A stretch of 64,000 bases of DNA, from positions 3,507,501 through 3,571,500 of the forward strand of contig NZ_CP012602.1 in assembly GCF_001278805.1 (NCBI RefSeq), in the 5' to 3' direction. The translations under genes were made by a program, and so were the position numbers. Below are positions 1 through 64,000 of this stretch, piece by piece. Under the pieces are notes generated by a model that did not search any database, was not told the origin of the DNA, and saw only the letters and a list, made by a program, of their open reading frames with translations. The number at the start of each line of letters is the position of its first letter. Position 1 is the first letter of the stretch. Origin of the DNA: Bacillus sp. FJAT-18017 (lineage in GTDB: Bacteria > Bacillota > Bacilli > Bacillales > Cytobacillaceae).

Positions 1-620
1 GACGCGCGATCAGAAACGGCAAGGATATGATTTCAAAAGAAGATCTCGATTATGCTCTTGACCGTACAATACTAGGAAGCACATCCCGGGAATTGCAAGA
101 TGCAGACACTAAGCGCAGAGTTGCAATCCATGAGGCAGGCCATGCCATTGTAGCCGCAGTTACAAAACCAGGCTCAGTCCGGAAGGCGACCATAATCCCT
201 CGAGGTGAGGCATTGGGTTATGTTGCTCCAATCCCTAAAGAATTGCATCTTTCCACAACCAGCGACCTGCTTGACCGGATTGCGATGATTCTTGCTGGCG
301 GTGTTGCAGAAAGAATGTATCTTGGGGAACACAGTATCGGAGTATCCGGTGATGTCCAGCAGGCAAAGAATATCATTGAACAAATGGTTGAAACCGGTAT
401 GCTGCAGGATGGTTTCACTCTAACTTTTGTTAAGGCAGAGAAAGAAACGAAAATGCAGGAGCTCTTCCAAAGAGGTCTTGAAATGTCACAGTCCATTATC
501 AGCGCACATTCAGAAGCATATGAGCAATTGGTAGAGGCTTTGTTGAAAAAAGAAACACTCGAAGGTTCTGAAGTAGATGCAATTATTGCTGCAGAAAGCA
601 AAGATGCTGTTTTAGCTTAA
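1..620 (+). CDS. FtsH-like AAA+ ATPase with M41 zinc protease domain (3' part only)
   Basis: The reading frame is open from the window edge (codons start at base 3), so the 5' part with the AAA+ Walker motifs lies outside. The visible part begins with the end of the AAA+ lid helix and continues into an M41 metalloprotease domain. The zinc-binding HEAGH motif is at bases 129-143. A further acidic ligand probably lies in 'SGDVQQA', at the position of FtsH 'SNDxxxA'. The domain ends with a helical C-terminus rich in Glu. FtsH-family enzymes degrade membrane or soluble substrates using ATP. The domain is more divergent than housekeeping FtsH, so this is probably an accessory FtsH-like protease. 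A weak hairpin follows the stop codon. Confidence 0.8.
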   Translation, partial: RAIRNGKDMISKEDLDYALDRTILGSTSRELQDADTKRRVAIHEAGHAIVAAVTKPGSVRKATIIPRGEALGYVAPIPKELHLSTTSDLLDRIAMILAGGVAERMYLGEHSIGVSGDVQQAKNIIEQMVETGMLQDGFTLTFVKAEKETKMQELFQRGLEMSQSIISAHSEAYEQLVEALLKKETLEGSEVDAIIAAESKDAVLA

Positions 621-639
621 TTTATAAAGACCATGTTTT

Positions 640-670
640 AGCCGGTTCCGAGTGGAGCCGGCTATTTGTA
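640..670 (+). terminator. Weak intrinsic terminator after the FtsH-like gene
   Basis: A hairpin with AGCCGG / CCGGCT arms (640-645 and 658-663) is followed by a T-rich but interrupted tract. It lies 20 bases after the stop codon. Confidence 0.5.
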
Positions 671-760
671 TTTGCCTTCCTGCAATATACAAGTTTAAAT
701 TAACAGAAGGAGTGGAAAATTACCTAAAGCAGTAGTTTTTTAGGAAAGAGGGGAAACCGA

Positions 761-1192
761 ATGGATAACAAGTTTGAAAGTGAACAGAAAAAGTATGAAG
801 GACGAGCCCAAAAGTACATTGACAACCCAAAGGAAACAGAGTCCCTTTTAAAAAAGGCATTTGGAAAAGCCGAAAGCAATAAAGGCTCTCTCGGTGAAGC
901 ATGGCATAAGCTTCAGCTTTTGTTCGAAATGGTTCGGTCCTGGTCAAAAGGAGAATACAAGAACGTTTCACGAGGAACCATTCTTGCGGTCATCGGTGCG
1001 ATTATTTATTTCGTTTCTCCGATTGATCTTGTACCTGATTTTATCGTCGGTTTAGGGATTCTTGATGACGCTGCTATCATTGCCTTTACTTGGAAAAAGC
1101 TGACCAAGGAAATCGAAGAATTCAGTGTTTGGAAAAATACAATTGAAACAACTGAAATTGAGACATCCGAGTATGAAAGACCTCTTGTATAA
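761..1192 (+). CDS. YkvA-family protein (DUF1232)
   Basis: A 143-residue protein. Its first half is charged and helical. The second half has the DUF1232 signature, a hydrophobic segment followed by 'SPIDLVPDFI' and 'LDDAAII' (about residues 70-110). The family (B. subtilis YkvA) is membrane-associated, with two short hydrophobic helices around the S-P-I-D-L-P-D motif; its biochemical role is unknown. Translation probably starts at the ATG at 761, after an AGAGGGGA-type site. A strong terminator follows, so the gene is monocistronic. Confidence 0.8.
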   Translation: MDNKFESEQKKYEGRAQKYIDNPKETESLLKKAFGKAESNKGSLGEAWHKLQLLFEMVRSWSKGEYKNVSRGTILAVIGAIIYFVSPIDLVPDFIVGLGILDDAAIIAFTWKKLTKEIEEFSVWKNTIETTEIETSEYERPLV

Positions 1193-1230
1193 CATCTAAA
1201 AATGAGTTTCGTGCCACCTTATATTTTTGT

Positions 1231-1257
1231 CCGGGCTTTAAGTAAGCCCGGTTTTTT
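1231..1257 (+). terminator. Intrinsic terminator after the ykvA-like gene
   Basis: Perfect 8-bp stem CCGGGCTT / AAGCCCGG with a 5-base loop, then TTTTTT. Confidence 0.9.
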
Positions 1258-1281
1258 CATTTTTTCTTTATGTGAGAACAT

Positions 1282-1313
1282 AAAAAAACCCTATCCATTT
1301 TTCAGGATAAGGG
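1282..1313 (-). terminator. Intrinsic terminator of the SleB-type hydrolase gene
   Basis: On the minus strand a CCCTTATCC / GGATAGGG stem is followed by seven T residues. It lies just downstream of the hydrolase stop codon. Confidence 0.8.
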
Positions 1314-1341
1314 AATATGAATTGCGTTCAAGAACGTGTGT

Positions 1342-1893
1342 CTAAATGGAAAAGTTGTGTTCACCAATCTTTTCAATGACAGGACGTGTGCGAATCCAAG
1401 TGTCTGTAGCAATTTCAGGATTATAGAAAAACAACGCTTCCGTTACCTTTTCATCGGGAGCAAGAGCCTCTTCAACAGCTTCTTTTGCTTCATTCCCAGC
1501 AGGTTTGTTAATTTCCCCGTTCGCAACTGGATCAAATTGCCGTTTTTGATAAATTACATCTTTCACGGTATCAGGAAACTGCCCATCCTCAACTCTGTTT
1601 AAAACAACCTCAGCAACTGCGACTTTCCCTTTGAAAGGTTCTCCTTTTGCTTCGGCATGGACAAGTCTTGCTAACAGTTCTTTCTCTTCTTTTGTTAATT
1701 TAGGACTTTCTTCTTTTGGTTGTTCTTCTTTTATCGGTGTATCCTTTTTAACGATATTTATTTTTCTCTCTTTTGCCGGTTCAAATGTGCTGCCATTTTT
1801 TTCTTGAGTTATGGATTTTGCTGAAAGCGACCCTGGGATGGCAAGCATGAGCAACATGGCCGGCATAAGAAGCAATGACGCAGGTTTCTGCAT
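1342..1893 (-). CDS. Secreted SleB/CwlJ-type cell-wall hydrolase (YkvT-like)
   Basis: A protein of about 183 residues. An N-terminal signal peptide ends near 'GSLSAKS' and is followed by a Lys/Glu-rich linker. The C-terminal Hydrolase_2 domain is that of SleB and CwlJ; the 'LARLVHAEAKGEPFKGKVAV' region carries the conserved catalytic Glu, with 'VLNRV' and 'FYNPEIA' further on. Such enzymes cleave peptidoglycan (lytic transglycosylase-like) in cortex or cell wall. B. subtilis YkvT has the same layout. I chose the ATG at 1893 because GGAGG lies 8 bases upstream; a TTG and an ATG further upstream overlap that site. The N-terminal peptidoglycan-binding repeat of SleB is absent. Confidence 0.8.
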   Translation of the reverse strand: MQKPASLLLMPAMLLMLAIPGSLSAKSITQEKNGSTFEPAKERKINIVKKDTPIKEEQPKEESPKLTKEEKELLARLVHAEAKGEPFKGKVAVAEVVLNRVEDGQFPDTVKDVIYQKRQFDPVANGEINKPAGNEAKEAVEEALAPDEKVTEALFFYNPEIATDTWIRTRPVIEKIGEHNFSI

Positions 1894-2024
1894 TCTCATC
1901 TCCTCCAATTCCCTTTTTTTCAGTTCTTAACTAGGCTAACATGAATAGGAGTAGAAAATCACTCACAAAAACCTTCCATGGAAAGTGTGGGAGTTCTTAC
2001 CATACTTTTGCTTTCAATAAATGA

Positions 2025-2044
2025 AACCCGGCAGTTGCCGGGTT
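2025..2044 (-). terminator. Terminator of the sugar ABC transporter operon
   Basis: A 9-bp stem AACCCGGCA / TGCCGGGTT lies immediately downstream of the last permease gene. The following tract on the minus strand is T-rich (TTTCATTTATT). Confidence 0.7.
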
Positions 2045-2056
2045 CCATCCCTAAAA

Positions 2057-2926
2057 TCAACCCTTTGTTCCTGATGAGATATTCGATCCCTCAATAAAAT
2101 AGCGCTGAAACAGGAAGAATATCAATACAATCGGTAACAGTACCATGACTGACATTGCCATCAAATAATGCCACTGTGTCTGGACAGTGCCTTTAAAGGT
2201 TTGCAAGCCAATTTGCAAGGTATAGAGCCTTTCATCATTAATATAAAGGAGTGGCCCTAATAAATCGTTCCACGCTCCTGTAAAGTTAAAAATAGCTACT
2301 GTCATCAACGCAGGCTTGGTCAGCGGTACCATGATATGCCACCATATCTGCAAGTGATTCGCCCCATCCAGTATTGCAGCTTCAATAAGCGAATTTGGAA
2401 TGGTCATCATAAACTGCCGGAGCAAAAAAATGAAAAAAGCACTGCCAAGGAATGCTGGTACTATTAAAGGCAAGTACGTATTCAACCAGCCGAGCTTCGA
2501 GAAAAGGATATACTGAGGAACCATTGTCACAAACCCTGGAATCAGCATTGTCGATAGGACGATGACAAACAATGCATTACGCCCTTTAAATCGAATTTTA
2601 GCAAACGCATAAGCAACAAGGGAATTAACCAGTACTGCCCCAATCGTCCCAATCACAGCTATAAACATTGTATTCATAGCCCAGCGTGTAAATGGTGCTG
2701 TTTTCCAGGCATCAACATAATTTTCAAAATGAAATTCGTTTGGAATGAACGTTGGCGGGTATTGGGCTATTTCAGCTGGAGATTTTAATGATGTCGAAAC
2801 CATCCACCATAACGGTAAAAGAAGGACAATGCTCCCAGCAATCAGAATAAGCGTAATAGTCCAGGATTTAAGGTTCCGTTTGAATTTTCTTGTTTCATAA
2901 AACTTAGGGGCGGTATACTCACTCAT
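2057..2926 (-). CDS. Carbohydrate ABC transporter permease, MalG type
   Basis: A 289-residue inner-membrane protein with six predicted membrane segments. The EAA loop that contacts the ATPase is seen as 'EAAILDGANHLQIWWHIMVP' (about residues 182-201). It belongs to the MalG/UgpE half of CUT1-type sugar importers and would pair with the upstream MalF-type permease. Its start overlaps the upstream stop codon by ATGA, showing translational coupling. The operon encodes no ATPase. In Bacillus, CUT1 importers commonly share the MsmX-type ATPase encoded elsewhere (family knowledge). The substrate is not predictable from sequence alone. Confidence 0.9.
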   Translation of the reverse strand: MSEYTAPKFYETRKFKRNLKSWTITLILIAGSIVLLLPLWWMVSTSLKSPAEIAQYPPTFIPNEFHFENYVDAWKTAPFTRWAMNTMFIAVIGTIGAVLVNSLVAYAFAKIRFKGRNALFVIVLSTMLIPGFVTMVPQYILFSKLGWLNTYLPLIVPAFLGSAFFIFLLRQFMMTIPNSLIEAAILDGANHLQIWWHIMVPLTKPALMTVAIFNFTGAWNDLLGPLLYINDERLYTLQIGLQTFKGTVQTQWHYLMAMSVMVLLPIVLIFFLFQRYFIEGSNISSGTKG

Positions 2927-3942
2927 TTATTATCTCCCCCTTCATAATACACCCAGCGTTTTCCAATTTTCATATTTAAGACAGTCAAAACCATTACGAT
3001 GATAAACAACAGCCATGCCATTGCCGATGCATACCCCATATCAAACAATTCAAATGCATTGTTCCACATATGAAGATTGTAAAATAACAGTGAGTTTGCA
3101 GGTCTTCCACTGCCTTCTTCACTCATGACATAGGCTTCCTGGAATATTTGGAATGCCCCTATTGTACTAGTAATCACATCGAAAAAGATGATAGGGGAAA
3201 TCATAGGAAGGGTAATATTGTAGAACTTCTGTAAGCCCGTTGCCCCTTCTATATCTGCTGCTTCGTACATTTCTTTTGAAACTCCCTGGAGACTTGCGAG
3301 ATATAAGAGCATCCCGCCGCCTACACTCCACAGTTTCATCAAGATTAATCCTGGCTTTGTCCACTCTGGGTCAAAAAGCCAGGCGGGACCATCGATACCA
3401 AACCAGCCAAGGAATGTATTGACAAGGCCTGTCGAAGGGCTAAGCAGCTGCATCCATAAGAAATAAACCGCCACACCCGAAAGTATTGCGGGAAGATAAT
3501 AAATCGTCCTGAATATTTTCATTCCAAGTATCTTTTGGTTTAACAACAATGCAATCAAAATTGCCCCTACAGTCGTAAGCGGCACTGAAAAAGCAACATA
3601 ATAGAGAGTGTTCCATAGCGATGTCCAAAACAAATTGTCGATAGTGAACATCCGAACGAAATTATCCATTCCAATAAAATTCATCTTAGATGTAATATTA
3701 TAATCCGTGAAGCTGGCAGCAAGTGAAAACAGCAGTGGTCCCGCTGTCAGGCATATAAATCCTATAATCCAGGGACTGATGAACAAATAGCCCCAAATAT
3801 TTTCTTTAAACTCCCGAGTTATCTTTTTGTTTGGAGTTTTCATATCCGCAGCTGCGCTTGGAGTTTTACTCTTTTTCGCAGATACGCTGCTTACCCCTGA
3901 CTCTTCCGGGAGTGCTACTTCTGCAGATTGAGCTGATTTCAT
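2923..3942 (-). CDS. Carbohydrate ABC transporter permease, MalF type
   Basis: A 339-residue membrane protein. A hydrophilic N-terminus of about 45 residues (Ser/Ala/Lys-rich) is followed by about six membrane segments. The EAA loop is 'EAADIEGATGLQKFYNITLP'. It is the MalF/UgpA-type partner of the downstream permease and receives substrate from the binding lipoprotein encoded upstream. The start is supported by an AAGGGGG site 6 bases before the ATG. It is co-transcribed with the neighbours on both sides, and its stop codon overlaps the start of the next gene. Confidence 0.9.
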   Translation of the reverse strand: MKSAQSAEVALPEESGVSSVSAKKSKTPSAAADMKTPNKKITREFKENIWGYLFISPWIIGFICLTAGPLLFSLAASFTDYNITSKMNFIGMDNFVRMFTIDNLFWTSLWNTLYYVAFSVPLTTVGAILIALLLNQKILGMKIFRTIYYLPAILSGVAVYFLWMQLLSPSTGLVNTFLGWFGIDGPAWLFDPEWTKPGLILMKLWSVGGGMLLYLASLQGVSKEMYEAADIEGATGLQKFYNITLPMISPIIFFDVITSTIGAFQIFQEAYVMSEEGSGRPANSLLFYNLHMWNNAFELFDMGYASAMAWLLFIIVMVLTVLNMKIGKRWVYYEGGDNK

Positions 3943-3980
3943 TTCAATCCCCCTTTTTACGTACTATATAAAAGAGAGAT

Positions 3981-3997
3981 GGATGGCATAGCCATCC
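3981..3997 (-). other. Hairpin between binding-protein and permease genes
   Basis: A perfect 7-bp stem GGATGGC / GCCATCC without a following T-run lies in the 114-base gap between the binding-protein gene and the first permease gene. Such intercistronic hairpins often protect the 3' end of the binding-protein message and raise its level over the permeases. That role is inferred here. Confidence 0.5.
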
Positions 3998-4056
3998 TTC
4001 CCTCCTTTTTAGTTAAAGCCAGCTTCAACGGCTAGCGTGTGCGCCTTTTGTTCTGG

Positions 4057-5349
4057 CTATTTTTTAATTTTCTTTACATCTGCTTCTGCTTTTTTCAAGG
4101 CCTCGGCAGGAGTTAACTTACCTGCAAAAACATTATCGACATGCGGATTGATTCTATTCTGATAGTCAGGATAATCCAGTGGCACCGGGAACATCTGAGT
4201 TGTTTCAAGGTTTTTCACTGTCATTTCGTATACCTCTTTGCCTTGTCCATCAAGTGACTCTGCTACAGCTTTAGCGGCTTCAATATTAGCAACGTTATCG
4301 AAATTCTTCTCGCCCCAATATTGCTGCGCGTCCTTGCTTGTCAGATATTTAATAAATTCTGCAGCTTCCTCGGGATTGTCGGATCCTTTAGGTATTTCTA
4401 CTACAAATCCGCCGCCATCCGCCCAATTCTTGCTCGATTCATCATAAGCAGGAATAGGCGCTACACCGAACTCCATATCTTTTCCGTAATCACGGAGTTG
4501 TGTATAGAATGTTCCGACCTCAACCATCATCGCGACTTTACCAGAAATGAACGGGTTCGCCTGCTCGCTTCCAAATTCAGCCTTGAAGGCTTGGACATTC
4601 TTTTCGCCATAGTGGTCCTGCCACTTTGTCAGCCATTCAAGTGCTTCAACCTTCTTTGGCGTATTGATGGCCAATTCGCCATTATCTATAAAACCTCTTC
4701 CACCATCAGCACTAACCATCCATGAATTAGCTCCAATGTTGCCCCAAAGTGGATAAAAGCCAAATCGATCAAATTTTTTCCCTTTCTTTACATCCAGCTT
4801 TTTCGCATATTCTTCAAGCTCTGCCCATGTTGTTGGCGGTTTATTAGGGTCAAGCCCAGCTTCCTTGAATAACTTTTTATTGTAGAATAAGAGCCTTGTA
4901 TCTGTATTGAATGGTACAGCATACGGCTTGCCTTTATATTCAACTGTTTCCCACAAATGCGGATAAAATTGATCCTTGAATGAATCATCCAGATATTTGC
5001 TCAAGTCTTCTGCTTGTTTATTTTCTGCGCGCTGTGCCACCGAGTTGATATCATTCACCACAACATCAGCAGGGTTTCCTGCTGCAACAGAAGCGAGGTT
5101 TTTTGTCCAAATGTCACCCCACGGCAGGAATGTATGCTTTACTTCAATTTTGTCCTGGGATTCATTAAAATCTTTTACTATTTTCTCTATAATCGGCCTG
5201 CGTGTTTCTGATCCCCAGAAGGTCCAGAAATCAATAACAACTTTACCATCCTTCGAATTTGCGGAGGTAGAGGCATTATCCCCGCTGCATCCCGCCAGTA
5301 CCCCTACTAGCAAAAGAACACTAAAAAACAAGTAAACTCCCTTTTTCAT
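4057..5349 (-). CDS. Extracellular sugar-binding lipoprotein of ABC importer
   Basis: A 430-residue lipoprotein. The signal peptide ends in lipobox 'LAGC' with the lipidated Cys at residue 21. Residues from about 35 form a family-1 extracellular solute-binding domain of the UgpB/MalE type, with typical blocks such as 'VVIDFWTFWGSE', 'GKPYAVPFNTDTRLLFYNK' and 'NPFISGKVAMMVEVG'. It captures a carbohydrate outside the membrane and delivers it to the two permeases. The ATG at 5349 is preferred because AGGAGGG lies 6 bases upstream; a longer N-terminal extension has no such site. It is the first gene of the operon. Confidence 0.9.
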   Translation of the reverse strand: MKKGVYLFFSVLLLVGVLAGCSGDNASTSANSKDGKVVIDFWTFWGSETRRPIIEKIVKDFNESQDKIEVKHTFLPWGDIWTKNLASVAAGNPADVVVNDINSVAQRAENKQAEDLSKYLDDSFKDQFYPHLWETVEYKGKPYAVPFNTDTRLLFYNKKLFKEAGLDPNKPPTTWAELEEYAKKLDVKKGKKFDRFGFYPLWGNIGANSWMVSADGGRGFIDNGELAINTPKKVEALEWLTKWQDHYGEKNVQAFKAEFGSEQANPFISGKVAMMVEVGTFYTQLRDYGKDMEFGVAPIPAYDESSKNWADGGGFVVEIPKGSDNPEEAAEFIKYLTSKDAQQYWGEKNFDNVANIEAAKAVAESLDGQGKEVYEMTVKNLETTQMFPVPLDYPDYQNRINPHVDNVFAGKLTPAEALKKAEADVKKIKK

Positions 5350-5382
5350 TGTTACCCTCCTGATAGTCATATAATAATACAC

Positions 5383-5660
5383 TCCATCTATTTACCCAGC
5401 TTCTCGTGGTGAAAACCTATTTCCCGACAATTCTTTTTTAAAAACGACAATTTTTATGAAAAGGTTGTTTCCTATGAACCAGTTTCTAGCCGAGAAGCTA
5501 AGAAAAACCGCATGCCTTCTCTATAGAGAACATAGTCGTTTTTTCAGGGGAAGAGGTAGTTTGCGAAAGCAGAGCCTGAAAAGGTAACAGAGAAGCCTTG
5601 TCAGCGGGCGAATATGTACAGTTTTTTTAACCGTTAATTAAGTTTTTTCTGAAAAAGAAA
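5383..5660. other. Intergenic stretch with several inverted repeats; no firm gene
   Basis: AGCTTCTCG (5399-5407) pairs with CGAGAAGCT (5491-5499). Further on, TTTTCAGG pairs with CCTGAAAA around a small GAAA-capped hairpin (TGC-GAAA-GCA), followed by AAGG / CCTT. On the plus strand there is also an ORF of 37 codons (5474-5587) encoding a basic peptide beginning MNQFLAEKLRK, with only a weak AAAGG site 9 bases upstream. On the minus strand this region is the 5' side of the sugar transporter operon. I cannot match it to a known riboswitch family. Confidence 0.3.
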
Positions 5661-5661
5661 T

Positions 5662-5690
5662 AGCCGGTCTCATAAGTTTGGAGACCGGCT
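5662..5690 (-). terminator. Terminator of the yjcZ-like pair
   Basis: A 9-bp stem AGCCGGTCT / AGACCGGCT. On the minus strand it is followed by ATTTCTTTTTC, 14 bases after the stop codon of the second small gene. Confidence 0.8.
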
Positions 5691-5703
5691 TTGTTGCAAT
5701 TAC

Positions 5704-5832
5704 TTAGTATTTAAAACACGCTGCTCCTACAATAATGAGCAAGATGAACAGGACAACAATCAAAGCGAAACCGCCATAACCACATCCGCCACCATATCCA
5801 TGACCATATCCGTATCCATAACCGTATGGCAT
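5704..5832 (-). CDS. YjcZ-family small sporulation membrane peptide
   Basis: 42 residues. The N-terminal half is a Gly/Tyr repeat ('[15 protein letters not shown]') and the C-terminal half is one hydrophobic segment ('[17 protein letters not shown]'). This is the hallmark of the YjcZ/YczN family of tiny spore-associated peptides. The start ATG at 5832 follows GGGGAGG with a spacing of about 6. It is 20 bases downstream of a paralogue and probably co-transcribed. The exact function of the family is unknown; members are made during sporulation. Confidence 0.8.
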
Positions 5833-5852
5833 GTAAGAACCTCCCCTTTTAA

Positions 5853-5954
5853 TTAGTAACCGCCGTAGCCCCAGGAAGCCCCAATGATAACCAATAGAAT
5901 GAATAGTACAACAAGCAGGGCAAATCCGCCGCCGTAACCGCCAGTGCCTGACAT
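5853..5954 (-). CDS. YjcZ-family small sporulation membrane peptide
   Basis: 33 residues: a short 'SGTGGYGGG' head, the family's conserved hydrophobic segment '[18 protein letters not shown]' and a 'GYGGY' tail. The ATG at 5954 has GGAGG 9 bases upstream. An ATG at 5961 in another frame sits too close to that site. It is first of a tandem pair with the 42-residue paralogue, which suggests gene duplication. The residue pattern [13 protein letters not shown] is shared by both copies. Confidence 0.8.
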
Positions 5955-6121
5955 TAAACATTACCTCCTTTTGTTGAGTCCATATATCCTATTCAATGAC
6001 CTGAAAAAGTGCACTTACATTTTAATAAATGGGCTTATGCCCAAATAAAAGCACATTTGCGGCTTTTGGGCTTTACTCGTACGAGAACAAGGGATTCCGT
6101 GTGGATCTAGACAATTAGAAA

Positions 6122-6142
6122 AGGCCTGCTTTTCGCAGGCCT
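6122..6142 (-). terminator. Terminator of the AI-2E/YtvI-type gene
   Basis: Perfect 8-bp stem AGGCCTGC / GCAGGCCT with a 5-base loop. On the minus strand it is followed by TTTTCT, 7 bases after the stop codon. Confidence 0.85.
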
Positions 6143-6148
6143 ACTGGA

Positions 6149-7180
6149 TTATAATTTAAAATTCATTTTTATAACGTTCACTTTAATTAGCGTATTAAAA
6201 ACAATCACAATTGCTGGTCCCGCAAACAAGCCGATGAAGCCAAGTAGCTGGAATCCAATGTAGAGGCTGACTAGGGATGCCAGCGGGGAAATTCCAAGAT
6301 TGGTCGCATATACCTTCGGCTCGACAATCCTGCGGACAACGGTAATGATAAGGAACAGAATAATAAGACCGATACCAAGGAAATGATTATCCTGAATAAA
6401 TGAGATGACAGCCCATGGTACAAGGAAAGATCCAGTTCCGAGTATTGGCAGGATATCGACAATAACAATGAGTAAGGAAAGCAACGCAGTATACTTCACG
6501 TTTAGAATTGCCAGACCAATAAACGCCAGGACATATGTAATGAGACTTAGGAAAATCTGTGCCTTAATAAATCCTACCCCAGCTTTCGTAAGCTGAAAGA
6601 GGACAATCGATACCTTATTTTTTGTTTCTTCCCTTAGATGGCTTTTTATTGAAGCCTTAATGGAAGGAAGCTCCAGGCTAATCAAGAACAATGCAACCAG
6701 GTAAATGAGGAATTCTATCAGGAAGCCCGGAATTGCGGTCAGGAATCCGAATAGGAATTGAACAATGCTCTGTACAAACTGGTCTAAAGCCGTGACTGAT
6801 TCTTCTATTGTCTTTTCTACAGATGATATTACATCTGGAGGTAATGTCTCTGCATACGATTCCCAACGTTTAATTAACGGTTTTATTCCCGTAGCATATA
6901 AGTCTTTGACAAAGGTTGGTGTACTTTCAGACAGTTTTATGACCTGCTGGAACAAAATCAGGAAAAGATTGTATCCTATCACAACAATTATCAACAAAAA
7001 CGACAGGAATGAGGCTATTACCGCCTTAACCCGGCTCAATTTAAGCTTGCGTTGGAAATAGTTGACTAGCCCCTCAAGCATGACTGCGGTAACCAGTGCA
7101 AAGATGAACGGCAGGCTATATGGCAAGAAAATGATAAACAACACTAGCAAAAACGCGGGCATAATCCACTTTTTCCACAT
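6149..7180 (-). CDS. AI-2E family transporter (UPF0118), YtvI-like membrane protein
   Basis: A 343-residue integral membrane protein with about seven or eight hydrophobic segments and the family layout: two N-terminal segments, a central soluble stretch (about residues 80-130), then 'LPILGTGSFLVPWAVISFIQ' and a C-terminal block ending 'LFAGPAIVIVFNTLIKV'. Members include E. coli TqsA and B. subtilis YtvI and YueF. They export small molecules or ions, and YtvI is linked to sporulation. The ATG at 7180 is preferred because GGGAGAGAG precedes it. Assignment to the YtvI subgroup is tentative. Confidence 0.8.
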   Translation of the reverse strand: MWKKWIMPAFLLVLFIIFLPYSLPFIFALVTAVMLEGLVNYFQRKLKLSRVKAVIASFLSFLLIIVVIGYNLFLILFQQVIKLSESTPTFVKDLYATGIKPLIKRWESYAETLPPDVISSVEKTIEESVTALDQFVQSIVQFLFGFLTAIPGFLIEFLIYLVALFLISLELPSIKASIKSHLREETKNKVSIVLFQLTKAGVGFIKAQIFLSLITYVLAFIGLAILNVKYTALLSLLIVIVDILPILGTGSFLVPWAVISFIQDNHFLGIGLIILFLIITVVRRIVEPKVYATNLGISPLASLVSLYIGFQLLGFIGLFAGPAIVIVFNTLIKVNVIKMNFKL

Positions 7181-7195
7181 ATTACTCTCTCCCAA

Positions 7196-7475
7196 GGAAA
7201 ATTAAAAAAGCATATAACGCACATTATCTAATTATACCTTTTAAACAGTGGCAATGCTAAGCTTTTATAAAAAAAGAATCGTTCGCCGCTTTACAACCTG
7301 TATCCCCAATTAAAAATTAAAGAGACTGGCGAAGGGCTAATGAATTTAAAATCTCCCACAATTAATTGTTTGGGCAAAAACCGCCTTCCTTAACTTCCTG
7401 CTAATTTCTTACTTCCGAGGCTTTTTATGCAGAGTTAGTGACGGAGGTTTCCCCCTCCATGTCAACCCTTAAAAA
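7196..7475. other. Intergenic stretch without recognised features
   Basis: About 280 bases between the convergent tail of the cyanophycin operon and the promoter side of the AI-2E-type gene. I see no ORF with a good ribosome-binding site and no clear structured element apart from the terminator that follows. Confidence 0.4.
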
Positions 7476-7509
7476 CAAAAAAAGGGTCCCAAAGTTTCCT
7501 CCGGGACAC
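7476..7509 (-). terminator. Terminator of the cyanophycin operon
   Basis: On the minus strand a GTCCC / GGGAC stem with a 12-base loop is followed by CCTTTTTTT, directly after the cyanophycin synthetase stop codon. Confidence 0.75.
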
Positions 7510-7514
7510 TATTA

Positions 7515-10151
7515 TTATATTATCTTTTTTACAAGTGTATTGGTTGTGTTGCTTATCTGCGAAATGAATTCAGAGACTACAGAGTATTTTTCAAAAAGGA
7601 ATATCAATGTATCTCCTTCCTTCGAGCGGTTCCAGGCTTCATAGTAGGATTGGAATTCGTCAGGAATGATAAGGAGCTGTTTTTTCGAAATTCCTTTTTC
7701 CTTGAGTGCAGAGGCATGCATCATATTTGCAGTCTCAAGGGGCGCCCTGCCTCTCAAATCGGCATCTTCCCTAATGATAATCCGATCAGCATTCCTGACA
7801 GCAATCCTTGCCATCTCACGAATTTCGTGATCCTGCCGGTCTCCCGGTGAGGAAATGACAGTTGTTGTCGTACCGGTCCTGAAATGGCGGGCGGTATCGA
7901 AAAATGCGTGAAGTCCGGCAATGTTATGAGCATAATCTACAATGATATTTCTGCCCGCAAGCTGGAACGTATTAAATCTTCCTTTAGAATGTTGAGGATC
8001 AGGAATAAAGGTCAACGCCTTTTCCTTGAGTACTTCAAAGGAAACTCCTTGTGAATATGCGGCCGCAAATGCTTGCAGCAGGTTCGATATATTGTGCTTT
8101 GCCTTACCCTGAATCGTCACAGGGATATCACTTGCCGGCAATAATTTGATTTCCTGGCCATCTTCAACACAAATAATCCAATTGTCTTCGTTCAAATACC
8201 AGACAGTCCAGCCATTTTCAATCGCCTGATGAATATGGTGGTTTGTGTGAAAGACGCTGGTATAAATAATATTTCCTCTTGTATAGGCTGCCATTTGGAC
8301 AACTTCAGGATCGTCAGCATTGAGGATGCAATATCCGCCTTCCATTACAACCTCGGGGATTAGCCTTTTTAGCTTCACCAACTGGCCAAAATCCTCAATG
8401 CCATCCAGTCCAAGATGATCCTCAGTTACATTTGTGACAATCCCGACATCACATTGCCGGAACGCGAGTCCTTCCCGTAATATCCCTCCCCTTGCAGTTT
8501 CGAGGACAGCGGCATCAACCTCATGGCTATGAAGGATTTTCCGGGCACTGATTGGACCGCTGCAGTCGCCTTCATCAATTGTTTGGCTTCCGATATAAAC
8601 TCCATCAGAATTCGTCATCCCGACTGTATAGCCATCCCTTTCAAGGAAGTGCTTAACAAGCCTGGTAGTCGTTGTCTTTCCATTTGTTCCAGTAACCGAA
8701 ATGATAGGAATAGATGCTTCCTTACTCGTTTTAAACAAATAGTCAACAATGGCTTTGCCAACATTGCGTGGTGTACCTTTTGACGGATAATGATGCATCC
8801 GAATTCCTGGAGCGGCGTTCACCTCGACAATTGTTGTTGTATTTCTGTCCAGTTCATTCGTAATATCCGGACAAATCAAATCGATACCTGCAACATCGAG
8901 CCCAATAGCTTTAGCTGCTGACACTGCCATCCGTCGAATAGAAGGATGAACTTCATCTGTAACATCAATCGCCAGGCCGCCGGTCGACAGATTCGCATTC
9001 CCGACGACTTGAATAACTTTGCCTGGTTCAGGTACTGAATCAAGTGTCAAATTGGACTTTTCAAGATAACAGGAGACAATCGAATTAAGTGGTATTTTGG
9101 ACATCGGCTTTTCATGCCCGTCTCCTCTCAAAGGGTTTTTGTTTTCCTCCTCGATTAATGCACTAATTGAATCCTTTCCATTGCCAATCACGAATGGGGC
9201 AATACGCATACTCGCTGCAATAAGCTTGTCATCAACAACCAGCAGCCTAAAATCGCTGCCCTCAAAGTATCGTTCAACAATATAGTCAGATTCAGGGGTT
9301 TCAAGACAGTTTAGAATGGAGAATAACTCTTCTCTACTCCTAATATTGGTAAAGACACCCCGGCCCTGACGCCCATTCAAAGGCTTGATGACTAGTGGAA
9401 AACCAACACGTTCGCCCGTCTCAAAAATATCCTCGATCGAGCTTGCTGTCTCGCCTTTTGGAACCGGAAGCCCAGCTCCTGCCAAAAGTTCCTTTGTTAC
9501 TTGCTTATCGCATGAATTCTCAACAGCAATATGAGGAGTTTGGCTCGTTATCGTAGCCTGAACAAATTTCTGTTTACTCCCGGTACCAATCCTTACCAGA
9601 CTGTCTGAACCAACCCTTTCCACAGGAATGCCTTTTTCAAACGCAGCATTGTAAATCGCTTCTGTACTGGGACCCAGCTTATTTTCGTAATATAATTGTT
9701 CAATCTTATCTATATAAGGCTTAGCATCAACATCGGCTTCACCATTCAATATCCGTTCGACTATTTCCTTTGCAGCTTCAAAGGCATAGAAGCCTGATTT
9801 TGGCTCCCGATAATCATATGTAACATAGTAAACGCCCTTTTTACTGCTGGTCAGCGTCTTTCCGCGTCTCACTTTGATTCCGGCCAAACATTGAAGCTCT
9901 ATTGCCAAATGCTCGAGAATATGGCCCATCCATGTACCCTCATTAAGCCTTTCAACAAAGCCGCCTTCGTAGCCGAGGGAACATGTATGATCTTGAAGGG
10001 ATGGTACTGATTTTAAAAGAGCATCATTGAATCTTGGAAGCGAGTTTGATGGGCTGAACTCCAGTTCTTCCAAGTCCAGCTCGATCCACATCGTCGGCTT
10101 ATAATTGAAATAATTTGGTCCTTTCAAATACCGCACGCGTTTGATCTCCAT
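7515..10151 (-). CDS. cphA: Cyanophycin synthetase
   Basis: 878 residues, the usual length for CphA. It has three parts: an N-terminal domain (1 to about 160) with 'EGGFVERLNEGTWMGHILEH'; an ATP-grasp domain (about 200-450) with 'PLNGRQGRGV' and 'IVEVNAAPGIRMHHYPSKG'; and a Mur-ligase-like domain with P-loop 'VTGTNGKTTTTRLV' near residue 490. The ATP-grasp part adds Asp to the polymer backbone and the Mur-like part attaches Arg to its side chains, making multi-L-arginyl-poly-L-aspartate, a nitrogen and carbon reserve. The start has AAAGGGGAG upstream. The gene lies 3 bases downstream of cyanophycinase. Confidence 0.93.
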   Translation of the reverse strand: MEIKRVRYLKGPNYFNYKPTMWIELDLEELEFSPSNSLPRFNDALLKSVPSLQDHTCSLGYEGGFVERLNEGTWMGHILEHLAIELQCLAGIKVRRGKTLTSSKKGVYYVTYDYREPKSGFYAFEAAKEIVERILNGEADVDAKPYIDKIEQLYYENKLGPSTEAIYNAAFEKGIPVERVGSDSLVRIGTGSKQKFVQATITSQTPHIAVENSCDKQVTKELLAGAGLPVPKGETASSIEDIFETGERVGFPLVIKPLNGRQGRGVFTNIRSREELFSILNCLETPESDYIVERYFEGSDFRLLVVDDKLIAASMRIAPFVIGNGKDSISALIEEENKNPLRGDGHEKPMSKIPLNSIVSCYLEKSNLTLDSVPEPGKVIQVVGNANLSTGGLAIDVTDEVHPSIRRMAVSAAKAIGLDVAGIDLICPDITNELDRNTTTIVEVNAAPGIRMHHYPSKGTPRNVGKAIVDYLFKTSKEASIPIISVTGTNGKTTTTRLVKHFLERDGYTVGMTNSDGVYIGSQTIDEGDCSGPISARKILHSHEVDAAVLETARGGILREGLAFRQCDVGIVTNVTEDHLGLDGIEDFGQLVKLKRLIPEVVMEGGYCILNADDPEVVQMAAYTRGNIIYTSVFHTNHHIHQAIENGWTVWYLNEDNWIICVEDGQEIKLLPASDIPVTIQGKAKHNISNLLQAFAAAYSQGVSFEVLKEKALTFIPDPQHSKGRFNTFQLAGRNIIVDYAHNIAGLHAFFDTARHFRTGTTTTVISSPGDRQDHEIREMARIAVRNADRIIIREDADLRGRAPLETANMMHASALKEKGISKKQLLIIPDEFQSYYEAWNRSKEGDTLIFLFEKYSVVSEFISQISNTTNTLVKKII

Positions 10152-10154
10152 GAT

Positions 10155-10958
10155 TTACTCCCCTTTAATCAATAATTTTCTATTTTTTAGATCGAATCGG
10201 TAGCCGTGTGTAAGGGTATGAAGTTTGAAGTTTGAAAGGGTCAATTCTTCGCTTCCGTCATCATTCGTTGTCACTTCTACGAAAGAGTTTTCTTTTCCAT
10301 CCAGAATAAGAACCTGGTGCTCACCGATAACTTCGAATGTAGCCCCATTTATTAAAATCGCTGTGTTTTCATCTATTCCTATTCCCATTAAGTCCGGATT
10401 CCCCGCAATCGCGCCAAGCAGCCTGTCAAACCGGGACCGCTGTGAAAAATGCTGATCAATCAACATTTGGCTCATAAAACCAAACCCTTTATCCATTTCT
10501 ACCTGGAGGATTTCATCGGAATCCTTCGTAAGTGCGCTGACAATCATATGTTTGCCCATAATCGATGCACCTGCACTTGTTCCTCCTAGAACCATGCCGC
10601 TTTTCCATTTATCAAAAAAAAGTGCATGAAGCTTTGTACCAGTTATCATTTGTGTAAGGCGGCTCTGATCTCCACCCGTAATGAAAAGGGCGGATAATCC
10701 CTCTACATCCTTCAATATTTGCTCATCTTCCGCTTTTTCCCGGGAATCGACGTCAATTGTAATTGGGTCGCCAATTCCGAGATTTCGAAAAACCTTTTGG
10801 TATTCCCCTCCAACCTCTTCAGGAATCCTTGTAGCGGTTGTTAAAATCCCAACCTTCCCTTCTCTCTGAAGTGAAAGTTCGGTGAATTTCCTTAGAATGG
10901 TAACACCCTGGTATTTTTCCTCGGCGCCCCCAATAATCAACAATGGCCCATAGCTCAC
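10155..10958 (-). CDS. cphB: Cyanophycinase (peptidase family S51)
   Basis: About 267 residues. It carries the S51 nucleophile motif 'GGTSAGAS', preceded by 'ITGGDQSRL', and 'LLIIGGAEEK' near the start, all typical of CphB. The enzyme is a serine-type exopeptidase that cuts cyanophycin into beta-Asp-Arg dipeptides. I chose GTG at 10958 because AAGGTGAT lies 5 bases upstream and the resulting protein has the normal family length. An upstream ATG would add 22 residues not expected in the family. It forms an operon with cyanophycin synthetase, so synthesis and mobilisation of the reserve are co-expressed. Confidence 0.9.
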   Translation of the reverse strand: MSYGPLLIIGGAEEKYQGVTILRKFTELSLQREGKVGILTTATRIPEEVGGEYQKVFRNLGIGDPITIDVDSREKAEDEQILKDVEGLSALFITGGDQSRLTQMITGTKLHALFFDKWKSGMVLGGTSAGASIMGKHMIVSALTKDSDEILQVEMDKGFGFMSQMLIDQHFSQRSRFDRLLGAIAGNPDLMGIGIDENTAILINGATFEVIGEHQVLILDGKENSFVEVTTNDDGSEELTLSNFKLHTLTHGYRFDLKNRKLLIKGE

Positions 10959-11144
10959 ACAGATCACCTTATATCCCAGAATTTTAAGAACAAAAATAAC
11001 ATGTTTTTTATACCCGTTTTTCAAAAAAATAAAACTATTGTTCGTAAAAGGATATGTTGAAAAAACGATAATATGGCAGTGCAGTTAAATATTTCTTTTT
11101 AGACATGCATATTTCTTCTCACGCTTTAGTTACAATATTTCAAC

Positions 11145-11171
11145 GTTTTAGTCTGTCCACGAAAGGGGTAT
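11145..11171 (+). promoter_or_regulatory. Candidate sigma-B promoter
   Basis: GTTTTA, a 15-base spacer and GGGTAT match the sigma-B consensus (GTTTAA, 12-15 bases, GGGWAW) closely. It lies 24 bases upstream of the start of a small hydrophilic protein gene. Confidence 0.5.
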
Positions 11172-11194
11172 AGATATAGCAGAGGTGATCATTT

Positions 11195-11422
11195 ATGGAC
11201 AGCAATCGCAAAGATCACGGACTTCACCTTAAGAAGGGGAACCGTGATAATCCTGAGCAATATCCTACTAATAAAGAGAGCCTATTTGATAAGTTTGAAA
11301 GTGAGCAAAATGTCGATCCACTACCGATGGAAGACTTGGCCATGGAACAGCGCGAAGAAAAAGATGGCGACCATACAAAGGATGAATCATCCAGTGAAAA
11401 CAAATACAAAACAGGTTTTTAA
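11195..11422 (+). CDS. Small hydrophilic acidic protein, unknown function
   Basis: 75 residues, almost without hydrophobic residues and rich in Asp, Glu, Lys, Asn and Ser ('SLFDKFESEQNVDPLPMEDL', 'EQREEKDGDHTKDESSSEN'). No known domain is recognised. AGAGGTGAT lies about 6 bases before the ATG. The sequence is likely disordered, which is typical of general-stress or spore-associated small proteins. The candidate sigma-B promoter just upstream supports a stress role (inference). Confidence 0.6.
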   Translation: MDSNRKDHGLHLKKGNRDNPEQYPTNKESLFDKFESEQNVDPLPMEDLAMEQREEKDGDHTKDESSSENKYKTGF

Positions 11423-11554
11423 AACACGGTGATAATGGAAATTGTCTTGTATTAAAACCGCGGGCAGTTAGACTCGTTCTCTTAAAAAAACCAGCTAAAA
11501 AAATGTTTTCTATTTGTTCGACTAAAAAATTGCTGAAGTGCAGACACTTTATTG

Positions 11555-11740
11555 GTTGGAGCGGAAGGCACGAAGACTCCTACGGGAGAAAAGGTCAGTG
11601 GGAGACCCCGCAGGAGCAAAGCGACGAGGATGCTCCCAGGCCGCCCGTGGAAAGGCGAAGTGCCTCGTGACAGGCAAAGACCAGCCTGTCCCTGCGGTGA
11701 TTATTCTTAGAAGCTTCCCTTTATGGAGCGGAAATCACAG
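11555..11740. repeat. Bacillus-type intergenic repeat element with hairpins
   Basis: A GC-rich stretch bounded by direct copies of TGGAGCGGA (11557-11565 and 11724-11732). It contains CTCCTACGGGAG (imperfect palindrome), GGGAGACCCCGCAGGAGC, GCGACGAGGATGCTCCC and AAGTGCCTCGTGAC. From memory, near-identical elements of about 170-190 bases occur in intergenic regions of many Bacillaceae genomes and are often mis-called as ORFs. Here an open frame runs through it but it is not a gene. The element is non-autonomous and probably transcribed into a structured RNA. Confidence 0.7.
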
Positions 11741-11796
11741 AAACTCTTAAGTTTAACCTATATAGACAAAAGTTTATTTTTCAAAGGAGGATCATC

Positions 11797-11922
11797 ATGG
11801 AAAACAATAAAAAAGACCAAAACAATTCTGTTGAGCAAAATAAAAAAGTTGAACAGGGCAAGGATATCTCGGCTCAGCGTGATCCTGAAAAACCAAAGCA
11901 CACTTCAACAAAAGAACAATAA
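11797..11922 (+). CDS. Small hydrophilic protein, unknown function
   Basis: 41 residues, MENNKKDQNNS at the start and KHTSTKEQ at the end, with many Asn, Lys, Gln and Asp and no hydrophobic core. AAAGGAGG lies 6 bases before the ATG, one of the strongest ribosome-binding sites in the window, and a strong terminator follows. It is therefore very probably expressed. Composition resembles small spore or stress proteins, but I recognise no family. Confidence 0.65.
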   Translation: MENNKKDQNNSVEQNKKVEQGKDISAQRDPEKPKHTSTKEQ

Positions 11923-11936
11923 AAGGAATTCAAATA

Positions 11937-11970
11937 GATTGCCTGGCTGAGCCAGGCAATCTTATTTTTT
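11937..11970 (+). terminator. Intrinsic terminator after the 41-residue gene
   Basis: Perfect 11-bp stem GATTGCCTGGC / GCCAGGCAATC with a 3-base loop, then TTATTTTTTC. It ends at the stop codon of the convergent germination operon and may also serve it. Confidence 0.9.
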
Positions 11971-13166
11971 CACTTTAAATTTTGGAGGAAGCTTTTGGTT
12001 CGGATACCGGACCTTCGAATGATAAAGTTTACTTCTACATCAATTTCACCTTTTGTGAACACTTCATCCCAGTTCTTTTCTACTTTATTGAATGTTTTAG
12101 GATGCTGCCTGTATAAGACCTCACCAAATCCAAAAATATCAGCCTTATATTTTTCTTGTGCTTTTTTTACGGTACCTTCAATTGTCATTTTTATATGGTC
12201 GGAAGCATAATCCTCAAGTTTTTCGTAGCTTTGGACACTTGAAAGATCCTCAGAGCATTGAGTGCCTTCTATATACCCAACCGCATGAATCCTCACATTT
12301 ACTTTTGCCTTTCCATTAACCATATACGCTTTTGTTTTTGTTTTGGTGTTATAGATCCTTAAGGTAACCAGTCCCTCTTTTCCACAGGGAATGGCTACTG
12401 ATGTCTGTAGAATGTCATCCTGCAGCCAAAGATAATTTCTTGTATGTTCCATGTTCATAAAGCCTTTCAGCCTGGCACCTTTAAATACAGCCATCGAGTC
12501 TGAAACGACCATTGTGTCAGGGGTAACCTTGTTCATATTCCCAACATTGCTGCCCTTTTCGGGGTTACCCGTTAATCTTACCGCTTGCATCACAGGCTGC
12601 CTTCCCGGGGATGTCAATGCTGAAACAACATCGTTTAAACGAACATTAGGGTCCCCGCCCCATTCCTTCTTCATCGTCCTCAACTGTGAAAACAATTTCA
12701 ATGACGATGATTTCTGAACCTGATAGGTAATCTTTAGGATATCGGCAGCCTTTGCGTCTCTAGCAACAATAAAATTAAAATCATCCCTAATTTCCCGATT
12801 GCGTTCAAGGTAGTCGACAAACTCCAGCACTCCTTCTCTGGCCAATTCCTCACTTATGACCAGGACTTTCATGTGCGAATAAATTACATGCCTGCCAATG
12901 CCTGTATTCACTTTTCTAGCAAGCTCCGCAATAGAATCTCCTTCCATTGAGTAAACAACAGAAGCGGAAACACCGGTTGTTGTTTTCGGGTTTAACTCCC
13001 GCGCGTTTACACCTTCAATGCTGAATAAATATTTATGTTTTTCTCCCTTATCAATGGCCATTCCCGTAATTACCGAGATGGTGGAGAGTTCCTTTTTATC
13101 CCAGCATCCCGTTAGAAGAAATACAGAGATAAGTATTAGCAACATACACTTCTTACTCACGGTCAT
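11970..13166 (-). CDS. Ger(x)C-family spore germination lipoprotein
   Basis: 398 residues. Signal peptide with lipobox 'LTGC', lipidated Cys at residue 21, followed by the family's 'WDKKEL' start. The 'ISVITGMAIDKG' and 'SHMKVLVISEELAREG' blocks are typical of GerAC/GerKC. The lipoprotein is the C subunit of a germinant receptor in the spore inner membrane. The start overlaps the end of the A-subunit gene by 14 bases. It is last in the operon D-B-A-C. Confidence 0.92.
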   Translation of the reverse strand: MTVSKKCMLLILISVFLLTGCWDKKELSTISVITGMAIDKGEKHKYLFSIEGVNARELNPKTTTGVSASVVYSMEGDSIAELARKVNTGIGRHVIYSHMKVLVISEELAREGVLEFVDYLERNREIRDDFNFIVARDAKAADILKITYQVQKSSSLKLFSQLRTMKKEWGGDPNVRLNDVVSALTSPGRQPVMQAVRLTGNPEKGSNVGNMNKVTPDTMVVSDSMAVFKGARLKGFMNMEHTRNYLWLQDDILQTSVAIPCGKEGLVTLRIYNTKTKTKAYMVNGKAKVNVRIHAVGYIEGTQCSEDLSSVQSYEKLEDYASDHIKMTIEGTVKKAQEKYKADIFGFGEVLYRQHPKTFNKVEKNWDEVFTKGEIDVEVNFIIRRSGIRTKSFLQNLK

Positions 13167-14751
13167 TCCCCCCGTTCATTGATGGGGGAGAAGGAGAGCC
13201 TTCCGCTGTTGTTTTTGAGGATTCTTCAGTAAGAAGAAACTTTGGCCGATTCTTCATGCCCCACCACGGGAAGCGAACAAAAACATCTTTCTGATCCTCG
13301 ACGATAAATGGTGCAACGGGCGATAAATATGGAATGCCAAATGAACGCAGAGAACAAAGATGTGCAACCATGACGACCAATAGCAATAGTACCCCATATA
13401 GCCCTAGGATGGAAGCTGCAATAATTAGAAGAAACCTCATCAGCCGGGCCGCTGCAGCAAAATTGTATACAGGTGAAGCAAAGTTGGCAATTGCCGTAAT
13501 CGCAACAACAATAATCATTGCATTTGAAATAATTCCTGCTTCAGCAGCAGCCTGGCCGATAACCAGAGCCCCGACAATCGAGACCATCTGGCCGATCATT
13601 TTAGGAGTTCTAATTCCTGCTTCCCTAAGAATCTCAAACGTTATTTCCATCAGCAGCACTTCAACAACTGCCGGAAATGGCACACCCTCCCTTTGTGAAA
13701 CAATTGACAGCAGCAATGTTGTCGGAAGGAGTTCATGATGAAACGATAAAACACCCACATAAACAGAAGGAGTGAGCAGTGCCAGCATAAATGACAAATA
13801 CCTGATAAATCGAAGAAACGAACCAAGGATAAACGATTGATAGTAATCCTCGGAAATCTCGAAAAAATTAACAAAAACTGCGGGAACAATTAGACAAAAA
13901 GGGCTGCCGTCTACAAGAATGACAATCTTACCCTCCATAATATTGGCGGCTGCTGTATCAGCCCGCTCTGTATTCATTGCCAGCGGAAAAATTGTTGCCG
14001 TTTTATCAACAATCATCTCCTCGACATTCCCGGATTCAAATATCGCAGACGTTTTGATTCTTTTTATCCTTTGTCTAACTTCATCTACTATAGAATCATT
14101 GGCAATTCCCTTCATATAGGCGATATAGACATTCGTCTTCGTATCTTCTCCCACAATAAAGTTCTCAAAGTACAGACGTTCGTTTCGTATTCTTTTTCTT
14201 ATTAGGTTCACATTGACGGACAAGGTTTCTACAAAACCTTCTCGGGGGCCGCGAATAATTGTTTGTGCGGTTGGCTCCTCGACTGCCCTTTTTTCCTGGC
14301 TTGGCATCATAACTGAAATTCCCTGAGCCAATCCATCGAGAACGATTACTACCGACCCAGTCAGCATTGCAGAAATGATCTCTTCTTTCGTTTCGATAAC
14401 CGTATGGCGGATACCACCGAATATCTCTTTGCAAAAACTGATAAAACCACGCGCCCCAGGGACAGATCCGTCATTTTTTGCAGCAAAAAGATTTGCCGTT
14501 GTTCGCTTAAGTGTCTTTTGGTCAATCATACTTTCCAAATAAAAGATATACCCTTTGCTGCCGAAAATCTCTCCCGATATCGCCCTCATATCCACTGAAT
14601 TACCGAACGATTCATTGATTGCTTTGCCAAGCTCCCCGATTGAAAATGAAGCAATTGGCTCGTTTTGTTTAGCTGAATTTTTAGGTGTTTGCTGCTTATT
14701 TTTCGGAGTTTTAGCGGCAAGAAGCTTAAGAATGTTCATCGATTTGACCAT
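13153..14751 (-). CDS. GerA-family germinant receptor A subunit
   Basis: 532 residues. A soluble N-terminal half (about 1-290) contains 'GSVVIVLDGLAQGISV', 'EPTAQTIIRGPREGFVETL' and 'NVNLIRKRIRN', and a membrane half has about five segments ('FILGSFLRFIRYLSFMLALL', 'REGVPFPAVVEVLLMEITFE'). These are the hallmarks of GerAA/GerKA proteins, now known to assemble into nutrient-gated ion channels in the spore membrane. The N-terminus has a Lys/Gln-rich stretch of about 30 residues. The gene overlaps the B-subunit gene by 26 bases. The exact start is uncertain because the AAAGGGA site abuts the first ATG; the second ATG at 14739 is possible. Confidence 0.92.
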   Translation of the reverse strand: MVKSMNILKLLAAKTPKNKQQTPKNSAKQNEPIASFSIGELGKAINESFGNSVDMRAISGEIFGSKGYIFYLESMIDQKTLKRTTANLFAAKNDGSVPGARGFISFCKEIFGGIRHTVIETKEEIISAMLTGSVVIVLDGLAQGISVMMPSQEKRAVEEPTAQTIIRGPREGFVETLSVNVNLIRKRIRNERLYFENFIVGEDTKTNVYIAYMKGIANDSIVDEVRQRIKRIKTSAIFESGNVEEMIVDKTATIFPLAMNTERADTAAANIMEGKIVILVDGSPFCLIVPAVFVNFFEISEDYYQSFILGSFLRFIRYLSFMLALLTPSVYVGVLSFHHELLPTTLLLSIVSQREGVPFPAVVEVLLMEITFEILREAGIRTPKMIGQMVSIVGALVIGQAAAEAGIISNAMIIVVAITAIANFASPVYNFAAAARLMRFLLIIAASILGLYGVLLLLVVMVAHLCSLRSFGIPYLSPVAPFIVEDQKDVFVRFPWWGMKNRPKFLLTEESSKTTAEGSPSPPSMNGGNDRE

Positions 14752-15850
14752 TCCCTTTTTTTTGCATAATAAATAGTTTTATCATCATAGTTAAAAATAA
14801 ACTTACTGGAAAACCAATTTGAAAAGGCAAGTGCAAGTACTTCGGTACAAGCTTTATTCCTTCTTCAATATGGTCTGCGAAATTAACGGAGACGAGAACT
14901 GAGAACAAAGACACTAACATCGCCCCCGGTAATGCGAAATATCGAAAAGGCAGGCGATAAACATATTCCATCCCTTTGAGTGCGCCAAACAAAAAAACCG
15001 AGCTTTTCACCAGAATTCCAAGCAGCATGATAAATACGACTAACACTTCAATCCTCTCTACAAAGCCTCCAATGGAAACATTCCGGGCTACGGTAAGCAA
15101 AGGAAAATTAGATCGCTGCATGGCATCGACACCTAGTGACATAACCGTTAGAATTTCGGCAAGAATCAATAGAAAGGTTGCTGTTGCCAACCCTAAAAAC
15201 GCAACATGCTTTATATGGCTCTTCCTTGTTACGAGAGGAAATATTAACGTAAACGCAACCATTTCCCCATACGGAAATGTAATTAATTCGGGAAACACCT
15301 GTTTTATAATTGGTGAGGCACCATTACCAAATAAGGGCAACAGCTGCTTTGGATCTACTCCCCCGCTCGCAATCAAGAAAATCGTTAACATTAGCAAGAA
15401 CAATAGTAAATAAGGAGAGAATATTTCATTTGTTCTAGCCAATACCTCTATACCTAAATACAGAATATAACCAAGGACAAGACACAACGTCAGGCTCATC
15501 ACTTCCATAGGGGTATTGGGCAGAATCGCAGATGATAATAATTCGCAAAAGTCTCTGATGACCCTGGCTGCTAAATATGTAAAATAAGAGATGTAAAAGA
15601 ACGCAAGGATTATGCCAAGTTTCCGGCCAAAACAGAACTCGATGACCGTGTAAAGATTATGATTTTCCATTCTTGTAGACAGGGCATAATACAACCAAAG
15701 AAGCGCCACACCAAAAAGTGATGCTCCTCCAATAGCAATCCATGCATCATTGCCGGCTCCCTGTCCCAATCCAACAACAATTGAACTGCCGAGCTCGAAG
15801 TTGACAACCAGCATCAGAAGCTGGACCAATGAGATATTTTCTTTTGCCAC
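14726..15850 (-). CDS. GerB-family germinant receptor B subunit (APC-superfamily permease fold)
   Basis: 374 residues with about ten hydrophobic segments. The start 'ISLVQLLMLVVNFELGSSIV' is the conserved GerAB/GerKB opening, where germinant-binding residues lie in the first segments. This subunit binds the nutrient (often an amino acid) and gates germination together with the A and C subunits. It is the second gene of the operon, 2 bases downstream of the small D-type gene and overlapping the A-subunit gene. The specific germinant cannot be read from the sequence. Confidence 0.92.
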   Translation of the reverse strand: MAKENISLVQLLMLVVNFELGSSIVVGLGQGAGNDAWIAIGGASLFGVALLWLYYALSTRMENHNLYTVIEFCFGRKLGIILAFFYISYFTYLAARVIRDFCELLSSAILPNTPMEVMSLTLCLVLGYILYLGIEVLARTNEIFSPYLLLFLLMLTIFLIASGGVDPKQLLPLFGNGASPIIKQVFPELITFPYGEMVAFTLIFPLVTRKSHIKHVAFLGLATATFLLILAEILTVMSLGVDAMQRSNFPLLTVARNVSIGGFVERIEVLVVFIMLLGILVKSSVFLFGALKGMEYVYRLPFRYFALPGAMLVSLFSVLVSVNFADHIEEGIKLVPKYLHLPFQIGFPVSLFLTMMIKLFIMQKKGNGQIDEHS

Positions 15851-15852
15851 TT

Positions 15853-16092
15853 TCAGCTCTCCTTATTGATGTACCCTTTCCTCTTACCTAAAAATAGACG
15901 GATATCCGAAGTAATACTAAAAGCAAACCCGATCAGCACACCACTTATAACAAACAACCTGCCATAGAATACTTCTGAATCCACTATATTGGACAGCGCT
16001 TCCCAGAAACTGAATTGAAACAAAACCATATCTAAAATCGCCGTCAATCCAGTAATTAAAACCATTGTCAAAATATACGAAAATGTAATCAA
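15853..16092 (-). CDS. Small two-helix membrane protein of the germination operon (GerD-type accessory)
   Basis: 79 residues with two hydrophobic segments (about 5-24 and 45-65) and a basic C-terminus ('LGKRKGYINKES'). It starts with TTG at 16092, preceded by AAGGAGG at good spacing. It is the first gene of a germinant-receptor operon. Short two-segment proteins called D subunits (for example beside B. subtilis gerK) are encoded next to some gerA-type operons and modulate receptor activity. Assignment here rests on size, topology and context; sequence similarity is not verified. Confidence 0.65.
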   Translation of the reverse strand: MITFSYILTMVLITGLTAILDMVLFQFSFWEALSNIVDSEVFYGRLFVISGVLIGFAFSITSDIRLFLGKRKGYINKES

Positions 16093-16126
16093 TGTATAGC
16101 CTCCTTAAAATTAAGGCTTCCCCTAC

Positions 16127-16156
16127 TAGAGTGGCTGAAATTACTTTTTTTATCCA
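16127..16156 (-). promoter_or_regulatory. Candidate sigma-G promoter of the germination operon
   Basis: On the minus strand TGGATA, a 17-base spacer and CACTCTA lie 35-64 bases upstream of the TTG start. The sigma-G consensus is about TGAATA, 17-18 bases, CATACTA, so the -35 matches 5 of 6 and the -10 about 5 of 7. Forespore-specific expression is expected for germinant receptors. Confidence 0.4.
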
Positions 16157-16237
16157 AAGGAGTGGAAGTGCCTACGTAAAACTTTCTCATCTATGCTTGG
16201 CAGCCCTTATCTTCCCCACCAACTAACAGTTGGGTTC

Positions 16238-16265
16238 ACATTGAAGAACATGGCCACATAAAATA
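16238..16265 (+). promoter_or_regulatory. Candidate sigma-K promoter
   Basis: AC at 16238-16239, a 17-base spacer and CATAAAATA at 16257-16265 match the sigma-K consensus AC-N16/17-CATANNNTA exactly. It lies 27 bases upstream of the start of the Gly/Tyr/His-repeat protein, which points to late mother-cell expression. Confidence 0.55.
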
Positions 16266-16291
16266 TTGTGAATGGTAAAGGAGGGGAAAAA

Positions 16292-16588
16292 ATGGACCAA
16301 AGACAAATTTTCGGCGGTCTCCTTGGTGGCTTTGGTAACTATCCAGGTTATGGTGGTTATGGCGGTTACCCTGGATACGGCGGCTATCCTGGTTATGGTG
16401 GATACCCTGGCTATGGCGGTTACCCTGGGTACGGCTATCCGGGACACCATCATGGGCATCACCACGGACACCATCACGGACACCATCATGGACACCATCA
16501 TGGACACCACCACGGACATCACGGCGGACACCACGGCGGGCATCATGGCGGACACCACGGCGGACACCACGGCTTTCGAAAGGAATAA
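16292..16588 (+). CDS. Gly/Tyr- and His-repeat protein, probable spore coat component
   Basis: 98 residues in three blocks: a short head 'MDQRQIFGGLLGGFGN'; a middle made of tandem 'YPGYGG' units (about residues 18-50); and a tail of 'HHHG' then 'HHGG' units with more than 25 His residues, ending 'FRKE'. The start ATG follows AAAGGAGGGG. Gly/Tyr repeats suggest a cross-linkable structural protein (Tyr can form dityrosine) and the His repeats should bind metal ions. A matching sigma-K promoter supports a coat role. Both other frames are also long and open, a side effect of the repeat. No named family is recognised. Confidence 0.7.
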   Translation: MDQRQIFGGLLGGFGNYPGYGGYGGYPGYGGYPGYGGYPGYGGYPGYGYPGHHHGHHHGHHHGHHHGHHHGHHHGHHGGHHGGHHGGHHGGHHGFRKE

Positions 16589-16600
16589 ATGACAGATTCG

Positions 16601-16633
16601 GCCTGATTCTCTAGTGGAGACTCAGGCTTTTTT
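16601..16633 (+). terminator. Intrinsic terminator
   Basis: GCCTGATTCT / AGACTCAGGC stem with one mismatch, followed by TTTTTTT. Confidence 0.85.
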
Positions 16634-16822
16634 ACATTTCTTAAAAGTACTCCACTATTAAGTTTTGTAAATGTGGGTATCCATCCCGGGGGAGAATTTT
16701 GCATTGCAACGAGACATACATAATCTAGGGCTTTCTCTTTGTATGATTACATGTTTATTTTTCATACTAAAAGGAAGAAGTAAAGGAGAGATATTTTAGG
16801 TTTTGATGAAAGGAGTCTGCAC

Positions 16823-17176
16823 ATGCACCTAGAAAACTTTGAAAATCAGAAGGTCCAAATAAAGCTTCGAAACTTTCCTGCGGAGATGACCGGGGATGTA
16901 ACAGGAATTTATAAACCGGATGAATGGTATCTGGCCAAACTAGTAAAAAGTGAAAACTCAGGCATCTGGGTGGAAAACCCATGCTATAAACAGACTCTGG
17001 TCAGGGATGAAGACGGTACAGCCATCCCAGAAGAAAATCAAATTGAAGAAACCTGTGTCACCCATTTGCTTATCCGTTGGGAATACATTAGCTCGATCAT
17101 TACCTTCCCTGAGAAGCAAAAAACAGGGGTTGACAAAAAAGCGCAACTAATTGGTTTCAGACCCGAATTTAATTAA
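16823..17176 (+). CDS. Conserved-looking hypothetical protein
   Basis: 117 residues, soluble, mixed alpha/beta composition, no signal peptide or membrane segment. Notable stretches are 'KLRNFPAEMTGDVTGIY', 'NSGIWVENPC' and 'THLLIRWEYISSIITFPE'. The alternation of beta-like segments with 'IRWEYISSI' near the end resembles a small Sm- or PRC-like beta-barrel, but I cannot assign a family. AAAGGAG precedes the ATG by 8 bases and a terminator follows the stop codon, so it is a monocistronic real gene. Confidence 0.65.
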   Translation: MHLENFENQKVQIKLRNFPAEMTGDVTGIYKPDEWYLAKLVKSENSGIWVENPCYKQTLVRDEDGTAIPEENQIEETCVTHLLIRWEYISSIITFPEKQKTGVDKKAQLIGFRPEFN

Positions 17177-17182
17177 CGTAAA

Positions 17183-17208
17183 GGCCCCAGAACAATAAGT
17201 TCGGGGCC
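17183..17208. terminator. Bidirectional hairpin terminator
   Basis: GGCCCCAGAAC / GTTCGGGGCC stem with a single mismatch. It lies between convergent genes and has only moderately T-rich flanks. Confidence 0.65.
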
Positions 17209-17231
17209 CTTGGTTCGTTTCAATGCCATAT

Positions 17232-18206
17232 TTAAGGAAGTCTTTTCCCTCTTGCGCTAACATAAAGAGAATACCATTCTTCCCTTGTCATATTTTCAGC
17301 TTGATTGACCGCATCCCTGCAGTTTAGGATTCTTTCAGAATTAGTTGTCCCAATCACCGGTTGGATCCTGGCGGGATGGCGCATGAGCCAGCCAAGGACA
17401 ATGGATTCTTTTGTTGTTTCTTTTTCGGAAGCCATTTTATCGACCAATTCCGCGGTAACTTTCTCCTGTTCAGTTGAAAAAGCACCACTACCGGTGAATA
17501 CGCCTCGGGCCAGCGGTGACCAGGCCTGAAGCTGGATTTCCTTCCGCATGCAATGCTCGATAACCCCTTCTGCAAAGTGGCTTGCCATTCCTGCAGCCTG
17601 GTTAACGTGAATTCCCTGGTCAAGCCAGTCAAGCTTGCCAAGGCTCATTTCAAGCTGGTTTACTACCAATGGGATACCACTATATGTATGGATAAGCTTC
17701 ATTTGCCCAACGTTCATATTCGAAACCCCAAAGCTGCGTACCTTTCCTGATTCCTCAAGCAAACGGATAGCCTCACCCACTTCCTCTGGCTCCATCAGCG
17801 GATCCGGGCGATGCAATAGCAATATATCTAAATACTCGATTCCCAGCCTGGAAAGAATTCCATCCACAGACGATAGAATATGCTGTTTTGAAAAGTCATA
17901 GCGCCCTGGTCCCATTTCATCCTGAAAACGAATTCCACATTTGCTCTGTATGACTATTTTCTCCCTTAACCCAGGCTTGCTTTGCAGAACCTTCCCAAAA
18001 ATGGTTTCAGCCTTTCCCCTAGTGTATATATCCGCATGGTCAAACATTGTAATCCCAGCTTCCAATGCGGCATTTACAGCTTTTTCAGCAAGAAGCACTT
18101 GTTCACTTGTGATTGGGCTGTTATCCCAGTCCCCTCCAAAACCCATGCATCCGAGTACCATCCGGCTATTTGTAATCCCTCTTTTTTCTAATGGCATATT
18201 CCGCAA
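17232..18206 (-). CDS. Aldo/keto reductase (YdhF-like)
   Basis: 324 residues forming the AKR TIM barrel. The catalytic tetrad is visible: Asp and Tyr in 'MFDHADIYTRGKAE', Lys in 'VIQSKCGIRF' and His in 'ILLLHRPDPLMEPEEV'. The NADPH-binding end has 'GTTNSERI', the position of the usual 'GxxNxxxI' motif. It reduces carbonyl compounds with NADPH; the substrate is unknown. A TTG at 18206 has GGGAG 9 bases upstream. The ATG three codons later has no well-placed site. Confidence 0.88.
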   Translation of the reverse strand: MRNMPLEKRGITNSRMVLGCMGFGGDWDNSPITSEQVLLAEKAVNAALEAGITMFDHADIYTRGKAETIFGKVLQSKPGLREKIVIQSKCGIRFQDEMGPGRYDFSKQHILSSVDGILSRLGIEYLDILLLHRPDPLMEPEEVGEAIRLLEESGKVRSFGVSNMNVGQMKLIHTYSGIPLVVNQLEMSLGKLDWLDQGIHVNQAAGMASHFAEGVIEHCMRKEIQLQAWSPLARGVFTGSGAFSTEQEKVTAELVDKMASEKETTKESIVLGWLMRHPARIQPVIGTTNSERILNCRDAVNQAENMTREEWYSLYVSARGKRLP

Positions 18207-18243
18207 AACATTCAGCTCCCTTTCCTTATTTTCATTTTAGACC

Positions 18244-19122
18244 TTACGCCTGTGCAGTCAGTGGGTGTTTGAATACTTCGGGCAAGGTTGTTCCGTTATC
18301 CAAAAGTGCAAATAGAACTTCACTCCCATAATATTTTTCAATCTTGTAAGGAAGTTCCTGTTCCTCAGGTGTGAAATGAAGAATAGCCCTTTTTACAGCT
18401 CCACTAGAAATTCTTGAAAGAATTCGTTTCAAATTAACCTCTTTTTGAAAAACAAGATCGTAGACGTGCAAAACCTCGCCTTCTTCTGCGAAAATAGCAA
18501 CGCACTCTTCTTCCTCAAGATAATAAATCGCTCCGGGGAATACATTTAGGCTATGAAACATTAGTAGTTCCACAGAATTTAAAGCAGAAAAAGTATTGGA
18601 GACAGGCATTCTTGTTGAAGCGAATCTGTAAAGAAAATTCCGGTCTGTGTTGTTTTCCATATTCAGTTTTCTTCCATTACAAAGGGAGCTAGAGTTGCTT
18701 ATAGCCTCCAATGAAAACACCTTTTCAGCGACCGGGAAAAGTCCGAATTTCGGATAAAAATCCAAAACGGTCTTGTTAGCAAACAGGTATAGCAGGTCAT
18801 ATTTTCCCTTATTATCATCCAGGACATGTTCCATCAGTTTTCGTGATAATCCTTGTCCTCGATAATTGGGATGAGTCATCACTGTCCCAATCTGTATTCC
18901 TTTCTTCTCCTCCCCATTGATGATAAGTCCAATTTTGTTAACCGAAACATTGGCTACAACTTTATCGTCAACTATAAAGGAGTAAGGTATATATTTTGAT
19001 GTTAAATACCCCTTATCCATCCAACTATAAAAGGAAATCCCAAACACTTCCCCGGCAAGCTGGTTGAAACTCTCCCTTAGTTTGGGAGAATCGAAATATT
19101 CTTTTAAAAATTTATACCCCAT
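18244..19122 (-). CDS. GNAT-family N-acetyltransferase
   Basis: 292 residues. A GNAT domain spans about residues 20-140. The acetyl-CoA binding signature is 'THPNYRGQGLSRKLMEHVL' and the following helix-strand 'LLYLFANKTVLDFYPKFGLF' is typical. The C-terminal 150 residues are a less conserved domain that probably forms a second GNAT-like half. The acceptor substrate is unknown. The ATG at 19122 is chosen because GGGGGAG lies 6 bases upstream. Confidence 0.8.
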   Translation of the reverse strand: MGYKFLKEYFDSPKLRESFNQLAGEVFGISFYSWMDKGYLTSKYIPYSFIVDDKVVANVSVNKIGLIINGEEKKGIQIGTVMTHPNYRGQGLSRKLMEHVLDDNKGKYDLLYLFANKTVLDFYPKFGLFPVAEKVFSLEAISNSSSLCNGRKLNMENNTDRNFLYRFASTRMPVSNTFSALNSVELLMFHSLNVFPGAIYYLEEEECVAIFAEEGEVLHVYDLVFQKEVNLKRILSRISSGAVKRAILHFTPEEQELPYKIEKYYGSEVLFALLDNGTTLPEVFKHPLTAQA

Positions 19123-19243
19123 TTTTGCTCCCCCCACTTATACTGTCCTGTATATTTTACTCTTTCATACCATTTAAAACCAACAGATAGTACGGTACTA
19201 TTAAACTAGAACACTGGTTGCTAGACAAATCTGGAGGCTTGCT

Positions 19244-20155
19244 ATGGAAACTGTATTAGAATTGAAAAATGTAACAAAACAAATTAAGAATAAAACAATT
19301 ATCAATAGGCTTAGTTTCTCGGTACAGAGCGGTGAGGTGTTTGGCTTTCTGGGGCCAAACGGAGCCGGAAAAACAACGACAATCCGGATGATTGTCGGCC
19401 TGATGGACATAACAGACGGCGATATCATCATTTGCGGAAAAAGTGTTAAGCAGGACTTTGAAGGTGCCATCCGTAATGTTGGGGCCATTGTTGAGAATCC
19501 GGAAATGTATAAGTTTCTTTCAGGCTATCAAAATCTCCTTCAATACAGCCGAATGCACGGTGGTATTCCTAAGGAAAAGATTGCAGAGATTGTAAACCTT
19601 GTAGGCCTGACAGACAGAATCCATGATAAGGTGAAGACGTATTCTCTCGGAATGAGACAGCGGCTTGGCCTAGCGCAATGCCTTCTCCACGATCCGAAAC
19701 TACTAATATTAGATGAACCGACCAACGGACTTGACCCGGCAGGGATTCGTGAAATCCGCGATCACCTGCGGATGCTGGCCAGGGAAAAAGGAATGTCCGT
19801 CGTCGTCTCAAGCCATCTTTTATCAGAAATGGAATTAATGTGTGACAGGATTGCGATTATTCAGGCAGGAGAGCTGATTGATGTCCAAGATGTTCGTTCA
19901 ATGATTAGAGAAACTCAGCAGGCTTATTTTTTTGAAACGGGCCCGTTAGAACAGGAATCCAGCTGGTTAATAGAAGAATGGAATGCCTCCCTTTCCCAAG
20001 ATGGTTTTACAGCTTTGGTAACAAGGGATAAGGTTCCTATTTTGCTAAAAAAACTTATCGATTCGGATGTGTCTGTATTCGGTGTCAGAGCCGAAGCGAA
20101 AACGTTGGAAGACCGTTTCCTTGAAATAACTTCTGAAAGGGGAACGGCAGAATGA
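19244..20155 (+). CDS. ABC transporter ATP-binding protein (BcrA/ABC-2 type)
   Basis: 303 residues. Walker A 'GPNGAGKTTTIR', Q-loop region, signature 'YSLGMRQRLGLAQ', Walker B 'LLILDEPTNGLDPAG' and H-loop 'SSHLLSEME' are all present. A C-terminal 80-residue extension is typical of bacitracin- and lantibiotic-type exporters. It powers the permease encoded next, with which it overlaps by ATGA. GGAGG precedes the start. Confidence 0.92.
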   Translation: METVLELKNVTKQIKNKTIINRLSFSVQSGEVFGFLGPNGAGKTTTIRMIVGLMDITDGDIIICGKSVKQDFEGAIRNVGAIVENPEMYKFLSGYQNLLQYSRMHGGIPKEKIAEIVNLVGLTDRIHDKVKTYSLGMRQRLGLAQCLLHDPKLLILDEPTNGLDPAGIREIRDHLRMLAREKGMSVVVSSHLLSEMELMCDRIAIIQAGELIDVQDVRSMIRETQQAYFFETGPLEQESSWLIEEWNASLSQDGFTALVTRDKVPILLKKLIDSDVSVFGVRAEAKTLEDRFLEITSERGTAE

Positions 20156-21108
20156 AAAACCTCGTCATAAATGAACTAGTTAAAATTTTCAGCCGTGCTG
20201 GAACGTATGTGATGATTGGTCTGGTAGTTGTTCTCGTCATGGGGATGGCAGGCCTGTCAAAGTACGAAGAAATGGAAAATCCGCCGAAGGAAAATACCCA
20301 GTGGAAGTTGGATCTCGAAAAACAGCTGATCAATGACCGGGCTACCCTCGAGGATTTCAAGGACACGAACGCCAATTTAAAAACGTTTTATGAACGCGAA
20401 GTTGCCGTAAAGGAGTATCAAATCAAAAATAACCTGGCGCCTGAAACGGGAACAACTGCCTGGTCATTTGTAAGGGACTCAAAGAATTTCATTAGCCTCG
20501 TCGGCTTATTTGCAATTGTAATTGCGGCAGGGATTGTTTCTTCGGAATTTTCCTGGGGGACAGTAAAGCTCCTTCTCATCAGGCCAATGGGGCGCTGGAA
20601 GATTCTACTTTCCAAATATCTGGCGGTCCTTTTATTCGGGGTAGGTCTTCTAGCTATGCTTTTTCTCCTATCCTTCTTTATTGGGCTTGCCCTCTTCGGG
20701 TTCCCGGATAGTCCCACTCCGCATCTAGCCTATTCGGATGGACAGATTGTCGAACGGAGCGTTGCTCTACAGCTTCTAGCCGAATATTTACTTAATTCGA
20801 TTGATGTTTTGATGGTGGCGACTATGGCGTTTATGATATCCGCGGTATTCCGGAATAGTTCACTGGCAATTGGGATTTCCCTGTTCCTCCTCATGACTGG
20901 CAGTACAATTACTATGCTGTTGGCAAGCAAATTTGAATGGACAAAGTTCTTCCTGTTCGCCAATACTGATTTAACAGTATATCTTGATGGGACTCCCCCA
21001 ATTGAAGGGATGACATTGGGATTTTCAATTAGTATGCTAATTATCTACTTTGTTTTGTTTCACTTCCTTGCTTTTTACGTATTTTCAAAAAGGGATGTAG
21101 CTGCATAA
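20152..21108 (+). CDS. ABC-2 type transporter permease
   Basis: 318 residues. One N-terminal membrane segment ('YVMIGLVVVLVMGMAGLS') is followed by an external loop of about 90 residues that is Lys/Glu-rich, then about five further segments. The 'SSEFSWGTVKLLLIRPMGRW' motif is typical of BcrB/YhaP-like ABC-2 permeases. With the ATPase it forms a two-gene exporter or immunity-type transporter; the substrate is unknown. A strong terminator ends the operon. Confidence 0.88.
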   Translation: MKNLVINELVKIFSRAGTYVMIGLVVVLVMGMAGLSKYEEMENPPKENTQWKLDLEKQLINDRATLEDFKDTNANLKTFYEREVAVKEYQIKNNLAPETGTTAWSFVRDSKNFISLVGLFAIVIAAGIVSSEFSWGTVKLLLIRPMGRWKILLSKYLAVLLFGVGLLAMLFLLSFFIGLALFGFPDSPTPHLAYSDGQIVERSVALQLLAEYLLNSIDVLMVATMAFMISAVFRNSSLAIGISLFLLMTGSTITMLLASKFEWTKFFLFANTDLTVYLDGTPPIEGMTLGFSISMLIIYFVLFHFLAFYVFSKRDVAA

Positions 21109-21151
21109 GGCTAGTGCGGGAGTACCCTTGTTTGCAATTCAAGTTCAAAAT

Positions 21152-21184
21152 AAAACCCCGGTTTTTTTGACCGGGTTTTTTACT
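21152..21184 (+). terminator. Intrinsic terminator of the ABC-2 operon
   Basis: An ACCCCGGT / ACCGGGT stem flanked by A-rich and T-rich tracts (TTTTTTTAC at the end). Confidence 0.85.
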
Positions 21185-21240
21185 TTATCCTTCAAAATTT
21201 TCCATACTTAAACAGCAATCATGCTGTATAATTATCTTGG

Positions 21241-23112
21241 GTGATTTGTGTGATATATCGTACATTGATAATTGTTGGAACATTATTTACCGGACTTTAC
21301 ATATACTCGATAAGTAATACAGGACTATCGGACCCAATCCCATTCCTGGCCATTTTGCTTTGCCTTTTTTCTCTCATCCAGATACATCTTGCAGAAAAAA
21401 ACCGGTCAAAGGTAAAGAAGACTCAGGAAGAACTTGTCGAAAACAATCTCCGCCTTGAATCCATTTTCAGCCATTCCGCGCTTGGTATTTGGCTTGCCGA
21501 CAAGGATGGCAATCTAATTGACGCAAATCCTAAATTCCAGGAAATGCTTGGGTTTACAAAAGAAGAACTTTTAGGTATCTCGTTTCTTGAATTTACAAAT
21601 AGAGATGATTTTGAACAGGATAAAGATTTTTTTCGCCAACAATTGAAAGTCAAACTGCCTTATACAAAGGAGAAGCGATTTCGGAGAAAGGATGGATCAA
21701 TATTTATTGGTAAGCTATGCGTCTCGTTTGTCCTGGACCCATCAGGTGATGTGTCATACGCAATAGCCAACGTTGAAGATATCACGAAAGAAAAGCTGCT
21801 GAAAAAAGATCTGGAGGAGAGCAAGAAACGGTACCGTGATCTTGTTGCGTATTCCCCCGAACCAATAGTCGTCCATCGCAATGGCCAAATTATCTTCGCC
21901 AATAATAAGGCTGCGTCCCTCCTTGGCATGTCAATAAAAGAAATCCTTCAGCGTCGTATTTACGATTTTATCAGCCAGAGCTATCATAAAAAAACCAATG
22001 AAGTGCTCACTGAACTTCAGGAAACCTGGGGTGAAACCGAAATTCGGAATTTACCTATTTCCGCTCCAAATGGAAGGAAAATCACCATCGAGATGACTCA
22101 TAAGGCGATTGAATATGAAGGTGAGCCCTCAATCCTCGCTATCTTCCGCGACGTGACCGCGAGAAGAAAGCTTGAGAAAAGTTTGCGGAAGGCAAATGAA
22201 CGGTACCGGTTCATTACGGAAAACTCAAAGGACATGATTGCATTCCTATCTCCAACCGGCGTTTATGATTTCATTTCAGCATCCTGCAGGGAAACGCTTG
22301 GCTTTGAACCAAATGAATTGATAGGAAAAAACGTCTTTAGCTTTCTTCATGAGGATGATGTCGAAAAGTTCGAGCAACGGAGGCTGCTTTTGGACCAGAA
22401 AAAAGAGGACTATTTCTCACTCCTCTATCGTTACAAAATAAAAAATGGCGGTTTCATTTGGCTTGAAACGGTTGCAAAATCACTCCGGAATGATAAAGGT
22501 GAAGTCGAATCGATTTTGGCAGTTTCCCGTGATGCTACCCAACGTATGGAAAAGGAAGCGAGCCTTGAATCGGCGAATGACTTTTTAAAAATGTTATCAT
22601 CCATGGATGGATTAACCAGCATTCCAAATCGCCGCTATATGGAGGAATCGTTAGAAAAAGAGTGGGAACGCAATAAACTGCATGGCACCCCTCTTTCGGC
22701 GATTATGCTCGACATCGATTGCTTTAAACAATATAACGATACATTTGGACATCTTGCCGGGGATGATGCCTTAAAGAGGGTAGCTTCTACGATTCGTGAT
22801 ACAGTAAAACGCCCGCGGGATTTGGCGGCCCGTTATGGCGGTGAAGAATTTATCGTTCTTCTGCCGGAAACTGATACAGCCGGCGCAATGATGATTGCCG
22901 ACACGATCAGGAAAACAGTAAGAGACTTACAGATCCCCCATTCCGCCTCGGCGGTTGATGAAGTTGTCACTGTCTGCGCTGGGTATGCGACCATCGTGCC
23001 TGACAATCAATATTCACCGCATCACCTGTTAAGTGCAGCCGATGCCGCCCTCTACAAGGCTAAAAGAGCAAGGAAAAATACAAACCGCGAAAAGAAAGAC
23101 ATGTCAGTCTAA
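21241..23112 (+). CDS. Membrane-anchored PAS-PAS-PAS diguanylate cyclase
   Basis: 623 residues. Two N-terminal membrane segments (about 5-22 and 33-50), three PAS domains (about 60-185, 195-310, 315-435; 'SALGIWLADKDGNLIDANPK' opens the first) and a C-terminal GGDEF domain (about 455-615). The active site is 'RYGGEEFIVLLPETD' and an RxxD inhibitory I-site ('RPRD') lies five residues upstream, so an active, product-inhibited cyclase is expected. No EAL domain. It makes c-di-GMP from GTP in response to a PAS-sensed cue. No strong ribosome-binding site; GTG at 21241 or 21250 are both possible starts. Confidence 0.9.
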   Translation: MICVIYRTLIIVGTLFTGLYIYSISNTGLSDPIPFLAILLCLFSLIQIHLAEKNRSKVKKTQEELVENNLRLESIFSHSALGIWLADKDGNLIDANPKFQEMLGFTKEELLGISFLEFTNRDDFEQDKDFFRQQLKVKLPYTKEKRFRRKDGSIFIGKLCVSFVLDPSGDVSYAIANVEDITKEKLLKKDLEESKKRYRDLVAYSPEPIVVHRNGQIIFANNKAASLLGMSIKEILQRRIYDFISQSYHKKTNEVLTELQETWGETEIRNLPISAPNGRKITIEMTHKAIEYEGEPSILAIFRDVTARRKLEKSLRKANERYRFITENSKDMIAFLSPTGVYDFISASCRETLGFEPNELIGKNVFSFLHEDDVEKFEQRRLLLDQKKEDYFSLLYRYKIKNGGFIWLETVAKSLRNDKGEVESILAVSRDATQRMEKEASLESANDFLKMLSSMDGLTSIPNRRYMEESLEKEWERNKLHGTPLSAIMLDIDCFKQYNDTFGHLAGDDALKRVASTIRDTVKRPRDLAARYGGEEFIVLLPETDTAGAMMIADTIRKTVRDLQIPHSASAVDEVVTVCAGYATIVPDNQYSPHHLLSAADAALYKAKRARKNTNREKKDMSV

Positions 23113-23115
23113 TTG

Positions 23116-23150
23116 AAAGGGACGCACCGCAACGGGTACGTCCCTTTTTT
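23116..23150 (+). terminator. Intrinsic terminator after the cyclase gene
   Basis: AAGGGACG / CGTCCCTT stem with a 14-base loop followed by TTTT. It may act for both convergent genes. Confidence 0.8.
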
Positions 23151-23165
23151 GATAGAAAACAGAAA

Positions 23166-24413
23166 TTAAAACGCCCTCATGCAAATTGGTTTTTCTGGCG
23201 ATTGGAACGCTCTTACTATCATTTCAAAGAAGGAAGAATCTGAAATTCGCAGCCTGCCATAATCATAAAGGCGCCTTGCATCCACCGCACCAATAAACAA
23301 GGAAGACAGGTTAGCAATGTCCAACTCGATATCAAATTCAGCTTCCCGTAATCCGGCCGTTGAAATTATCCCGTTTGTTAAGCGCAGCCCCAGTTTACGA
23401 GGTTCATTGAATTCAAAGCTATCGGACACTGTCAATGATAAGCAGGTGCTCACTCCGTTAAAATTACGTCCTTCAAGGTCGCTTATTAAAGAATCAAAAT
23501 CTAGCACTTTGTACATGATTCCAACCCCGGCTGTATTGGATTCGTGGTAAACGCTCGGAATCAGATTGCCGCTGCCATTACGGACATCCCCAAACATAAA
23601 TTCAAGTGCGTCATCCTGGGTATTAATTATTACCCGTTCTATCTGGTCAGCCTGGGTGTGGAGAAATGTGGCCAAGCAGGCCAGAGCATCCGGCGTCTCA
23701 TACACCATTTCCCTGATTACCAGATTGTTGCGCAGGAAATTGCTGCTTGCCGCTGGTTCAAACCCAAAAATAAGATAACCTTTTAATTGGTCTCCTTCAA
23801 TCGCTCCTACAACCCGATTATCCGGATTTTTAAAGATGGCAGCTGAATCCCAATCAGTTTTCATAATCATCCCATGTGTCCTGGCAGCATATCGATTATG
23901 GCATTCCTTAATTTTCTCTTGGTCCCCCGCTGTAAGCAGAGAAATTCCTTCCTTGCTTACCAGTGGAAAGCTGTTCGGGGTTATTCTATATTGGTTCATT
24001 TTTGGACCATAACCAAACCCCATTTTTTTATAAAAATCAGGTCGGAATGGGTATAGCATCGCGTAAGAAACGCCTTGTTCACGGAAGTGGCGGAGGTAGA
24101 ATTCAACCAGCGCCTTGGCCACCTTCTCTTTTTTATGTAAAAGATCGACCGCAACAGAGCCTATCCCGCCGGCGTGGACTATTTTTCCAAAAAAATTCAT
24201 CTCAAAGGTATTAATCCTCATGCCGCCTAGCAGCTTACTATCTCTAAATAACCCATAATATTCTGTGTTTCCTGATTCTTCTTGGTTCTTGAAATAAGTA
24301 TCGGCAAGCTTTTGCTTATATTCAACGGTATTTTCCCGATTGGCTGGATACGCCTGCACTGTGATATCGGCAAACGCCAGGAAGTCATCTCTATTAAGCT
24401 TCTTTATTTCCAT
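23166..24413 (-). CDS. Eis-family GNAT acetyltransferase
   Basis: 415 residues, the length of Eis-type proteins. The first GNAT half carries 'GGIGSVAVDLLHKKEKVAKA', the acetyl-CoA loop region. A second GNAT-like half and a C-terminal SCP2-like sterol-carrier domain ('CLSLTVSDSFEFN', 'ANLSSLFIGAVDARRLYDYG') follow, and the chain ends in the conserved C-terminal carboxylate region (AF). Eis enzymes acetylate amines such as aminoglycosides or peptides in Mycobacterium and Bacillus. It is 14 bases downstream of another GNAT gene, so the two are probably co-transcribed. Confidence 0.85.
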   Translation of the reverse strand: MEIKKLNRDDFLAFADITVQAYPANRENTVEYKQKLADTYFKNQEESGNTEYYGLFRDSKLLGGMRINTFEMNFFGKIVHAGGIGSVAVDLLHKKEKVAKALVEFYLRHFREQGVSYAMLYPFRPDFYKKMGFGYGPKMNQYRITPNSFPLVSKEGISLLTAGDQEKIKECHNRYAARTHGMIMKTDWDSAAIFKNPDNRVVGAIEGDQLKGYLIFGFEPAASSNFLRNNLVIREMVYETPDALACLATFLHTQADQIERVIINTQDDALEFMFGDVRNGSGNLIPSVYHESNTAGVGIMYKVLDFDSLISDLEGRNFNGVSTCLSLTVSDSFEFNEPRKLGLRLTNGIISTAGLREAEFDIELDIANLSSLFIGAVDARRLYDYGRLRISDSSFFEMIVRAFQSPEKPICMRAF

Positions 24414-24426
24414 ACGTATTCCTCCA

Positions 24427-25308
24427 CTAGACCATTTTCTTATTCATCATGACCTGGCTTACAAATGGTTTAAAGCCGATTTCCTTTAGAACTTCATGGG
24501 TAAGTTTGCTTTTTTCCAGTGGAAGGTTTAGGACTACCCTTCTGATATCATCATCAAACGGGCCGAAACAGTAGTTTACTAGTGCCTGTATGATTTCACG
24601 GCTATCTGCTCTTGTTTCATCGGATTCACACTGGTAAATAGTCGTTGCGATGTGCTTCCCTTTTTCATTGAATGCTTTCCTAAAGTATGCATATCCGGCG
24701 TCCCGGCCGTTCGCGTCAGCCAGGATTACAGCTTCTGCATCCCCGGCGCTTTGCCAGTGGGTTTGCCACGGATTCTCACCTTTATAAAATGGCAGCAGGC
24801 CGGCCTGAATTGGATACGCTTTACGAAGTGTATACGTTGAATTATGTGCAATTGGATTTTCGGTTAGTTTACCGGCCAGTTCCAGATACTCAAGCTTATC
24901 AACTATTTCGTAACCGACACTTTCATAAAGCGCAATCGCCTTGTCATTACCGGTGATGGCTTCAAGCATCGCGAGCCGGGCGCCCTCCTGTTTGTAAATA
25001 TCGAGCGTTGCATTGATTAGTGCCCGGCCGACACCTTGCTTCCGGAACTTTGTAGCTACCGCAGTCCCGCCATTCCAGGCTATTTTCAAACCATTTACCG
25101 TGCGGATTCCGCTAACGATAAGCCCGGCAGGCTCTCCATCGTAAAAAGCGGCCACACTCAGTGCGGGTTTCAGATCCTCCATTGGAAACCTTCTAAGAAA
25201 CATTTCATGTGTCATGTTTAAATTAACAAAATACCCCTCAAAACCTATGTTCCATGCTGTCAAAGCTTGATCATATGTACATTCAGTAAGCCTCTTTATC
25301 TCCAGCAT
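24427..25308 (-). CDS. GNAT-family N-acetyltransferase (double GNAT fold)
   Basis: 293 residues. The N-terminal GNAT domain has the acetyl-CoA motif 'TKFRKQGVGRALINATLDIY' and the following 'GNDKAIALYESVGYEIVDKL'. The C-terminal half ('AVILADANGRDAGYAYFRKA', 'LPLEKSKLTHEVLKEIGFKP') looks like a second, degenerate GNAT repeat. The start at 25308 is preferred because GGGGGAG precedes it by 5 bases; a longer reading overlaps that site. It is first in a two-gene set with the Eis-like gene. Confidence 0.8.
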   Translation of the reverse strand: MLEIKRLTECTYDQALTAWNIGFEGYFVNLNMTHEMFLRRFPMEDLKPALSVAAFYDGEPAGLIVSGIRTVNGLKIAWNGGTAVATKFRKQGVGRALINATLDIYKQEGARLAMLEAITGNDKAIALYESVGYEIVDKLEYLELAGKLTENPIAHNSTYTLRKAYPIQAGLLPFYKGENPWQTHWQSAGDAEAVILADANGRDAGYAYFRKAFNEKGKHIATTIYQCESDETRADSREIIQALVNYCFGPFDDDIRRVVLNLPLEKSKLTHEVLKEIGFKPFVSQVMMNKKMV

Positions 25309-25528
25309 TCTCGCTCCCCCATTTTCTGTTGTTATTACCATACTTTCTCAGTTTAAATGGCAGTGGGGGTTTGGTCAAAAATGATTGAATTCTGTAATCT
25401 TTCCTCAAGATAAAGTACTAGTGGAGCATTAAATATATCGCTGCTATCAAGCACATTAATTGACCTTCTGGAAGAAATTACACTACAATAACGATGATTG
25501 AGTAAGTACATAGATAGGAGGCTGAAAC

Positions 25529-26101
25529 ATGTTTGATATTGTTATTATTGGAGCAGGTCCTGCTGGATCCAGCGCAGCACTTTTTGCCGCTAAAGCAGGT
25601 AAGAAAACCGTTGTCATCGATAGCGACAAAGGCATGACTAAGCGCGCATGGCTAGAAAACCATTACGGCGTCAGTGAAATTTCCGGTCCTGAATTAATTG
25701 AAACTGGAAAAGCACAGGCGAAAAAATTCGGCGCTGAATATGTTGAAGATGCTGCTACCAGCGTTGAAAAAATTGAAGGCGGATTCAAAGTTTCGACAGA
25801 AAACAATGGCAGCTTTGAAGGTACTCATGTTATTTTTGCTACTGGGGTATCCGTGGACCTTGCTGAAAAGCTTGGTGTTGCGACCAAACCTGGTACAGAG
25901 CCAAGAATCAAGACCGTACTGGATGTAGAGCCGACAGGCAAGACAAATGTTGAAGGTGCCTGGGCAGCTGGAACTGCAGCTGGGGTTAGCGTCCATACCA
26001 TTATTACTGCTGGCGACGGTGCAAAGGTAGCAATCAACGTTATTAGTGAATTGAACGGCGAGCGCTACGTTGACCACGATGTCCTGAAACCAAAAGAATA
26101 A
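25529..26101 (+). CDS. Half-size FAD-binding oxidoreductase of the thioredoxin-reductase type
   Basis: 190 residues. An N-terminal Rossmann motif 'IVIIGAGPAGSSAALFAAKA' binds FAD and a C-terminal 'GAWAAGTAAGVSVHTIITAG' is the second FAD-contact motif, as in thioredoxin reductases. The central NADPH domain and the redox CxxC are missing, leaving only the FAD domain. Such half-size proteins are conserved in Bacillus; the electron partner is unknown. The start follows AGGAGG. It is monocistronic with a strong terminator. Confidence 0.8.
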   Translation: MFDIVIIGAGPAGSSAALFAAKAGKKTVVIDSDKGMTKRAWLENHYGVSEISGPELIETGKAQAKKFGAEYVEDAATSVEKIEGGFKVSTENNGSFEGTHVIFATGVSVDLAEKLGVATKPGTEPRIKTVLDVEPTGKTNVEGAWAAGTAAGVSVHTIITAGDGAKVAINVISELNGERYVDHDVLKPKE

Positions 26102-26118
26102 TGTAAACCTACAGGAAT

Positions 26119-26145
26119 GGCCATGCAGACGCATGGCCGTTTTTT
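26119..26145 (+). terminator. Intrinsic terminator after the flavoprotein gene
   Basis: Perfect 8-bp stem GGCCATGC / GCATGGCC with a 4-base loop followed by GTTTTTT. Confidence 0.9.
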
Positions 26146-26203
26146 CATAACTATTCCTTTTTTGGGAGATAATAACCCCATCATTCAGACGGGTGGAGAA
26201 AGC

Positions 26204-26779
26204 ATGTTAGACCGCAGCATAATTATTTTCCTTGTAACTGCAGGATTAGCAGGAACCTTATGGGTCATGCGCAATAATTGGAAAAGGTATCTTCTCCTGT
26301 ACATTATCAGTTCATTTACAGGAAACTTGATTTGCTATACTTTTACAAGTGTGGGTTTATATACGTTTCCGTACATTCCCTTCCATGGCGGGCTTATTAT
26401 GCCCGTAGGGATTGTGGCGACAGTTTTTCCGTTCATCGTACTGATCGGAGTCCGCTTTGCTCCAGACAAATGGGCCTGGAGAATTCCATTTTATTGGGCT
26501 GTTGTCCATTTGGGCGTACTTGGCGAAGTAATATTAAAGTATACCGCCATTTTTAAGTTTAATTCAGCTTGGGATTTGTGGGATTCATACACAATTTGGT
26601 GGATATATTTGCTTTTATTCGACATCCTGGGCAGAAAAATAGTTCCTTTGGATTCTCGTAAACCCATCCCAGATTCTACTTTCCGTTATGGGAATTGGGG
26701 CTGGATTATCATTCATGTCATTTTGATTGCAACGATTTTCCTTGCAGGTGTTTATACTGGGATGACATTATTCAAATAA
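26204..26779 (+). CDS. Multi-spanning membrane protein, CBO0543-like
   Basis: 191 residues with six hydrophobic segments. Aromatic residues are abundant ('NAWDLWDSYTIWWIY'-like region near residue 130, 'FRYGNWGWIIIHVILIA' near the end). The 'NNWKRYLLLYIISSFTGNLI' segment resembles the CBO0543 family of Bacillus/Clostridium membrane proteins of unknown function. GGTGGAG lies 6 bases upstream of ATG 26204; the longer reading upstream lacks such a site and overlaps the terminator. Confidence 0.6.
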   Translation: MLDRSIIIFLVTAGLAGTLWVMRNNWKRYLLLYIISSFTGNLICYTFTSVGLYTFPYIPFHGGLIMPVGIVATVFPFIVLIGVRFAPDKWAWRIPFYWAVVHLGVLGEVILKYTAIFKFNSAWDLWDSYTIWWIYLLLFDILGRKIVPLDSRKPIPDSTFRYGNWGWIIIHVILIATIFLAGVYTGMTLFK

Positions 26780-27214
26780 TACTTCACGCAGCCAGTTTAA
26801 CAGATGTATTCATTAGCCCCCTCTTTTTCATTTCATTCAATAGTTATCCAATTGCAACTCTCCTTTTTAAAACCAAATTAATGGTGTTGGTTGCCTTTTA
26901 CCTTGTTAATACGATTTATTGGTCACACTTTACCTTATATTTATAATTGAAACGTTATCAATCCAAGGGTACACACCCTATCTTAATCAGTTTTTTTGAG
27001 GTGCCTGATGCCCCAAAACTTAATCACCACCCATAAGTATCTTCTATACACTGAACAGAAAACTTTCCTACACCGAAACCCCAACTTCTACTGTCACCTT
27101 TTATGAAAAACTTTTGCCCCAAACATTACAAATTGAAACGTGGAAGTTTTGTTAAACTTATGAAAAACTGGCACCACTTTTAAGTATTTCCACAGCAAAA
27201 ACAATGTTAAAAAA
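26780..27214. other. Intergenic stretch without recognised gene
   Basis: About 435 AT-rich bases. I find no ORF with a ribosome-binding site, no clear terminator for the upstream gene and no recognised RNA. The promoter region of the following NADH dehydrogenase begins at the end of this stretch. Confidence 0.4.
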
Positions 27215-27247
27215 ATGTTCACTATTTCACATAAAAGATTGTGAAAC
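27215..27247 (+). promoter_or_regulatory. Candidate Rex operator upstream of the NADH dehydrogenase gene
   Basis: The 18-base sequence ATGTTCACTATTTCACAT (27215-27232) agrees at 15 of 18 positions with the Rex palindrome form ATGTGAAATATTTCACAT. A second partial copy starts with TTGTGAAA at 27239 and overlaps the likely -35 region; TATACT (about 27259) is a good -10. Rex is the NADH/NAD sensor that represses ndh in B. subtilis. Confidence 0.5.
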
Positions 27248-27291
27248 TTTGAGCATAATGAAGTATACTATATACAAAAGGAGTGATTCGG

Positions 27292-28482
27292 ATGGTAAAT
27301 AAGGAGAAAATTGTAATTTTGGGTGGAGGGTATGCCGGCCTTTTAACAGCCGTCACTCTTCAGAAGAAAGTTCATAAAAAACGTGCCGACATAACCCTTG
27401 TCAACAAGAATGACTACCACTACCTAACAACAAAAGTACACGAATCCGGTGCCGGCACAATTCCTGCAGAGTCAATTGTCTTCCCTATTAAAGAGTTGAT
27501 TGACACTGAAAGGGTTAATTTCATCAGGGATGAAGTAGTTAGTATCGACTTGACGAACAAGACTGTTACATTGAAAACAGGCCAGCTTTCTTATGACTAC
27601 CTTGTCATTACCCTTGGCGGTGTACCAAAAACATTCGGATTGCCTGGCATAAAAGAAAATGCTTTCTTCCTTTTCGATTGGGAAGGAACAAATCAGCTGC
27701 GTAATCATATCGAACAACAATTCGAACGATATACAGTCGATCACGACGAAAAGCGGCTAACCTTTGTGATTGGCGGGGCAGGTTTTTCGGGCATGGAATT
27801 CATTTTTGAAATGGAAGAAAAAATGCCTGAACTATGTAAGGAATATGGTGTAGACCCTGACATAGTAAAAGTCATTTGTGTCGAGGCAAATGATGATCTT
27901 CTCAAAGGCTATGAATCTTCCATGGTTAACGATGTCAAAAAGACCTCTACTAAAATGAGCTCTGAATTTAAGACTGGAATCGCTGTCTCTTCCTGTGAAA
28001 AGGATAAAGTTATTTTTACAAATGGGGAAATCATTCATACAAATACATTTATCTGGGCAGGCGGTGTAAAAGGAAATCCTATCGTGGAAAGCCTTGGATT
28101 TGAGACTATTCCTGACGGTCGGGTAAAAGTAAATGAATTCTGCGAGGTGCCTGGACGCCGAGATGTCTTCGTACTTGGCGATGCATCTGTCAGCTTTTCC
28201 CCTGAAGGAAGCCCGTATGCACCAACCGCACAGATTGCCCTGCAGCAGGGACAATATTGCGGGTACAACATTGCCTGCAAAATATATGGCATGCCTGCAA
28301 AGCCTTTCAAATATATCCACCGGGGAACCGTTATGAGCATGGGCCATAAGAATGCAACCGGCATCGTCTACGGAAAAGCCATTCATGGCAGATTCGCCCA
28401 CTTCATGAAATGGGTCATTGAAAAACGCTATTTCTTAATGCTCGGCGGACCACGACTATTGATAAAAGAAATTAGGAAATAA
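27292..28482 (+). CDS. Type II NADH dehydrogenase (NDH-2)
   Basis: 396 residues. Two Rossmann motifs are visible: 'KIVILGGGYAGLLTAVTLQK' at the N-terminus for FAD and 'TFVIGGAGFSGMEF' near residue 165 for NADH. The family blocks 'GDASVSFSP', 'PTAQIALQQGQYCGYNI' and 'HRGTVMSMGHKNATG' are present, and a C-terminal membrane-anchoring helix region follows. The enzyme oxidises NADH and reduces menaquinone without pumping protons. ATG 27292 is chosen because AAAAGGAG lies 8 bases upstream. A candidate Rex site upstream fits NADH-responsive control. Confidence 0.9.
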   Translation: MVNKEKIVILGGGYAGLLTAVTLQKKVHKKRADITLVNKNDYHYLTTKVHESGAGTIPAESIVFPIKELIDTERVNFIRDEVVSIDLTNKTVTLKTGQLSYDYLVITLGGVPKTFGLPGIKENAFFLFDWEGTNQLRNHIEQQFERYTVDHDEKRLTFVIGGAGFSGMEFIFEMEEKMPELCKEYGVDPDIVKVICVEANDDLLKGYESSMVNDVKKTSTKMSSEFKTGIAVSSCEKDKVIFTNGEIIHTNTFIWAGGVKGNPIVESLGFETIPDGRVKVNEFCEVPGRRDVFVLGDASVSFSPEGSPYAPTAQIALQQGQYCGYNIACKIYGMPAKPFKYIHRGTVMSMGHKNATGIVYGKAIHGRFAHFMKWVIEKRYFLMLGGPRLLIKEIRK

Positions 28483-28500
28483 GCTAGTTTTAGAATTTCG

Positions 28501-28530
28501 CAGCCGGCTACAAAGCTGGCTGTTTTTTTG
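28501..28530 (+). terminator. Intrinsic terminator after the NDH-2 gene
   Basis: CAGCCGGCT / AGCTGGCTG stem with ACAA loop and a run of seven T residues. Confidence 0.9.
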
Positions 28531-28740
28531 TTTTACAGATTCTTATTCATTGTCTCAGACCCTCTTCTCTTTTGTTACTCTCCCTGAATGTACCATCCAA
28601 TTTTTTATAAAAAGCTTGATTCCAGGCAGCCTCCTCCAGTGTTGTCACCGAGCGGAAAAACTTTTCCATGAATCCCAAGAAGGATATAATCGTATAAAGA
28701 TTGATACTGTAATACGAACACGCATTTTTGGAGGTACCAA

Positions 28741-29433
28741 ATGACGAGCATATTAATTATTGAAGACGAAGAAAAGATTGCCAGGGTACTAGAGCTCGAG
28801 CTTGAATTCGAGGGGTATACCGTTACGAAGGCAACGGACGGGATTGAAGGGCTTGAAGCATACCGGACTGGTGAATGGGATTTGATTCTCCTTGATGTTA
28901 TGCTGCCTGGAATCAGCGGGATTGATCTTTTAAGAAGGATACGCTCCAGCGACAAGGAGACAAGGATTATAATGCTAACCGCAAAGGGCTCAATCGAGGA
29001 TAAAGTGACCGGCCTCGACCTTGGTGCTAATGATTATATAACCAAGCCGTTTCAAATTGAGGAACTGCTCGCCCGAATCCGCGCCGCATTGAGGCTTAAA
29101 CCTACTGCGCCATTAGAAGAGGAAGATGACGATATTCTTTCCTTCCTTGATTTAAAGCTTAACCAAAAAACGCGCGAGGTTTCCCGCAAAGGTATTTCGA
29201 TTGACTTGACACCCCGCGAATACGATTTGCTAGTTTACTTGCTTTTGAACCGGAAGCAGGTTTTGACGAGGGATCAAATCCTTGAGACAGTCTGGGGGTA
29301 TGATTTTGCTGGAGATACTAATGTTGTTGACGTATATATACGTTATCTTCGCAAAAAGGTTGACTTGCCTGAGTTACCATCGCTTATTCATACAGTCCGC
29401 GGCGTCGGATATGTTCTAAGGGAGCCAAAATGA
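28741..29433 (+). CDS. OmpR-family response regulator
   Basis: 230 residues. Receiver domain with the acidic pair 'IIEDEE', phospho-acceptor Asp at residue 52 ('LLDVMLPGISG'), 'MLTAKG' and 'YITKPF'. The C-terminal winged-helix DNA-binding domain ends in 'IHTVRGVGYVLREPK'. It overlaps the downstream kinase by ATGA and is followed by three PepSY genes, its likely targets. Members of this family bind direct repeats spaced 10-11 bases; such repeats are seen before two of the PepSY genes. GGAGG precedes the ATG. Confidence 0.93.
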   Translation: MTSILIIEDEEKIARVLELELEFEGYTVTKATDGIEGLEAYRTGEWDLILLDVMLPGISGIDLLRRIRSSDKETRIIMLTAKGSIEDKVTGLDLGANDYITKPFQIEELLARIRAALRLKPTAPLEEEDDDILSFLDLKLNQKTREVSRKGISIDLTPREYDLLVYLLLNRKQVLTRDQILETVWGYDFAGDTNVVDVYIRYLRKKVDLPELPSLIHTVRGVGYVLREPK

Positions 29434-30776
29434 AACTAAGTGCGAAAATCAACTTATTAACATCCGCACAGTTCGCGATTCTGATTATAGTTATTAATAT
29501 ATTAATATACATAACGTTCAGCAGCTTGTCCTATACAAACGCTATGAATACTGCAGAGGCTGAACTTAGTAAGACTGCTGCTAATATCAACAGGTTAATG
29601 GGAGAAGTACCCGAAACAGATCTTCTTAGAGCCTATATGCCTGTTAACGGTATGATTCAGATTGTGGAGCAAAAAAACAAGGGCAAATCTGCAACCTCCC
29701 CTTCTGAGCAAAAACTAGCAGATCGGAAACCAACATATTTTAGCAGCGAGGAAAGCAGACGGATTGAGTATGGTGGTAAGCTTTACGCTTTTCAATCTAT
29801 ACCAATTATTTTGCCGGATGGTAATGTTGCAAATCTTCAGCTGACTTCGAGCCTCGAATCCGTTACTGAAATCCTGCGGATGCTCCGCCTTGTCCTGATT
29901 GTCGCTACCCTTTTTGCTCTCATCCCGGTTGTAGCCTCCAGCGCATTCCTTGGAAGGCTTATCACTAGGCCAGTCACGTCATTGACCAGGACAATGTCTG
30001 ATATTAGGCAAAGCGGTGAATTTAAGCGGCTTACACTTGAAGGGAAATCAGAGGACGAGCTATATGAAATGAGTGAAACCTTTAACCATATGATGGACCT
30101 GCTTGAAGAAAACTTTGAAAAGCAGCAGCAGTTTGCTTCCAATGCGTCGCATGAACTAAAAACCCCGCTAACCATTATAGAAAGCTACTCCAGCCTCCTA
30201 AAAAGACGAGGCTTGAATGAACCCAAGCTGTTTGAGGAATCAATAGAAGCTATCCATTCTGAGGCAGTTCGGATGCGGGAAATGACTGATCAGCTACTCT
30301 TGCTTGCGCGGCATAGCGGTGAGTGGGACATGAAAATTGAAAATACAAATATGTCTTCGCTAGTAATGTCGACAGCCAAAGCATTTGAGAACGCCTATGG
30401 CCGTGAGCTGGTGCTTGAACATGATGGGAGTCCAATAATGGTTGCGACAGATGAACAAAAACTGAAGCAGCTGCTTTTCATTCTCCTCGATAACGCACGG
30501 AAATACAGTGAAAAACCAATAACCCTTTCATTTGGCGTAACAGGGAAGCAAGCCTTCATCCATGTTATAGACAAGGGGATGGGAATTCCAAAGGAAGATT
30601 TATCAAAAGTGTTCGACCGTTTTTATCGTGTTGATAAGGCGAGGAGCCGAAAGATTGGTGGATCTGGTTTAGGCCTCTCCCTTGCAAAGGACATTGCCGA
30701 TGCATTGGATATTGAGATACAGCTCCAAAGTATTTACGGCCAGGGGACAACGGCTTCCCTGCATTTAAAATGCTGA
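29430..30776 (+). CDS. HAMP-domain sensor histidine kinase
   Basis: 448 residues. Membrane segments at about 12-34 and 150-175 flank an extracellular sensor of about 115 residues. HAMP about 176-228. Dimerisation/phospho-acceptor helix with 'ASHELKTPL', His at residue 241. ATPase domain with N box 'ILLDNARKYS', G1 'DKGMGIP', F box and G2 'GGSGLGLSLAKDIA'. It phosphorylates the upstream response regulator. The extracellular sensor has no recognised ligand motif. Proteins with PepSY domains encoded next door may modulate signal reception (inference). Confidence 0.92.
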   Translation: MKLSAKINLLTSAQFAILIIVINILIYITFSSLSYTNAMNTAEAELSKTAANINRLMGEVPETDLLRAYMPVNGMIQIVEQKNKGKSATSPSEQKLADRKPTYFSSEESRRIEYGGKLYAFQSIPIILPDGNVANLQLTSSLESVTEILRMLRLVLIVATLFALIPVVASSAFLGRLITRPVTSLTRTMSDIRQSGEFKRLTLEGKSEDELYEMSETFNHMMDLLEENFEKQQQFASNASHELKTPLTIIESYSSLLKRRGLNEPKLFEESIEAIHSEAVRMREMTDQLLLLARHSGEWDMKIENTNMSSLVMSTAKAFENAYGRELVLEHDGSPIMVATDEQKLKQLLFILLDNARKYSEKPITLSFGVTGKQAFIHVIDKGMGIPKEDLSKVFDRFYRVDKARSRKIGGSGLGLSLAKDIADALDIEIQLQSIYGQGTTASLHLKC

Positions 30777-30849
30777 TTCTCACTAAATTTTAATGTTCCT
30801 ATGTAAAAATTAGCGTATAGAAAAGCTAATAAAGGCGGTGAACGTACTT

Positions 30850-31629
30850 ATGAAGAAGAAATGGCTGGCCGTCATTGCTGGTATTTTAATTATTGTTGCT
30901 GCCGGCTTTGCTATATGGCAGCTTTCTAAACCTGGAAACACCTCCGCCACCGAACTCAACAAACAGGACGTGCAAACTTTGATTAAAAATCAACTCGGAG
31001 GAAAGGTAACGGCTGTAAAAGAAAAAAAGAAGGTTTTTCATGCAAAAATGGAAAAGCAAGACCACATTTATGAGATTGAGGTCGATGCCGAAACGGGTGA
31101 CATCATCAGGCTTGAAAAGGTTGGGACAAAAAAAACCGAGAAACCTCCCGTTTTATCCGAGAGTGAAATTAAAGAAATTGCCCTTGCCAATGCCGCAGGA
31201 ACTCTTTCATCTCTGTCCAAAGCACAGTCCAATGGGAAAGCTGTATATAAAGCGGTCGTGAAAGACAATAAACAAAAAACGAATCTTACCATAGATGCTG
31301 CAGATGGTAAAATCCTTTCAAAAACCAATGAGCCTGTAAATCCTGTAATTCCTCCAAAACAAATTAGTGAAGCGGAAGCCGGTGAAATTGCAGTAAAACA
31401 AGTAAAGGGTGAAGTGGATGATATCAACCTCCATTCCTCGAAAGGGCAGACCTATTACTTATGTGAAGTAAATACCGCTGATGGCCGTGAAGCAACCGTT
31501 CAGGTCAATGCCATAACAGGCGATGTTATGTCTGTTGCATGGGATGATCATGGCGGCGATGATGATGACGATGACGGTAGCAACGATGATAATAATGATA
31601 ATAACGACGATGATGGTGACGAAGAATAA
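30850..31629 (+). CDS. Membrane-anchored PepSY-domain protein with acidic tail
   Basis: 259 residues. Signal anchor at residues 4-25 ('WLAVIAGILIIVAAGFAIW') followed by about three PepSY-like repeats, each ending in a 'D-A-x-T/D-G-x-I' signature ('EVDAETGDIIRLE', 'TIDAADGKILSK', 'QVNAITGDVMSVAW'). The last 30 residues are nearly all Asp, Asn, Gly and Glu. PepSY domains inhibit peptidases or sense extracellular conditions; the acidic tail could bind Ca2+ or other cations. The ATG at 30850 is preferred over a GTG at 30838 because GGCGGTG precedes it at 9 bases. It follows the sensor kinase by 73 bases and probably shares its transcript. Confidence 0.8.
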   Translation: MKKKWLAVIAGILIIVAAGFAIWQLSKPGNTSATELNKQDVQTLIKNQLGGKVTAVKEKKKVFHAKMEKQDHIYEIEVDAETGDIIRLEKVGTKKTEKPPVLSESEIKEIALANAAGTLSSLSKAQSNGKAVYKAVVKDNKQKTNLTIDAADGKILSKTNEPVNPVIPPKQISEAEAGEIAVKQVKGEVDDINLHSSKGQTYYLCEVNTADGREATVQVNAITGDVMSVAWDDHGGDDDDDDGSNDDNNDNNDDDGDEE

Positions 31630-31639
31630 AGTGAACCTT

Positions 31640-31675
31640 CCATCAGTGGGGGTTTTTTTCATCCCCCACTGATGG
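31640..31675 (+). terminator. Strong hairpin after the first PepSY gene
   Basis: Perfect 13-bp inverted repeat with CCATCAGTGGGGG arms and a T-rich loop of TTTTTTTCAT. There is no T-run after the stem, so termination or mRNA 3'-end protection are both possible. Confidence 0.55.
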
Positions 31676-31737
31676 TTAGGTGAACCAATCGGAGTTTTGC
31701 CCTTTAGGGGTTTCTGTCCCTTAAGAGTGGGATAACA

Positions 31738-31793
31738 TTCTAATCAATTTCTAATTTATCTTTCTCCCTTCTCTCATTTTCACGGGATATAGT
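31738..31793 (+). promoter_or_regulatory. Direct-repeat operator and promoter of the second PepSY gene
   Basis: TTCTAAT occurs at 31738-31744 and 31749-31755, an 11-base period, one helical turn. A CTCTCATTTTCACG block and a TATAGT -10 box (31788-31793) follow. The -35 region is poor, as in activator-dependent promoters. The -10 box begins 33 bases after the second repeat. The same arrangement stands before the third PepSY gene. Confidence 0.55.
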
Positions 31794-31822
31794 GAACATG
31801 AAGACGATAAGGAGGAGATAAC

Positions 31823-32632
31823 ATGAAGAACAAACTGTTGGTTGCAGGTTTGGTGGCAGGAGTTATCATTGGGGGAACGTTTGCAGTAGGGGCAAGTGAG
31901 AAGGATGACTTTGCCCGCCAGAATGATTCAAAGATGTCAGGAATTGAAACTGAGCTTGAAACTGAGCATGGCAAAACGTTTATTAAAATGGAATCAGCAA
32001 ATGGGAATTCAGAAACAGCTGGGAAACAGCTTACTGTTGAGCAAGCAACGGAAATTGCAAAACGTGCAGCAAGCGGCAGGATTGAAGAAATTGAAACTGA
32101 ATACGAAAACGGACGCCTTGAATACAAGTTTGAATTTAAAGATGGCAGCAAAGAAACTGAAGTCCGTATTGATGCTTTAACTGGCGAAGTCATCAGGGTA
32201 AAACTCGACGATGATGACAAGGATGATAAAGAGCGCTCAGCTTCCGCCGCCTCCAAAGTCGATAGTAACACGGCTAATGATAAAGGCTATGACGACAAAG
32301 GTGGAAATCGCAGTGATGACGACAGCGATGATACTAGCTACGACGACAATAGCGGGAATCGCAATAATGTTGACAGCGATGATTCTGGATACGACGACAA
32401 TGGCGGGAATCGCAATGATGACGACAGCGACTATTCTGGCTACGACGACAATGGCGGAAATCGCAATGATGATGACAGCGATGATAGAGACGACGATGAC
32501 GAAAATAGTAGTAATGATAACGATGATGACCGCGGCGATGACGAAAATAGCAGTAATGATAACGATGATGACCGCGGCGATGACGATGACAATGACGATA
32601 ATGATGATGCCGATGATAGGAAACATAATTGA
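31823..32632 (+). CDS. PepSY-domain protein with Asp/Asn-rich tandem-repeat tail
   Basis: 269 residues. N-terminal signal sequence 'MKNKLLVAGLVAGVIIGGTF' followed by one PepSY domain (about 70-135; 'LTVEQATEIAKRAASGRIEE' and 'EVRIDALTGEVIRVKL'). The C-terminal half (about 145-269) is low-complexity acid, with a tandem repeat of about 17 residues of the form 'GYDDNGGNRNDDDSD' (three to four copies) and then 'NSSNDNDDDRGDDE'. The tail should be disordered and bind cations. A paralogue follows. RBS AAGGAGGAG. Likely secreted or membrane-attached. Confidence 0.8.
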   Translation: MKNKLLVAGLVAGVIIGGTFAVGASEKDDFARQNDSKMSGIETELETEHGKTFIKMESANGNSETAGKQLTVEQATEIAKRAASGRIEEIETEYENGRLEYKFEFKDGSKETEVRIDALTGEVIRVKLDDDDKDDKERSASAASKVDSNTANDKGYDDKGGNRSDDDSDDTSYDDNSGNRNNVDSDDSGYDDNGGNRNDDDSDYSGYDDNGGNRNDDDSDDRDDDDENSSNDNDDDRGDDENSSNDNDDDRGDDDDNDDNDDADDRKHN

Positions 32633-32640
32633 AACAACGG

Positions 32641-32671
32641 AAAGTAGGATCCATATGGATTCTACTTTTTT
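32641..32671 (+). terminator. Intrinsic terminator
   Basis: AGTAGGATCC / GGATTCTACT stem with a 4-base loop, then TTTTT. Confidence 0.85.
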
Positions 32672-32765
32672 ACTTTTCTAGCCTATTTATGATTCTTCAT
32701 TAAAGTTTTCTCACAGATGCAGGCAGTTAATTGTTCTATTTGCGAATAAAACTTGGGGTATAAAA

Positions 32766-32821
32766 TTCTAATCATTTTCTAATCTTTCTCTTCTAATTCT
32801 CTCATTTTCACGAGTTATAGT
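32766..32821 (+). promoter_or_regulatory. Direct-repeat operator and promoter of the third PepSY gene
   Basis: TTCTAAT occurs at 32766-32772 and 32777-32783 (11-base period) and again at 32791-32797. CTCTCATTTTCACG and a TATAGT -10 box (32816-32821) follow. The distance from the second repeat to the -10 box is 33 bases, identical to the promoter of the second PepSY gene. Confidence 0.55.
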
Positions 32822-32854
32822 AAAAATAAGAAGAAAACAAGGAGGATAAACAAA

Positions 32855-33295
32855 ATGAAAAACAAATTAGTCGCAGCAGGATTGGTAGCAGGTATTATTA
32901 TTGGAGGAACCTTTGCAGTAGGGGCAACTGAAAACGATGATGCAGCTTCTAAAAAAGCACCTACAACTACTAACGCAGTGAGCAATGGCCAGCAAATCAC
33001 GCTTGAGGAAGCTACCGAAATCGCCAAACGTGAAGCAACCGGTACGATTGAGGATGTGGAGAAAGAAACTGAACATGGCCGCCTCGTTTATGAATTCGAA
33101 TTTGAAGATGGCCTTAACGAAACGGAAGTTCATATCGACGCTGTCTCCGGCGAAGTTACTAGGGTGGAGCATGATAGAGATGACGACCGAGATGATGACC
33201 TTGATGACCGCGACGATGACGACAATGATGATGATCTAAATGACTCTGATGACAAAGACGATAACGATGATGACAGTGACGATGAGCGCCGTTAA
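32855..33295 (+). CDS. PepSY-domain protein with short acidic tail
   Basis: 146 residues. It shares the signal sequence of the upstream paralogue almost residue for residue ('MKNKLVAAGLVAGIIIGGTF') and has one PepSY domain (about 45-108; 'ITLEEATEIAKREATGTIED', 'EVHIDAVSGEVTRVEHD'). The tail of about 37 residues is mostly Asp. It lacks the 17-residue repeat of its neighbour. Together with the upstream gene it is a tandem duplication that includes the promoter. AAGGAGG precedes the start. Confidence 0.8.
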   Translation: MKNKLVAAGLVAGIIIGGTFAVGATENDDAASKKAPTTTNAVSNGQQITLEEATEIAKREATGTIEDVEKETEHGRLVYEFEFEDGLNETEVHIDAVSGEVTRVEHDRDDDRDDDLDDRDDDDNDDDLNDSDDKDDNDDDSDDERR

Positions 33296-33310
33296 CTAAT
33301 TCTTTAGTAG

Positions 33311-33344
33311 AAAAGCAGAATCCAGACTTGAGGATTCTGCTTTT
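33311..33344. terminator. Bidirectional intrinsic terminator
   Basis: Perfect 13-bp stem AAAAGCAGAATCC / GGATTCTGCTTTT between convergent genes, with A and T runs on both sides. Confidence 0.9.
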
Positions 33345-33349
33345 CCTTA

Positions 33350-34786
33350 TTACAACTGAAGTGAAATATATTTTATTTCCAGGAATTCGTCGATACCGTG
33401 ATGGCTGCCTTCCCTGCCAAGCCCGCTTTCCTTCATGCCGCCAAATGGCGCCTGGGCCGTTGATGGAAGTGCGTCATTTACTCCAACAATGCCATATTCA
33501 AGATTTTCTGAAAAATAAAATGCCTTCTTTAGTGATTGTGTATATACATAAGCAGCAAGGCCATAAGGTGTATCGTTCGCTCTACGGACGACTTCCTTAT
33601 CCTCCTTGTACGTGCTGACTGGGGCAACGGGTCCGAAAGTTTCCTCCTGCATACAAACCATCTGATCTGTAACACCTGAGAGAATGAGAGGCTGCATGAA
33701 GTAGCCCTTCCCTTCTTCCACCTGGTGTCCAGAAATTATTGTTGCACCCTTCGAAACTGCATCGTCGATATGCCGTTGGACTTTTTCAATGGCCCGGTAA
33801 TCAATTAAAGGTCCAATGTCAACAGATTCACTAAGTCCGTTCCCTACCTTCATTTCCCTGAATGCTGCAGCGAACGCATCAAGAAATTCAGTTTCCCTGC
33901 TTTCGTGAACATAAATCCGATTCGCACATATGCAAGTTTGCCCTGCATTCCGGAATTTGGACTGAATCACCCCTTCTACAGCGGCAAGAATGTCGGCATC
34001 CTCTGCAACAATAAAAGGTGCCAGCCCGCCAAGCTCCAGCGATACCTTTTTGACTGTATCTGCCGCTTTCCTCATCAACAGCTTACCAACTGGTGTTGAA
34101 CCGGTAAACGTAATTTTTTTAACACGAGGATCTTCCATCCAGACATCGGAAACTGCAGCAGCATCGGTTGTTGTCACAATATTAATTACACCAGGCGGAA
34201 TACCTGCTTCCTCCGCACATTCAGCGAGCAGCAAGGCTGTCAGTGGTGTAGCAGGTGCCGGCTTGATGACAGCAGTACAGCCTGCTGCAAGTGCAGGTGC
34301 GATTTTCCTAGTAATCATCGCAGCCGGGAAATTCCAGGGAGTGATGGCAGCAACGACTCCGACCGGTTGTTTCTGGATAAGGATCCGCTTTGATCCGGAT
34401 GAAGCTGGGATTGTTTCACCGTAAATCCGCTTAGCCTCCTCTGCATACCACTTCACAAATGAATTGGCATAGCTAATTTCTCCTCTTGCTTCCTGTAGCG
34501 ATTTTCCTTGTTCAGTCGTAATCATCACAGACAGCTCTTCTTTTCTTTCCTCAATAACCGTATACCATTTTTCGAGTAAGGATGCACGTTCATGGGCGGT
34601 CTTTTTTGACCAAGTTAGAAAAGCTTCGTGTGCCGCGTCGACAGCAAATTTAGCCTGTTCGGGTCCACCATCAGGCACATACCCGACTGGTTCGAGTGTG
34701 GCTGGATTTTCCACCATGAAGCTCTTTTCCATAAAAAGTGGTTCACCGTTTATGTACATTCCTTTCCTTGATTCGGATGTTGTCAT
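33350..34786 (-). CDS. NAD(P)-dependent aldehyde dehydrogenase, succinate-semialdehyde type
   Basis: 478 residues. Active-site Cys is in 'GQTCICANRIYV' and the general-base Glu in 'LELGGLAPFIV'. 'ITPWNFPAAMITRKIAPALA' and 'FTGSTPVGKLL' are the cofactor-binding blocks. Similarity is highest to GabD-type succinate-semialdehyde dehydrogenases, which oxidise succinate semialdehyde to succinate, although related aldehydes are possible. AAAAGGAGGG precedes the ATG. A perfect palindrome just upstream may be its operator. No gabT-like transaminase is adjacent. Confidence 0.85.
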   Translation of the reverse strand: MTTSESRKGMYINGEPLFMEKSFMVENPATLEPVGYVPDGGPEQAKFAVDAAHEAFLTWSKKTAHERASLLEKWYTVIEERKEELSVMITTEQGKSLQEARGEISYANSFVKWYAEEAKRIYGETIPASSGSKRILIQKQPVGVVAAITPWNFPAAMITRKIAPALAAGCTAVIKPAPATPLTALLLAECAEEAGIPPGVINIVTTTDAAAVSDVWMEDPRVKKITFTGSTPVGKLLMRKAADTVKKVSLELGGLAPFIVAEDADILAAVEGVIQSKFRNAGQTCICANRIYVHESRETEFLDAFAAAFREMKVGNGLSESVDIGPLIDYRAIEKVQRHIDDAVSKGATIISGHQVEEGKGYFMQPLILSGVTDQMVCMQEETFGPVAPVSTYKEDKEVVRRANDTPYGLAAYVYTQSLKKAFYFSENLEYGIVGVNDALPSTAQAPFGGMKESGLGREGSHHGIDEFLEIKYISLQL

Positions 34787-34810
34787 TGCAAGCCCTCCTT
34801 TTAAAAAATT

Positions 34811-34826
34811 ATATCACCCGTGATAT
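34811..34826 (-). promoter_or_regulatory. Perfect palindrome, candidate operator
   Basis: ATATCAC-CC-GTGATAT lies 25 bases upstream of the aldehyde dehydrogenase start. It looks like a repressor-binding site, but I cannot name the regulator. Confidence 0.35.
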
Positions 34827-34954
34827 CGTTTTTCCTTAAAGAAGGTTTTCGGGAAATACTCCAAACGCAGTGGGGATTTAGTACTTTTTCAGTATTTAAT
34901 CACATCATGATGTTGGTTATTATTAATTGAAAGCCCTTACATTTTGGAGGAGAT

Positions 34955-36787
34955 ATGATGATGCACTGGAGGCATTTTCGTCTTGGATTTACATTTATGC
35001 TTCTTATCAATCTATTAATCGCCCCGTCCCTGGTCCAAGCAACTTATAAAACTATAAAACCAAAAGTATCTTACCCGCTTAAACAATGGGAAGCTGTTTC
35101 CTACGACAGGCCAGAACAATACTCCAGCTTTACAACCAAAAAGGATATTTTTATAAAGATGCGGGATGGTATCAATCTTGCTGCTGACGTACATCTTCCG
35201 AACGGTCCTGGTCCCTTTCCTGTCATCTTGACACAAACGCCCTATAACAAAAACATGAATAGCAGTGAAAATCTTAATGAGTACTTTATTAAGCGCGGCT
35301 ATGTCCATTTGGTCATCGATGTCCGCGGTACCGGCTCATCCCAGGGAACGTGGGATTCATTTGGTGAGTCTGAGCAGCTTGATGGTAAAGAGCTTGTTGA
35401 ATGGGCGGCATCACAGCAGTGGAGCAATGGCAAAGTGGGTTTGTACGGATCTTCGTATCGGGCAATTAACCAGCTGTTGACTGCTGCCCACCAGCCAGAA
35501 GGCCTTAAAGCAATCTTTCCAATTGTCCCAATGGGAGATATGTACCGCGACATCCTTATGTCCGGAGGCACCGTTAATACCGGCTTCATCCCACTCTGGC
35601 TTGGCCTTGTTACCGGCAGCGGTTTGATGCCGCCAACCTATACTCTCTCCGAACCAATCTTGGCATCGACGGTTCTGTTGGGGCATGCCGGGCAGACAAC
35701 AGGTTTCCCAATAGGCACTTTGGCATCAGTCCTGACAGGCGGAGAATTTGCGTATGATGGGCCCCAAGCTTGGATGCGTTCGCCGCTAAGCGTCGCTGAC
35801 CGTATCAAAGTTCCGGCCTTTTTCGCAGGCGGATTGCATGATTTATTTCAAAGGGGAACACCTCTTTTATATGAACGGCTTAAGGCCAATGGAATACAGA
35901 CTAAGCTTTTGATGGGAAACTGGACACATGGAAACTATGGAAGCGGCCTGCCGGCAGATAATGTACCGACTCTTGACCATTTGGCACTGAGATGGTTCGA
36001 TCAGTATTTGAAAGGAATCAATACTAACATCGGCAGCATTCCGGATGTGACTCAATATGTTATTGGCGAAGATAAGTTTGTAGTCCAGCCGGGATGGCCG
36101 CATCAAGTGGCATCTGCACAGCGATACTATCTCAGAGCAGGAGGCCTTTTAACGAAAGAAACTCCTTCCTCACTCGAAATGTCGAAATCAATGCTTCAGC
36201 AGCCGGTGAATGGAATCTGTTCAGGGAGCACAAATCAATGGATGGCTGGTATACCGGATCCAATTCCATGTACAAAGGATAACCGGTTAACCGAATTGAC
36301 CGAGCTAACCTACACCACCGCACCGGCAAGTAGTGATTTACGCGTCTCCGGTCCAATTGCAGCCAAAATTTTTGCAAAAACAACGGCTAGGGAACTTGTC
36401 CTTTCGGTCCGTGTCACGGATGTCGCACCCGATGGGTCCTCCCGTGAAATTACTGCCGGCTGGCTTGCAGCCTCACACCGCGCTGTTGATGAAAGCAAGA
36501 GCCGCTTCCTTGACGGACAAATGATTCAGCCGTGGCATACTTTCACAAAGGAGGCAGCAATGGAGGTAACACCCAATGAGGTGATGGAGCTGAACGTGGA
36601 AATATTCCCCTCCAACTTTGTTATAAAAGAAGGGCACAAGCTTCGGGTTGCGATAGGCCCGAGTGACTTCCCGCATTCAATGTCACCTGCACCGCAGCTC
36701 TTGAATCAGCTGGGCGGGATTGCGACAATAATGAACACGAAACAATACCCTTCTTCGATTGTCCTGCCTGTCCTTCAGGAACATTAA
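34955..36787 (+). CDS. Secreted CocE/NonD-family alpha/beta hydrolase (X-Pro dipeptidyl-peptidase-like)
   Basis: 610 residues. Signal peptide of about 28 residues ('FMLLINLLIAPSLVQATY'). The S15-type alpha/beta hydrolase part (about 60-340) begins 'IKMRDGINLAADVHLP', with 'DVRGTGSSQGTWDSFGESEQ' and the nucleophile elbow 'GLYGSSYRAINQLLTA' (family consensus G-x-S-Y-x-G, here followed by Arg-Ala). The acid lies near 'FAGGLHDLFQRGTPLLYERL' and the His in 'GNWTHGNYGSG'. A C-terminal beta-sandwich domain ends 'RVAIGPSDFPHS'. It hydrolyses esters, amides or acyl-peptides; the substrate is unknown. Start ATG follows GGAGGAG. Confidence 0.82.
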   Translation: MMMHWRHFRLGFTFMLLINLLIAPSLVQATYKTIKPKVSYPLKQWEAVSYDRPEQYSSFTTKKDIFIKMRDGINLAADVHLPNGPGPFPVILTQTPYNKNMNSSENLNEYFIKRGYVHLVIDVRGTGSSQGTWDSFGESEQLDGKELVEWAASQQWSNGKVGLYGSSYRAINQLLTAAHQPEGLKAIFPIVPMGDMYRDILMSGGTVNTGFIPLWLGLVTGSGLMPPTYTLSEPILASTVLLGHAGQTTGFPIGTLASVLTGGEFAYDGPQAWMRSPLSVADRIKVPAFFAGGLHDLFQRGTPLLYERLKANGIQTKLLMGNWTHGNYGSGLPADNVPTLDHLALRWFDQYLKGINTNIGSIPDVTQYVIGEDKFVVQPGWPHQVASAQRYYLRAGGLLTKETPSSLEMSKSMLQQPVNGICSGSTNQWMAGIPDPIPCTKDNRLTELTELTYTTAPASSDLRVSGPIAAKIFAKTTARELVLSVRVTDVAPDGSSREITAGWLAASHRAVDESKSRFLDGQMIQPWHTFTKEAAMEVTPNEVMELNVEIFPSNFVIKEGHKLRVAIGPSDFPHSMSPAPQLLNQLGGIATIMNTKQYPSSIVLPVLQEH

Positions 36788-36829
36788 AGGAAGTGACGTA
36801 TGGATGACCATACGTCACTTCCTTTTTTG
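36787..36829. terminator. Bidirectional intrinsic terminator
   Basis: Perfect 17-bp inverted repeat (36787-36803 with 36808-36824) with a 4-base loop, then TTTTTT. It directly follows the hydrolase stop codon and faces the TetR-type gene. Confidence 0.92.
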
Positions 36830-36834
36830 TTTGG

Positions 36835-37383
36835 TTATAGTTTATTCAGGATAGTCGGAGCTGCCAATTTAATAAATTCCTCTGGAGGAAGTTCGCTATT
36901 CCTTTTCCACTCGACAGAAGCACCATATAGCCCCCAGCTTAACATGGCAGCTGTTAACTTTAATTCCGATTCCGTTTTCGTCGAATGCTTTTTTGCCAGC
37001 ATATTGTACAAAATGATTTCAATCTGCTCTCTAATAATTCGAGCGATCGTATCTTGATAACCGGCATGGCAGCGGTTTGACAAAGTCATTTGGAAATTGG
37101 TGATAGCCAGGAACATACTGACAAGTGCAGCCTCATCGAGTTCCTTATCAGTGAAGTCCTTGTCATTCAATTTGATCTGCAATACCTCAGACAGAACTTT
37201 TTCAAGAAGGTCGTATTTATCCTCGAAGTGATAATAAAACGTAGCCCGGTTGATCATTGCCTCGGTTGTTAAATCTTTTATTGTAATATCCTTAAAATCC
37301 TTCTTCCCTGACAATTCGATAAAAGAATCCATAATCAGCTTACGGGTTCTGAGAATTCTTGGGTCGGTTTTTAACTCTTCCAC
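36835..37383 (-). CDS. TetR/AcrR-family transcriptional regulator
   Basis: 182 residues. N-terminal helix-turn-helix domain (about 8-60): 'TRKLIMDSFIELSGKKDFKD', 'ITIKDLTTEAMINRATFYYH' and 'FEDKYDLLEKVL'. The C-terminal ligand-binding part resembles the TetR_C_33/AcrR-like family of Bacillus regulators. It is divergent from the DsbA-family gene by 173 bases, which could be its target. Effector and operator are not visible. Confidence 0.9.
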   Translation of the reverse strand: MEELKTDPRILRTRKLIMDSFIELSGKKDFKDITIKDLTTEAMINRATFYYHFEDKYDLLEKVLSEVLQIKLNDKDFTDKELDEAALVSMFLAITNFQMTLSNRCHAGYQDTIARIIREQIEIILYNMLAKKHSTKTESELKLTAAMLSWGLYGASVEWKRNSELPPEEFIKLAAPTILNKL

Positions 37384-37555
37384 TATGTGTCACCTACTTT
37401 TTCAACAATTTTCCGAATGTGTTGGATATACGACAGACCTGAAAAACTATTGGTTTTGATGATATTTATTATCCCCTACAATATAGTTGAAGGCAAAGAA
37501 CCAGCTTCCAAATCTGATTCTACTAGTAAACTAAAATGAAAGCGGGGAGATAATT

Positions 37556-38482
37556 GTGGAAAGAAACAATAATATGGTTTGTGACATGGAGACAGGTGTT
37601 TGTGGGCCAGCTGAAGACAATGGCATTGAAATGATTAACTTCAATCAACCTAAGAAAACAATCAATCTTTACTATGTGACCGATCCAATTTGCTCACATT
37701 GCTGGGCGCTCGAGCCCGTGCTGCGCCGCTTTATCGAGCAGTATGGCGATGTTTTCAAAATCCAAACGGTTATGGGAGGTTTGTTGGAAAAATGGGGAGA
37801 CGGACCTATCGACCCCGCAAATGGAATCTTTAAACCTGCCGATGTTGCCGGCCATTGGAGAGAAGTTGGTGAGTACTCCCGGATGCCAATTGACGGTTCA
37901 CTGATGATTGACAATCCGGTTCAATCATCCTTCCCTCCTTCCCGGGTTTTTAAAGTCATTCAGCTAAACCATGGTGATGAACTTGCCACTGAATACTTAA
38001 GACGGGCACGGGAGGAGCTTTTCGCCTTTAACAAAAACATTTCCGATGATTCAGTCCTGGTTGGAATCGTCAATAGCCTCGAACTTAATGGACAGGCCAT
38101 TGTGGGGGAGGCCAACCAGCCGGCCGGACACCAGCTTTTAAATGAAGATTTTGCACTTTCGAGAAGCCTCGGCGTAAGAGGATTTCCAACGATCATTATG
38201 ATGAACGAAGAAAATAAAGGTGTTAAGATGGTCGGCGCACGCCCGCTGGACTACTACGTTGACGGATTAAAGCAGGTCCTTGGCACTGAAGAGGTTCAGG
38301 TGAAGCAAGTGCCACTTCTTTCCTCCCTTCTGAAAAAAGAAAAGCTGCTGTTTTCTAAAGAAATAGAAGTGATGTATGACATCGAAAAATCTGATGTTGC
38401 TGCTTTTATAAAGAAAGAACTTTCACCAGGAAGTTATCAGGCAAACGAAATCCTTGGGGAAATGTATTATACAACGAACTAA
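37556..38482 (+). CDS. DsbA-family thiol protein, SpxH/FrnE-like
   Basis: 308 residues, cytoplasmic (no signal peptide). An N-terminal Cys pair ('MVCDMETGVCGP') precedes a thioredoxin-like domain with active-site 'DPICSHCWALEP' (about residues 42-53) and the cis-Pro region 'SRSLGVRGFPTIIMMNEENK'. A C-terminal helical tail of about 65 residues recalls the extra domain of SpxH/YjbH, the adaptor that presents Spx to ClpXP. It may act as a thiol oxidoreductase or adaptor. Start is GTG with GGGGAG upstream. It is divergent from a TetR-type regulator gene. Confidence 0.7.
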   Translation: MERNNNMVCDMETGVCGPAEDNGIEMINFNQPKKTINLYYVTDPICSHCWALEPVLRRFIEQYGDVFKIQTVMGGLLEKWGDGPIDPANGIFKPADVAGHWREVGEYSRMPIDGSLMIDNPVQSSFPPSRVFKVIQLNHGDELATEYLRRAREELFAFNKNISDDSVLVGIVNSLELNGQAIVGEANQPAGHQLLNEDFALSRSLGVRGFPTIIMMNEENKGVKMVGARPLDYYVDGLKQVLGTEEVQVKQVPLLSSLLKKEKLLFSKEIEVMYDIEKSDVAAFIKKELSPGSYQANEILGEMYYTTN

Positions 38483-38490
38483 ATACAAAA

Positions 38491-38526
38491 AGAACTCGTC
38501 CTGGGTTTTTGAACCGGACGAGTTCT
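38491..38526. terminator. Bidirectional intrinsic terminator
   Basis: AGAACTCGTCC / GGACGAGTTCT perfect 11-bp stem between convergent genes. Confidence 0.9.
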
Positions 38527-38528
38527 CT

Positions 38529-41500
38529 TTAGATAGACAGGATTTCCCTGATATCTTCTTCTGTAAGCGTTGTTGTTCCCTTTTCCCCATTATCAATAAG
38601 TTCTTCAACAAGATGACGTTTTTTCTCCTGCAATTCGTTCATTTTTTCCTCAATTGTGCCTCGAGTGATCAGCTTAATAACCTGGACAGCATTTTTCTGG
38701 CCCATGCGGTGTGCCCTGTCCGCAGCCTGTTCCTCGACTGCAGGATTCCACCATAAGTCATATAAAATAACCGTGTCGGCTCCGGCCAGATTTAGTCCGG
38801 TACCACCAGCTTTCAGGCTGATCAGGAAAAAATCACGCTCTCCTTCATTGAATCGATTACACACATCGACTCGTTCCTCAGGAGGCGTTTGGCCGTCAAG
38901 GTAAAAGAAAGGCAGTCCCTGATAGGTAAATTCTTTGCGAATCAACTCAAGCATTTTCGTAAATTGAGAGAATATCAGTACCCGTCTCCCTGATTGCCTG
39001 CATTCATCGACAATTTCGAGCAGCTGTTCAAATTTCGCAGAGCGCCCCTGATAATCTTCCATAAATAGTGACGGGTGGCAGCATATTTGCCGCAGCCTCG
39101 TCAATCCGGCAAGAATTTTGATCTTGTTCTTCCTGATTGTTTCTTTATCAAGATGCTTTAATGTCTGAAGACGGAGCTTTGATAAAAATGCTGCATATAG
39201 CTTCTTCTGGTCAGGGAGCAATTCAATTGATTCGACTGTTTCCAATTTTTCAGGAAGCTCGGCTAGCACATCTTCCTTGATCCTCCTTAGCATAAAAGGA
39301 CGAATTCTCCGCGCAATCTGCTTTCTCGTCAGGTGGCTGTATTCCCGAAGGCCCTGGAACAATTCCGGAAAGACAATGTGAAAAATCGCCCATAATTCCT
39401 CTACCGAATTTTCGATTGGCGTACCGGTTAAAGCAAATTTATGGTTTGCTCTAATTTTTTTCACTGCCCGGAATGTCTGTGTGGTTGGATTTTTAAAAGC
39501 CTGTGCCTCATCAAAAAAGGCACTGTGGAACGATTGCCCTTCATACCATCCGAGGTCTTTCCGGAGCAAAGTATAGGTGGTAATAAGCACATCCACATCG
39601 CCGAGATTATTCTCCAGCTTTTGTCTTTCCTCTCTATTCCCATCAACTAAAATTGCATTGATTTCTGGTGCAAACTTGAGGAATTCATTCAGCCAATTGT
39701 ATGTGACGGCAGTCGGACAAACAATCAAAGCATGACTGTTGTTCATCCGAATCTCAGGGAGCACGGACAGAATAAACGAAATGCTTTGCAGCGTTTTCCC
39801 TAGTCCCATGTCATCGGCAAGGATCCCTCCAAAACCATATTCGGCCAGCCTTTTCATCCACTGATATCCCGCAGCTTGATAGTCTCTAAGCGTTGCTTCA
39901 AGCGAAGGCGGCAGTGGATAAGCCGCTTCGGTTCCGGCCATATCAAGGAAAGTCCGAAATGAATCTTCAAATTGAAAAACGTTTGCTTCGTCCGGCCCGT
40001 CAAGCATCCGCAAGCCTTCGAGAAGCGGCACGTTCAAACCTTCTTCAAGGTCCGCCGTCTGGATTGGTCCTGCTTTCAGAAATCGTTGAATTTCTTCGAA
40101 CTCGCGTGTCTCGAGAGACATCAGCGCACCATCCCGTAACCGGTAGTACTTACGTTTCACTTCAAGCGCAGCGAGAACATTCTTAATTTCCTGTTCAGAT
40201 ATCCCTGTCAGTTCAAACTTGAATTCCAGCCAGTTTGTACGCTCTTTCTTCACTTTTACGCTGATCCTTGGCTGCAGATTCTCCCGGAAAATCCTGTTCC
40301 TGACCGAAGTCGTCGCATATACCTGGGTAAGCTTTTGCAGCCTTGGGAGGATATGATATAAGAACTCATACTCCAGTTCCTCATTATGCAAAAAATAACC
40401 GCCTTCGGTCTTTGCAAATGAGCTTTCCTCCATTATTTCAAGTATTTCATGTTCTTTTACCCAATTGCGGATCACTCCGGGACTTGAATCCATCGCATTG
40501 CCATCAAGAGGATCAATTAAATGATGCCCGTAATGAAATTCAAGCCCGGCAAGCAGCCGGTTTTTCACACGATCAAGATAAAGCTTGGCGACCAGTGGCT
40601 TTCGTTCGTAGCTAGACATGGACTCCTGAATTTGAATAGTTCCAAGATTCCTCAAAGCCGGAACAATTTTTTCCTGAAAATAAGCCGTCTGATCCTCTGA
40701 TACCGGAATTCCGCCTGAAGCAGATCCCTTCATCAGCACTTGAAGTTCGGAGAGTGTCGCGGCTTCTTCCGGTGTAAGCTGGATCAGCTTCCCATCTGAA
40801 AAAACAGCGTCATATGCTTCCAACAGGAAAAGCCGGTCCATTCCTTCTATTACTAAGTAATTTCTTCCTGGTTCAGTTTCAGATAGTTCTATTTTTAAAG
40901 GAAGAGGCCCTTTGGATACATTGAACCCTTTGTATTCCATTCCATCGATAATTAGCTTTACATCTTGTGCCTTTTCGAGAAGCTGGGTGGCTTGGTGCCA
41001 GGCGGATGGAGGTATCAATAGTGACGGGCCAGTTACTTTAGCTTCCGCTCCCACTATTGCTTTCTCATCCTCATAAATTTTTATTAATACCTGAAGAAAA
41101 TCATCCGCTTCTTTTTCAAAGCAATGAAGAGCCGGATTGTATAGAGCTGCGGAATTCATAGTGCCGGATTGTACCTGTTCAAGAAATTGGCGGATGTCCT
41201 CGGTGGACTTTTCAAATAGAGAAATTTCAATTCCGAGCATCCATCTCCCATTCACTAGTTTAACGGGATTTACGATAAATACAGGATTCAGCACTTCCCT
41301 TGTCTCAAAGTGAAGCTGCTTGCGGCTTTTTAGCTTTGATTGGTTCCTGAGCAGGCTCTGAAAGTTGTTTGCCGTACCCGGCTGTGAAACAGGATTTACC
41401 TTCTGTTCATTCGGCTTTTCCGACAGGGCAAGAAGCACTGCTGCAACATGCTGGCACTCCTGCCGCACTGATGCAAGTGACGGACAACTGCACGATGTCT

Positions 41501-41717
41501 GGAATCCCCCTTTTCCATTGGATTCGACAAGTACATGAAAATCCTCCGCACCTTTAACAATTGCTGAACAGTTTGTACCGGTAAGAGACTGGATAACCAC
41601 TTTATTCGCCTGGTAAAATGCCGTACCCCTTTTTAAGGACACGACTCCACAGCGATCTTTAATCATTGATTGAGTAACTTTTATAGTCAAGGAGTGTTTC
41701 GTTCCTTCCGTTTTCAT
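38529..41717 (-). CDS. SNF2-family DEAD-like helicase with N-terminal SWIM zinc finger
   Basis: 1062 residues. SWIM zinc finger C-x-C-x9-C-x-H at residues 76-90. A middle region (about 130-600) is the bacterial SNF2-associated domain. The C-terminal motor has Walker A 'LADDMGLGKTLQSISF', the DEAQ box, 'KFALTGTPIENSVEELW', 'LIFSQFTKMLELI' and motif VI 'ADRAHRMGQKNAVQVIKLI'. It couples ATP hydrolysis to movement on double-stranded DNA or remodelling of DNA-bound proteins. Orthologues (B. subtilis YwqA type) are common and implicated in DNA repair or transcription. Another SWIM protein lies 10 kb away. Confidence 0.9.
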   Translation of the reverse strand: MKTEGTKHSLTIKVTQSMIKDRCGVVSLKRGTAFYQANKVVIQSLTGTNCSAIVKGAEDFHVLVESNGKGGFQTSCSCPSLASVRQECQHVAAVLLALSEKPNEQKVNPVSQPGTANNFQSLLRNQSKLKSRKQLHFETREVLNPVFIVNPVKLVNGRWMLGIEISLFEKSTEDIRQFLEQVQSGTMNSAALYNPALHCFEKEADDFLQVLIKIYEDEKAIVGAEAKVTGPSLLIPPSAWHQATQLLEKAQDVKLIIDGMEYKGFNVSKGPLPLKIELSETEPGRNYLVIEGMDRLFLLEAYDAVFSDGKLIQLTPEEAATLSELQVLMKGSASGGIPVSEDQTAYFQEKIVPALRNLGTIQIQESMSSYERKPLVAKLYLDRVKNRLLAGLEFHYGHHLIDPLDGNAMDSSPGVIRNWVKEHEILEIMEESSFAKTEGGYFLHNEELEYEFLYHILPRLQKLTQVYATTSVRNRIFRENLQPRISVKVKKERTNWLEFKFELTGISEQEIKNVLAALEVKRKYYRLRDGALMSLETREFEEIQRFLKAGPIQTADLEEGLNVPLLEGLRMLDGPDEANVFQFEDSFRTFLDMAGTEAAYPLPPSLEATLRDYQAAGYQWMKRLAEYGFGGILADDMGLGKTLQSISFILSVLPEIRMNNSHALIVCPTAVTYNWLNEFLKFAPEINAILVDGNREERQKLENNLGDVDVLITTYTLLRKDLGWYEGQSFHSAFFDEAQAFKNPTTQTFRAVKKIRANHKFALTGTPIENSVEELWAIFHIVFPELFQGLREYSHLTRKQIARRIRPFMLRRIKEDVLAELPEKLETVESIELLPDQKKLYAAFLSKLRLQTLKHLDKETIRKNKIKILAGLTRLRQICCHPSLFMEDYQGRSAKFEQLLEIVDECRQSGRRVLIFSQFTKMLELIRKEFTYQGLPFFYLDGQTPPEERVDVCNRFNEGERDFFLISLKAGGTGLNLAGADTVILYDLWWNPAVEEQAADRAHRMGQKNAVQVIKLITRGTIEEKMNELQEKKRHLVEELIDNGEKGTTTLTEEDIREILSI

Positions 41718-41729
41718 TCCAAAGTAACT

Positions 41730-42320
41730 TTAATTATAGCCTGTTGGGATATTTGTTTCCAGGGAAGGTGTTTTTGAGTTCCGCTTTAGATTAAGGAAGG
41801 AAAGGTAATTTTCTGTTTTGGGGGGTGGATAATGGGAAAGAAGCTTAGTTGTAGTAACAATTGTGGATTTTCCGCTCATACAATATGCCGTTATACTGCT
41901 CCAGGGGTACTCTTCAGTTTGTTCCGCAAGGCCTGCCTTGATGGGGTTAAGATGGATATACCGGCTTAGTTCTAGTTCGTATCTAGGGTTGGTAACTAGA
42001 AAGGACTTATATCTTCTCTCGAAAACATAACCGCTATGTCGATGCTTTTTATTAAAATACCTGGCATACCCGGCATTTATAGCTTGCATGATGTTACTAA
42101 GAGGGTGATCAATCGTTTCAATCTGAAGATGAACATGGTTTGGCATAATACAATAAGAATGAAGCTTAAATGGATATCTTTGCTGAGCCATTTTAACGAA
42201 ATCGAGATACATCTCTCTGTCCTCATCAGTATGAAATAATATTGTTCGCCGGATTCCCCTGCTAATGACATGAAACGCACCTTTAAACCAGACTCGATTC
42301 CTTCCAGACAAGCGCATCAC
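41730..42320 (-). CDS. REP-associated tyrosine transposase (RAYT, Y1_Tnp/IS200-like)
   Basis: 196 residues. HUH nuclease core with 'PNHVHLQI' (His62 and His64) and the catalytic Tyr in 'NAGYARYFNKKHRHSGYVFE' (Tyr85 or 88), followed by 'RYKSFL', 'YIHLNPIKAGL' and 'YPWSSI', the RAYT signatures. Such enzymes nick and rejoin single-stranded DNA at palindromic REP sequences and are usually single-copy domesticated transposases. The adjacent four-copy palindromic array, upstream of the gene, is the likely substrate. Only 12 bases separate it from the helicase gene start, on the same strand. Confidence 0.88.
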   Translation of the reverse strand: MMRLSGRNRVWFKGAFHVISRGIRRTILFHTDEDREMYLDFVKMAQQRYPFKLHSYCIMPNHVHLQIETIDHPLSNIMQAINAGYARYFNKKHRHSGYVFERRYKSFLVTNPRYELELSRYIHLNPIKAGLAEQTEEYPWSSITAYCMSGKSTIVTTTKLLSHYPPPKTENYLSFLNLKRNSKTPSLETNIPTGYN

Positions 42321-42564
42321 AACCTTTTTAAATTTTTTATAATGGAATGATGAGTGGAGAGTTTCTAAAGAATTGTAGAAATTTAGGAGGATTTACACGG
42401 TTATTATTTCTCTTTTCAAAAGCTATTTCCTTCTTTTTTAAAAATATTTTCGCCAGTAAATACTATTGAAAATTAGTATTGCACGGTTGGTTAGGAATAG
42501 GCTGCTCCCTTAATGATAAAGTGCTTTTAATTTACTAATATTCAAGTGGATTGGCTATTAAGTC
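42321..42564. other. Stretch between the RAYT gene and the repeat array
   Basis: About 245 AT-rich bases. It includes the promoter region of the RAYT gene on the minus strand and a partial precursor of the repeat array near its end. No ORF of note. Confidence 0.4.
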
Positions 42565-43084
42565 TCTGAGTAGTACTAGTTTTAAGTATAGGTTTGGTAG
42601 TGAGTCTCTGAGTAATACTAGTAAAAAGTTACTATATTCCGCATCCAACTAGGAATAAAGTGTAGCCTCTGGGATATAGCACTTTTAGTACTACTCTGAG
42701 TACTACTAGTTTTTTGTGTGGATTTACTAGTGAGTCTCTAAGTAATACTAGTGAAAAGTTGCTATATTCCGAATCCAACTAGGAATAAAGTGTAGCCTCC
42801 GGGATATAGCACTTTTAGTACTACTCTGAGTACTACTAGTTTTTCATGCGAGATGACTAGTGAGCCTCTGAGTAATACTAGTGAAAAGTTGCTATGTTCT
42901 GCATCTAACTAGGAATAAAGAGTAACCACCGGGATATAGCACTTTTAGTACTACTCTGAGTACTACTAGTTTTTTGTGTGGATTTACTAGTGAGTCTCTG
43001 AGTAATACTAATGAAAAGTTGCTATGTTCTGCATCCAACTAGGAATAAAGTGTAGCCTCCGGAATGTAGTTATTCTGGCACTAT
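42565..43084. repeat. Tandem array of four 130-bp palindromic repeats beside a RAYT gene
   Basis: The marker GGGATATAGC occurs at 42671, 42801 and 42931, spaced exactly 130 bases, with a diverged fourth copy near 43061. Each unit contains CTGAGTACTACTAGT, two ACTAGT boxes and a long imperfect hairpin: GCTATATTCC pairs with GGGATATAGC across about 30 bases, extended by AAAAGT / ACTTTT. Inner arms TATTCC / GGAATA form a second stem. The copies differ by a few bases each. The structure fits a REP/BIME-like element. Confidence 0.85.
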
Positions 43085-43142
43085 TAGTTAGTCGAGGCAA
43101 AACCCCCCCCAGTTTAAAAACCAGGAAGGGCATATCAAAGTA

Positions 43143-44246
43143 TTAGTTTCCTTTCTTTCCAGGCAGCTCAGGTGCTTCAAAGACAGGCGGTTCTCCACCT
43201 AATGTCTTCAAAAATGCGAGCAAGTCTGCTTTCTCTTCTTCCGTCAAACCAAGCGGCATAAATTGTTTCATAAAGAAACTCTTGTTCGGGTGGTTTTCCC
43301 CCCCGCTATTGTAATACTCAATGACTTCTTCAAGCGTCGCTATGCTGCCGTCCCTCATATACGGGCCGGTGTGGGTTATTCCATACAATCCAGGTGTCCG
43401 GATCCGTCCCAAATCATCTGGATCCTTCGTTACCGCGAATCGGCCTTCATCCTCAGACTCCAGACCAATATTGTAGTAATTGTTGTCGGATAGATTCATG
43501 CCGTTGTGGCAGGTAACGCACATCGCTTTGCCGACAAATAGGTCGAGCCCGCGGACTTCCTGGTCAGTCAACGCGTCGTTTTCACCCTCGAGGAACCTGT
43601 CGTAAGGTGTATCCCGAACGACAATCTGCCGTTCAAATGCCGCAATCGCCTTTGCAATGTTTTCCTTTGTTATCCCGCTCTCGAATGCTTCTACGAATAG
43701 CTCTTCATATCCTGGTATCGCATTCAGTTCTGGTATCAAATCATCGAGCTTCTGGTTCATCTCGTTTGGATTATCGATTGGGCCAAGGGCTTGCTCCTCC
43801 AGCGAAGCTGCGCGGCCATCCCAGAAATTGGTCTTATAGTATCCAGAGTTAATGACGCTGGGAGAATTCCTGGCCCCGTCAGTTCCATCGATTTTTTCAA
43901 AAACCGCTTTGCCGTCCCCATAACCAAGGTCTGCCTCATGGCAGGTTGCGCAGCTCCGGTCGTTTTTCCCGGATAGGCGCGGGTCAAAATAAAGAACCTG
44001 GCCAAGCTTCAAAACCTCGGGTGTCATCGGATTATCCTCGGGTATCGGAATGTCGCCAATTGGCGTCAGCGCCTGATGAGTCTGCAATACATATTTAAGT
44101 TCCTCGGTTACCTCAATAACCTGTTGATCATCTTCGGTTGCATAAGGTTTGCCCGTTGGATCTGGGATAGATGATTCTTTCCCGCATCCTGCAAGAGTAA
44201 TTATTATAAAAATAAGAAAAGGCAAAACAATTTTGTATTTAGCCAT
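43143..44246 (-). CDS. Di-haem cytochrome c peroxidase, lipoprotein
   Basis: 367 residues. Signal peptide with lipobox 'LAGC' (Cys at about residue 21). Two c-type haem sites: 'CATCHEADLGYGDG' and 'CVTCHNGMNLS', spaced about 150 residues, as in MauG/CCP-type peroxidases. Distal Met/His ligands are probably in 'GPYMRDGSIATLEEVIEYYN' and the C-terminal region. It would reduce H2O2 outside the membrane with electrons from a cytochrome. The preceding promoter region is on its right. Such peroxidases are uncommon in Bacillus, but the sequence is complete. GGAGG precedes the start. Confidence 0.88.
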   Translation of the reverse strand: MAKYKIVLPFLIFIIITLAGCGKESSIPDPTGKPYATEDDQQVIEVTEELKYVLQTHQALTPIGDIPIPEDNPMTPEVLKLGQVLYFDPRLSGKNDRSCATCHEADLGYGDGKAVFEKIDGTDGARNSPSVINSGYYKTNFWDGRAASLEEQALGPIDNPNEMNQKLDDLIPELNAIPGYEELFVEAFESGITKENIAKAIAAFERQIVVRDTPYDRFLEGENDALTDQEVRGLDLFVGKAMCVTCHNGMNLSDNNYYNIGLESEDEGRFAVTKDPDDLGRIRTPGLYGITHTGPYMRDGSIATLEEVIEYYNSGGENHPNKSFFMKQFMPLGLTEEEKADLLAFLKTLGGEPPVFEAPELPGKKGN

Positions 44247-44334
44247 AATGGAAGTACCTCCGAATCTGCACTGGTACTTTCATTATAAATTCCTCAAGCC
44301 AGCAAAAGAGCATCGCAATGTGAACAATTTTCTA

Positions 44335-44389
44335 AACGTGGAGAACGTGGAAACCCGATGACGTGGAAACCAATGACTTGGAAACCAAC
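44335..44389. repeat. Short tandem repeat, unit about 15 bp
   Basis: Variants of GACGTGGAAACCAAT are repeated three to four times upstream of the peroxidase gene. It contains no ORF of note. Possibly recent slippage. Confidence 0.5.
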
Positions 44390-44494
44390 TAACTATGACC
44401 CTCGAACTTCTTGTTGAACTAGACCAGCCTTCTCTGACAAACCCATACTGGAAAACCGTTCATCAAAATCCATTTCCAAATATAATCCTCTTAT

Positions 44495-44524
44495 AAAAAA
44501 TCCTCCACACATAAGTGCGAAGGA
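44495..44524 (-). terminator. Terminator of the YwaF-like gene
   Basis: On the minus strand TCCTTCGCAC / GTGTGGAGGA forms an imperfect stem followed by TTTTTT, directly after the stop codon. Confidence 0.75.
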
Positions 44525-44537
44525 CTCTTTCTAAAAT

Positions 44538-45275
44538 CTAATCAATCGACCTCGCCACACCCTGTTTTTTCCCCTTGCCTTTATCACGGAAAATAAGCCA
44601 GACAATGAGGCTTAGTGAAATAAGCAGTCCCTCAAGCGAAACGATATACCAAGGGTAAGGTCCGAGAAAATCCAGCAAGCTTGCGGTTTCGGGTTTATGG
44701 CTCAAATACATGTAGTTGCCGCCGACCAGTTTGTTGATTAGCATGACAACGGGCAAGAGCAGGTTCAGGAACACGAACAGTTTCACGACCGACCAAATTG
44801 TTGGGCGGTAGCCGTGAACCCAGGTAAAATAGAGCGGGACAAGCACAATCATCAAATGCGTATAGAAAAAATGAATGAACCGGAAATGCGGGAAATCGAA
44901 AAAGAGATAGGGAGTTGCCAGCGCTTGAGTCGCACCAAGCAGCGCGGTGTAAAGCAAAACATCGTAGACCGCCTTGCTCCGCGTAAACAGCAGGATTACA
45001 GCCAAAATAAGGCTGATGCTGCATAACCCCGCAGGCAGCGAATCCATCGAGCGCCAGATGCCATTCGTATACATCCACACATTATAAAGAGTCTCCATCA
45101 CAACCATTGAGACGGCTGCACTGACTTCAATTCTACGATGGTGCCTTCCTTTTAATTTTTCCCGGAATAAAAAAATACCGACGGATGCAGCAATTAGGAT
45201 TCCCAAAATAACCAGGTGGGAGATTCCAAACATCTCAAAGCGAATATCCTTCGAACTTCCGCCGAACCATTCCAT
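44538..45275 (-). CDS. YwaF-like integral membrane protein (TIGR02206)
   Basis: 245 residues with seven hydrophobic segments. Typical TIGR02206/YwaF blocks include 'FEMFGISHLVILGILIAASV', 'LPAGLCSISLILAVILLFTR', 'FRFIHFFYTHLMIVLVPLYF' and 'GPYPWYIVSLEGLLISLSLI'. The function of the family is unknown. ATG 45275 is chosen because AAGGGGTGAG lies upstream. Confidence 0.85.
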   Translation of the reverse strand: MEWFGGSSKDIRFEMFGISHLVILGILIAASVGIFLFREKLKGRHHRRIEVSAAVSMVVMETLYNVWMYTNGIWRSMDSLPAGLCSISLILAVILLFTRSKAVYDVLLYTALLGATQALATPYLFFDFPHFRFIHFFYTHLMIVLVPLYFTWVHGYRPTIWSVVKLFVFLNLLLPVVMLINKLVGGNYMYLSHKPETASLLDFLGPYPWYIVSLEGLLISLSLIVWLIFRDKGKGKKQGVARSID

Positions 45276-45347
45276 CCGGCTCACCCCTTCACATAAGCTA
45301 ATCATTTACTTATTACTATGTACGGTCTTGTAAAAAATGATTTCGCC

Positions 45348-46535
45348 TTAGCTTTTCCTCGCCATGTTTTTTTGGGCCCAACTTGAGAGATCATTTCCCT
45401 TTAGGACATCTCCAAGCAAATCGGGCAGGAGATTCGGACTGCAACCAAAGCTAGGAATCCCCATTTTACCAAGCTTGCCGGCAACTGCTTCATCGTAGCT
45501 CGGCAAACCTTGATCAGAAAGAGCTAGCAATGCGACAACCGTCACCCCGGATTCATGCATTTCTTTCATCCGCCTCAACATTGCAGCCTGGTTACCGCCC
45601 TCGTATAAATCGGAAACCAGCAAAAAGATCGTTTTTCCTGGGTCAGTGATCAAGGTTTGGCAATAGGCGAGTGACTTATTGATGTCGGTGCCTCCGCCGA
45701 GTTGGATGCCAAACAACAAGTCCACCGGATCATCCTTGGCCTGCTCTGTCAAATCAACAAATTTATCATCAAACGCCACAATATGTGTCTTCAAAGCCGG
45801 TATGCTTGCAAAAATTGAACCAATGATTGATGCATAAATAACTGAGTTTGCCATCGAGCCGCTCTGGTCTATATCGAGAATGATCGTCCAATTGTTCGAA
45901 TTTCTTTTTCTATCAAAAAAGTAAAAGCGCTCAGGTACAATAATTTTTCGTTCTTTATCATAATTTTTCAGATTGCGCTGAATCGTATATTTCCAGTCGA
46001 TGCTTTCCATACCGCCGGAAATGAGCGTTCTTTCTTTCCGGTTCAATGCACCTTTGACGGCTCTCCTGACATCGTTTTCGAGGAGCCTCTTAATGTCTTC
46101 CACAACACTCCTGACCAGTTCCCTTGCTGTATCCTTCGTGCGTTCGGGAATCCTTCCTTTCAGTGCCATAAGTGTCGCAACCATTTCAATGCTTGGTTTT
46201 ACATGTTTAAGTGTTTCCGGTTCAAAAAGAAGCTGGGTTAGTCCTTTTCTTTCAATTGCATCCTGTTGGATGACAGATACGATGTCATCCGGAAAAAAAC
46301 TGCGGACATCGCCGAGCCATTTGGCAAGCCGAATTCCGCCGCCAAGACCTCCAATAGAACCCATTCTGCCCCCTTCCTCGGTCCCCACCCCGGTTTCCGT
46401 ATCATAGAGAGCGGCCAGCGCTTCATCCATCAGCATTTCTTCTTCCGTTAACAGCTGCTGGCTTTGTCCGCCAGCCAATTCCTGTTCTGCAGCTTGGCCA
46501 AGAATCAATCTCCAGCGCTTTTTTTGACTATCCAT
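45348..46535 (-). CDS. VWA-domain protein (YehP-like), last gene of a MoxR-VWA-SWIM operon
   Basis: 395 residues. N-terminal helical region (about 1-200) then a von Willebrand A domain with a complete MIDAS: 'DIDQSGSM' (D-x-S-x-S equivalent), Thr in 'GGGTDINKSLA' and 'VSDLYEGG'. VWA proteins of this kind bind the MoxR-type AAA+ ATPase and a client protein through a metal ion. It is adjacent to the DUF5682 gene, whose stop codon lies just upstream of the start. ATG 46535 is preferred because GGGGA lies 8 bases upstream. Confidence 0.85.
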   Translation of the reverse strand: MDSQKKRWRLILGQAAEQELAGGQSQQLLTEEEMLMDEALAALYDTETGVGTEEGGRMGSIGGLGGGIRLAKWLGDVRSFFPDDIVSVIQQDAIERKGLTQLLFEPETLKHVKPSIEMVATLMALKGRIPERTKDTARELVRSVVEDIKRLLENDVRRAVKGALNRKERTLISGGMESIDWKYTIQRNLKNYDKERKIIVPERFYFFDRKRNSNNWTIILDIDQSGSMANSVIYASIIGSIFASIPALKTHIVAFDDKFVDLTEQAKDDPVDLLFGIQLGGGTDINKSLAYCQTLITDPGKTIFLLVSDLYEGGNQAAMLRRMKEMHESGVTVVALLALSDQGLPSYDEAVAGKLGKMGIPSFGCSPNLLPDLLGDVLKGNDLSSWAQKNMARKS

Positions 46536-46536
46536 A

Positions 46537-48810
46537 TTACCAGTCCCCAAAGTCAAAATCGTTTAGTTGATCTAGCACCCGTTCTTCCGAATCACTTATT
46601 TCATCGTTCAAGTATTCACTGACCTCCAAAGCCTCAAGACCCCAAAAGCCTGCGAGAATTTCGGCAATCCTCGCCTTGTCCGAGGCGGTGAAGGCAGTAA
46701 AAGACCTTCGCAAAAATACAAGAGCGCGGAGGAACTCCTCATCTGCCAATGTCGCGATATAGGTGTCCATTTGTTCCCACAAAAATGGGCGGGAAATCAG
46801 CGCATACTTATTCCTCAGGCAAAGCCCCTCAAACCAGGCCCCTCCAAGGTCAGCGGGAATGCCAGGAGAGAGCCTTCTTGACACTTCTTGCTCCAATTGT
46901 TCCGGCGCAAGTTCATTCCTTTCAAGAAGCACTGCACAGCTATATCCTGATACGAGCGGGTTCAGATCATCCCGGCTGCCTACTTCCCTCAATGCAGCAA
47001 GCCAAAGATTTTCATCAACATGTTCATAGAGCTGCCGGGCAGCCTCATTCATGTCGCGCATTCCTTCGATAACCCCGCGTGCCGCATCATTATTGCATAA
47101 GGCCGCACTTGGCAAAAGTAGCGTCCCCCTAAGGAACAGTCTGGCGATAAGAGGAATGAGCGGTGCAGTATCAAGGCCGCGGACATCACCAAATTGAAGG
47201 ACATAAGCAAGCTGAGCAATGGCTGAAGCAGACTCGTTAAAATCCCCTGTTTCGGTTCCCATCCTTACCACAGCCCGCCTCGCCTCGTCCATCATCCCCA
47301 TCATCCCGCATAAATAACTGTCACGAATTACGCGTGACGCCTCGGCAACATTATTTGCCTTTTCTAACCTTTCCTTCAATACAAAGGCAACGGCTAGCTC
47401 AATCGTTTCACCCAATAGCGTTGATTCTACAAGCTGGATTTCAGTTTCAGGGCTCCAGCGAAGGTTCCACAGCTCCCCCCAGTTTCCATGGTCCTGGCTA
47501 TAGGCACCCTGGCTGGCAAAGTCGACACCCAGTGTTATCAGCTGATGGAAAAAGAATGACCGGTTTCTGTCCAGGAATGCGGCTTCCCTGCTTTTCACCC
47601 GCCTGTTTTCCCGGAGGTCAAGCTGTATGGAGGCAGAAACATTTGTTTTGTATTTTGTCAGCTTTAGCTCTTGCAGCCTTCTCTTAAAATCTTGCTGTAC
47701 CGGCGTTTGGGCAATTCCTTCAGGCAGTCGGCCAATATCCGCCCCAATCTCAATTTTGACGCAGGCAGGAGATATAACTGAAAAATCCCCATGTCCAAGG
47801 CACATCGTCGCTGCATCCCTTAAATCACGAAGGGTTGGCCATCCATTTCTGAGGGAAGCGAGCGCATAAGCAAGCCGACAGGCCTCCATTACTTCTGCTG
47901 TGGAACGGAATGTTCCTGTCTTCCTTAATTCAGCTGCAAGAGAAGTTAAATAAAAGACCGGAAGCTTTTCCGGGTCTTCCTCGATGAGGCAGTCCCAAAT
48001 CATTTTAAAATAAGCCGGTGCATGATTGCCGGCACCATAGCCTGAGCGGGACGAAAGCCTGTAATTCGAGTACGGCATTAAAGTCAAATTAACCGGCACT
48101 ATTGGAAGTCCGTTTAAATCAACTTCAACCTCCCCGCCGTCCTCCTCAAGCAGTCCTTTAATATGGAACGCCCCTGTGACGACAACGGTTTTTTCAGGAG
48201 AATGGCCTCCCAAAATAGTAGCCTTTATTCGGCTTCTCATGTACGCTTCACGAATGGAGTTATGCTTTTGCTCCGATTTACTGTCTGTCTCAGTCGTTTG
48301 TGAACGGAGCTCAATGGAAAATGCATTCATGGAGGAGATGAATGAGTTCCCATTTCTGATAGTCTCGAATGAACGTTCCCAATATGATTCATAGTCATGC
48401 TCGCCCGACAGCCTCGCTATCTCATCATATATTGAAACTCGATTCTCCAACTGCATCATATCATCCTGATCGTCCGATTGCTCAACCCTGGCAATTGCAA
48501 ACGTATTCGCTGCCGGCAAATCGATGAACTCCACATGCGCGCCAAGTTCAATAGCCCAGAGAATTGCCCTGTATTCCGGGGAATAGTCAGCCATAGGATA
48601 TACAATTGATTCAATCGGCAGCTCGGTTGTATAAGCCATGATGGCAATCGGAGGTTTTACATGTTTCCTGGCAATATCCTCCAGAAGCGGACTCATATCG
48701 GCAGGCCCTTCAATCAGGACGGCTGTAGGTTTGATTTCATTAAGAAACTTCTCTAAATGCCACGCTGCAGCTGGAGACAAATGGCGCACCCCGAACACAT
48801 GAGGCTTCAT
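46537..48810 (-). CDS. DUF5682-family protein (YehM-like)
   Basis: 757 residues. The N-terminal part has 'FGVRHLSPAAAWHLEKFL' and 'LIEGPADMSPLLEDI', and near residue 215 'VVTGAFHIKGL'. The Gly-His and Glu positions recall TraB/EreA/ChaN-fold proteins, so the N-terminal half may be an ancient esterase-like or metal-binding fold (inference). The rest is helical with no catalytic motif that I recognise. E. coli YehM has the same length and neighbours. Overlaps the MoxR gene by ATGA on the upstream side, so the two are translationally coupled. Confidence 0.75.
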   Translation of the reverse strand: MKPHVFGVRHLSPAAAWHLEKFLNEIKPTAVLIEGPADMSPLLEDIARKHVKPPIAIMAYTTELPIESIVYPMADYSPEYRAILWAIELGAHVEFIDLPAANTFAIARVEQSDDQDDMMQLENRVSIYDEIARLSGEHDYESYWERSFETIRNGNSFISSMNAFSIELRSQTTETDSKSEQKHNSIREAYMRSRIKATILGGHSPEKTVVVTGAFHIKGLLEEDGGEVEVDLNGLPIVPVNLTLMPYSNYRLSSRSGYGAGNHAPAYFKMIWDCLIEEDPEKLPVFYLTSLAAELRKTGTFRSTAEVMEACRLAYALASLRNGWPTLRDLRDAATMCLGHGDFSVISPACVKIEIGADIGRLPEGIAQTPVQQDFKRRLQELKLTKYKTNVSASIQLDLRENRRVKSREAAFLDRNRSFFFHQLITLGVDFASQGAYSQDHGNWGELWNLRWSPETEIQLVESTLLGETIELAVAFVLKERLEKANNVAEASRVIRDSYLCGMMGMMDEARRAVVRMGTETGDFNESASAIAQLAYVLQFGDVRGLDTAPLIPLIARLFLRGTLLLPSAALCNNDAARGVIEGMRDMNEAARQLYEHVDENLWLAALREVGSRDDLNPLVSGYSCAVLLERNELAPEQLEQEVSRRLSPGIPADLGGAWFEGLCLRNKYALISRPFLWEQMDTYIATLADEEFLRALVFLRRSFTAFTASDKARIAEILAGFWGLEALEVSEYLNDEISDSEERVLDQLNDFDFGDW

Positions 48811-49892
48811 CGCCCGTTCATCTCACTACATGCGTTGTACAGCTTGCGCCACTCGGAGCCCCTTTTCTTCATTACATTCTCCAGATACTCCTTCCAGACG
48901 ATGCTGTCCTTCTCTTCGTCCTTAACAACCGTCCCCTGCAGCCCGGCAGCCACATCTTCCTCGCTAATTTGCCCAGTCCCAAAGCTTCCGGCTAGCGCCA
49001 TGCTGTTTGTTAGAAGTGAAATCGCTTCTGCTGTGGAAATAACGCCGCTTGGCGATTTAAGTTTTTCTTTCCTGTCCATAGTCATTCCGGCTCGAAGCTC
49101 CCGGAAAATTGTTACCACTTTTTCGACCAGTTCTTCGGAAGGCAATTCAGCCTGAAGACGGAATTGGGAAGACAGTTCGCCGACTCGCTTGCGGACGATG
49201 TCCATTTCAGTCTCGATATTACCTGGAGTCGGCAAAACTAGAATGTTAAAGCGCCTCTTTAAGGCCGAAGACATTTCATTAACACCACGGTCACGTGTAT
49301 TGGCAGTCCCAATAATCGAGAATCCTCTTACTGCGGAAACTTCTTCGCCAAGCTCGGGAATTGTCATGCTCTTTTCTGATAATATGGATATCAGTGCATC
49401 CTGAACCTCGGACGAGCAGCGCGAGATTTCTTCAAAGCGGGCAATTTCGCCAGTTTCCATAGCCCGAAAAACCGGACTTTTCACTAGGGCCTCACGTGAC
49501 GGCCCGTTTGCAAGCAGCATCGCGTAGTTCCAGCTATAGCGGATTTGCTCCTCTGTTGTACCTGCTGTCCCCTGTATGATTTTTCCTGAGTCCCCGTGAA
49601 TCGCTGCGGTAAGCAATTCGGACAAAGTTGATTTTGCAGTTCCTGGCTCACCAATCAACAGCAGCGCTCTGTCAGTTACAAGTGTGGCAATCGCCATTTC
49701 TATTAGCCTTTTATTTCCAATATATTTGGGGACTATCTTTTTCTTCCCTGCAGTTCCACCGGCAATGAACGTATAGACCGATTTCGGTGACAGCAGCCAG
49801 CCTTCGGGAACATTCCCCTTCTCTTCTTTTCTCAAAATCTCCAATTCTTCCTGATACAGCTTTTCTGCTGGCAACCGCAGTAATTCTGTCAT
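48807..49892 (-). CDS. MoxR-type AAA+ ATPase (YehL-like)
   Basis: 361 residues. Walker A 'LLIGEPGTAKSTLSELL', Walker B/DE region 'IARFEEISRC', sensor 1 'FSIIGTANTRDRGVNEM' and an arginine-finger region 'SSALKRRFNI'. It is a MoxR-family ATPase that typically remodels complexes in partnership with a VWA protein. It shares an A of TAATG with the upstream gene and overlaps the DUF5682 gene downstream. Five genes in a row have overlapping or close junctions, so a single transcript is likely. Confidence 0.88.
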   Translation of the reverse strand: MTELLRLPAEKLYQEELEILRKEEKGNVPEGWLLSPKSVYTFIAGGTAGKKKIVPKYIGNKRLIEMAIATLVTDRALLLIGEPGTAKSTLSELLTAAIHGDSGKIIQGTAGTTEEQIRYSWNYAMLLANGPSREALVKSPVFRAMETGEIARFEEISRCSSEVQDALISILSEKSMTIPELGEEVSAVRGFSIIGTANTRDRGVNEMSSALKRRFNILVLPTPGNIETEMDIVRKRVGELSSQFRLQAELPSEELVEKVVTIFRELRAGMTMDRKEKLKSPSGVISTAEAISLLTNSMALAGSFGTGQISEEDVAAGLQGTVVKDEEKDSIVWKEYLENVMKKRGSEWRKLYNACSEMNGR

Positions 49893-51682
49893 TATATTTC
49901 CCTCCGCGAGCGCATTTCACCGGATATCTCAAACAATATCTCTTTAATTTTTTCATTGTTAATTTCGGTTTTAGCGATTTCCTCAAGCCTGTCTGCCTTA
50001 TCGGCTGGCAGCTGATGCAGCAATGCCAAATTTTCATACGCTTTATAGTAATAGTAGCTTCCTGATTTCATCGATGTGTCTGTCTTTTTCAAAACGTCGT
50101 AAACGACCTCGAAAACATCCCGGTATCCAATCTGGAAGAGCGAAGCCAGTGCCAGCACGGTTGTTTTGTCATTAAAGGTTGGTTTTTTGTTTATTTTCTC
50201 AAAAATAAAATCAAGGTGGGCTTGTCCGTGAACCTTATGGGCCATTCTGAATACGAGCTTATGTTCATCCTGTGAAATCAATAGCGGAATCCACCTGTCA
50301 TCCCACTCAACCGTTGAGCTCAGTTCTGCTTCTTCGTAATTCTCCCGGTAAGGATGCCACATGAATTCCTCATCGAACACCCTAAGGCTATTTTTAAGGA
50401 ACACAAGCTCTTCCATCGCCTCCAGGATTGCCACTCGAGCGGGATTCTTGCCCGTTTTTTGAATATAACCAGAATACATGTTGTAAATTTCCACGGCTGA
50501 ACGATGGCGCAAAGATGCCTTTAAGGATATACCAGCAAGCTTTGCTTTTTTTGGCAAAAGAAAAAGCTTTTCAACAAATTCTACATACTCCTTCTTTGGC
50601 TGCCTCATTAGAATATCGGCTGCTTTGCGTGCAGCATCTATTGAAACCTGAGGGTCTGCGGCAACTTCCTGAAGAAAAGCACAAATTTCCTGGCTATTCG
50701 CACCATCAAGAGTCCAAATTGCCCAAAGCAGCGAATGGTCATCAGGTTTCTTTTTGGCGTCCTGCTGCTCATGGTACAGCTTTTTTGCATAAGAAAGCAT
50801 GGTTTCTGCCATTGCGGCTGACGGATGTGCTCCCGCCACTTCAATAATTAATTCCGAGTCCTTTGTTTCGAGGGCGTTTGCGATACAGTCCAGTGCCGCC
50901 GGGGTAGCACGTTTGGCCAAGGAGGTGAATGCGGCGCGCCTTATGTCCTGCTTCTTTGCCTTAGTGTAATCAATCAGCACATGTTCACACTCATCATAGT
51001 CTGCCAGAATCCCAAGAACGGTCTCCTTCACCCCGGGGGAACCTGTTTCGAGAGCCTCCAGGTAAAATGGCAGCCCTTCTGTCCCAAGAATGGTATGGAT
51101 GGCGCGTATTCGTCTGCTGTCCCCTCCTTTTCCTTTTGGATTGAAAGACTCTTTTATTAATGGAACAATTTGTCTTCCGAATCCCGGTATAATTTTTTCC
51201 TCGATAAAATCTGCCAGAAGCGCATTCGCATCGTCCAATGCTGAAATTAATGGCAGCACGAGACGTAAGTCATTCATTTTTCCAGCAAAATGTGCTTCCT
51301 TGACTACTTCCGTTCTCCCCGGCCCCGTAGATTCCAATGCCTGAAGAATGGAAGCCAAGGAGAGATAAGCCATATCAGTCTGAAAGGGAAGACTATAGTT
51401 TTCATTGGCAATTTCACCTTGTTTTCCGGTAGTTCCCATTGTATACAAAACGGATGACAGCAGTTGCGAAAGCTCTAGCAAATCGTCGGCTGAACTGCCA
51501 CTTCCGAATGCAAGTTCTTCAGTCAATTGACTTAGCCGTTTAAAAACTGGGGCTTTCTCTCCCATTTTCTTTAAAACCGGGATCGCTTTTTGCAGTTTCA
51601 TGTCACCCCGAGCCAGGTCACTGCCTGCAATTGCAAACCTCCGCGTCTCTTCCTGCAATTCTAGTAAAACAGGTATGCTCAT
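49892..51682 (-). CDS. Helical-repeat (HEAT-like) protein of the MoxR-VWA operon
   Basis: 596 residues, almost entirely alpha-helical. Repeated helix pairs with alternating hydrophobic residues are seen, for example 'KKQDIRRAAFTSLAKRATPA' and 'DSELIIEVAGAHPSAAMAET', consistent with HEAT-like repeats (scaffold or substrate adaptor). No catalytic motif is recognised. It sits 12 bases downstream of the SWIM gene and overlaps the AAA+ gene by one base, so it is part of the system. Confidence 0.65.
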   Translation of the reverse strand: MSIPVLLELQEETRRFAIAGSDLARGDMKLQKAIPVLKKMGEKAPVFKRLSQLTEELAFGSGSSADDLLELSQLLSSVLYTMGTTGKQGEIANENYSLPFQTDMAYLSLASILQALESTGPGRTEVVKEAHFAGKMNDLRLVLPLISALDDANALLADFIEEKIIPGFGRQIVPLIKESFNPKGKGGDSRRIRAIHTILGTEGLPFYLEALETGSPGVKETVLGILADYDECEHVLIDYTKAKKQDIRRAAFTSLAKRATPAALDCIANALETKDSELIIEVAGAHPSAAMAETMLSYAKKLYHEQQDAKKKPDDHSLLWAIWTLDGANSQEICAFLQEVAADPQVSIDAARKAADILMRQPKKEYVEFVEKLFLLPKKAKLAGISLKASLRHRSAVEIYNMYSGYIQKTGKNPARVAILEAMEELVFLKNSLRVFDEEFMWHPYRENYEEAELSSTVEWDDRWIPLLISQDEHKLVFRMAHKVHGQAHLDFIFEKINKKPTFNDKTTVLALASLFQIGYRDVFEVVYDVLKKTDTSMKSGSYYYYKAYENLALLHQLPADKADRLEEIAKTEINNEKIKEILFEISGEMRSRREI

Positions 51683-51694
51683 AGTTCCCCTCCT

Positions 51695-53107
51695 TTAACC
51701 CCATAGCCTGATCAGGCGGTTTTCGGTGATGATTGACAAAGGTTTCGCACTGAGCGTCCCTGCCGTGTGGTCATGATAAAATCGGACAAGAACAGCCTGG
51801 TCTCTCAAATCTTCCTCAGGTAAAAGTCCGAGCAACGGCAATGTTGGCCTCTCTTCTTCAGGTTTGTCAGCAAGGCTTAACCTGTTACCGTAGCGGTCCT
51901 CAAGCTGCCATTCGCCTTCAGCCTGGCCGATTTTTTTGAAAGAAAGCAGTGCAACTGGCTGCTTATCTGATAGTGGCATCCTCAGGATATTCCTAATTTC
52001 CTTCAGAACCTCTGAAACGTTTTCTTTGGCATATTCTTTTATTTTTAAATAATGGGGCGTCTGTTCAAGTTTGTAATCCTCCCAGCGGACCCTTCGATTG
52101 CCCTCACCGGGATACATGTATAATTCGTTTGTGGTAAGCAGCTCCATGACCGAATTTTCTTCTTTAATGTGCTTTAGCGCTTTAAATGGACGGTAGTTTT
52201 TTGTAAAAAACAATTCCCCAGTATCCATATCCAGCCAAATTCCCTGGTCGACATATTCTCCTCGTGCATCATTCTTTATGGAAAAAAATGATAGCTGGGC
52301 AAGTTTGGCGTTTTGTTTTACAAGGCCATACTCCTTCAGTTCCGCTAGCTGCCAGGTGTGCCCTAGCCACTCCTCGATCGTCGACTCAGTATCAGGCAAA
52401 AGTGATTCATCCTGTAGGCGTTTTTCAAGATGCTGGCGCCCTTTTTTGCACACAGCATGCAATACGAGCAGCTTTTCAAAGGCAAATTGAAATAGTTTCT
52501 CCTCTGTAAGCCCTTTTTTCCATAAAAGTGTAAAGCCTCTCAGCTCATTCTGCGCTTCCTTCAAGTAATGGTTTCCAAGCAGTTTCGCTGTTTCGTCAAG
52601 TTGCCTTAGCTTTTTTGGGTCAATCGACGCAAGCCCTGCTGTAAGGAGCTGGCTGATTTGTTTTTCAAGGATTCCAAGTCCTTCAAACTGTGAGTGCAGC
52701 TTTTTTGAGAGAGCTGACTTATTAACCTTCCGCGGCGCTTTCTGCTGCTCTTTCTTCTTCTCCTCGCGCACTAAAGCCTTGGAGCGCTTGGTAATAATAT
52801 CTTCAGGAATGGGCGCCTCTGTAAAAGGCGCACCATTTATGTATGCATACAAAAGTGCAAGAGAGTGTTTGCATGGAAATTGGCGGCTCGGGCAGCTGCA
52901 GCGAAAAACAGGCTCACCATTTATAAAATCGGCCGATGTGAAATACGGATTCTTGCCGCTGCCTTTGCATTCCCCAAAAACAAGAGTGCCGTCACTGCTA
53001 ATATGCAGATTTTGGAGCTGATTTTTCCTTACCAGTCCCCAGCCATTCTTTACCGCGGCAGCATTTGGTGCAAATGAATCAACATACGCTTCCGTTAGTG
53101 CTTGCAT
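51695..53107 (-). CDS. SWIM zinc-finger protein (YehQ-like), first gene of the MoxR-VWA operon
   Basis: 470 residues. A SWIM finger C-x-C-x6-C-x-H spans residues 70-81 ('CSCPSRQFPCKH'), preceded by 'GECKGSGKNPYFTSADFI'. The rest is helical with a Lys-rich segment (about 110-140). SWIM domains bind DNA or protein. In E. coli YehQ is the SWIM protein beside YehL, YehM and YehP. AGAGGTGGGG precedes the ATG. It heads the operon; no clear promoter motif is read. Confidence 0.8.
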   Translation of the reverse strand: MQALTEAYVDSFAPNAAAVKNGWGLVRKNQLQNLHISSDGTLVFGECKGSGKNPYFTSADFINGEPVFRCSCPSRQFPCKHSLALLYAYINGAPFTEAPIPEDIITKRSKALVREEKKKEQQKAPRKVNKSALSKKLHSQFEGLGILEKQISQLLTAGLASIDPKKLRQLDETAKLLGNHYLKEAQNELRGFTLLWKKGLTEEKLFQFAFEKLLVLHAVCKKGRQHLEKRLQDESLLPDTESTIEEWLGHTWQLAELKEYGLVKQNAKLAQLSFFSIKNDARGEYVDQGIWLDMDTGELFFTKNYRPFKALKHIKEENSVMELLTTNELYMYPGEGNRRVRWEDYKLEQTPHYLKIKEYAKENVSEVLKEIRNILRMPLSDKQPVALLSFKKIGQAEGEWQLEDRYGNRLSLADKPEEERPTLPLLGLLPEEDLRDQAVLVRFYHDHTAGTLSAKPLSIITENRLIRLWG

Positions 53108-53308
53108 TTCCCCACCTCTTAAAAATCAGATTCAGTCTGAAATTTCAGACATAATTATTTTACCATCATATAACCTCAGGTGGAGGAGAAATATTGCAAA
53201 ATGTAGAAGGGATTAAAGGCTGGTCAGATTGATAGAATAGTAAACGTGTGTAACATGACCTTGGCACGGGTAAACGTTTAGGAAGACTAGAAAGGGAGGA
53301 AATTTTCA

Positions 53309-53446
53309 ATGAGTTCAAAATTAGTTAAATTCCTTTTGGGAGGAACCCTCATATCAGCGTTGTTTAGTTTCGTGATTCTGGTCATGACAGTGGTCCATCA
53401 TTTTAAAATTAAAAATCTTGTCAAGGCGACAGCGCATACTGAATAA
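53309..53446 (+). CDS. Small single-span membrane protein
   Basis: 45 residues. One hydrophobic segment at about 8-29 ('LLGGTLISALFSFVILVMTV') and a basic, His-containing tail 'HHFKIKNLVKATAHTE'. AAAGGGAGG precedes the ATG by 8 bases. No family is recognised. It may be a small peptide acting in the membrane. It lies upstream of an oxidoreductase gene but 59 bases away. Confidence 0.55.
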   Translation: MSSKLVKFLLGGTLISALFSFVILVMTVVHHFKIKNLVKATAHTE

Positions 53447-53505
53447 TAGAACTGCTATTCTAATAACTGTAGAATAAGAGGAAAATAGAAAGGCAGGAAG
53501 TGCCA

Positions 53506-54459
53506 GTGGCAAAGATTAAGGTCGGCATCATTGGAGTGGGCGGGATTGGTGAGCGTGTACTCACTCAATTCCAAGCCCATCCTGAAATCGAGGTAAGAGG
53601 CATTTTTGACACGAACAATAGCAGGCTTCAAGAAATTTCTGCAGGCTTTTCAATCACTGCAGCCGGGCATTACAGGGAACTGCTTGACGATCCGGCCATC
53701 AATTTAATTTATATAGCAGTTCCACCGAAATTTCACAACCAATTTGTACTCGAGGCCCTCGAGTATGGAAAAAATGTCCTATGTGAAAAACCGCTTGCAA
53801 GCACGGTTGCTGAGGCAGCTGAAATGCTTCATGCCGCTGAAGCAAAAGGCCTGCTGCACGCTGTCAACTTTCCTTCCGTTTTCGCTCCCGGCTTTATTGA
53901 ACTGGAAAGACTGGTCAACCAGGGTTTCCTAGGTGCGCTGCGCCGAATTGAACTTCACTGCCATTTTCAGGAATGGCCAAGATACTGGCAAAAAAACAGC
54001 TGGATTTCGTCCCGTGAACAAGGTGGGTTTGTCAGGGAAGTGTTTCCCCATTTTATCCAGATGATTCAGCAGCTGTTCGGAGATATATGTGACGTTACAG
54101 CCTCACTCGAACTCCCGAAAGACCCGGATTTGTGCGAAACTGGCATTATAGCCAGCGGACGCATGGCGAACGGAATTCCTATTCTGCTAAATGGCCTCAC
54201 CGGTATCGGGATGAAAGAGAAACTTCGTTTTGATCTGTACGGCTCAGAAGGCACCCTTTCTCTATTGAATTGGTCAGAACTATGGGCTTCAAGAATAAAT
54301 GAACCTCAAACAAAACTCGAAGTGGCAGGCTCAGGCCATTATTCCGCTTTTATGGACGAGCTTGTTCAAGCATTTGATGCAAAATCCTCCAGGCTTGTTA
54401 CATTCAAGCAGGGCTATGAAGTCCAAAAAGTGCTTGATACACTGTTAAATAAAAGTTGA
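53506..54459 (+). CDS. Gfo/Idh/MocA-family NAD(P)-dependent oxidoreductase
   Basis: 317 residues. N-terminal Rossmann fold 'VGIIGVGGIGERVLTQF' with 'IYIAVPPKFHNQFVLEALEY' and the catalytic 'GKNVLCEKPLAST' (EKP motif with Lys). The C-terminal alpha/beta domain is typical. It likely oxidises or reduces a sugar or inositol-type substrate. GTG 53506 is preferred because AGGA lies 7 bases upstream; the earlier GTG at 53500 overlaps that site. Followed by a strong bidirectional terminator. Confidence 0.85.
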   Translation: MAKIKVGIIGVGGIGERVLTQFQAHPEIEVRGIFDTNNSRLQEISAGFSITAAGHYRELLDDPAINLIYIAVPPKFHNQFVLEALEYGKNVLCEKPLASTVAEAAEMLHAAEAKGLLHAVNFPSVFAPGFIELERLVNQGFLGALRRIELHCHFQEWPRYWQKNSWISSREQGGFVREVFPHFIQMIQQLFGDICDVTASLELPKDPDLCETGIIASGRMANGIPILLNGLTGIGMKEKLRFDLYGSEGTLSLLNWSELWASRINEPQTKLEVAGSGHYSAFMDELVQAFDAKSSRLVTFKQGYEVQKVLDTLLNKS

Positions 54460-54468
54460 AGAACAAGA

Positions 54469-54517
54469 GAGGCTGTCCCAAAAAAGTCGTTATTCAACGA
54501 CCTTTTGGACAGCCTCA
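54469..54517. terminator. Bidirectional intrinsic terminator
   Basis: Long hairpin with GAGGCTGTCC / GGACAGCCTC outer arms, an A/T-rich inner segment and GTCGTT / AACGAC at the tip. Confidence 0.85.
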
Positions 54518-54521
54518 TAAT

Positions 54522-54893
54522 TTATTCTAAGGTATCGAATTGGATGTACTCTAACACATTCCCAAAGGGGTCTCTAAAGCTAATATACCTTCCAGGGGGA
54601 CAATCTGCAGGCGTATCTACTACGAGTTCTACTTCTTTTTCTTTTAAAAGTTTAAGAGTTTCTTCTATATCTTCCGTCCTTAATGCTAACACTACTCCAG
54701 ATACATTAGTATCGCGAGTATATGCAGCACCTTCACTTTCCTCGAGGACAATTGGGATTTCCTCGTGCATAAGTGTCACAATCTTTGAACCGTAATGCTT
54801 GTTCAATTGGAACCCCAGCGTATTTGAATAAAAATCAACTGCCTTGTTCAAATCCGGCACATAAATGCCTATAACACAAACTTGGCTGCCCAT
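54522..54893 (-). CDS. VOC-family (glyoxalase-like) protein
   Basis: 123 residues, two beta-alpha-beta-beta-beta modules. 'VCVIGIYVPDLNKAVDFYSN' opens the first and 'PPGRYISFRDPFGNVLEYIQ' closes the second, with Glu in 'NVLEYI' as the usual metal ligand. Vicinal-oxygen-chelate proteins include glyoxalases, dioxygenases and antibiotic-binding proteins; the substrate is unknown. Confidence 0.85.
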   Translation of the reverse strand: MGSQVCVIGIYVPDLNKAVDFYSNTLGFQLNKHYGSKIVTLMHEEIPIVLEESEGAAYTRDTNVSGVVLALRTEDIEETLKLLKEKEVELVVDTPADCPPGRYISFRDPFGNVLEYIQFDTLE

Positions 54894-54980
54894 TTTTCCA
54901 TCTCCCTATTTATGGTATTTCTACTATTTCTATAATGGCTAAACAGTTTCCTCTTTCCTCCGAAAATTTTTTATATACTA

Positions 54981-55013
54981 AAAAATGCTTAGGAAATTGC
55001 CCTAAGCATTTTC
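54981..55013 (-). terminator. Intrinsic terminator of the P450 gene
   Basis: AAATGCTTAGG / CCTAAGCATTT 11-bp perfect stem. On the minus strand it is followed by TTTAGTATAT. Confidence 0.8.
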
Positions 55014-55067
55014 AAATTAATTAAATTAGAAGGACTTCCTCTTTTAAGGCATCAGCTTAATCCCGCC

Positions 55068-56324
55068 CTATCTTTTCCTCACATTAGTGATAATAAACCC
55101 ACTTTCCGGCCGTGACGGCATGCGCACAAGGCTGTAGCTCAAATCTTGTTCTTCGGGGACTTCGTACTGGATTTCATTAACTAGAAAATCGACAGCCACT
55201 TTCATAACTTCCACCGTCACACCCTCACCTGGACAGCGGTGGCCTCGGGCAGGATCCCCTCCACCTTGCGGAATAAACGAATAGAGATTTCCATCCCAGT
55301 CCCGGAATCGCTCAGGAAGGAAGTCTTTTGGGAATTCCCAAAGCCGGTAGTCATGATTCGTTCCATAAATATCAAGAAGAACAAGCTGCCCTTCGGTAAA
55401 ATGATAATTTTTCCAGGTAAAATCTTTTCGAGCCCTTGCACCAAGGAATGGCCCAAACGGGTAGAAGCGTCGTACTTCCTGAACAAACCATTCCCGATAT
55501 TGTTCACCATGGGCAGCCAGTTTATTTCTGCACTCCGGATGGTCGTGGATCGCAAGTGCACTGTAGGCAATAAAGGTTGAAATTGCAACGATTGGTCTAA
55601 GGATATTAATTAATTCGATAGCAGCCATTTTTGCATCAAGAGATTCTCCATCAGGGTCAAGATAGGCTGCCCATTCAGACAGAGCTGAGCCCTCTCGTGC
55701 CATCAGTTCTCCGTTTCGGACTTTCTCGATGACCTCGGTAATCCATACCTCACTGCGTTCCCTGGCCCTTCTGCCTTTCCAATGCCTTGGACCGACTGCA
55801 CCAAATGCATCAACCATGGCATTAAAGTCATTTGCCCGCTCCCTCGCTTCTTCATCCTTTAACGGAACCCCCGCCCATTCACAAGCAACCCTGCAAAGAA
55901 CTTCTGCGGATTCATCAAAAAGAATGACCCGCTCCATCCTCTCCCAACTTTCCGAGGCTTCTTTAAATCGTTTCCGGGCAAGCTGCCCAAGTTCCATGAC
56001 GCCTACAGGAGACAAAAGTGACATGAATAACCGTTTTCTGCTTTGATGGACTGCACCGTCCTTCGTTTGGATTGCATTCACACCAAACAACGACTTCTGA
56101 ATTCTCTTCGGTGCTGCTCCGTTTCTCTGAAAAAGTTCAGGATCATAAAAAACTTTCACTGCCTCTTCACCTGTTATGCAGACCGCCTTTTGGCCAAGAA
56201 TGCGCGCCTCGAACAAATCGGCTCCATATTGCTTCACGCGGTTTTGGATAAATTCATATCCTTCCTGCATCAAAGCGAGACTGTTATCGATACTTCTGTC
56301 TTTTGGGACTTCACTCACGTACAT
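55068..56324 (-). CDS. cypC: CYP152-family fatty-acid peroxygenase (P450-BSbeta-like)
   Basis: 418 residues, matching the CYP152 family in length and sequence, e.g. 'KSLFGVNAIQTKDGAVHQSR', 'VDAFGAVGPRHWKGRRAR' and 'FVQEVRRFYPFGPFLGA'. Haem-ligand Cys is in 'GHRCPGEGVTVEVM'. The family uses H2O2 instead of a redox partner to hydroxylate or decarboxylate fatty acids. The substrate-side residue equivalent to position 85 is Gln (Gln86 in 'NAIQ'), as in B. subtilis CypC (mainly alpha/beta-hydroxylation), not His as in the alkene-forming OleT. Confidence 0.93.
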   Translation of the reverse strand: MYVSEVPKDRSIDNSLALMQEGYEFIQNRVKQYGADLFEARILGQKAVCITGEEAVKVFYDPELFQRNGAAPKRIQKSLFGVNAIQTKDGAVHQSRKRLFMSLLSPVGVMELGQLARKRFKEASESWERMERVILFDESAEVLCRVACEWAGVPLKDEEARERANDFNAMVDAFGAVGPRHWKGRRARERSEVWITEVIEKVRNGELMAREGSALSEWAAYLDPDGESLDAKMAAIELINILRPIVAISTFIAYSALAIHDHPECRNKLAAHGEQYREWFVQEVRRFYPFGPFLGARARKDFTWKNYHFTEGQLVLLDIYGTNHDYRLWEFPKDFLPERFRDWDGNLYSFIPQGGGDPARGHRCPGEGVTVEVMKVAVDFLVNEIQYEVPEEQDLSYSLVRMPSRPESGFIITNVRKR

Positions 56325-56448
56325 TCACTCCTTTTAAGGAAAAACGAAATGTTTTTGCGTGTTCTCCATGACTACATAATTTCCATGACGGAACTGGTTT
56401 AAACCGAAGGCGATTTTCTGTTGCCATGATTTATTTACGTGCCCCCGA

Positions 56449-56535
56449 TTAAGTATTCAAGCAAGGAGTTAGGAAGCCCGTTTTTGCTGCTTGCCTTCGC
56501 AACAATTTACACCTTAGCGCGCCTTTTCGTGGCAA
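56449..56535 (-). CDS. Possible small basic peptide, unsure
   Basis: 28 codons from TTG, beginning MPRKGALRCKLLRRQ, preceded on the minus strand by GAGGAGGTG at suitable spacing. A terminator for the neighbouring gene lies upstream of it. The ribosome-binding site is strong but the ORF is short and unlike a known family. Confidence 0.25.
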   Translation of the reverse strand: MPRKGALRCKLLRRQAAKTGFLTPCLNT

Positions 56536-56571
56536 ACTTAACACCTCCTCTTTATGGTAAGTCACGCACGA

Positions 56572-56597
56572 AAAAAGACAGGGATGCTTCCCTGCCT
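56572..56597 (-). terminator. Intrinsic terminator of the DinB-family gene
   Basis: On the minus strand CAGGGA-AGCA-TCCCTG is followed by TCTTTTTT, shortly after the stop codon of the DinB-family gene. Confidence 0.85.
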
Positions 56598-56630
56598 CAA
56601 AGCACATTTTCTATGAATGCTAGCAAACTA

Positions 56631-57167
56631 TTACCACTGCGGAAATCCACCCGAACCGATATATCGCTGCATGATGATTTTGCGGTGATGAAGCTCATGT
56701 CCTGCAATAATTGAAACGAGAGCGCGTGCGGAAACTTTACTGCCGTTGGCCACTCCTTCACGTGTCCATACAGACGAATCCATCATGTTAACCAATGAAA
56801 GAGTTGCTGCCCTTACTGCCAAAAAATTGTCCAGCAGCTTAGAAAAAGGAATTTTGTCAAATCCGCCCTGCCTTACGTACTCATTTTCGTCGAAACCAGG
56901 CAAATCAACCATATCTCCTCGGGCAATGACCAGCAGCCGGTATGCCATAATCCGTTCAGTATCGGTAATGTGTCCGAGTACTTCCTTAATGCTCCACTTC
57001 CCTTTTCCATAGCGGAAATCTGCCTGTCTCTCGGATAGTCCCTTTAAAAGGATTTTCGTCTCTTCTGCCTGCCGCTCCAAAATAGTAACAAGGTCGCCTT
57101 GAGGAATCAAATCAATGTACGGTGCATAATAGGGGTTGTACTCCCCTGGTTCAGGACGACTGACCAT
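56631..57167 (-). CDS. DinB/YfiT-family putative metal-dependent enzyme
   Basis: 178 residues forming a four-helix bundle. Metal-ligand His residues are in 'VLGHITDTERIMAYRLL' and 'IIAGHELHHRKIIMQ'. The family includes mycothiol- and bacillithiol-dependent transferases (BstA, YfiT), so it may act in bacillithiol chemistry. 'KWSIKEVLGHITD' is a common marker. Substrate unknown. Confidence 0.85.
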   Translation of the reverse strand: MVSRPEPGEYNPYYAPYIDLIPQGDLVTILERQAEETKILLKGLSERQADFRYGKGKWSIKEVLGHITDTERIMAYRLLVIARGDMVDLPGFDENEYVRQGGFDKIPFSKLLDNFLAVRAATLSLVNMMDSSVWTREGVANGSKVSARALVSIIAGHELHHRKIIMQRYIGSGGFPQW

Positions 57168-57353
57168 ACTTATCCCACTCCCTCCGAATCGGAAAGTTTT
57201 CCTATTTTCACCTTATCACTTCTGCTAAAAAAGGAAAAGAAACCACGTATGACAAATTTCGAACTACAGTATTGTTTAATCATATCTTTCTAAGTAATTC
57301 TAAATACTAGCTGACTCTATTCTTAGAAGTTATCAATTCTCCCTTTTGTTAGA

Positions 57354-57384
57354 TATAATGATTAAAAACTATCCTCAAGGGTAA
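57354..57384 (+). promoter_or_regulatory. Candidate sigma-B promoter of the cobalamin/STAS operon
   Basis: GATTAA (57360-57365), a 13-base spacer and GGGTAA (57379-57384) match the sigma-B consensus GTTTAA-N12/15-GGGWAW at 11 of 12 positions. A TATAAT (57354-57359) just upstream could serve as a sigma-A -10 box, but no good -35 accompanies it. The operon starts 20 bases downstream. Confidence 0.5.
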
Positions 57385-57403
57385 AAGGCAAGGTGGGAGT
57401 TAT

Positions 57404-57709
57404 ATGTATTCAGTTTTTTCTACATTTGATGTTCCGGAGGATAAGGCAGATGAAGTCATTTCCATATACAGGAACCGCTCTCGTTTAGTCGACGGGGCAC
57501 CTGGGTTTGTCGATTTCTTACTATTACAAAATGACAAACGGCCTGGGGAGCTTACCGTTCAGCTTCTTTTTAAAACAAAAGAGCACTACATGGACTGGAT
57601 TACTGGCAGTGACTTCAAACGAATTCATGATATGGAAAAGAACTATCCTGACCAGGAACTTGCCGGAATTATTCCTACTGTACGCCAATTTAAGGTGGTG
57701 GCAAAATGA
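57404..57709 (+). CDS. ABM-domain (antibiotic biosynthesis monooxygenase-like) protein
   Basis: 101 residues with the ferredoxin-like beta-alpha-beta layout: 'MYSVFSTFDVPEDKADEVIS' then 'LVDGAPGFVDFLLLQND' and 'LTVQLLFKTKEHYMDWI'. Members include HmoA-type haem-degrading enzymes and small monooxygenases; the Asn-Trp-His haem triad of IsdG proteins is not obvious here. It is first in a four-gene operon, overlapping the next gene by ATGA. The site GGTGGGAG precedes the ATG. Confidence 0.75.
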   Translation: MYSVFSTFDVPEDKADEVISIYRNRSRLVDGAPGFVDFLLLQNDKRPGELTVQLLFKTKEHYMDWITGSDFKRIHDMEKNYPDQELAGIIPTVRQFKVVAK

Positions 57710-58062
57710 CAACAATCTTCCTTGCTGAAGAACTTGCAACTAAAGTGACAGCGATTATTTATGAACGGGAACCCGGTTTGCTCGAACGGTTTGGTGAAAA
57801 AGGGAAAACAAAATGCTATGAAGACAATCTTCACCATTTGAATCACCTGAAAACAGCCTTTGATTTACAGGATATTGCTGTATTCACCGATTATACAAAG
57901 TGGCTTAATGGAATTTTGATAAAACATGGCATGGAGAGCAAGCATCTTATAGATAACTTCGCAATCATTCGTGATGTTTTAAAAGATTATAAGGATAGTG
58001 ATTCAAAGCGTCTGGATTTCTATCAAACTGCGCTGAAAGCCGGAATAAATTCGATAGCATGA
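57706..58062 (+). CDS. Helical protein of the cobalamin/STAS operon, unknown
   Basis: 118 residues, mostly alpha-helical with several conserved-looking charged/aromatic positions: 'LERFGEKGKTKCYEDNLHHL', 'FTDYTKWLNGILIKHGMESK'. No catalytic motif is recognised. The pattern (R-F-G-x-x-G, C-x-x-D-N-x-x-H-L) recalls helical modules found N-terminal to cobalamin domains, and its size would suit a non-haem globin-like sensor, but neither is verified. It overlaps the previous gene by ATGA and is 33 bases before the B12 domain gene, so it works in the same operon. Confidence 0.65.
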   Translation: MTTIFLAEELATKVTAIIYEREPGLLERFGEKGKTKCYEDNLHHLNHLKTAFDLQDIAVFTDYTKWLNGILIKHGMESKHLIDNFAIIRDVLKDYKDSDSKRLDFYQTALKAGINSIA

Positions 58063-58095
58063 ATAATAGACGTATAGGTGAAACGAGGTGTCTGT

Positions 58096-58749
58096 GTGAA
58101 GGATACAGAAATTCAGGAATATGTTAACTATCTACTCGATGGTAACGAACGGCTAGCAATACAATTTCTTGAACGCAATCAATTTAGATCAAAAAAGGAA
58201 ATTTTTGAGGAAATCATTACCCCGGCTATGCAACATATTGGCCAGCTCTGGGAAATGAATAAAATTACCGTTGCGGACGAGCATCTTGCAACTGGTATAT
58301 GTGACTATCTTATTTCGAGGCTTTACCCTCCCGCTCAACAAGAGGAAACACCCAAAAGTAAAAAGGCGATGTTTTTTTGTGTTGAGGGAGAACGGCATTA
58401 TCTCGGTTTAAAAATGGCCAATCTTCTTTTTGAGGAATCCGGTTGGGAAACCAGGTATTATGGACCGGATCTGCCACTTGAATATGCGGTGGCAAAAGCA
58501 GAGAATTGGAAACCGGACGTTGTTGGTATTTCCGTTTCAATTGTATACAATCTACCAATAGTGAAGGACTACATAACGAGCCTTACCAGTCTTAAGCAGC
58601 CCCCGAAGGTATTAGTTGGCGGACGGATTGCCAGCAAATATCAAAGCTCTCTTTCACTAAGTAAAGTCGAAATTTTTGAAGGGTTGACCGAGCTCGAAAC
58701 CTGGCTGCGGTTGTATAGAACAGGAGGCCGGACAAATGTCTATCAATGA
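58096..58749 (+). CDS. Stand-alone cobalamin (B12)-binding protein, CarH-like sensor
   Basis: 217 residues. The first 80 are the helical B12-binding_2 cap and the rest a Rossmann-like B12-binding domain. The CarH/photoreceptor motif Trp-x9-Glu-His is present exactly: W52 ... E62 H63 ('QLWEMNKITVADEHLATG'). The lower-axial ligand motif is E-x-H-x-x-G at 99-104 (E instead of the usual D, His101). In CarH these residues bind adenosylcobalamin and make it light-sensitive. There is no DNA-binding or enzyme domain, so it likely signals to partners, probably the STAS protein encoded next. Start GTG 58096 has GAGGTG 5 bases upstream. Confidence 0.85.
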   Translation: MKDTEIQEYVNYLLDGNERLAIQFLERNQFRSKKEIFEEIITPAMQHIGQLWEMNKITVADEHLATGICDYLISRLYPPAQQEETPKSKKAMFFCVEGERHYLGLKMANLLFEESGWETRYYGPDLPLEYAVAKAENWKPDVVGISVSIVYNLPIVKDYITSLTSLKQPPKVLVGGRIASKYQSSLSLSKVEIFEGLTELETWLRLYRTGGRTNVYQ

Positions 58750-59512
58750 AAGAATTCTCCCTGTACCCTATTTTAAGTTTAATAAAGAAGCCGAAATTCT
58801 TAATTTTTCCGATGAAGCTCATATTCTGTTCGACCTCGACGGCAAACAATTTTATCAGTTAGTGGATGAGGACAGCCAAAACAAACTGTATACATTCATT
58901 TTTTCAAAAGAGAAAGCAGATGGAATAGAACTGAATATGAAAACGCGCAATAATCCATTGGTGCTCTTTAAGCTGAAGTCAAAATGGGATGCTGACGGGT
59001 TTTGCCATCTAATAGCTTTGCCTTCTAGTGAGGAAAACTTGGAGTTGGAGGCGAAACTTGATGCACTTCAGGAACGTCTTCTCCATACCGACTTCGAGTT
59101 ATTTGAGAAAAAAGAACAACTGATGGAAACTATGGCAAGGCTAAATCAGCTTTCAGGCCCGTTCATTCCCATTTCAGAGAATTTGGCATTTGTCCCCCTG
59201 TTTGGAGATCTGACCGGGGAGAAAATTGCAGCCATTATGGACCACACCGTTCGGAATGTATATGAGGGTGATTTTGAAACAATCCTATTTGATTTCAATG
59301 GTACCGGAAATCTAACTCCTGATGGGGTAACAAGTCTGCTGGAGCTTTTTAAAATGCTTACCTACATGGGGCCTTCAGAAATTAAAGTGATTGGCCTTCA
59401 TCCACGACATGCAAACGAACTCAACAAGCTCGGTAACAATTGGCCTGTTGAATTCGAATCCTCACTGCAAAACGTTCTGAAGCAAAATTTCTCTGCTTAT
59501 AAAACGATTTAG
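58736..59512 (+). CDS. RsbR-like protein with C-terminal STAS domain
   Basis: 258 residues. An N-terminal PAS-like region (about 10-100), a coiled coil (about 100-140, 'ELEAKLDALQERLLHTDFE') and a C-terminal STAS domain (about 143-250) opening 'SGPFIPISENLAFVPLFGDL'. This coiled coil/STAS layout is that of RsbR stressosome paralogues and YtvA. At the position of the RsbR phospho-Thr in 'DxTG' there is Asn ('FDFNGTG'), so phosphorylation control may differ. It overlaps the B12 gene by 14 bases. AGGAGG lies just before the start. Confidence 0.8.
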   Translation: MSINERILPVPYFKFNKEAEILNFSDEAHILFDLDGKQFYQLVDEDSQNKLYTFIFSKEKADGIELNMKTRNNPLVLFKLKSKWDADGFCHLIALPSSEENLELEAKLDALQERLLHTDFELFEKKEQLMETMARLNQLSGPFIPISENLAFVPLFGDLTGEKIAAIMDHTVRNVYEGDFETILFDFNGTGNLTPDGVTSLLELFKMLTYMGPSEIKVIGLHPRHANELNKLGNNWPVEFESSLQNVLKQNFSAYKTI

Positions 59513-59524
59513 GAATGAAAATGT

Positions 59525-59562
59525 AAAGAGCTGCTCCGTTTATGGACGGGAGAAGCTCTTTT
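59525..59562. terminator. Bidirectional terminator between the STAS and HAD genes
   Basis: AAGAGCTGCTCCGT / ACGGGAGAAGCTCTT forms an imperfect stem followed by TTTT. Confidence 0.8.
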
Positions 59563-60214
59563 TGCTTTCAACTTCCATAATGACTTGGGAAAGGCTTTTT
59601 TCGGCCATCGACGACAATCTTAAATGATCCTCAGAAAATTGCAATGATGCTGTAACCGGATTTGGGACCACAACACAATGCATACCAGTTGTGCTTGCGG
59701 CAAGTGAGCCATTCAGCGAATCTTCAAATGCGATTGACTCTGAGGGCTGAATTCCTAAATCAATGAGTGCTTGTTGGTATAGAGCCGGATCCGGTTTTAC
59801 TTTTTCAACATCCTCCTTTGTTTTCATGACATCAAAATAATGATGAATCCTGAACTTTCTTAAGTATGCCATGATCCACTCCCTTCCCGAACTTGAAGCG
59901 AGGCCAATCTTTAAGCCAAGTCTTTTGGCTTCCTCCAAATAGTCACGAACACCCTCCCGTAATTCAAGGGCTCCTGCTTTTTCTTGAAACAGGGCATATG
60001 TTTTACCTTCAATGTCCACTTCAACAAAGGTTACTCCTGTGGTTTTTTCAAAAAATACATGCAGTGCCTCGTCAGTAGTGCCAATCACCTTCGAAAATTG
60101 TTCTAGCGTTAGCTCACATTGATAGTATCCCATTACTTCTTTATAAGCTTCAAACCAAAGTGACTCAGTATCAATTATCAACCCATCAAAGTCAAAGACT
60201 ATCCCCTTTATCAT
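59540..60214 (-). CDS. HAD-superfamily phosphatase (beta-phosphoglucomutase/YhcW-like)
   Basis: 224 residues. HAD motif I 'FDFDGLIIDTES' with nucleophile and acid Asp, motif II 'LASSSG', motif III 'KVKPDPALY' and motif IV 'IAFEDSLNG'. The cap is the helical type of beta-phosphoglucomutases and sugar phosphatases. The substrate is probably a sugar phosphate. The last 23 bases overlap the terminator of the convergent operon. Confidence 0.9.
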   Translation of the reverse strand: MIKGIVFDFDGLIIDTESLWFEAYKEVMGYYQCELTLEQFSKVIGTTDEALHVFFEKTTGVTFVEVDIEGKTYALFQEKAGALELREGVRDYLEEAKRLGLKIGLASSSGREWIMAYLRKFRIHHYFDVMKTKEDVEKVKPDPALYQQALIDLGIQPSESIAFEDSLNGSLAASTTGMHCVVVPNPVTASLQFSEDHLRLSSMAEKSLSQVIMEVESKKSFSRP

Positions 60215-60493
60215 TCCAATCCCCCATTTTGTTTTGTAACAAAGTACTATATCATTTTTGTAAGAAATCCTACTTTTTTATCTGCAAAATTACCTTAAAA
60301 ACCATTAAGACACATTTTTATCATATTTTTTCCATTCGGTTTTACAAAGATGAATCACCATAAAACTAGAATTCGCCAAGTCGAAACAAGTGGTAAAAAC
60401 CCATATACTACAAGGGATTCCACTCTTTTACACGAGAAATCTCCTTCATTCGATCAGGTATCTTGTCGAATTTTCAGAATTCTCATATTTTCT
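60215..60493. other. Intergenic stretch upstream of the WalR box
   Basis: About 280 AT-rich bases between divergent genes. I see no ORF with a ribosome-binding site; promoter elements for the HAD gene probably lie in its left part. Confidence 0.4.
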
Positions 60494-60549
60494 TGTAACA
60501 TACTTGTAACCTTCCTGTGATGACGTTGTTAAATTAATTCAAGTATAGT
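60494..60549 (+). promoter_or_regulatory. WalR box and promoter of the NlpC/P60 hydrolase
   Basis: TGTAAC-ATACT-TGTAAC (60494-60510) fits the WalR (YycF) consensus TGTWAH-N5-TGTWAH perfectly. A TATAGT -10 box follows at 60544-60549 with a weak -35, as in activated promoters. The box lies 35-50 bases upstream of that -10. Confidence 0.6.
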
Positions 60550-60583
60550 AGGTTTAGCAAATAACACCAGGGGGTAAACAACT

Positions 60584-61021
60584 ATGTTGAAGAAATTTAT
60601 GGCAATTCTTCTAATGACAACGATGCTGACTACTATCCTGCCGACGATGGGCGAAGCCGCCTACTACCACACGAAAGCTATTTCTGTTGCTAAAGCCAAT
60701 ATTGGAGTTAAATATAAATGGGGCGGAACTACCACAAGCGGATTTGATTGTTCCGGTCTAGTAAAATATTCTTTCGGTAAAGCAGGCAAATATTTGCCTC
60801 GTACTACTGGTGAGATGTGGACTAAGGGTAAAAGAGTTTACAGCCTTCAACCAGGTGATCTGTTATTCTACAAAACTACTTCCACAAGCAAAGTTTCTCA
60901 TGTTGGTATCTATCTTGGAAGCGGCAAGTTCATCCACTCCGCTTCATCCAAAGGCGTTTCAATTGCTTACCTGAGCAACTCATACTGGAAGCCACGCTAC
61001 GTAGGTGCAAAACGAATCTAA
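60584..61021 (+). CDS. Secreted NlpC/P60 cell-wall endopeptidase
   Basis: 145 residues. Signal peptide of about 25 residues ending 'GEAA'. The NlpC/P60 domain has the catalytic Cys in 'GFDCSGLVKYSF', His in 'VSHVGIYLG' and a third polar residue/His in 'KFIHSAS'. It cleaves the gamma-D-Glu-meso-DAP bond in the peptidoglycan stem peptide. It has no LysM or SH3 anchoring domain, so it is a minimal enzyme. A WalR box upstream fits the known WalR control of lytE and cwlO. Confidence 0.9.
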   Translation: MLKKFMAILLMTTMLTTILPTMGEAAYYHTKAISVAKANIGVKYKWGGTTTSGFDCSGLVKYSFGKAGKYLPRTTGEMWTKGKRVYSLQPGDLLFYKTTSTSKVSHVGIYLGSGKFIHSASSKGVSIAYLSNSYWKPRYVGAKRI

Positions 61022-61034
61022 TAGACTTACACCA

Positions 61035-61062
61035 AGAGGGCTGGACAAGCCCTCTTTTTTTA
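61035..61062 (+). terminator. Intrinsic terminator after the NlpC/P60 gene
   Basis: Perfect 8-bp stem AGAGGGCT / AGCCCTCT with a 5-base loop, then TTTTTTT. Confidence 0.9.
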
Positions 61063-61187
61063 TTTTATGGGTCTTTGTTAGTGAATTTAGCTGCGGAATG
61101 CCGGGAGACCTTTGAAGAATAATTCTAATATTTGTAAATAAAATATAGTTATTTTAAGAGAAGAAGATAACTTATCATTTAACCTCT

Positions 61188-61706
61188 CTATCAGATTAAT
61201 CGCGGCCTGGGAAAGGCGGTTTAATCCATTAGTCCCTTCTATTAGATTAATCAAGGGCTGGGTAAGGCAGATTAATCCATAAAAAACCCTCTATTAGATT
61301 AATCAAGGGCTGGGTAAGGAAGATTAATCTATTAGAGCCCTTCTATTAGATTAAACAGGGGCCGGGTAAGGAAGATTAATCCATTAGAGCCCTTCTATTA
61401 GATTAATCAGGTTCTGGGTAAGGAAGATTAATCCATTAGAGCCCTTCTATTAGATTAATCAATGGCTGGGTAAGGAAGATTAATCTATTAGAGCCCTTCT
61501 ATTAGATTAATCAAGGGCTGGGTAAGGAAGATTAATCTATTAGAGCCCTTCTATTAGATTAATCGAGGCCTGGGTAAGGAAGATTAATCTATTAGAGCCC
61601 TTCTATTAGATTAATCAAGGGCTGAGTAAGGCAGATTAATCCATTAGAGCCCTTCTATTAGGTTAATCGAGGCCTGGGTAAGGCAGATTAATCCATTAGA
61701 GCCATT
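61188..61706. repeat. Tandem array of ten 52-bp repeats
   Basis: A 52-base unit beginning CTATTAGATTAATC is repeated about ten times without gaps. Each unit has two copies of the perfect palindrome GATTAATC, so TAGATTAATC can pair with GATTAATCTA over a 17-base loop (GGGCTGGGTAAGG core). The central loop varies (AAGGGCTGGG, GAGGCCTGGG, GGTTCTGGG) while the arms are conserved. No ORF. Degenerate remnants continue to about 61745. Confidence 0.9.
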
Positions 61707-61889
61707 CTATTATTCTATTTGGATTAATAAATCCATTAGAACGTTCTATTTGATTTCAGCATCGCCCGCGGCAGTCCTCAAGTCCGCGTTCCCCTCAAAT
61801 TTCCCCGCGATGATTATTTTCGAGATTAGCTATCTGGAACGGAGATAGAATAGATTGTCTACTATTAATTAAAAAGAAATTGCAATCGA
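61707..61889. other. Stretch between the repeat array and the SAM-controlled operon
   Basis: Contains degenerate repeat remnants and no recognisable gene. Confidence 0.4.
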
Positions 61890-61918
61890 TTGACTTTACT
61901 GGCAATTTACACTATTAT
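61890..61918 (+). promoter_or_regulatory. Sigma-A promoter of the SAM-riboswitch operon
   Basis: TTGACT, 17-base spacer, TATTAT. Start of transcription is expected near 61925, just before the riboswitch. Confidence 0.7.
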
Positions 61919-61947
61919 CACTTTATCAAACTAAAACTTTATATGAT

Positions 61948-62097
61948 TTCTCTATCAAGAGAGACGGAGGGAAAGGCCCGATGATGTCTCGGCAACAGGT
62001 CCATCAAGGATACTGTGCTAAGTCCTGCAAACAAATTGTTTGGAAGATGGGGAGTAGCGTGAAACCTTACTCTCTTCTTTTGTGAAGAGATTTTTTT
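61948..62097 (+). ncRNA. SAM-I (S-box) riboswitch with terminator
   Basis: The aptamer begins with CTATCAAGAGAG followed by GGAGGGA, GGCCCGATGATGTCTCGGCA and TGCTAAGTCCTGCA, all S-box consensus parts. P1 closes with a GATGGGGA segment near 62046-62053. A terminator TCTCTTC / GAAGAGA followed by seven T (62071-62097) is the expression platform. SAM binding stops transcription, so the downstream monooxygenase operon is made when SAM (sulphur) is low. Confidence 0.93.
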
Positions 62098-62168
62098 ATT
62101 TTTGTAAGCAAACCGACTAAGTCGGTTGGTTTAATAGACTTAAAGTACCTACAAGGAGTTGGACAGCA

Positions 62169-63230
62169 ATGAAATATGGATTTTGGCTGCCTATATTTGG
62201 CGGGTGGCTCCGCAATGTAGATAACGAGAATATGCCCCCGACTTTTGACTATGCAAAACAGGTTGTTCAGTCTGCCGAACAATGGGGATATTCAACAACT
62301 TTGATCGCCGAGCTATACTTGAACGATATAAAAGGACCAGAACAGGATGCTCTTGAAGCATGGACAACAGCTGCTGCTTTGGCAGCCGTTACCGAGAAAA
62401 TTGAAATTATGACAGCAGTCCGCCCGGGTTTCCATAATCCCGCAGTAACCGCAAAAATGGCTGCCAACATCGACCAGCTCAGCAACGGCCGTTTTACCTT
62501 AAATGTTGTTTCTGCTTGGTGGGAAGAGGAAGCGCGCCAATACGGCGGTATTTTTACAGAACATGATGAACGTTACGAGCGGACAACTGAATTTATCGAT
62601 GTATTGAAGGGCCTCTGGAGTGAGGACAGCTTCTCTTATGAAGGTAAGTTCTATCAACTCAAGGACACCAAGCTTTTCCCTAAGCCAGTACAGCGTCCAA
62701 ATCCTATTCTTTACGCCGGCGGGGAGAGCCCTAAAGGAAAACAGACTATCGTTGAAAAATGTGATGCCTATGTTATGCATGGCGGAACAGTTGAAGAAAT
62801 TTCAACTAAAATCGGAGATATGAAATCCAGACGCATGGCTGCGGGAAAAGAAGAGCTCTCCGAATTTGGAATGGCTGCATATGTGATTTGCCGGGATACC
62901 GAAGAAGAAGCATTTGCTGAGCTAGCACGGATCACGGATGTAAAAGAATCCAGCGCCTATGCAGGATTCAAAGATTTTACAAGCAAATCACAGCTTGAAC
63001 AGCAAATTCAGCTGCAGGATTATTCTGTCTCAAACCGCGGCTTGCGTCCAAATCTTGTCGGGACCCCGGATCAAATTGCCGAACGGATCCTACAATACGA
63101 AGAGGCTGGACTTGGATTGCTTTTGCTGCAATTCTCTCCTCAGCTAGAGGAAATGGAACGCTTTGCGAGTCAGGTTATGCCCCTTGTTGAAGAAAAACGC
63201 AAACAATTAACTGGAGGTATTGTCCAATGA
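62169..63230 (+). CDS. LLM-class flavin-dependent monooxygenase (SsuD/SfnG-like)
   Basis: 353 residues forming the bacterial luciferase-like TIM barrel. Closest blocks are those of dimethylsulfone/alkanesulfonate monooxygenases: 'IDQLSNGRFTLNVVSAWW', 'HDERYERTTEFIDVLKGLW', 'KPVQRPNPILYAGGESPKGK' and 'GTPDQIAERILQYEEAGLGL'. With reduced FMN it oxidises a C-S compound to release sulfite. SAM-riboswitch control fits a sulphur-scavenging role. The precise substrate is unknown. AAGGAG precedes the ATG. The stop codon overlaps the start of the next gene. Confidence 0.85.
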   Translation: MKYGFWLPIFGGWLRNVDNENMPPTFDYAKQVVQSAEQWGYSTTLIAELYLNDIKGPEQDALEAWTTAAALAAVTEKIEIMTAVRPGFHNPAVTAKMAANIDQLSNGRFTLNVVSAWWEEEARQYGGIFTEHDERYERTTEFIDVLKGLWSEDSFSYEGKFYQLKDTKLFPKPVQRPNPILYAGGESPKGKQTIVEKCDAYVMHGGTVEEISTKIGDMKSRRMAAGKEELSEFGMAAYVICRDTEEEAFAELARITDVKESSAYAGFKDFTSKSQLEQQIQLQDYSVSNRGLRPNLVGTPDQIAERILQYEEAGLGLLLLQFSPQLEEMERFASQVMPLVEEKRKQLTGGIVQ

Positions 63231-64000
63231 GTAAAATTTATGTCATCCACGAAAATGAAGAATGGACAGTCCATTTAAGAAGGCGCCTGGAGGAACTTGG
63301 CCTCCCATTTGAAGAATGGCATCTGGATGAAGGGACAGTCGATTTATCCTCTGAGCCTCCTGAAGGTATTTTTTACAGCAGGATGAGTGCCTCTTCGCAT
63401 ACACGTGATCACCGATTCGCTGCCGAATTGACCGGACAAGTCCTGGCATGGCTTGAAGCTCATGGCAGAACTGTCTTTAATGGCAGCCGTGCACTGGAGC
63501 TCGAAGTTAGCAAGGTGAAGCAGTATCTGGAGCTCGAAAAACACGGAGTCCGGACGCCGAAAACAATTGCCGCGGTTGGCAAGGCTCAAATATTAAAAGC
63601 AGCAGAGTCATTTGATGGCCAGCCATTCATTACGAAGCATAATCGTGCAGGCAAAGGGCTTGGCGTACAGCTTTTCCAAAGCATTGAAGCGCTTCGCCAG
63701 TATGTGGAAAGCCCTGCTTTTGAAGAGCCCATCGATGGGGTTACACTAATCCAGCAATACATTCAGTCACCAGAAAGCTATATTACCCGCTGTGAATTCG
63801 TTGGAGGAAAGTTTGTTTATGCAGTCCGTGTCGATACTTCCGAGGGATTCCAGCTTTGCCCTGCCGATGCTTGCCAAATTGGAGATCTATTCTGCCCTGT
63901 CGGCGAAGAGGTTGAAGAAAAACCAAAGTTTCAAATCGTGGATGGATTCTATGAGCCTATTTTGAAAAACTATGAAAAGGTTCTTGCTGCAAACAACATC
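63227..64000 (+). CDS. ATP-grasp/RimK-like ligase (5' part; runs off the window)
   Basis: 258 codons are visible. The N-terminal part is a RimK-like pre-ATP-grasp domain ('MSKIYVIHENEEWTVHLR', 'GIFYSRMSASSHTRDH'). The ATP-grasp core follows with 'PFITKHNRAGKGLGVQLFQS' (ATP-binding Lys and Gly-rich loop) and 'YITRCEFVGGKFVYAVRVDT'. Such enzymes join a carboxylate to an amine or thiol group using ATP. The start has GGAGG at about 9 bases and overlaps the previous stop by ATGA, so it is co-transcribed under the SAM riboswitch. Its substrate is unknown; the C-terminus lies outside. Confidence 0.82.
   Translation, partial: MSKIYVIHENEEWTVHLRRRLEELGLPFEEWHLDEGTVDLSSEPPEGIFYSRMSASSHTRDHRFAAELTGQVLAWLEAHGRTVFNGSRALELEVSKVKQYLELEKHGVRTPKTIAAVGKAQILKAAESFDGQPFITKHNRAGKGLGVQLFQSIEALRQYVESPAFEEPIDGVTLIQQYIQSPESYITRCEFVGGKFVYAVRVDTSEGFQLCPADACQIGDLFCPVGEEVEEKPKFQIVDGFYEPILKNYEKVLAANNI

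What the first reader, a model, noticed from the sequence alone, without database searches (positions are those of the whole stretch)
57354..59512. Cobalamin sensor plus RsbR-like STAS operon: a possible B12/light-responsive stress module
Four genes are tightly linked: two ATG overlaps or near-overlaps and one 33-base gap. They encode an ABM protein, a 118-residue helical protein, a stand-alone B12-binding protein and an RsbR-like PAS/coiled-coil/STAS protein. The B12 protein has Trp-x9-Glu-His and E-x-H-x-x-G, as in the light-sensing CarH family, but no DNA-binding domain. A candidate sigma-B promoter stands 20 bases upstream. Seen directly: motifs, overlaps, promoter match. Known: CarH uses adenosylcobalamin as light sensor; RsbR/YtvA STAS proteins feed the sigma-B stressosome. 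Inferred: this operon passes a cobalamin or light signal into sigma-B or a related partner-switching pathway.
Basis: partly seen in the sequence, partly recalled or inferred. Interest (0 to 1): 0.75.

Follow-up and report, generated by a model that had tools for sequence, protein, structure and literature searches.

The report
Split bilin-and-B12 light sensor operon
Four linked genes in a Bacillus-type bacterium look like a two-pigment light sensor, a bile-pigment protein of the phycobilisome type plus a vitamin B12 protein, wired to a stress-signalling protein, which could let these bacteria feel green or red light.

Summary
The four genes are real and conserved as a linked set in the window's order (Bacillales by named relatives). 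Its model (pLDDT 92.8) matches phycobiliproteins and the globin half of photocobilins, and it keeps photocobilin's bilin-contacting Asp and Trp and phycocyanin's bilin Cys. In other Bacillota the same globin and B12 domains are fused in one protein in the same order, once with the ABM gene just upstream. The operon is best read as a photocobilin split into two proteins, with an ABM (IsdG/HmuQ-like) protein that may supply the bilin and a PAS-STAS output that is a PAS-kinase in some relatives. Globin and B12 genes co-occur (both 52, one alone 3 + 3, neither 135, of 193 genomes). The genome has a complete rsbRSTUVW-sigB set. Against: the sigma-B promoter match is not enriched in relatives, STAS lacks RsbR's phospho-threonines, ABM lacks IsdG's catalytic Asn, and 12 of 46 loci have ABM-globin without B12 nearby. 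Light, bilin and stressosome functions are untested.

The parts
57404..57709 (+). ABM-domain protein, 101 aa, IsdG/HmuQ-like; candidate heme-to-bilin enzyme. Ser6 stands at the IsdG/MhuD Asn position; Trp65 and His75 kept
57706..58062 (+). Stand-alone phycobilisome/photoglobin-type globin, 118 aa, five helices
   Evidence: AF2; fold searches; profile v PDB; PF00502 over cut-off in two relatives
57814..57825 (+). C37-Y-E-D40: the position of the phycocyanin bilin Cys (C-x-R-D) and of photocobilin Asp270
57901..57903 (+). Trp66 codon; aligns with photocobilin Trp296, which touches bilin and corrin; Trp in 55 of 55 rows
58078..58749 (+). B12-binding protein (start 58078 or 58096), no DNA-binding domain found
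58111..58320 (+). B12 helical (cap) domain with Trp58 (58249-58251) and Glu68-His69 (58279-58284)
58363..58650 (+). B12 Rossmann domain with Glu105-x-His107 (58390-58398) and Gly129-x3-Pro133 (58462-58476)
58736..59512 (+). PAS-helix-STAS protein, 258 aa, YtvA/RsbR-like output
58754..59026 (+). PAS fold (residues 7-97), no LOV cysteine motif
59150..59503 (+). STAS domain (residues 139-256); Gly and Pro at the two RsbR phospho-Thr positions
57354..57384 (+). Promoter strings: TATAAT 57354-57359 and GGGTAA 57379-57384 (sigma-B-like); neither shown to work

Best explanation
The operon encodes a photocobilin taken apart into separate proteins, plus a candidate chromophore enzyme and a signalling output. 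(1) The ABM protein opens heme to a linear bilin (inferred). (2) The 118-aa globin binds that bilin through Asp40, and perhaps covalently through Cys37 in the Cys-bearing members (inferred from fold and residues). (3) The B12 protein holds adenosylcobalamin with His107 as lower ligand and Trp58, Glu68-His69 at the adenosyl group (inferred from the signature). (4) Globin and B12 protein dock so that Trp66 lies between bilin and corrin, as in fused photocobilins. Green light breaks the Co-C bond; the bilin extends the range to red. (5) The changed B12 protein acts on the PAS domain of the next protein, and the helices pass the change to STAS (in some other genomes to a HisKA kinase). (6) STAS enters or modulates the stressosome and raises sigma-B activity, without needing phosphorylation of its own. 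Shown here: linkage, predicted folds, residues, co-occurrence, fusions. Steps 1-6 as chemistry and signalling are inferred.
Against: No chromophore, light or interaction data. The ABM protein has Ser at the Asn that is critical in IsdG (Ser6 in 70 of 72 rows) and Tyr for Trp in 8 of 72; three other ABM genes in the genome could serve instead. 12 of 46 loci hold ABM-globin without B12 nearby (one more only the globin), and one of those genomes (G279) has no strong B12 protein, so the globin is not always tied to B12; 4 of the 33 loci with B12 show no PAS gene. STAS lacks both phospho-Thr positions. The sigma-B promoter is not conserved. The second rsbST pair near the operon in one genus also stands where the operon is absent (L122). 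The PAS-STAS model is only fair (pLDDT 77.9, pTM 0.44). Sequence and Foldseek E-values linking the globin to bilin proteins are modest (about 1e-3 and 1e-2), and the window's own globin does not pass PF00502.
Confidence: 0.62

Rival explanations
1. Heme or gas sensor: the globin carries heme (perhaps handed over by the ABM protein) and reports heme, O2 or NO to the B12-PAS proteins; light plays no part.
For: ABM enzymes of the IsdG kind bind heme by a His, and His75 is in 72 of 72 rows; globin His44 is in 55 of 55; heme-PAS FixL structures appear among the fold hits of the PAS-STAS model.
Against: Bilin proteins, not heme globins, fill the top of the fold lists: methaemoglobin is rank 19 with TMq 0.50 and another heme globin rank 47 with 0.55, against 0.66-0.81 for the phycobiliprotein rows (the two ApcE rows, however, are 0.55-0.57). 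The bilin-site Asp and Trp are conserved, and the globin is fused to a B12 domain nearest photocobilin.
Confidence: 0.15
2. Cobalamin-status or redox sensor: the B12 protein reports AdoCbl level, and globin and ABM serve heme/tetrapyrrole turnover; any light response is incidental.
For: The genome has a cobalamin adenosyltransferase; B12 proteins can in principle sense the cofactor itself (general knowledge).
Against: The signature is the one proposed for light-responsive domains and checked on exemplar proteins (GxxW, EH, GxxH, GxxxP; PMC11796333, passages); Trp, Glu, His, His are in 75 of 75, although the Gly of GxxH is in only 39. No cobalamin riboswitch in 53000-62500.
Confidence: 0.13
3. 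The sensory pair is B12 plus PAS only; ABM-globin is a separate heme-breakdown or antenna pair that shares the promoter.
For: ABM-globin without B12 nearby in 12 of 46 loci; B12 with a 371-373 aa kinase-type neighbour but no globin in G187 and G190, and B12 without globin in G049.
Against: Close co-occurrence even when unlinked and the fused globin-B12 proteins.
Confidence: 0.1

Closest known systems
Photocobilins (SasPcob, AbDPcob; PMC10979010, passages and section 9 seen)
   Same: AdoCbl domain and bilin globin of the same kinds; Asp270/Trp296 and Trp61/Glu71-His72 equivalents; the B12 protein's best PDB hits include 8j2x/8j2w (51.7 bits v CarH 44)
   Different: Two separate proteins; Cys37 present in many members, where photocobilins lack the bilin Cys; ABM partner; PAS-STAS or PAS-kinase output
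BBAG-2 globin / B12 protein / pre-PcyA clusters and related Myxococcales globins (PMC10151467, passages seen)
   Same: Stand-alone biliverdin-specific globin next to a stand-alone B12 protein, linked to bilin synthesis
   Different: Uses heme oxygenase and a bilin reductase; no PAS/STAS output mentioned in the passages seen ('STAS' 0 occurrences)
CarH / LitR
   Same: AdoCbl light-sensing signature
   Different: No DNA-binding domain here; Glu follows the Trp (in 16 of 16 aligned), where CarH has its light-state His (recalled)
YtvA and RsbR co-antagonists
   Same: PAS/LOV or globin input, helical linker, STAS output; YtvA is best Foldseek hit
   Different: No LOV Cys motif; no RsbR phospho-Thr; chromophores proposed on partner proteins
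IsdG/MhuD/HmuQ heme-degrading ABM proteins
   Same: ABM domain, heme His and mostly Trp
   Different: Ser for the catalytic Asn; overlaps a bilin-type globin gene

Membership tests
Photocobilin | B12 domain with the light signature (Trp, Glu-His, His) | tested here: met
   75 of 75 B12 rows (74 distinct)
Photocobilin | Bilin-type globin domain with Asp270 and Trp296 equivalents | tested here: met
   Asp40 54/55, Trp66 55/55
Photocobilin | Both domains in one polypeptide | tested here: not met
   Two genes here; fused in 7 of 7 distant Bacillota loci examined. It may work like a photocobilin but is not a fused one
Photocobilin | Binds AdoCbl and biliverdin, responds to green and red light | not testable with these tools
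   needs purified protein
Phycobilisome (PF00502) globins | Match to the Pfam model over its cut-off | tested here: inconclusive
   Two relatives pass (26.7 and 25.5 v 22.2 bits); the window's own protein and two other relatives tested do not
Phycobilisome (PF00502) globins | Phycobiliprotein fold | tested here: met
   predicted model
Phycobilisome (PF00502) globins | Chromophore Cys of the C-x-R-D motif | tested here: met
   Cys37 in the window (C-x-E-D); family rows Cys 36, Thr 18, Ala 1 of 55
CarH | N-terminal MerR-type DNA-binding domain | tested here: not met
   only B12-binding domains over cut-off
RsbR co-antagonist | STAS with phosphorylatable Thr171/Thr205 | tested here: not met
   Gly and Pro at those columns
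RsbR co-antagonist | Genome encodes RsbS-RsbT-sigB | tested here: met
YtvA | LOV domain with flavin-binding Cys motif | tested here: not met
   no GxNCR(F/Y)L string, single Cys90
IsdG-type heme oxygenase | Asn-Trp-His catalytic triad | tested here: not met
   Ser6 70/72, Trp65 64/72, His75 72/72
IsdG-type heme oxygenase | Degrades heme to a bilin | not testable with these tools
   enzyme assay needed

The most novel reading that the evidence does not exclude
Many Bacillales carry a self-sufficient two-colour photoreceptor assembled in trans: a non-canonical (Asn-less) ABM enzyme makes the bilin, a stand-alone phycobilisome-type globin carries it and docks on an AdoCbl protein, and the pair drives exchangeable PAS outputs, among them a STAS protein that gives the Gram-positive stressosome a bilin/B12 (red/green) light input.
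Probability: 0.35. Interest if true: 0.85.

Novelty: new variant of a known kind. Interest (0 to 1): 0.72.

Why it matters
A phycobilisome-type globin is found in 161 of 397 genomes searched in the window's order, and in the lists of relatives it is mostly named hypothetical. If it works as proposed it is a bilin photoreceptor in non-phototrophic Gram-positives, with a possibly new bilin-forming enzyme and a modular output. Red light is reported to activate sigma-B in B. subtilis and Listeria, with no receptor unambiguously identified (PMC3019169, abstract and passages); the operon offers a testable red/green input in its own hosts. Whether B. subtilis or Listeria carry it was not tested. A natural two-protein split could also be of use for optogenetics.

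Tried and rejected
Sigma-B promoter as evidence: rejected after scoring 70 upstream regions against mononucleotide shuffles (8 of the 46 order loci were not used there). CarH membership: rejected, no DNA-binding domain. Canonical heme oxygenase as bilin source: none in the own genome or in any of 193 family genomes; the control genomes ring in 3 of 14. Cobalamin riboswitch: none in 53000-62500, only a SAM riboswitch. Second RsbS gene in genus g14: on the same contig within about 6-13 kb of the globin in 15 of 17 globin-positive genomes, two of them with a broken globin; next to rsbT in the five loci read, L118-L122. Kept as weak support only, because L122 has the pair without the operon. RsbR-type phospho-signalling: rejected at residue level; PMC3944199 (passages) reports stressosome signalling without T171 and S59 phosphorylation. 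Own paralogue L008 was wrongly cut and is not used. Literature: no paper joining these elements in searches (the single papers listed in 56 and 57 are on other subjects; the two in 79 are the known photocobilin and phycobiliprotein papers; only PMC papers with CC0/CC BY/CC BY-SA are searched). The 2022 photoglobin paper, known to me from citing text and recall, is not held, so Bacillales cases may already be in it.

Full report
What is there. Four overlapping or nearly overlapping + strand genes at 57404-59512: an ABM protein, a 118-aa protein without a Pfam match over cut-off, a B12 protein with helical and Rossmann domains, and a protein modelled as PAS, long helices and STAS (mean pLDDT 77.9, pTM 0.44; best Foldseek hit YtvA, 1e-10). 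The window lies in a 5.27 Mb single-contig genome.

Bilin-site residues. In SasPcob Asp270 contacts three pyrrole rings, and Trp296 touches bilin ring D and hydrogen-bonds the corrin; in the weak biliverdin binder AbDPcob the Asp is His (PMC10979010, passages). In the alignment the only Asp and Trp 26 residues apart in the SasPcob stretch pair with globin Asp40 and Trp66, and the AbDPcob row has His at the Asp column. In 55 rows Asp40 is kept in 54 and Trp66 in 55; Cys37, at the phycocyanin Cys of KCxxD, is Cys in 36, Thr in 18, Ala in 1. Phycobiliproteins have a C-x-R-D and photoglobins a C-x-Q-D motif (PMC10151467, passages); the window has C-Y-E-D.

The B12 protein. Its best PDB sequence hits are the cobalamin-binding protein 8jbs (52.8 bits) and photocobilins 8j2x/8j2w (51.7), then CarH (44). 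The published light signature is GxxW, EH, GxxH, GxxxP (PMC11796333, passages). In 75 B12 rows (74 distinct) Gly55, Trp58, Glu68, His69 and His107 are in all 75; Glu105 in 73, Gly129 in 71, Pro133 in 74; the Gly of GxxH in only 39.

Conservation in the family. B12 relatives occur in 57 of 193 genomes and the globin in 55 of 193. With the 55 stronger B12 genomes (G094 and G124, at 60 and 64 bits, left out), 52 genomes have both, 3 B12 only, 3 globin only and 135 neither (Fisher p about 1e-39, not corrected for kinship). Two of the globin-only cases (G082, G085) are broken fragments, and one (G019, same genus) is a remnant with a stop between the same flanking genes as in the window. In the 33 loci first examined (the window's own included) ABM-globin-B12-STAS stand together in this order in 29, one of them (L029) with a broken ABM frame; L009 has B12, PAS-kinase, ABM, globin; L031 and L033 lack the globin at that place (their genomes have it beside a B12-kinase pair elsewhere, L050, L051); L011 has B12 and a kinase-type gene only. 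Pfam confirms HisKA and HATPase in L009, L050 and L054 (in L054 HisKA is just under its cut-off). In seven family loci the globin is divergent from B12 plus a ~200-aa relative of the PAS-STAS protein; the two of these that I tested have no Pfam domain.

Conservation in the order and phylum. In the order, 161 of 397 genomes (52 of 136 genera) have the globin. I fetched 46 loci from 45 of the 48 positive genera outside the family: an ABM match lies directly beside the globin in 43 (in L091, L094 and L101 it looks broken or partial), B12 in 33, and a PAS protein of this family in 29 of those 33 (25 STAS, 4 kinase); 12 have ABM-globin alone and one only the globin. Of these 13 genomes, 12 have a strong B12 protein elsewhere (E 4.6e-57 or better); G279 does not. 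Those 12 B12 genes all adjoin a PAS-domain gene of this family: 7 STAS, 1 kinase, 4 PAS alone.

Fusions. A phylum search found the globin in 14 of 398 genomes; 11 lie outside the order, and in 10 of these it sits in open frames of 359-378 aa. The seven held as loci are each globin (residues about 12-129) followed by B12 (about 142-321) in one protein; ABM is directly upstream in L145, and a kinase-type gene follows in five. The B12 part of the one tested is nearest photocobilin SasPcob (96.6 bits). Gene order in the operon equals domain order in the fusion. This is the strongest evidence that globin and B12 protein act together.

The ABM protein. PF03992 over cut-off; HmuQ and heme-oxygenase NCBIfam models match below cut-off. 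IsdG needs Asn7, Trp67 and His77 (PMC6018153, passages). Here His75 is kept in 72 of 72 rows and Trp65 in 64 (Tyr in 8), while Ser stands for Asn in 70. Either the chemistry differs or the protein is a heme or bilin carrier. PF01126 heme oxygenase is found in 0 of 193 family genomes; three other ABM genes exist in the own genome.

Output. The genome has rsbR, S, T, U, V, W and sigB in order and 22 PF01740 STAS matches, the operon's own STAS not among them. All 55 globin genomes have RsbS, but so do 61 genomes without the B12 protein. The operon's STAS has Gly and Pro at the two columns that are Thr in the own RsbR; six relatives have Ala, Glu, Asp or Gln at the first and varied residues at the second, Thr in one (L030). 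YtvA is a positive regulator of the B. subtilis stressosome, and stressosome signalling can proceed without the T171 and S59 phosphorylations (PMC3944199, passages). A stressosome route is plausible but unproven, and the kinase versions show that the sensor is not bound to it.

Judgement. Closest known kind: photocobilin, with the separate globin and B12 protein of BBAG-2 clusters. Not seen in what I could read: the split form across Bacillales, the ABM partner, and the PAS-STAS/PAS-kinase outputs. Photoglobin-B12 pairing itself is published, so I rate it a new variant of a known kind.

Noticed in passing
window 61949-62053 (+): SAM riboswitch (RF00162, 87.1 bits) just upstream of an ORF at 62169-63230 that looks like an LLM-class flavin monooxygenase (by eye, not searched).
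   Followed up: no
window 55068-56324 (-): Cytochrome P450 (PF00067) near a DinB-family gene and a glyoxalase-like ORF; the same neighbours stand in L057, where the light operon is gone.
   Followed up: partly
L057 (G019, same genus) about 3617-3922: Remnant of the globin gene between the same flanking genes, with the other three operon genes not found: loss within the genus.
   Followed up: partly
L118-L122 (genus g14): A second rsbS-rsbT pair plus a 153-174 aa STAS-type protein lie about 6-9 kb from the operon in L118-L121; the pair is also in L122, where the operon is absent.
   Followed up: partly
G000 whole genome: 13 of the 22 STAS matches sit in open frames of 264-300 aa (RsbR size, rsbR itself included), more than the handful recalled for B. 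subtilis.
   Followed up: no
L100, L110 (G356, G508): B12-ABM-globin order without a PAS protein found, and Asn for Glu105 in the B12 protein: a divergent sub-lineage.
   Followed up: no
L042, L043, L045-L049: Globin and B12 genes sit near a long gene; the one tested (L048) is a CheB-CheR-PAS-histidine kinase, a possible further output.
   Followed up: no
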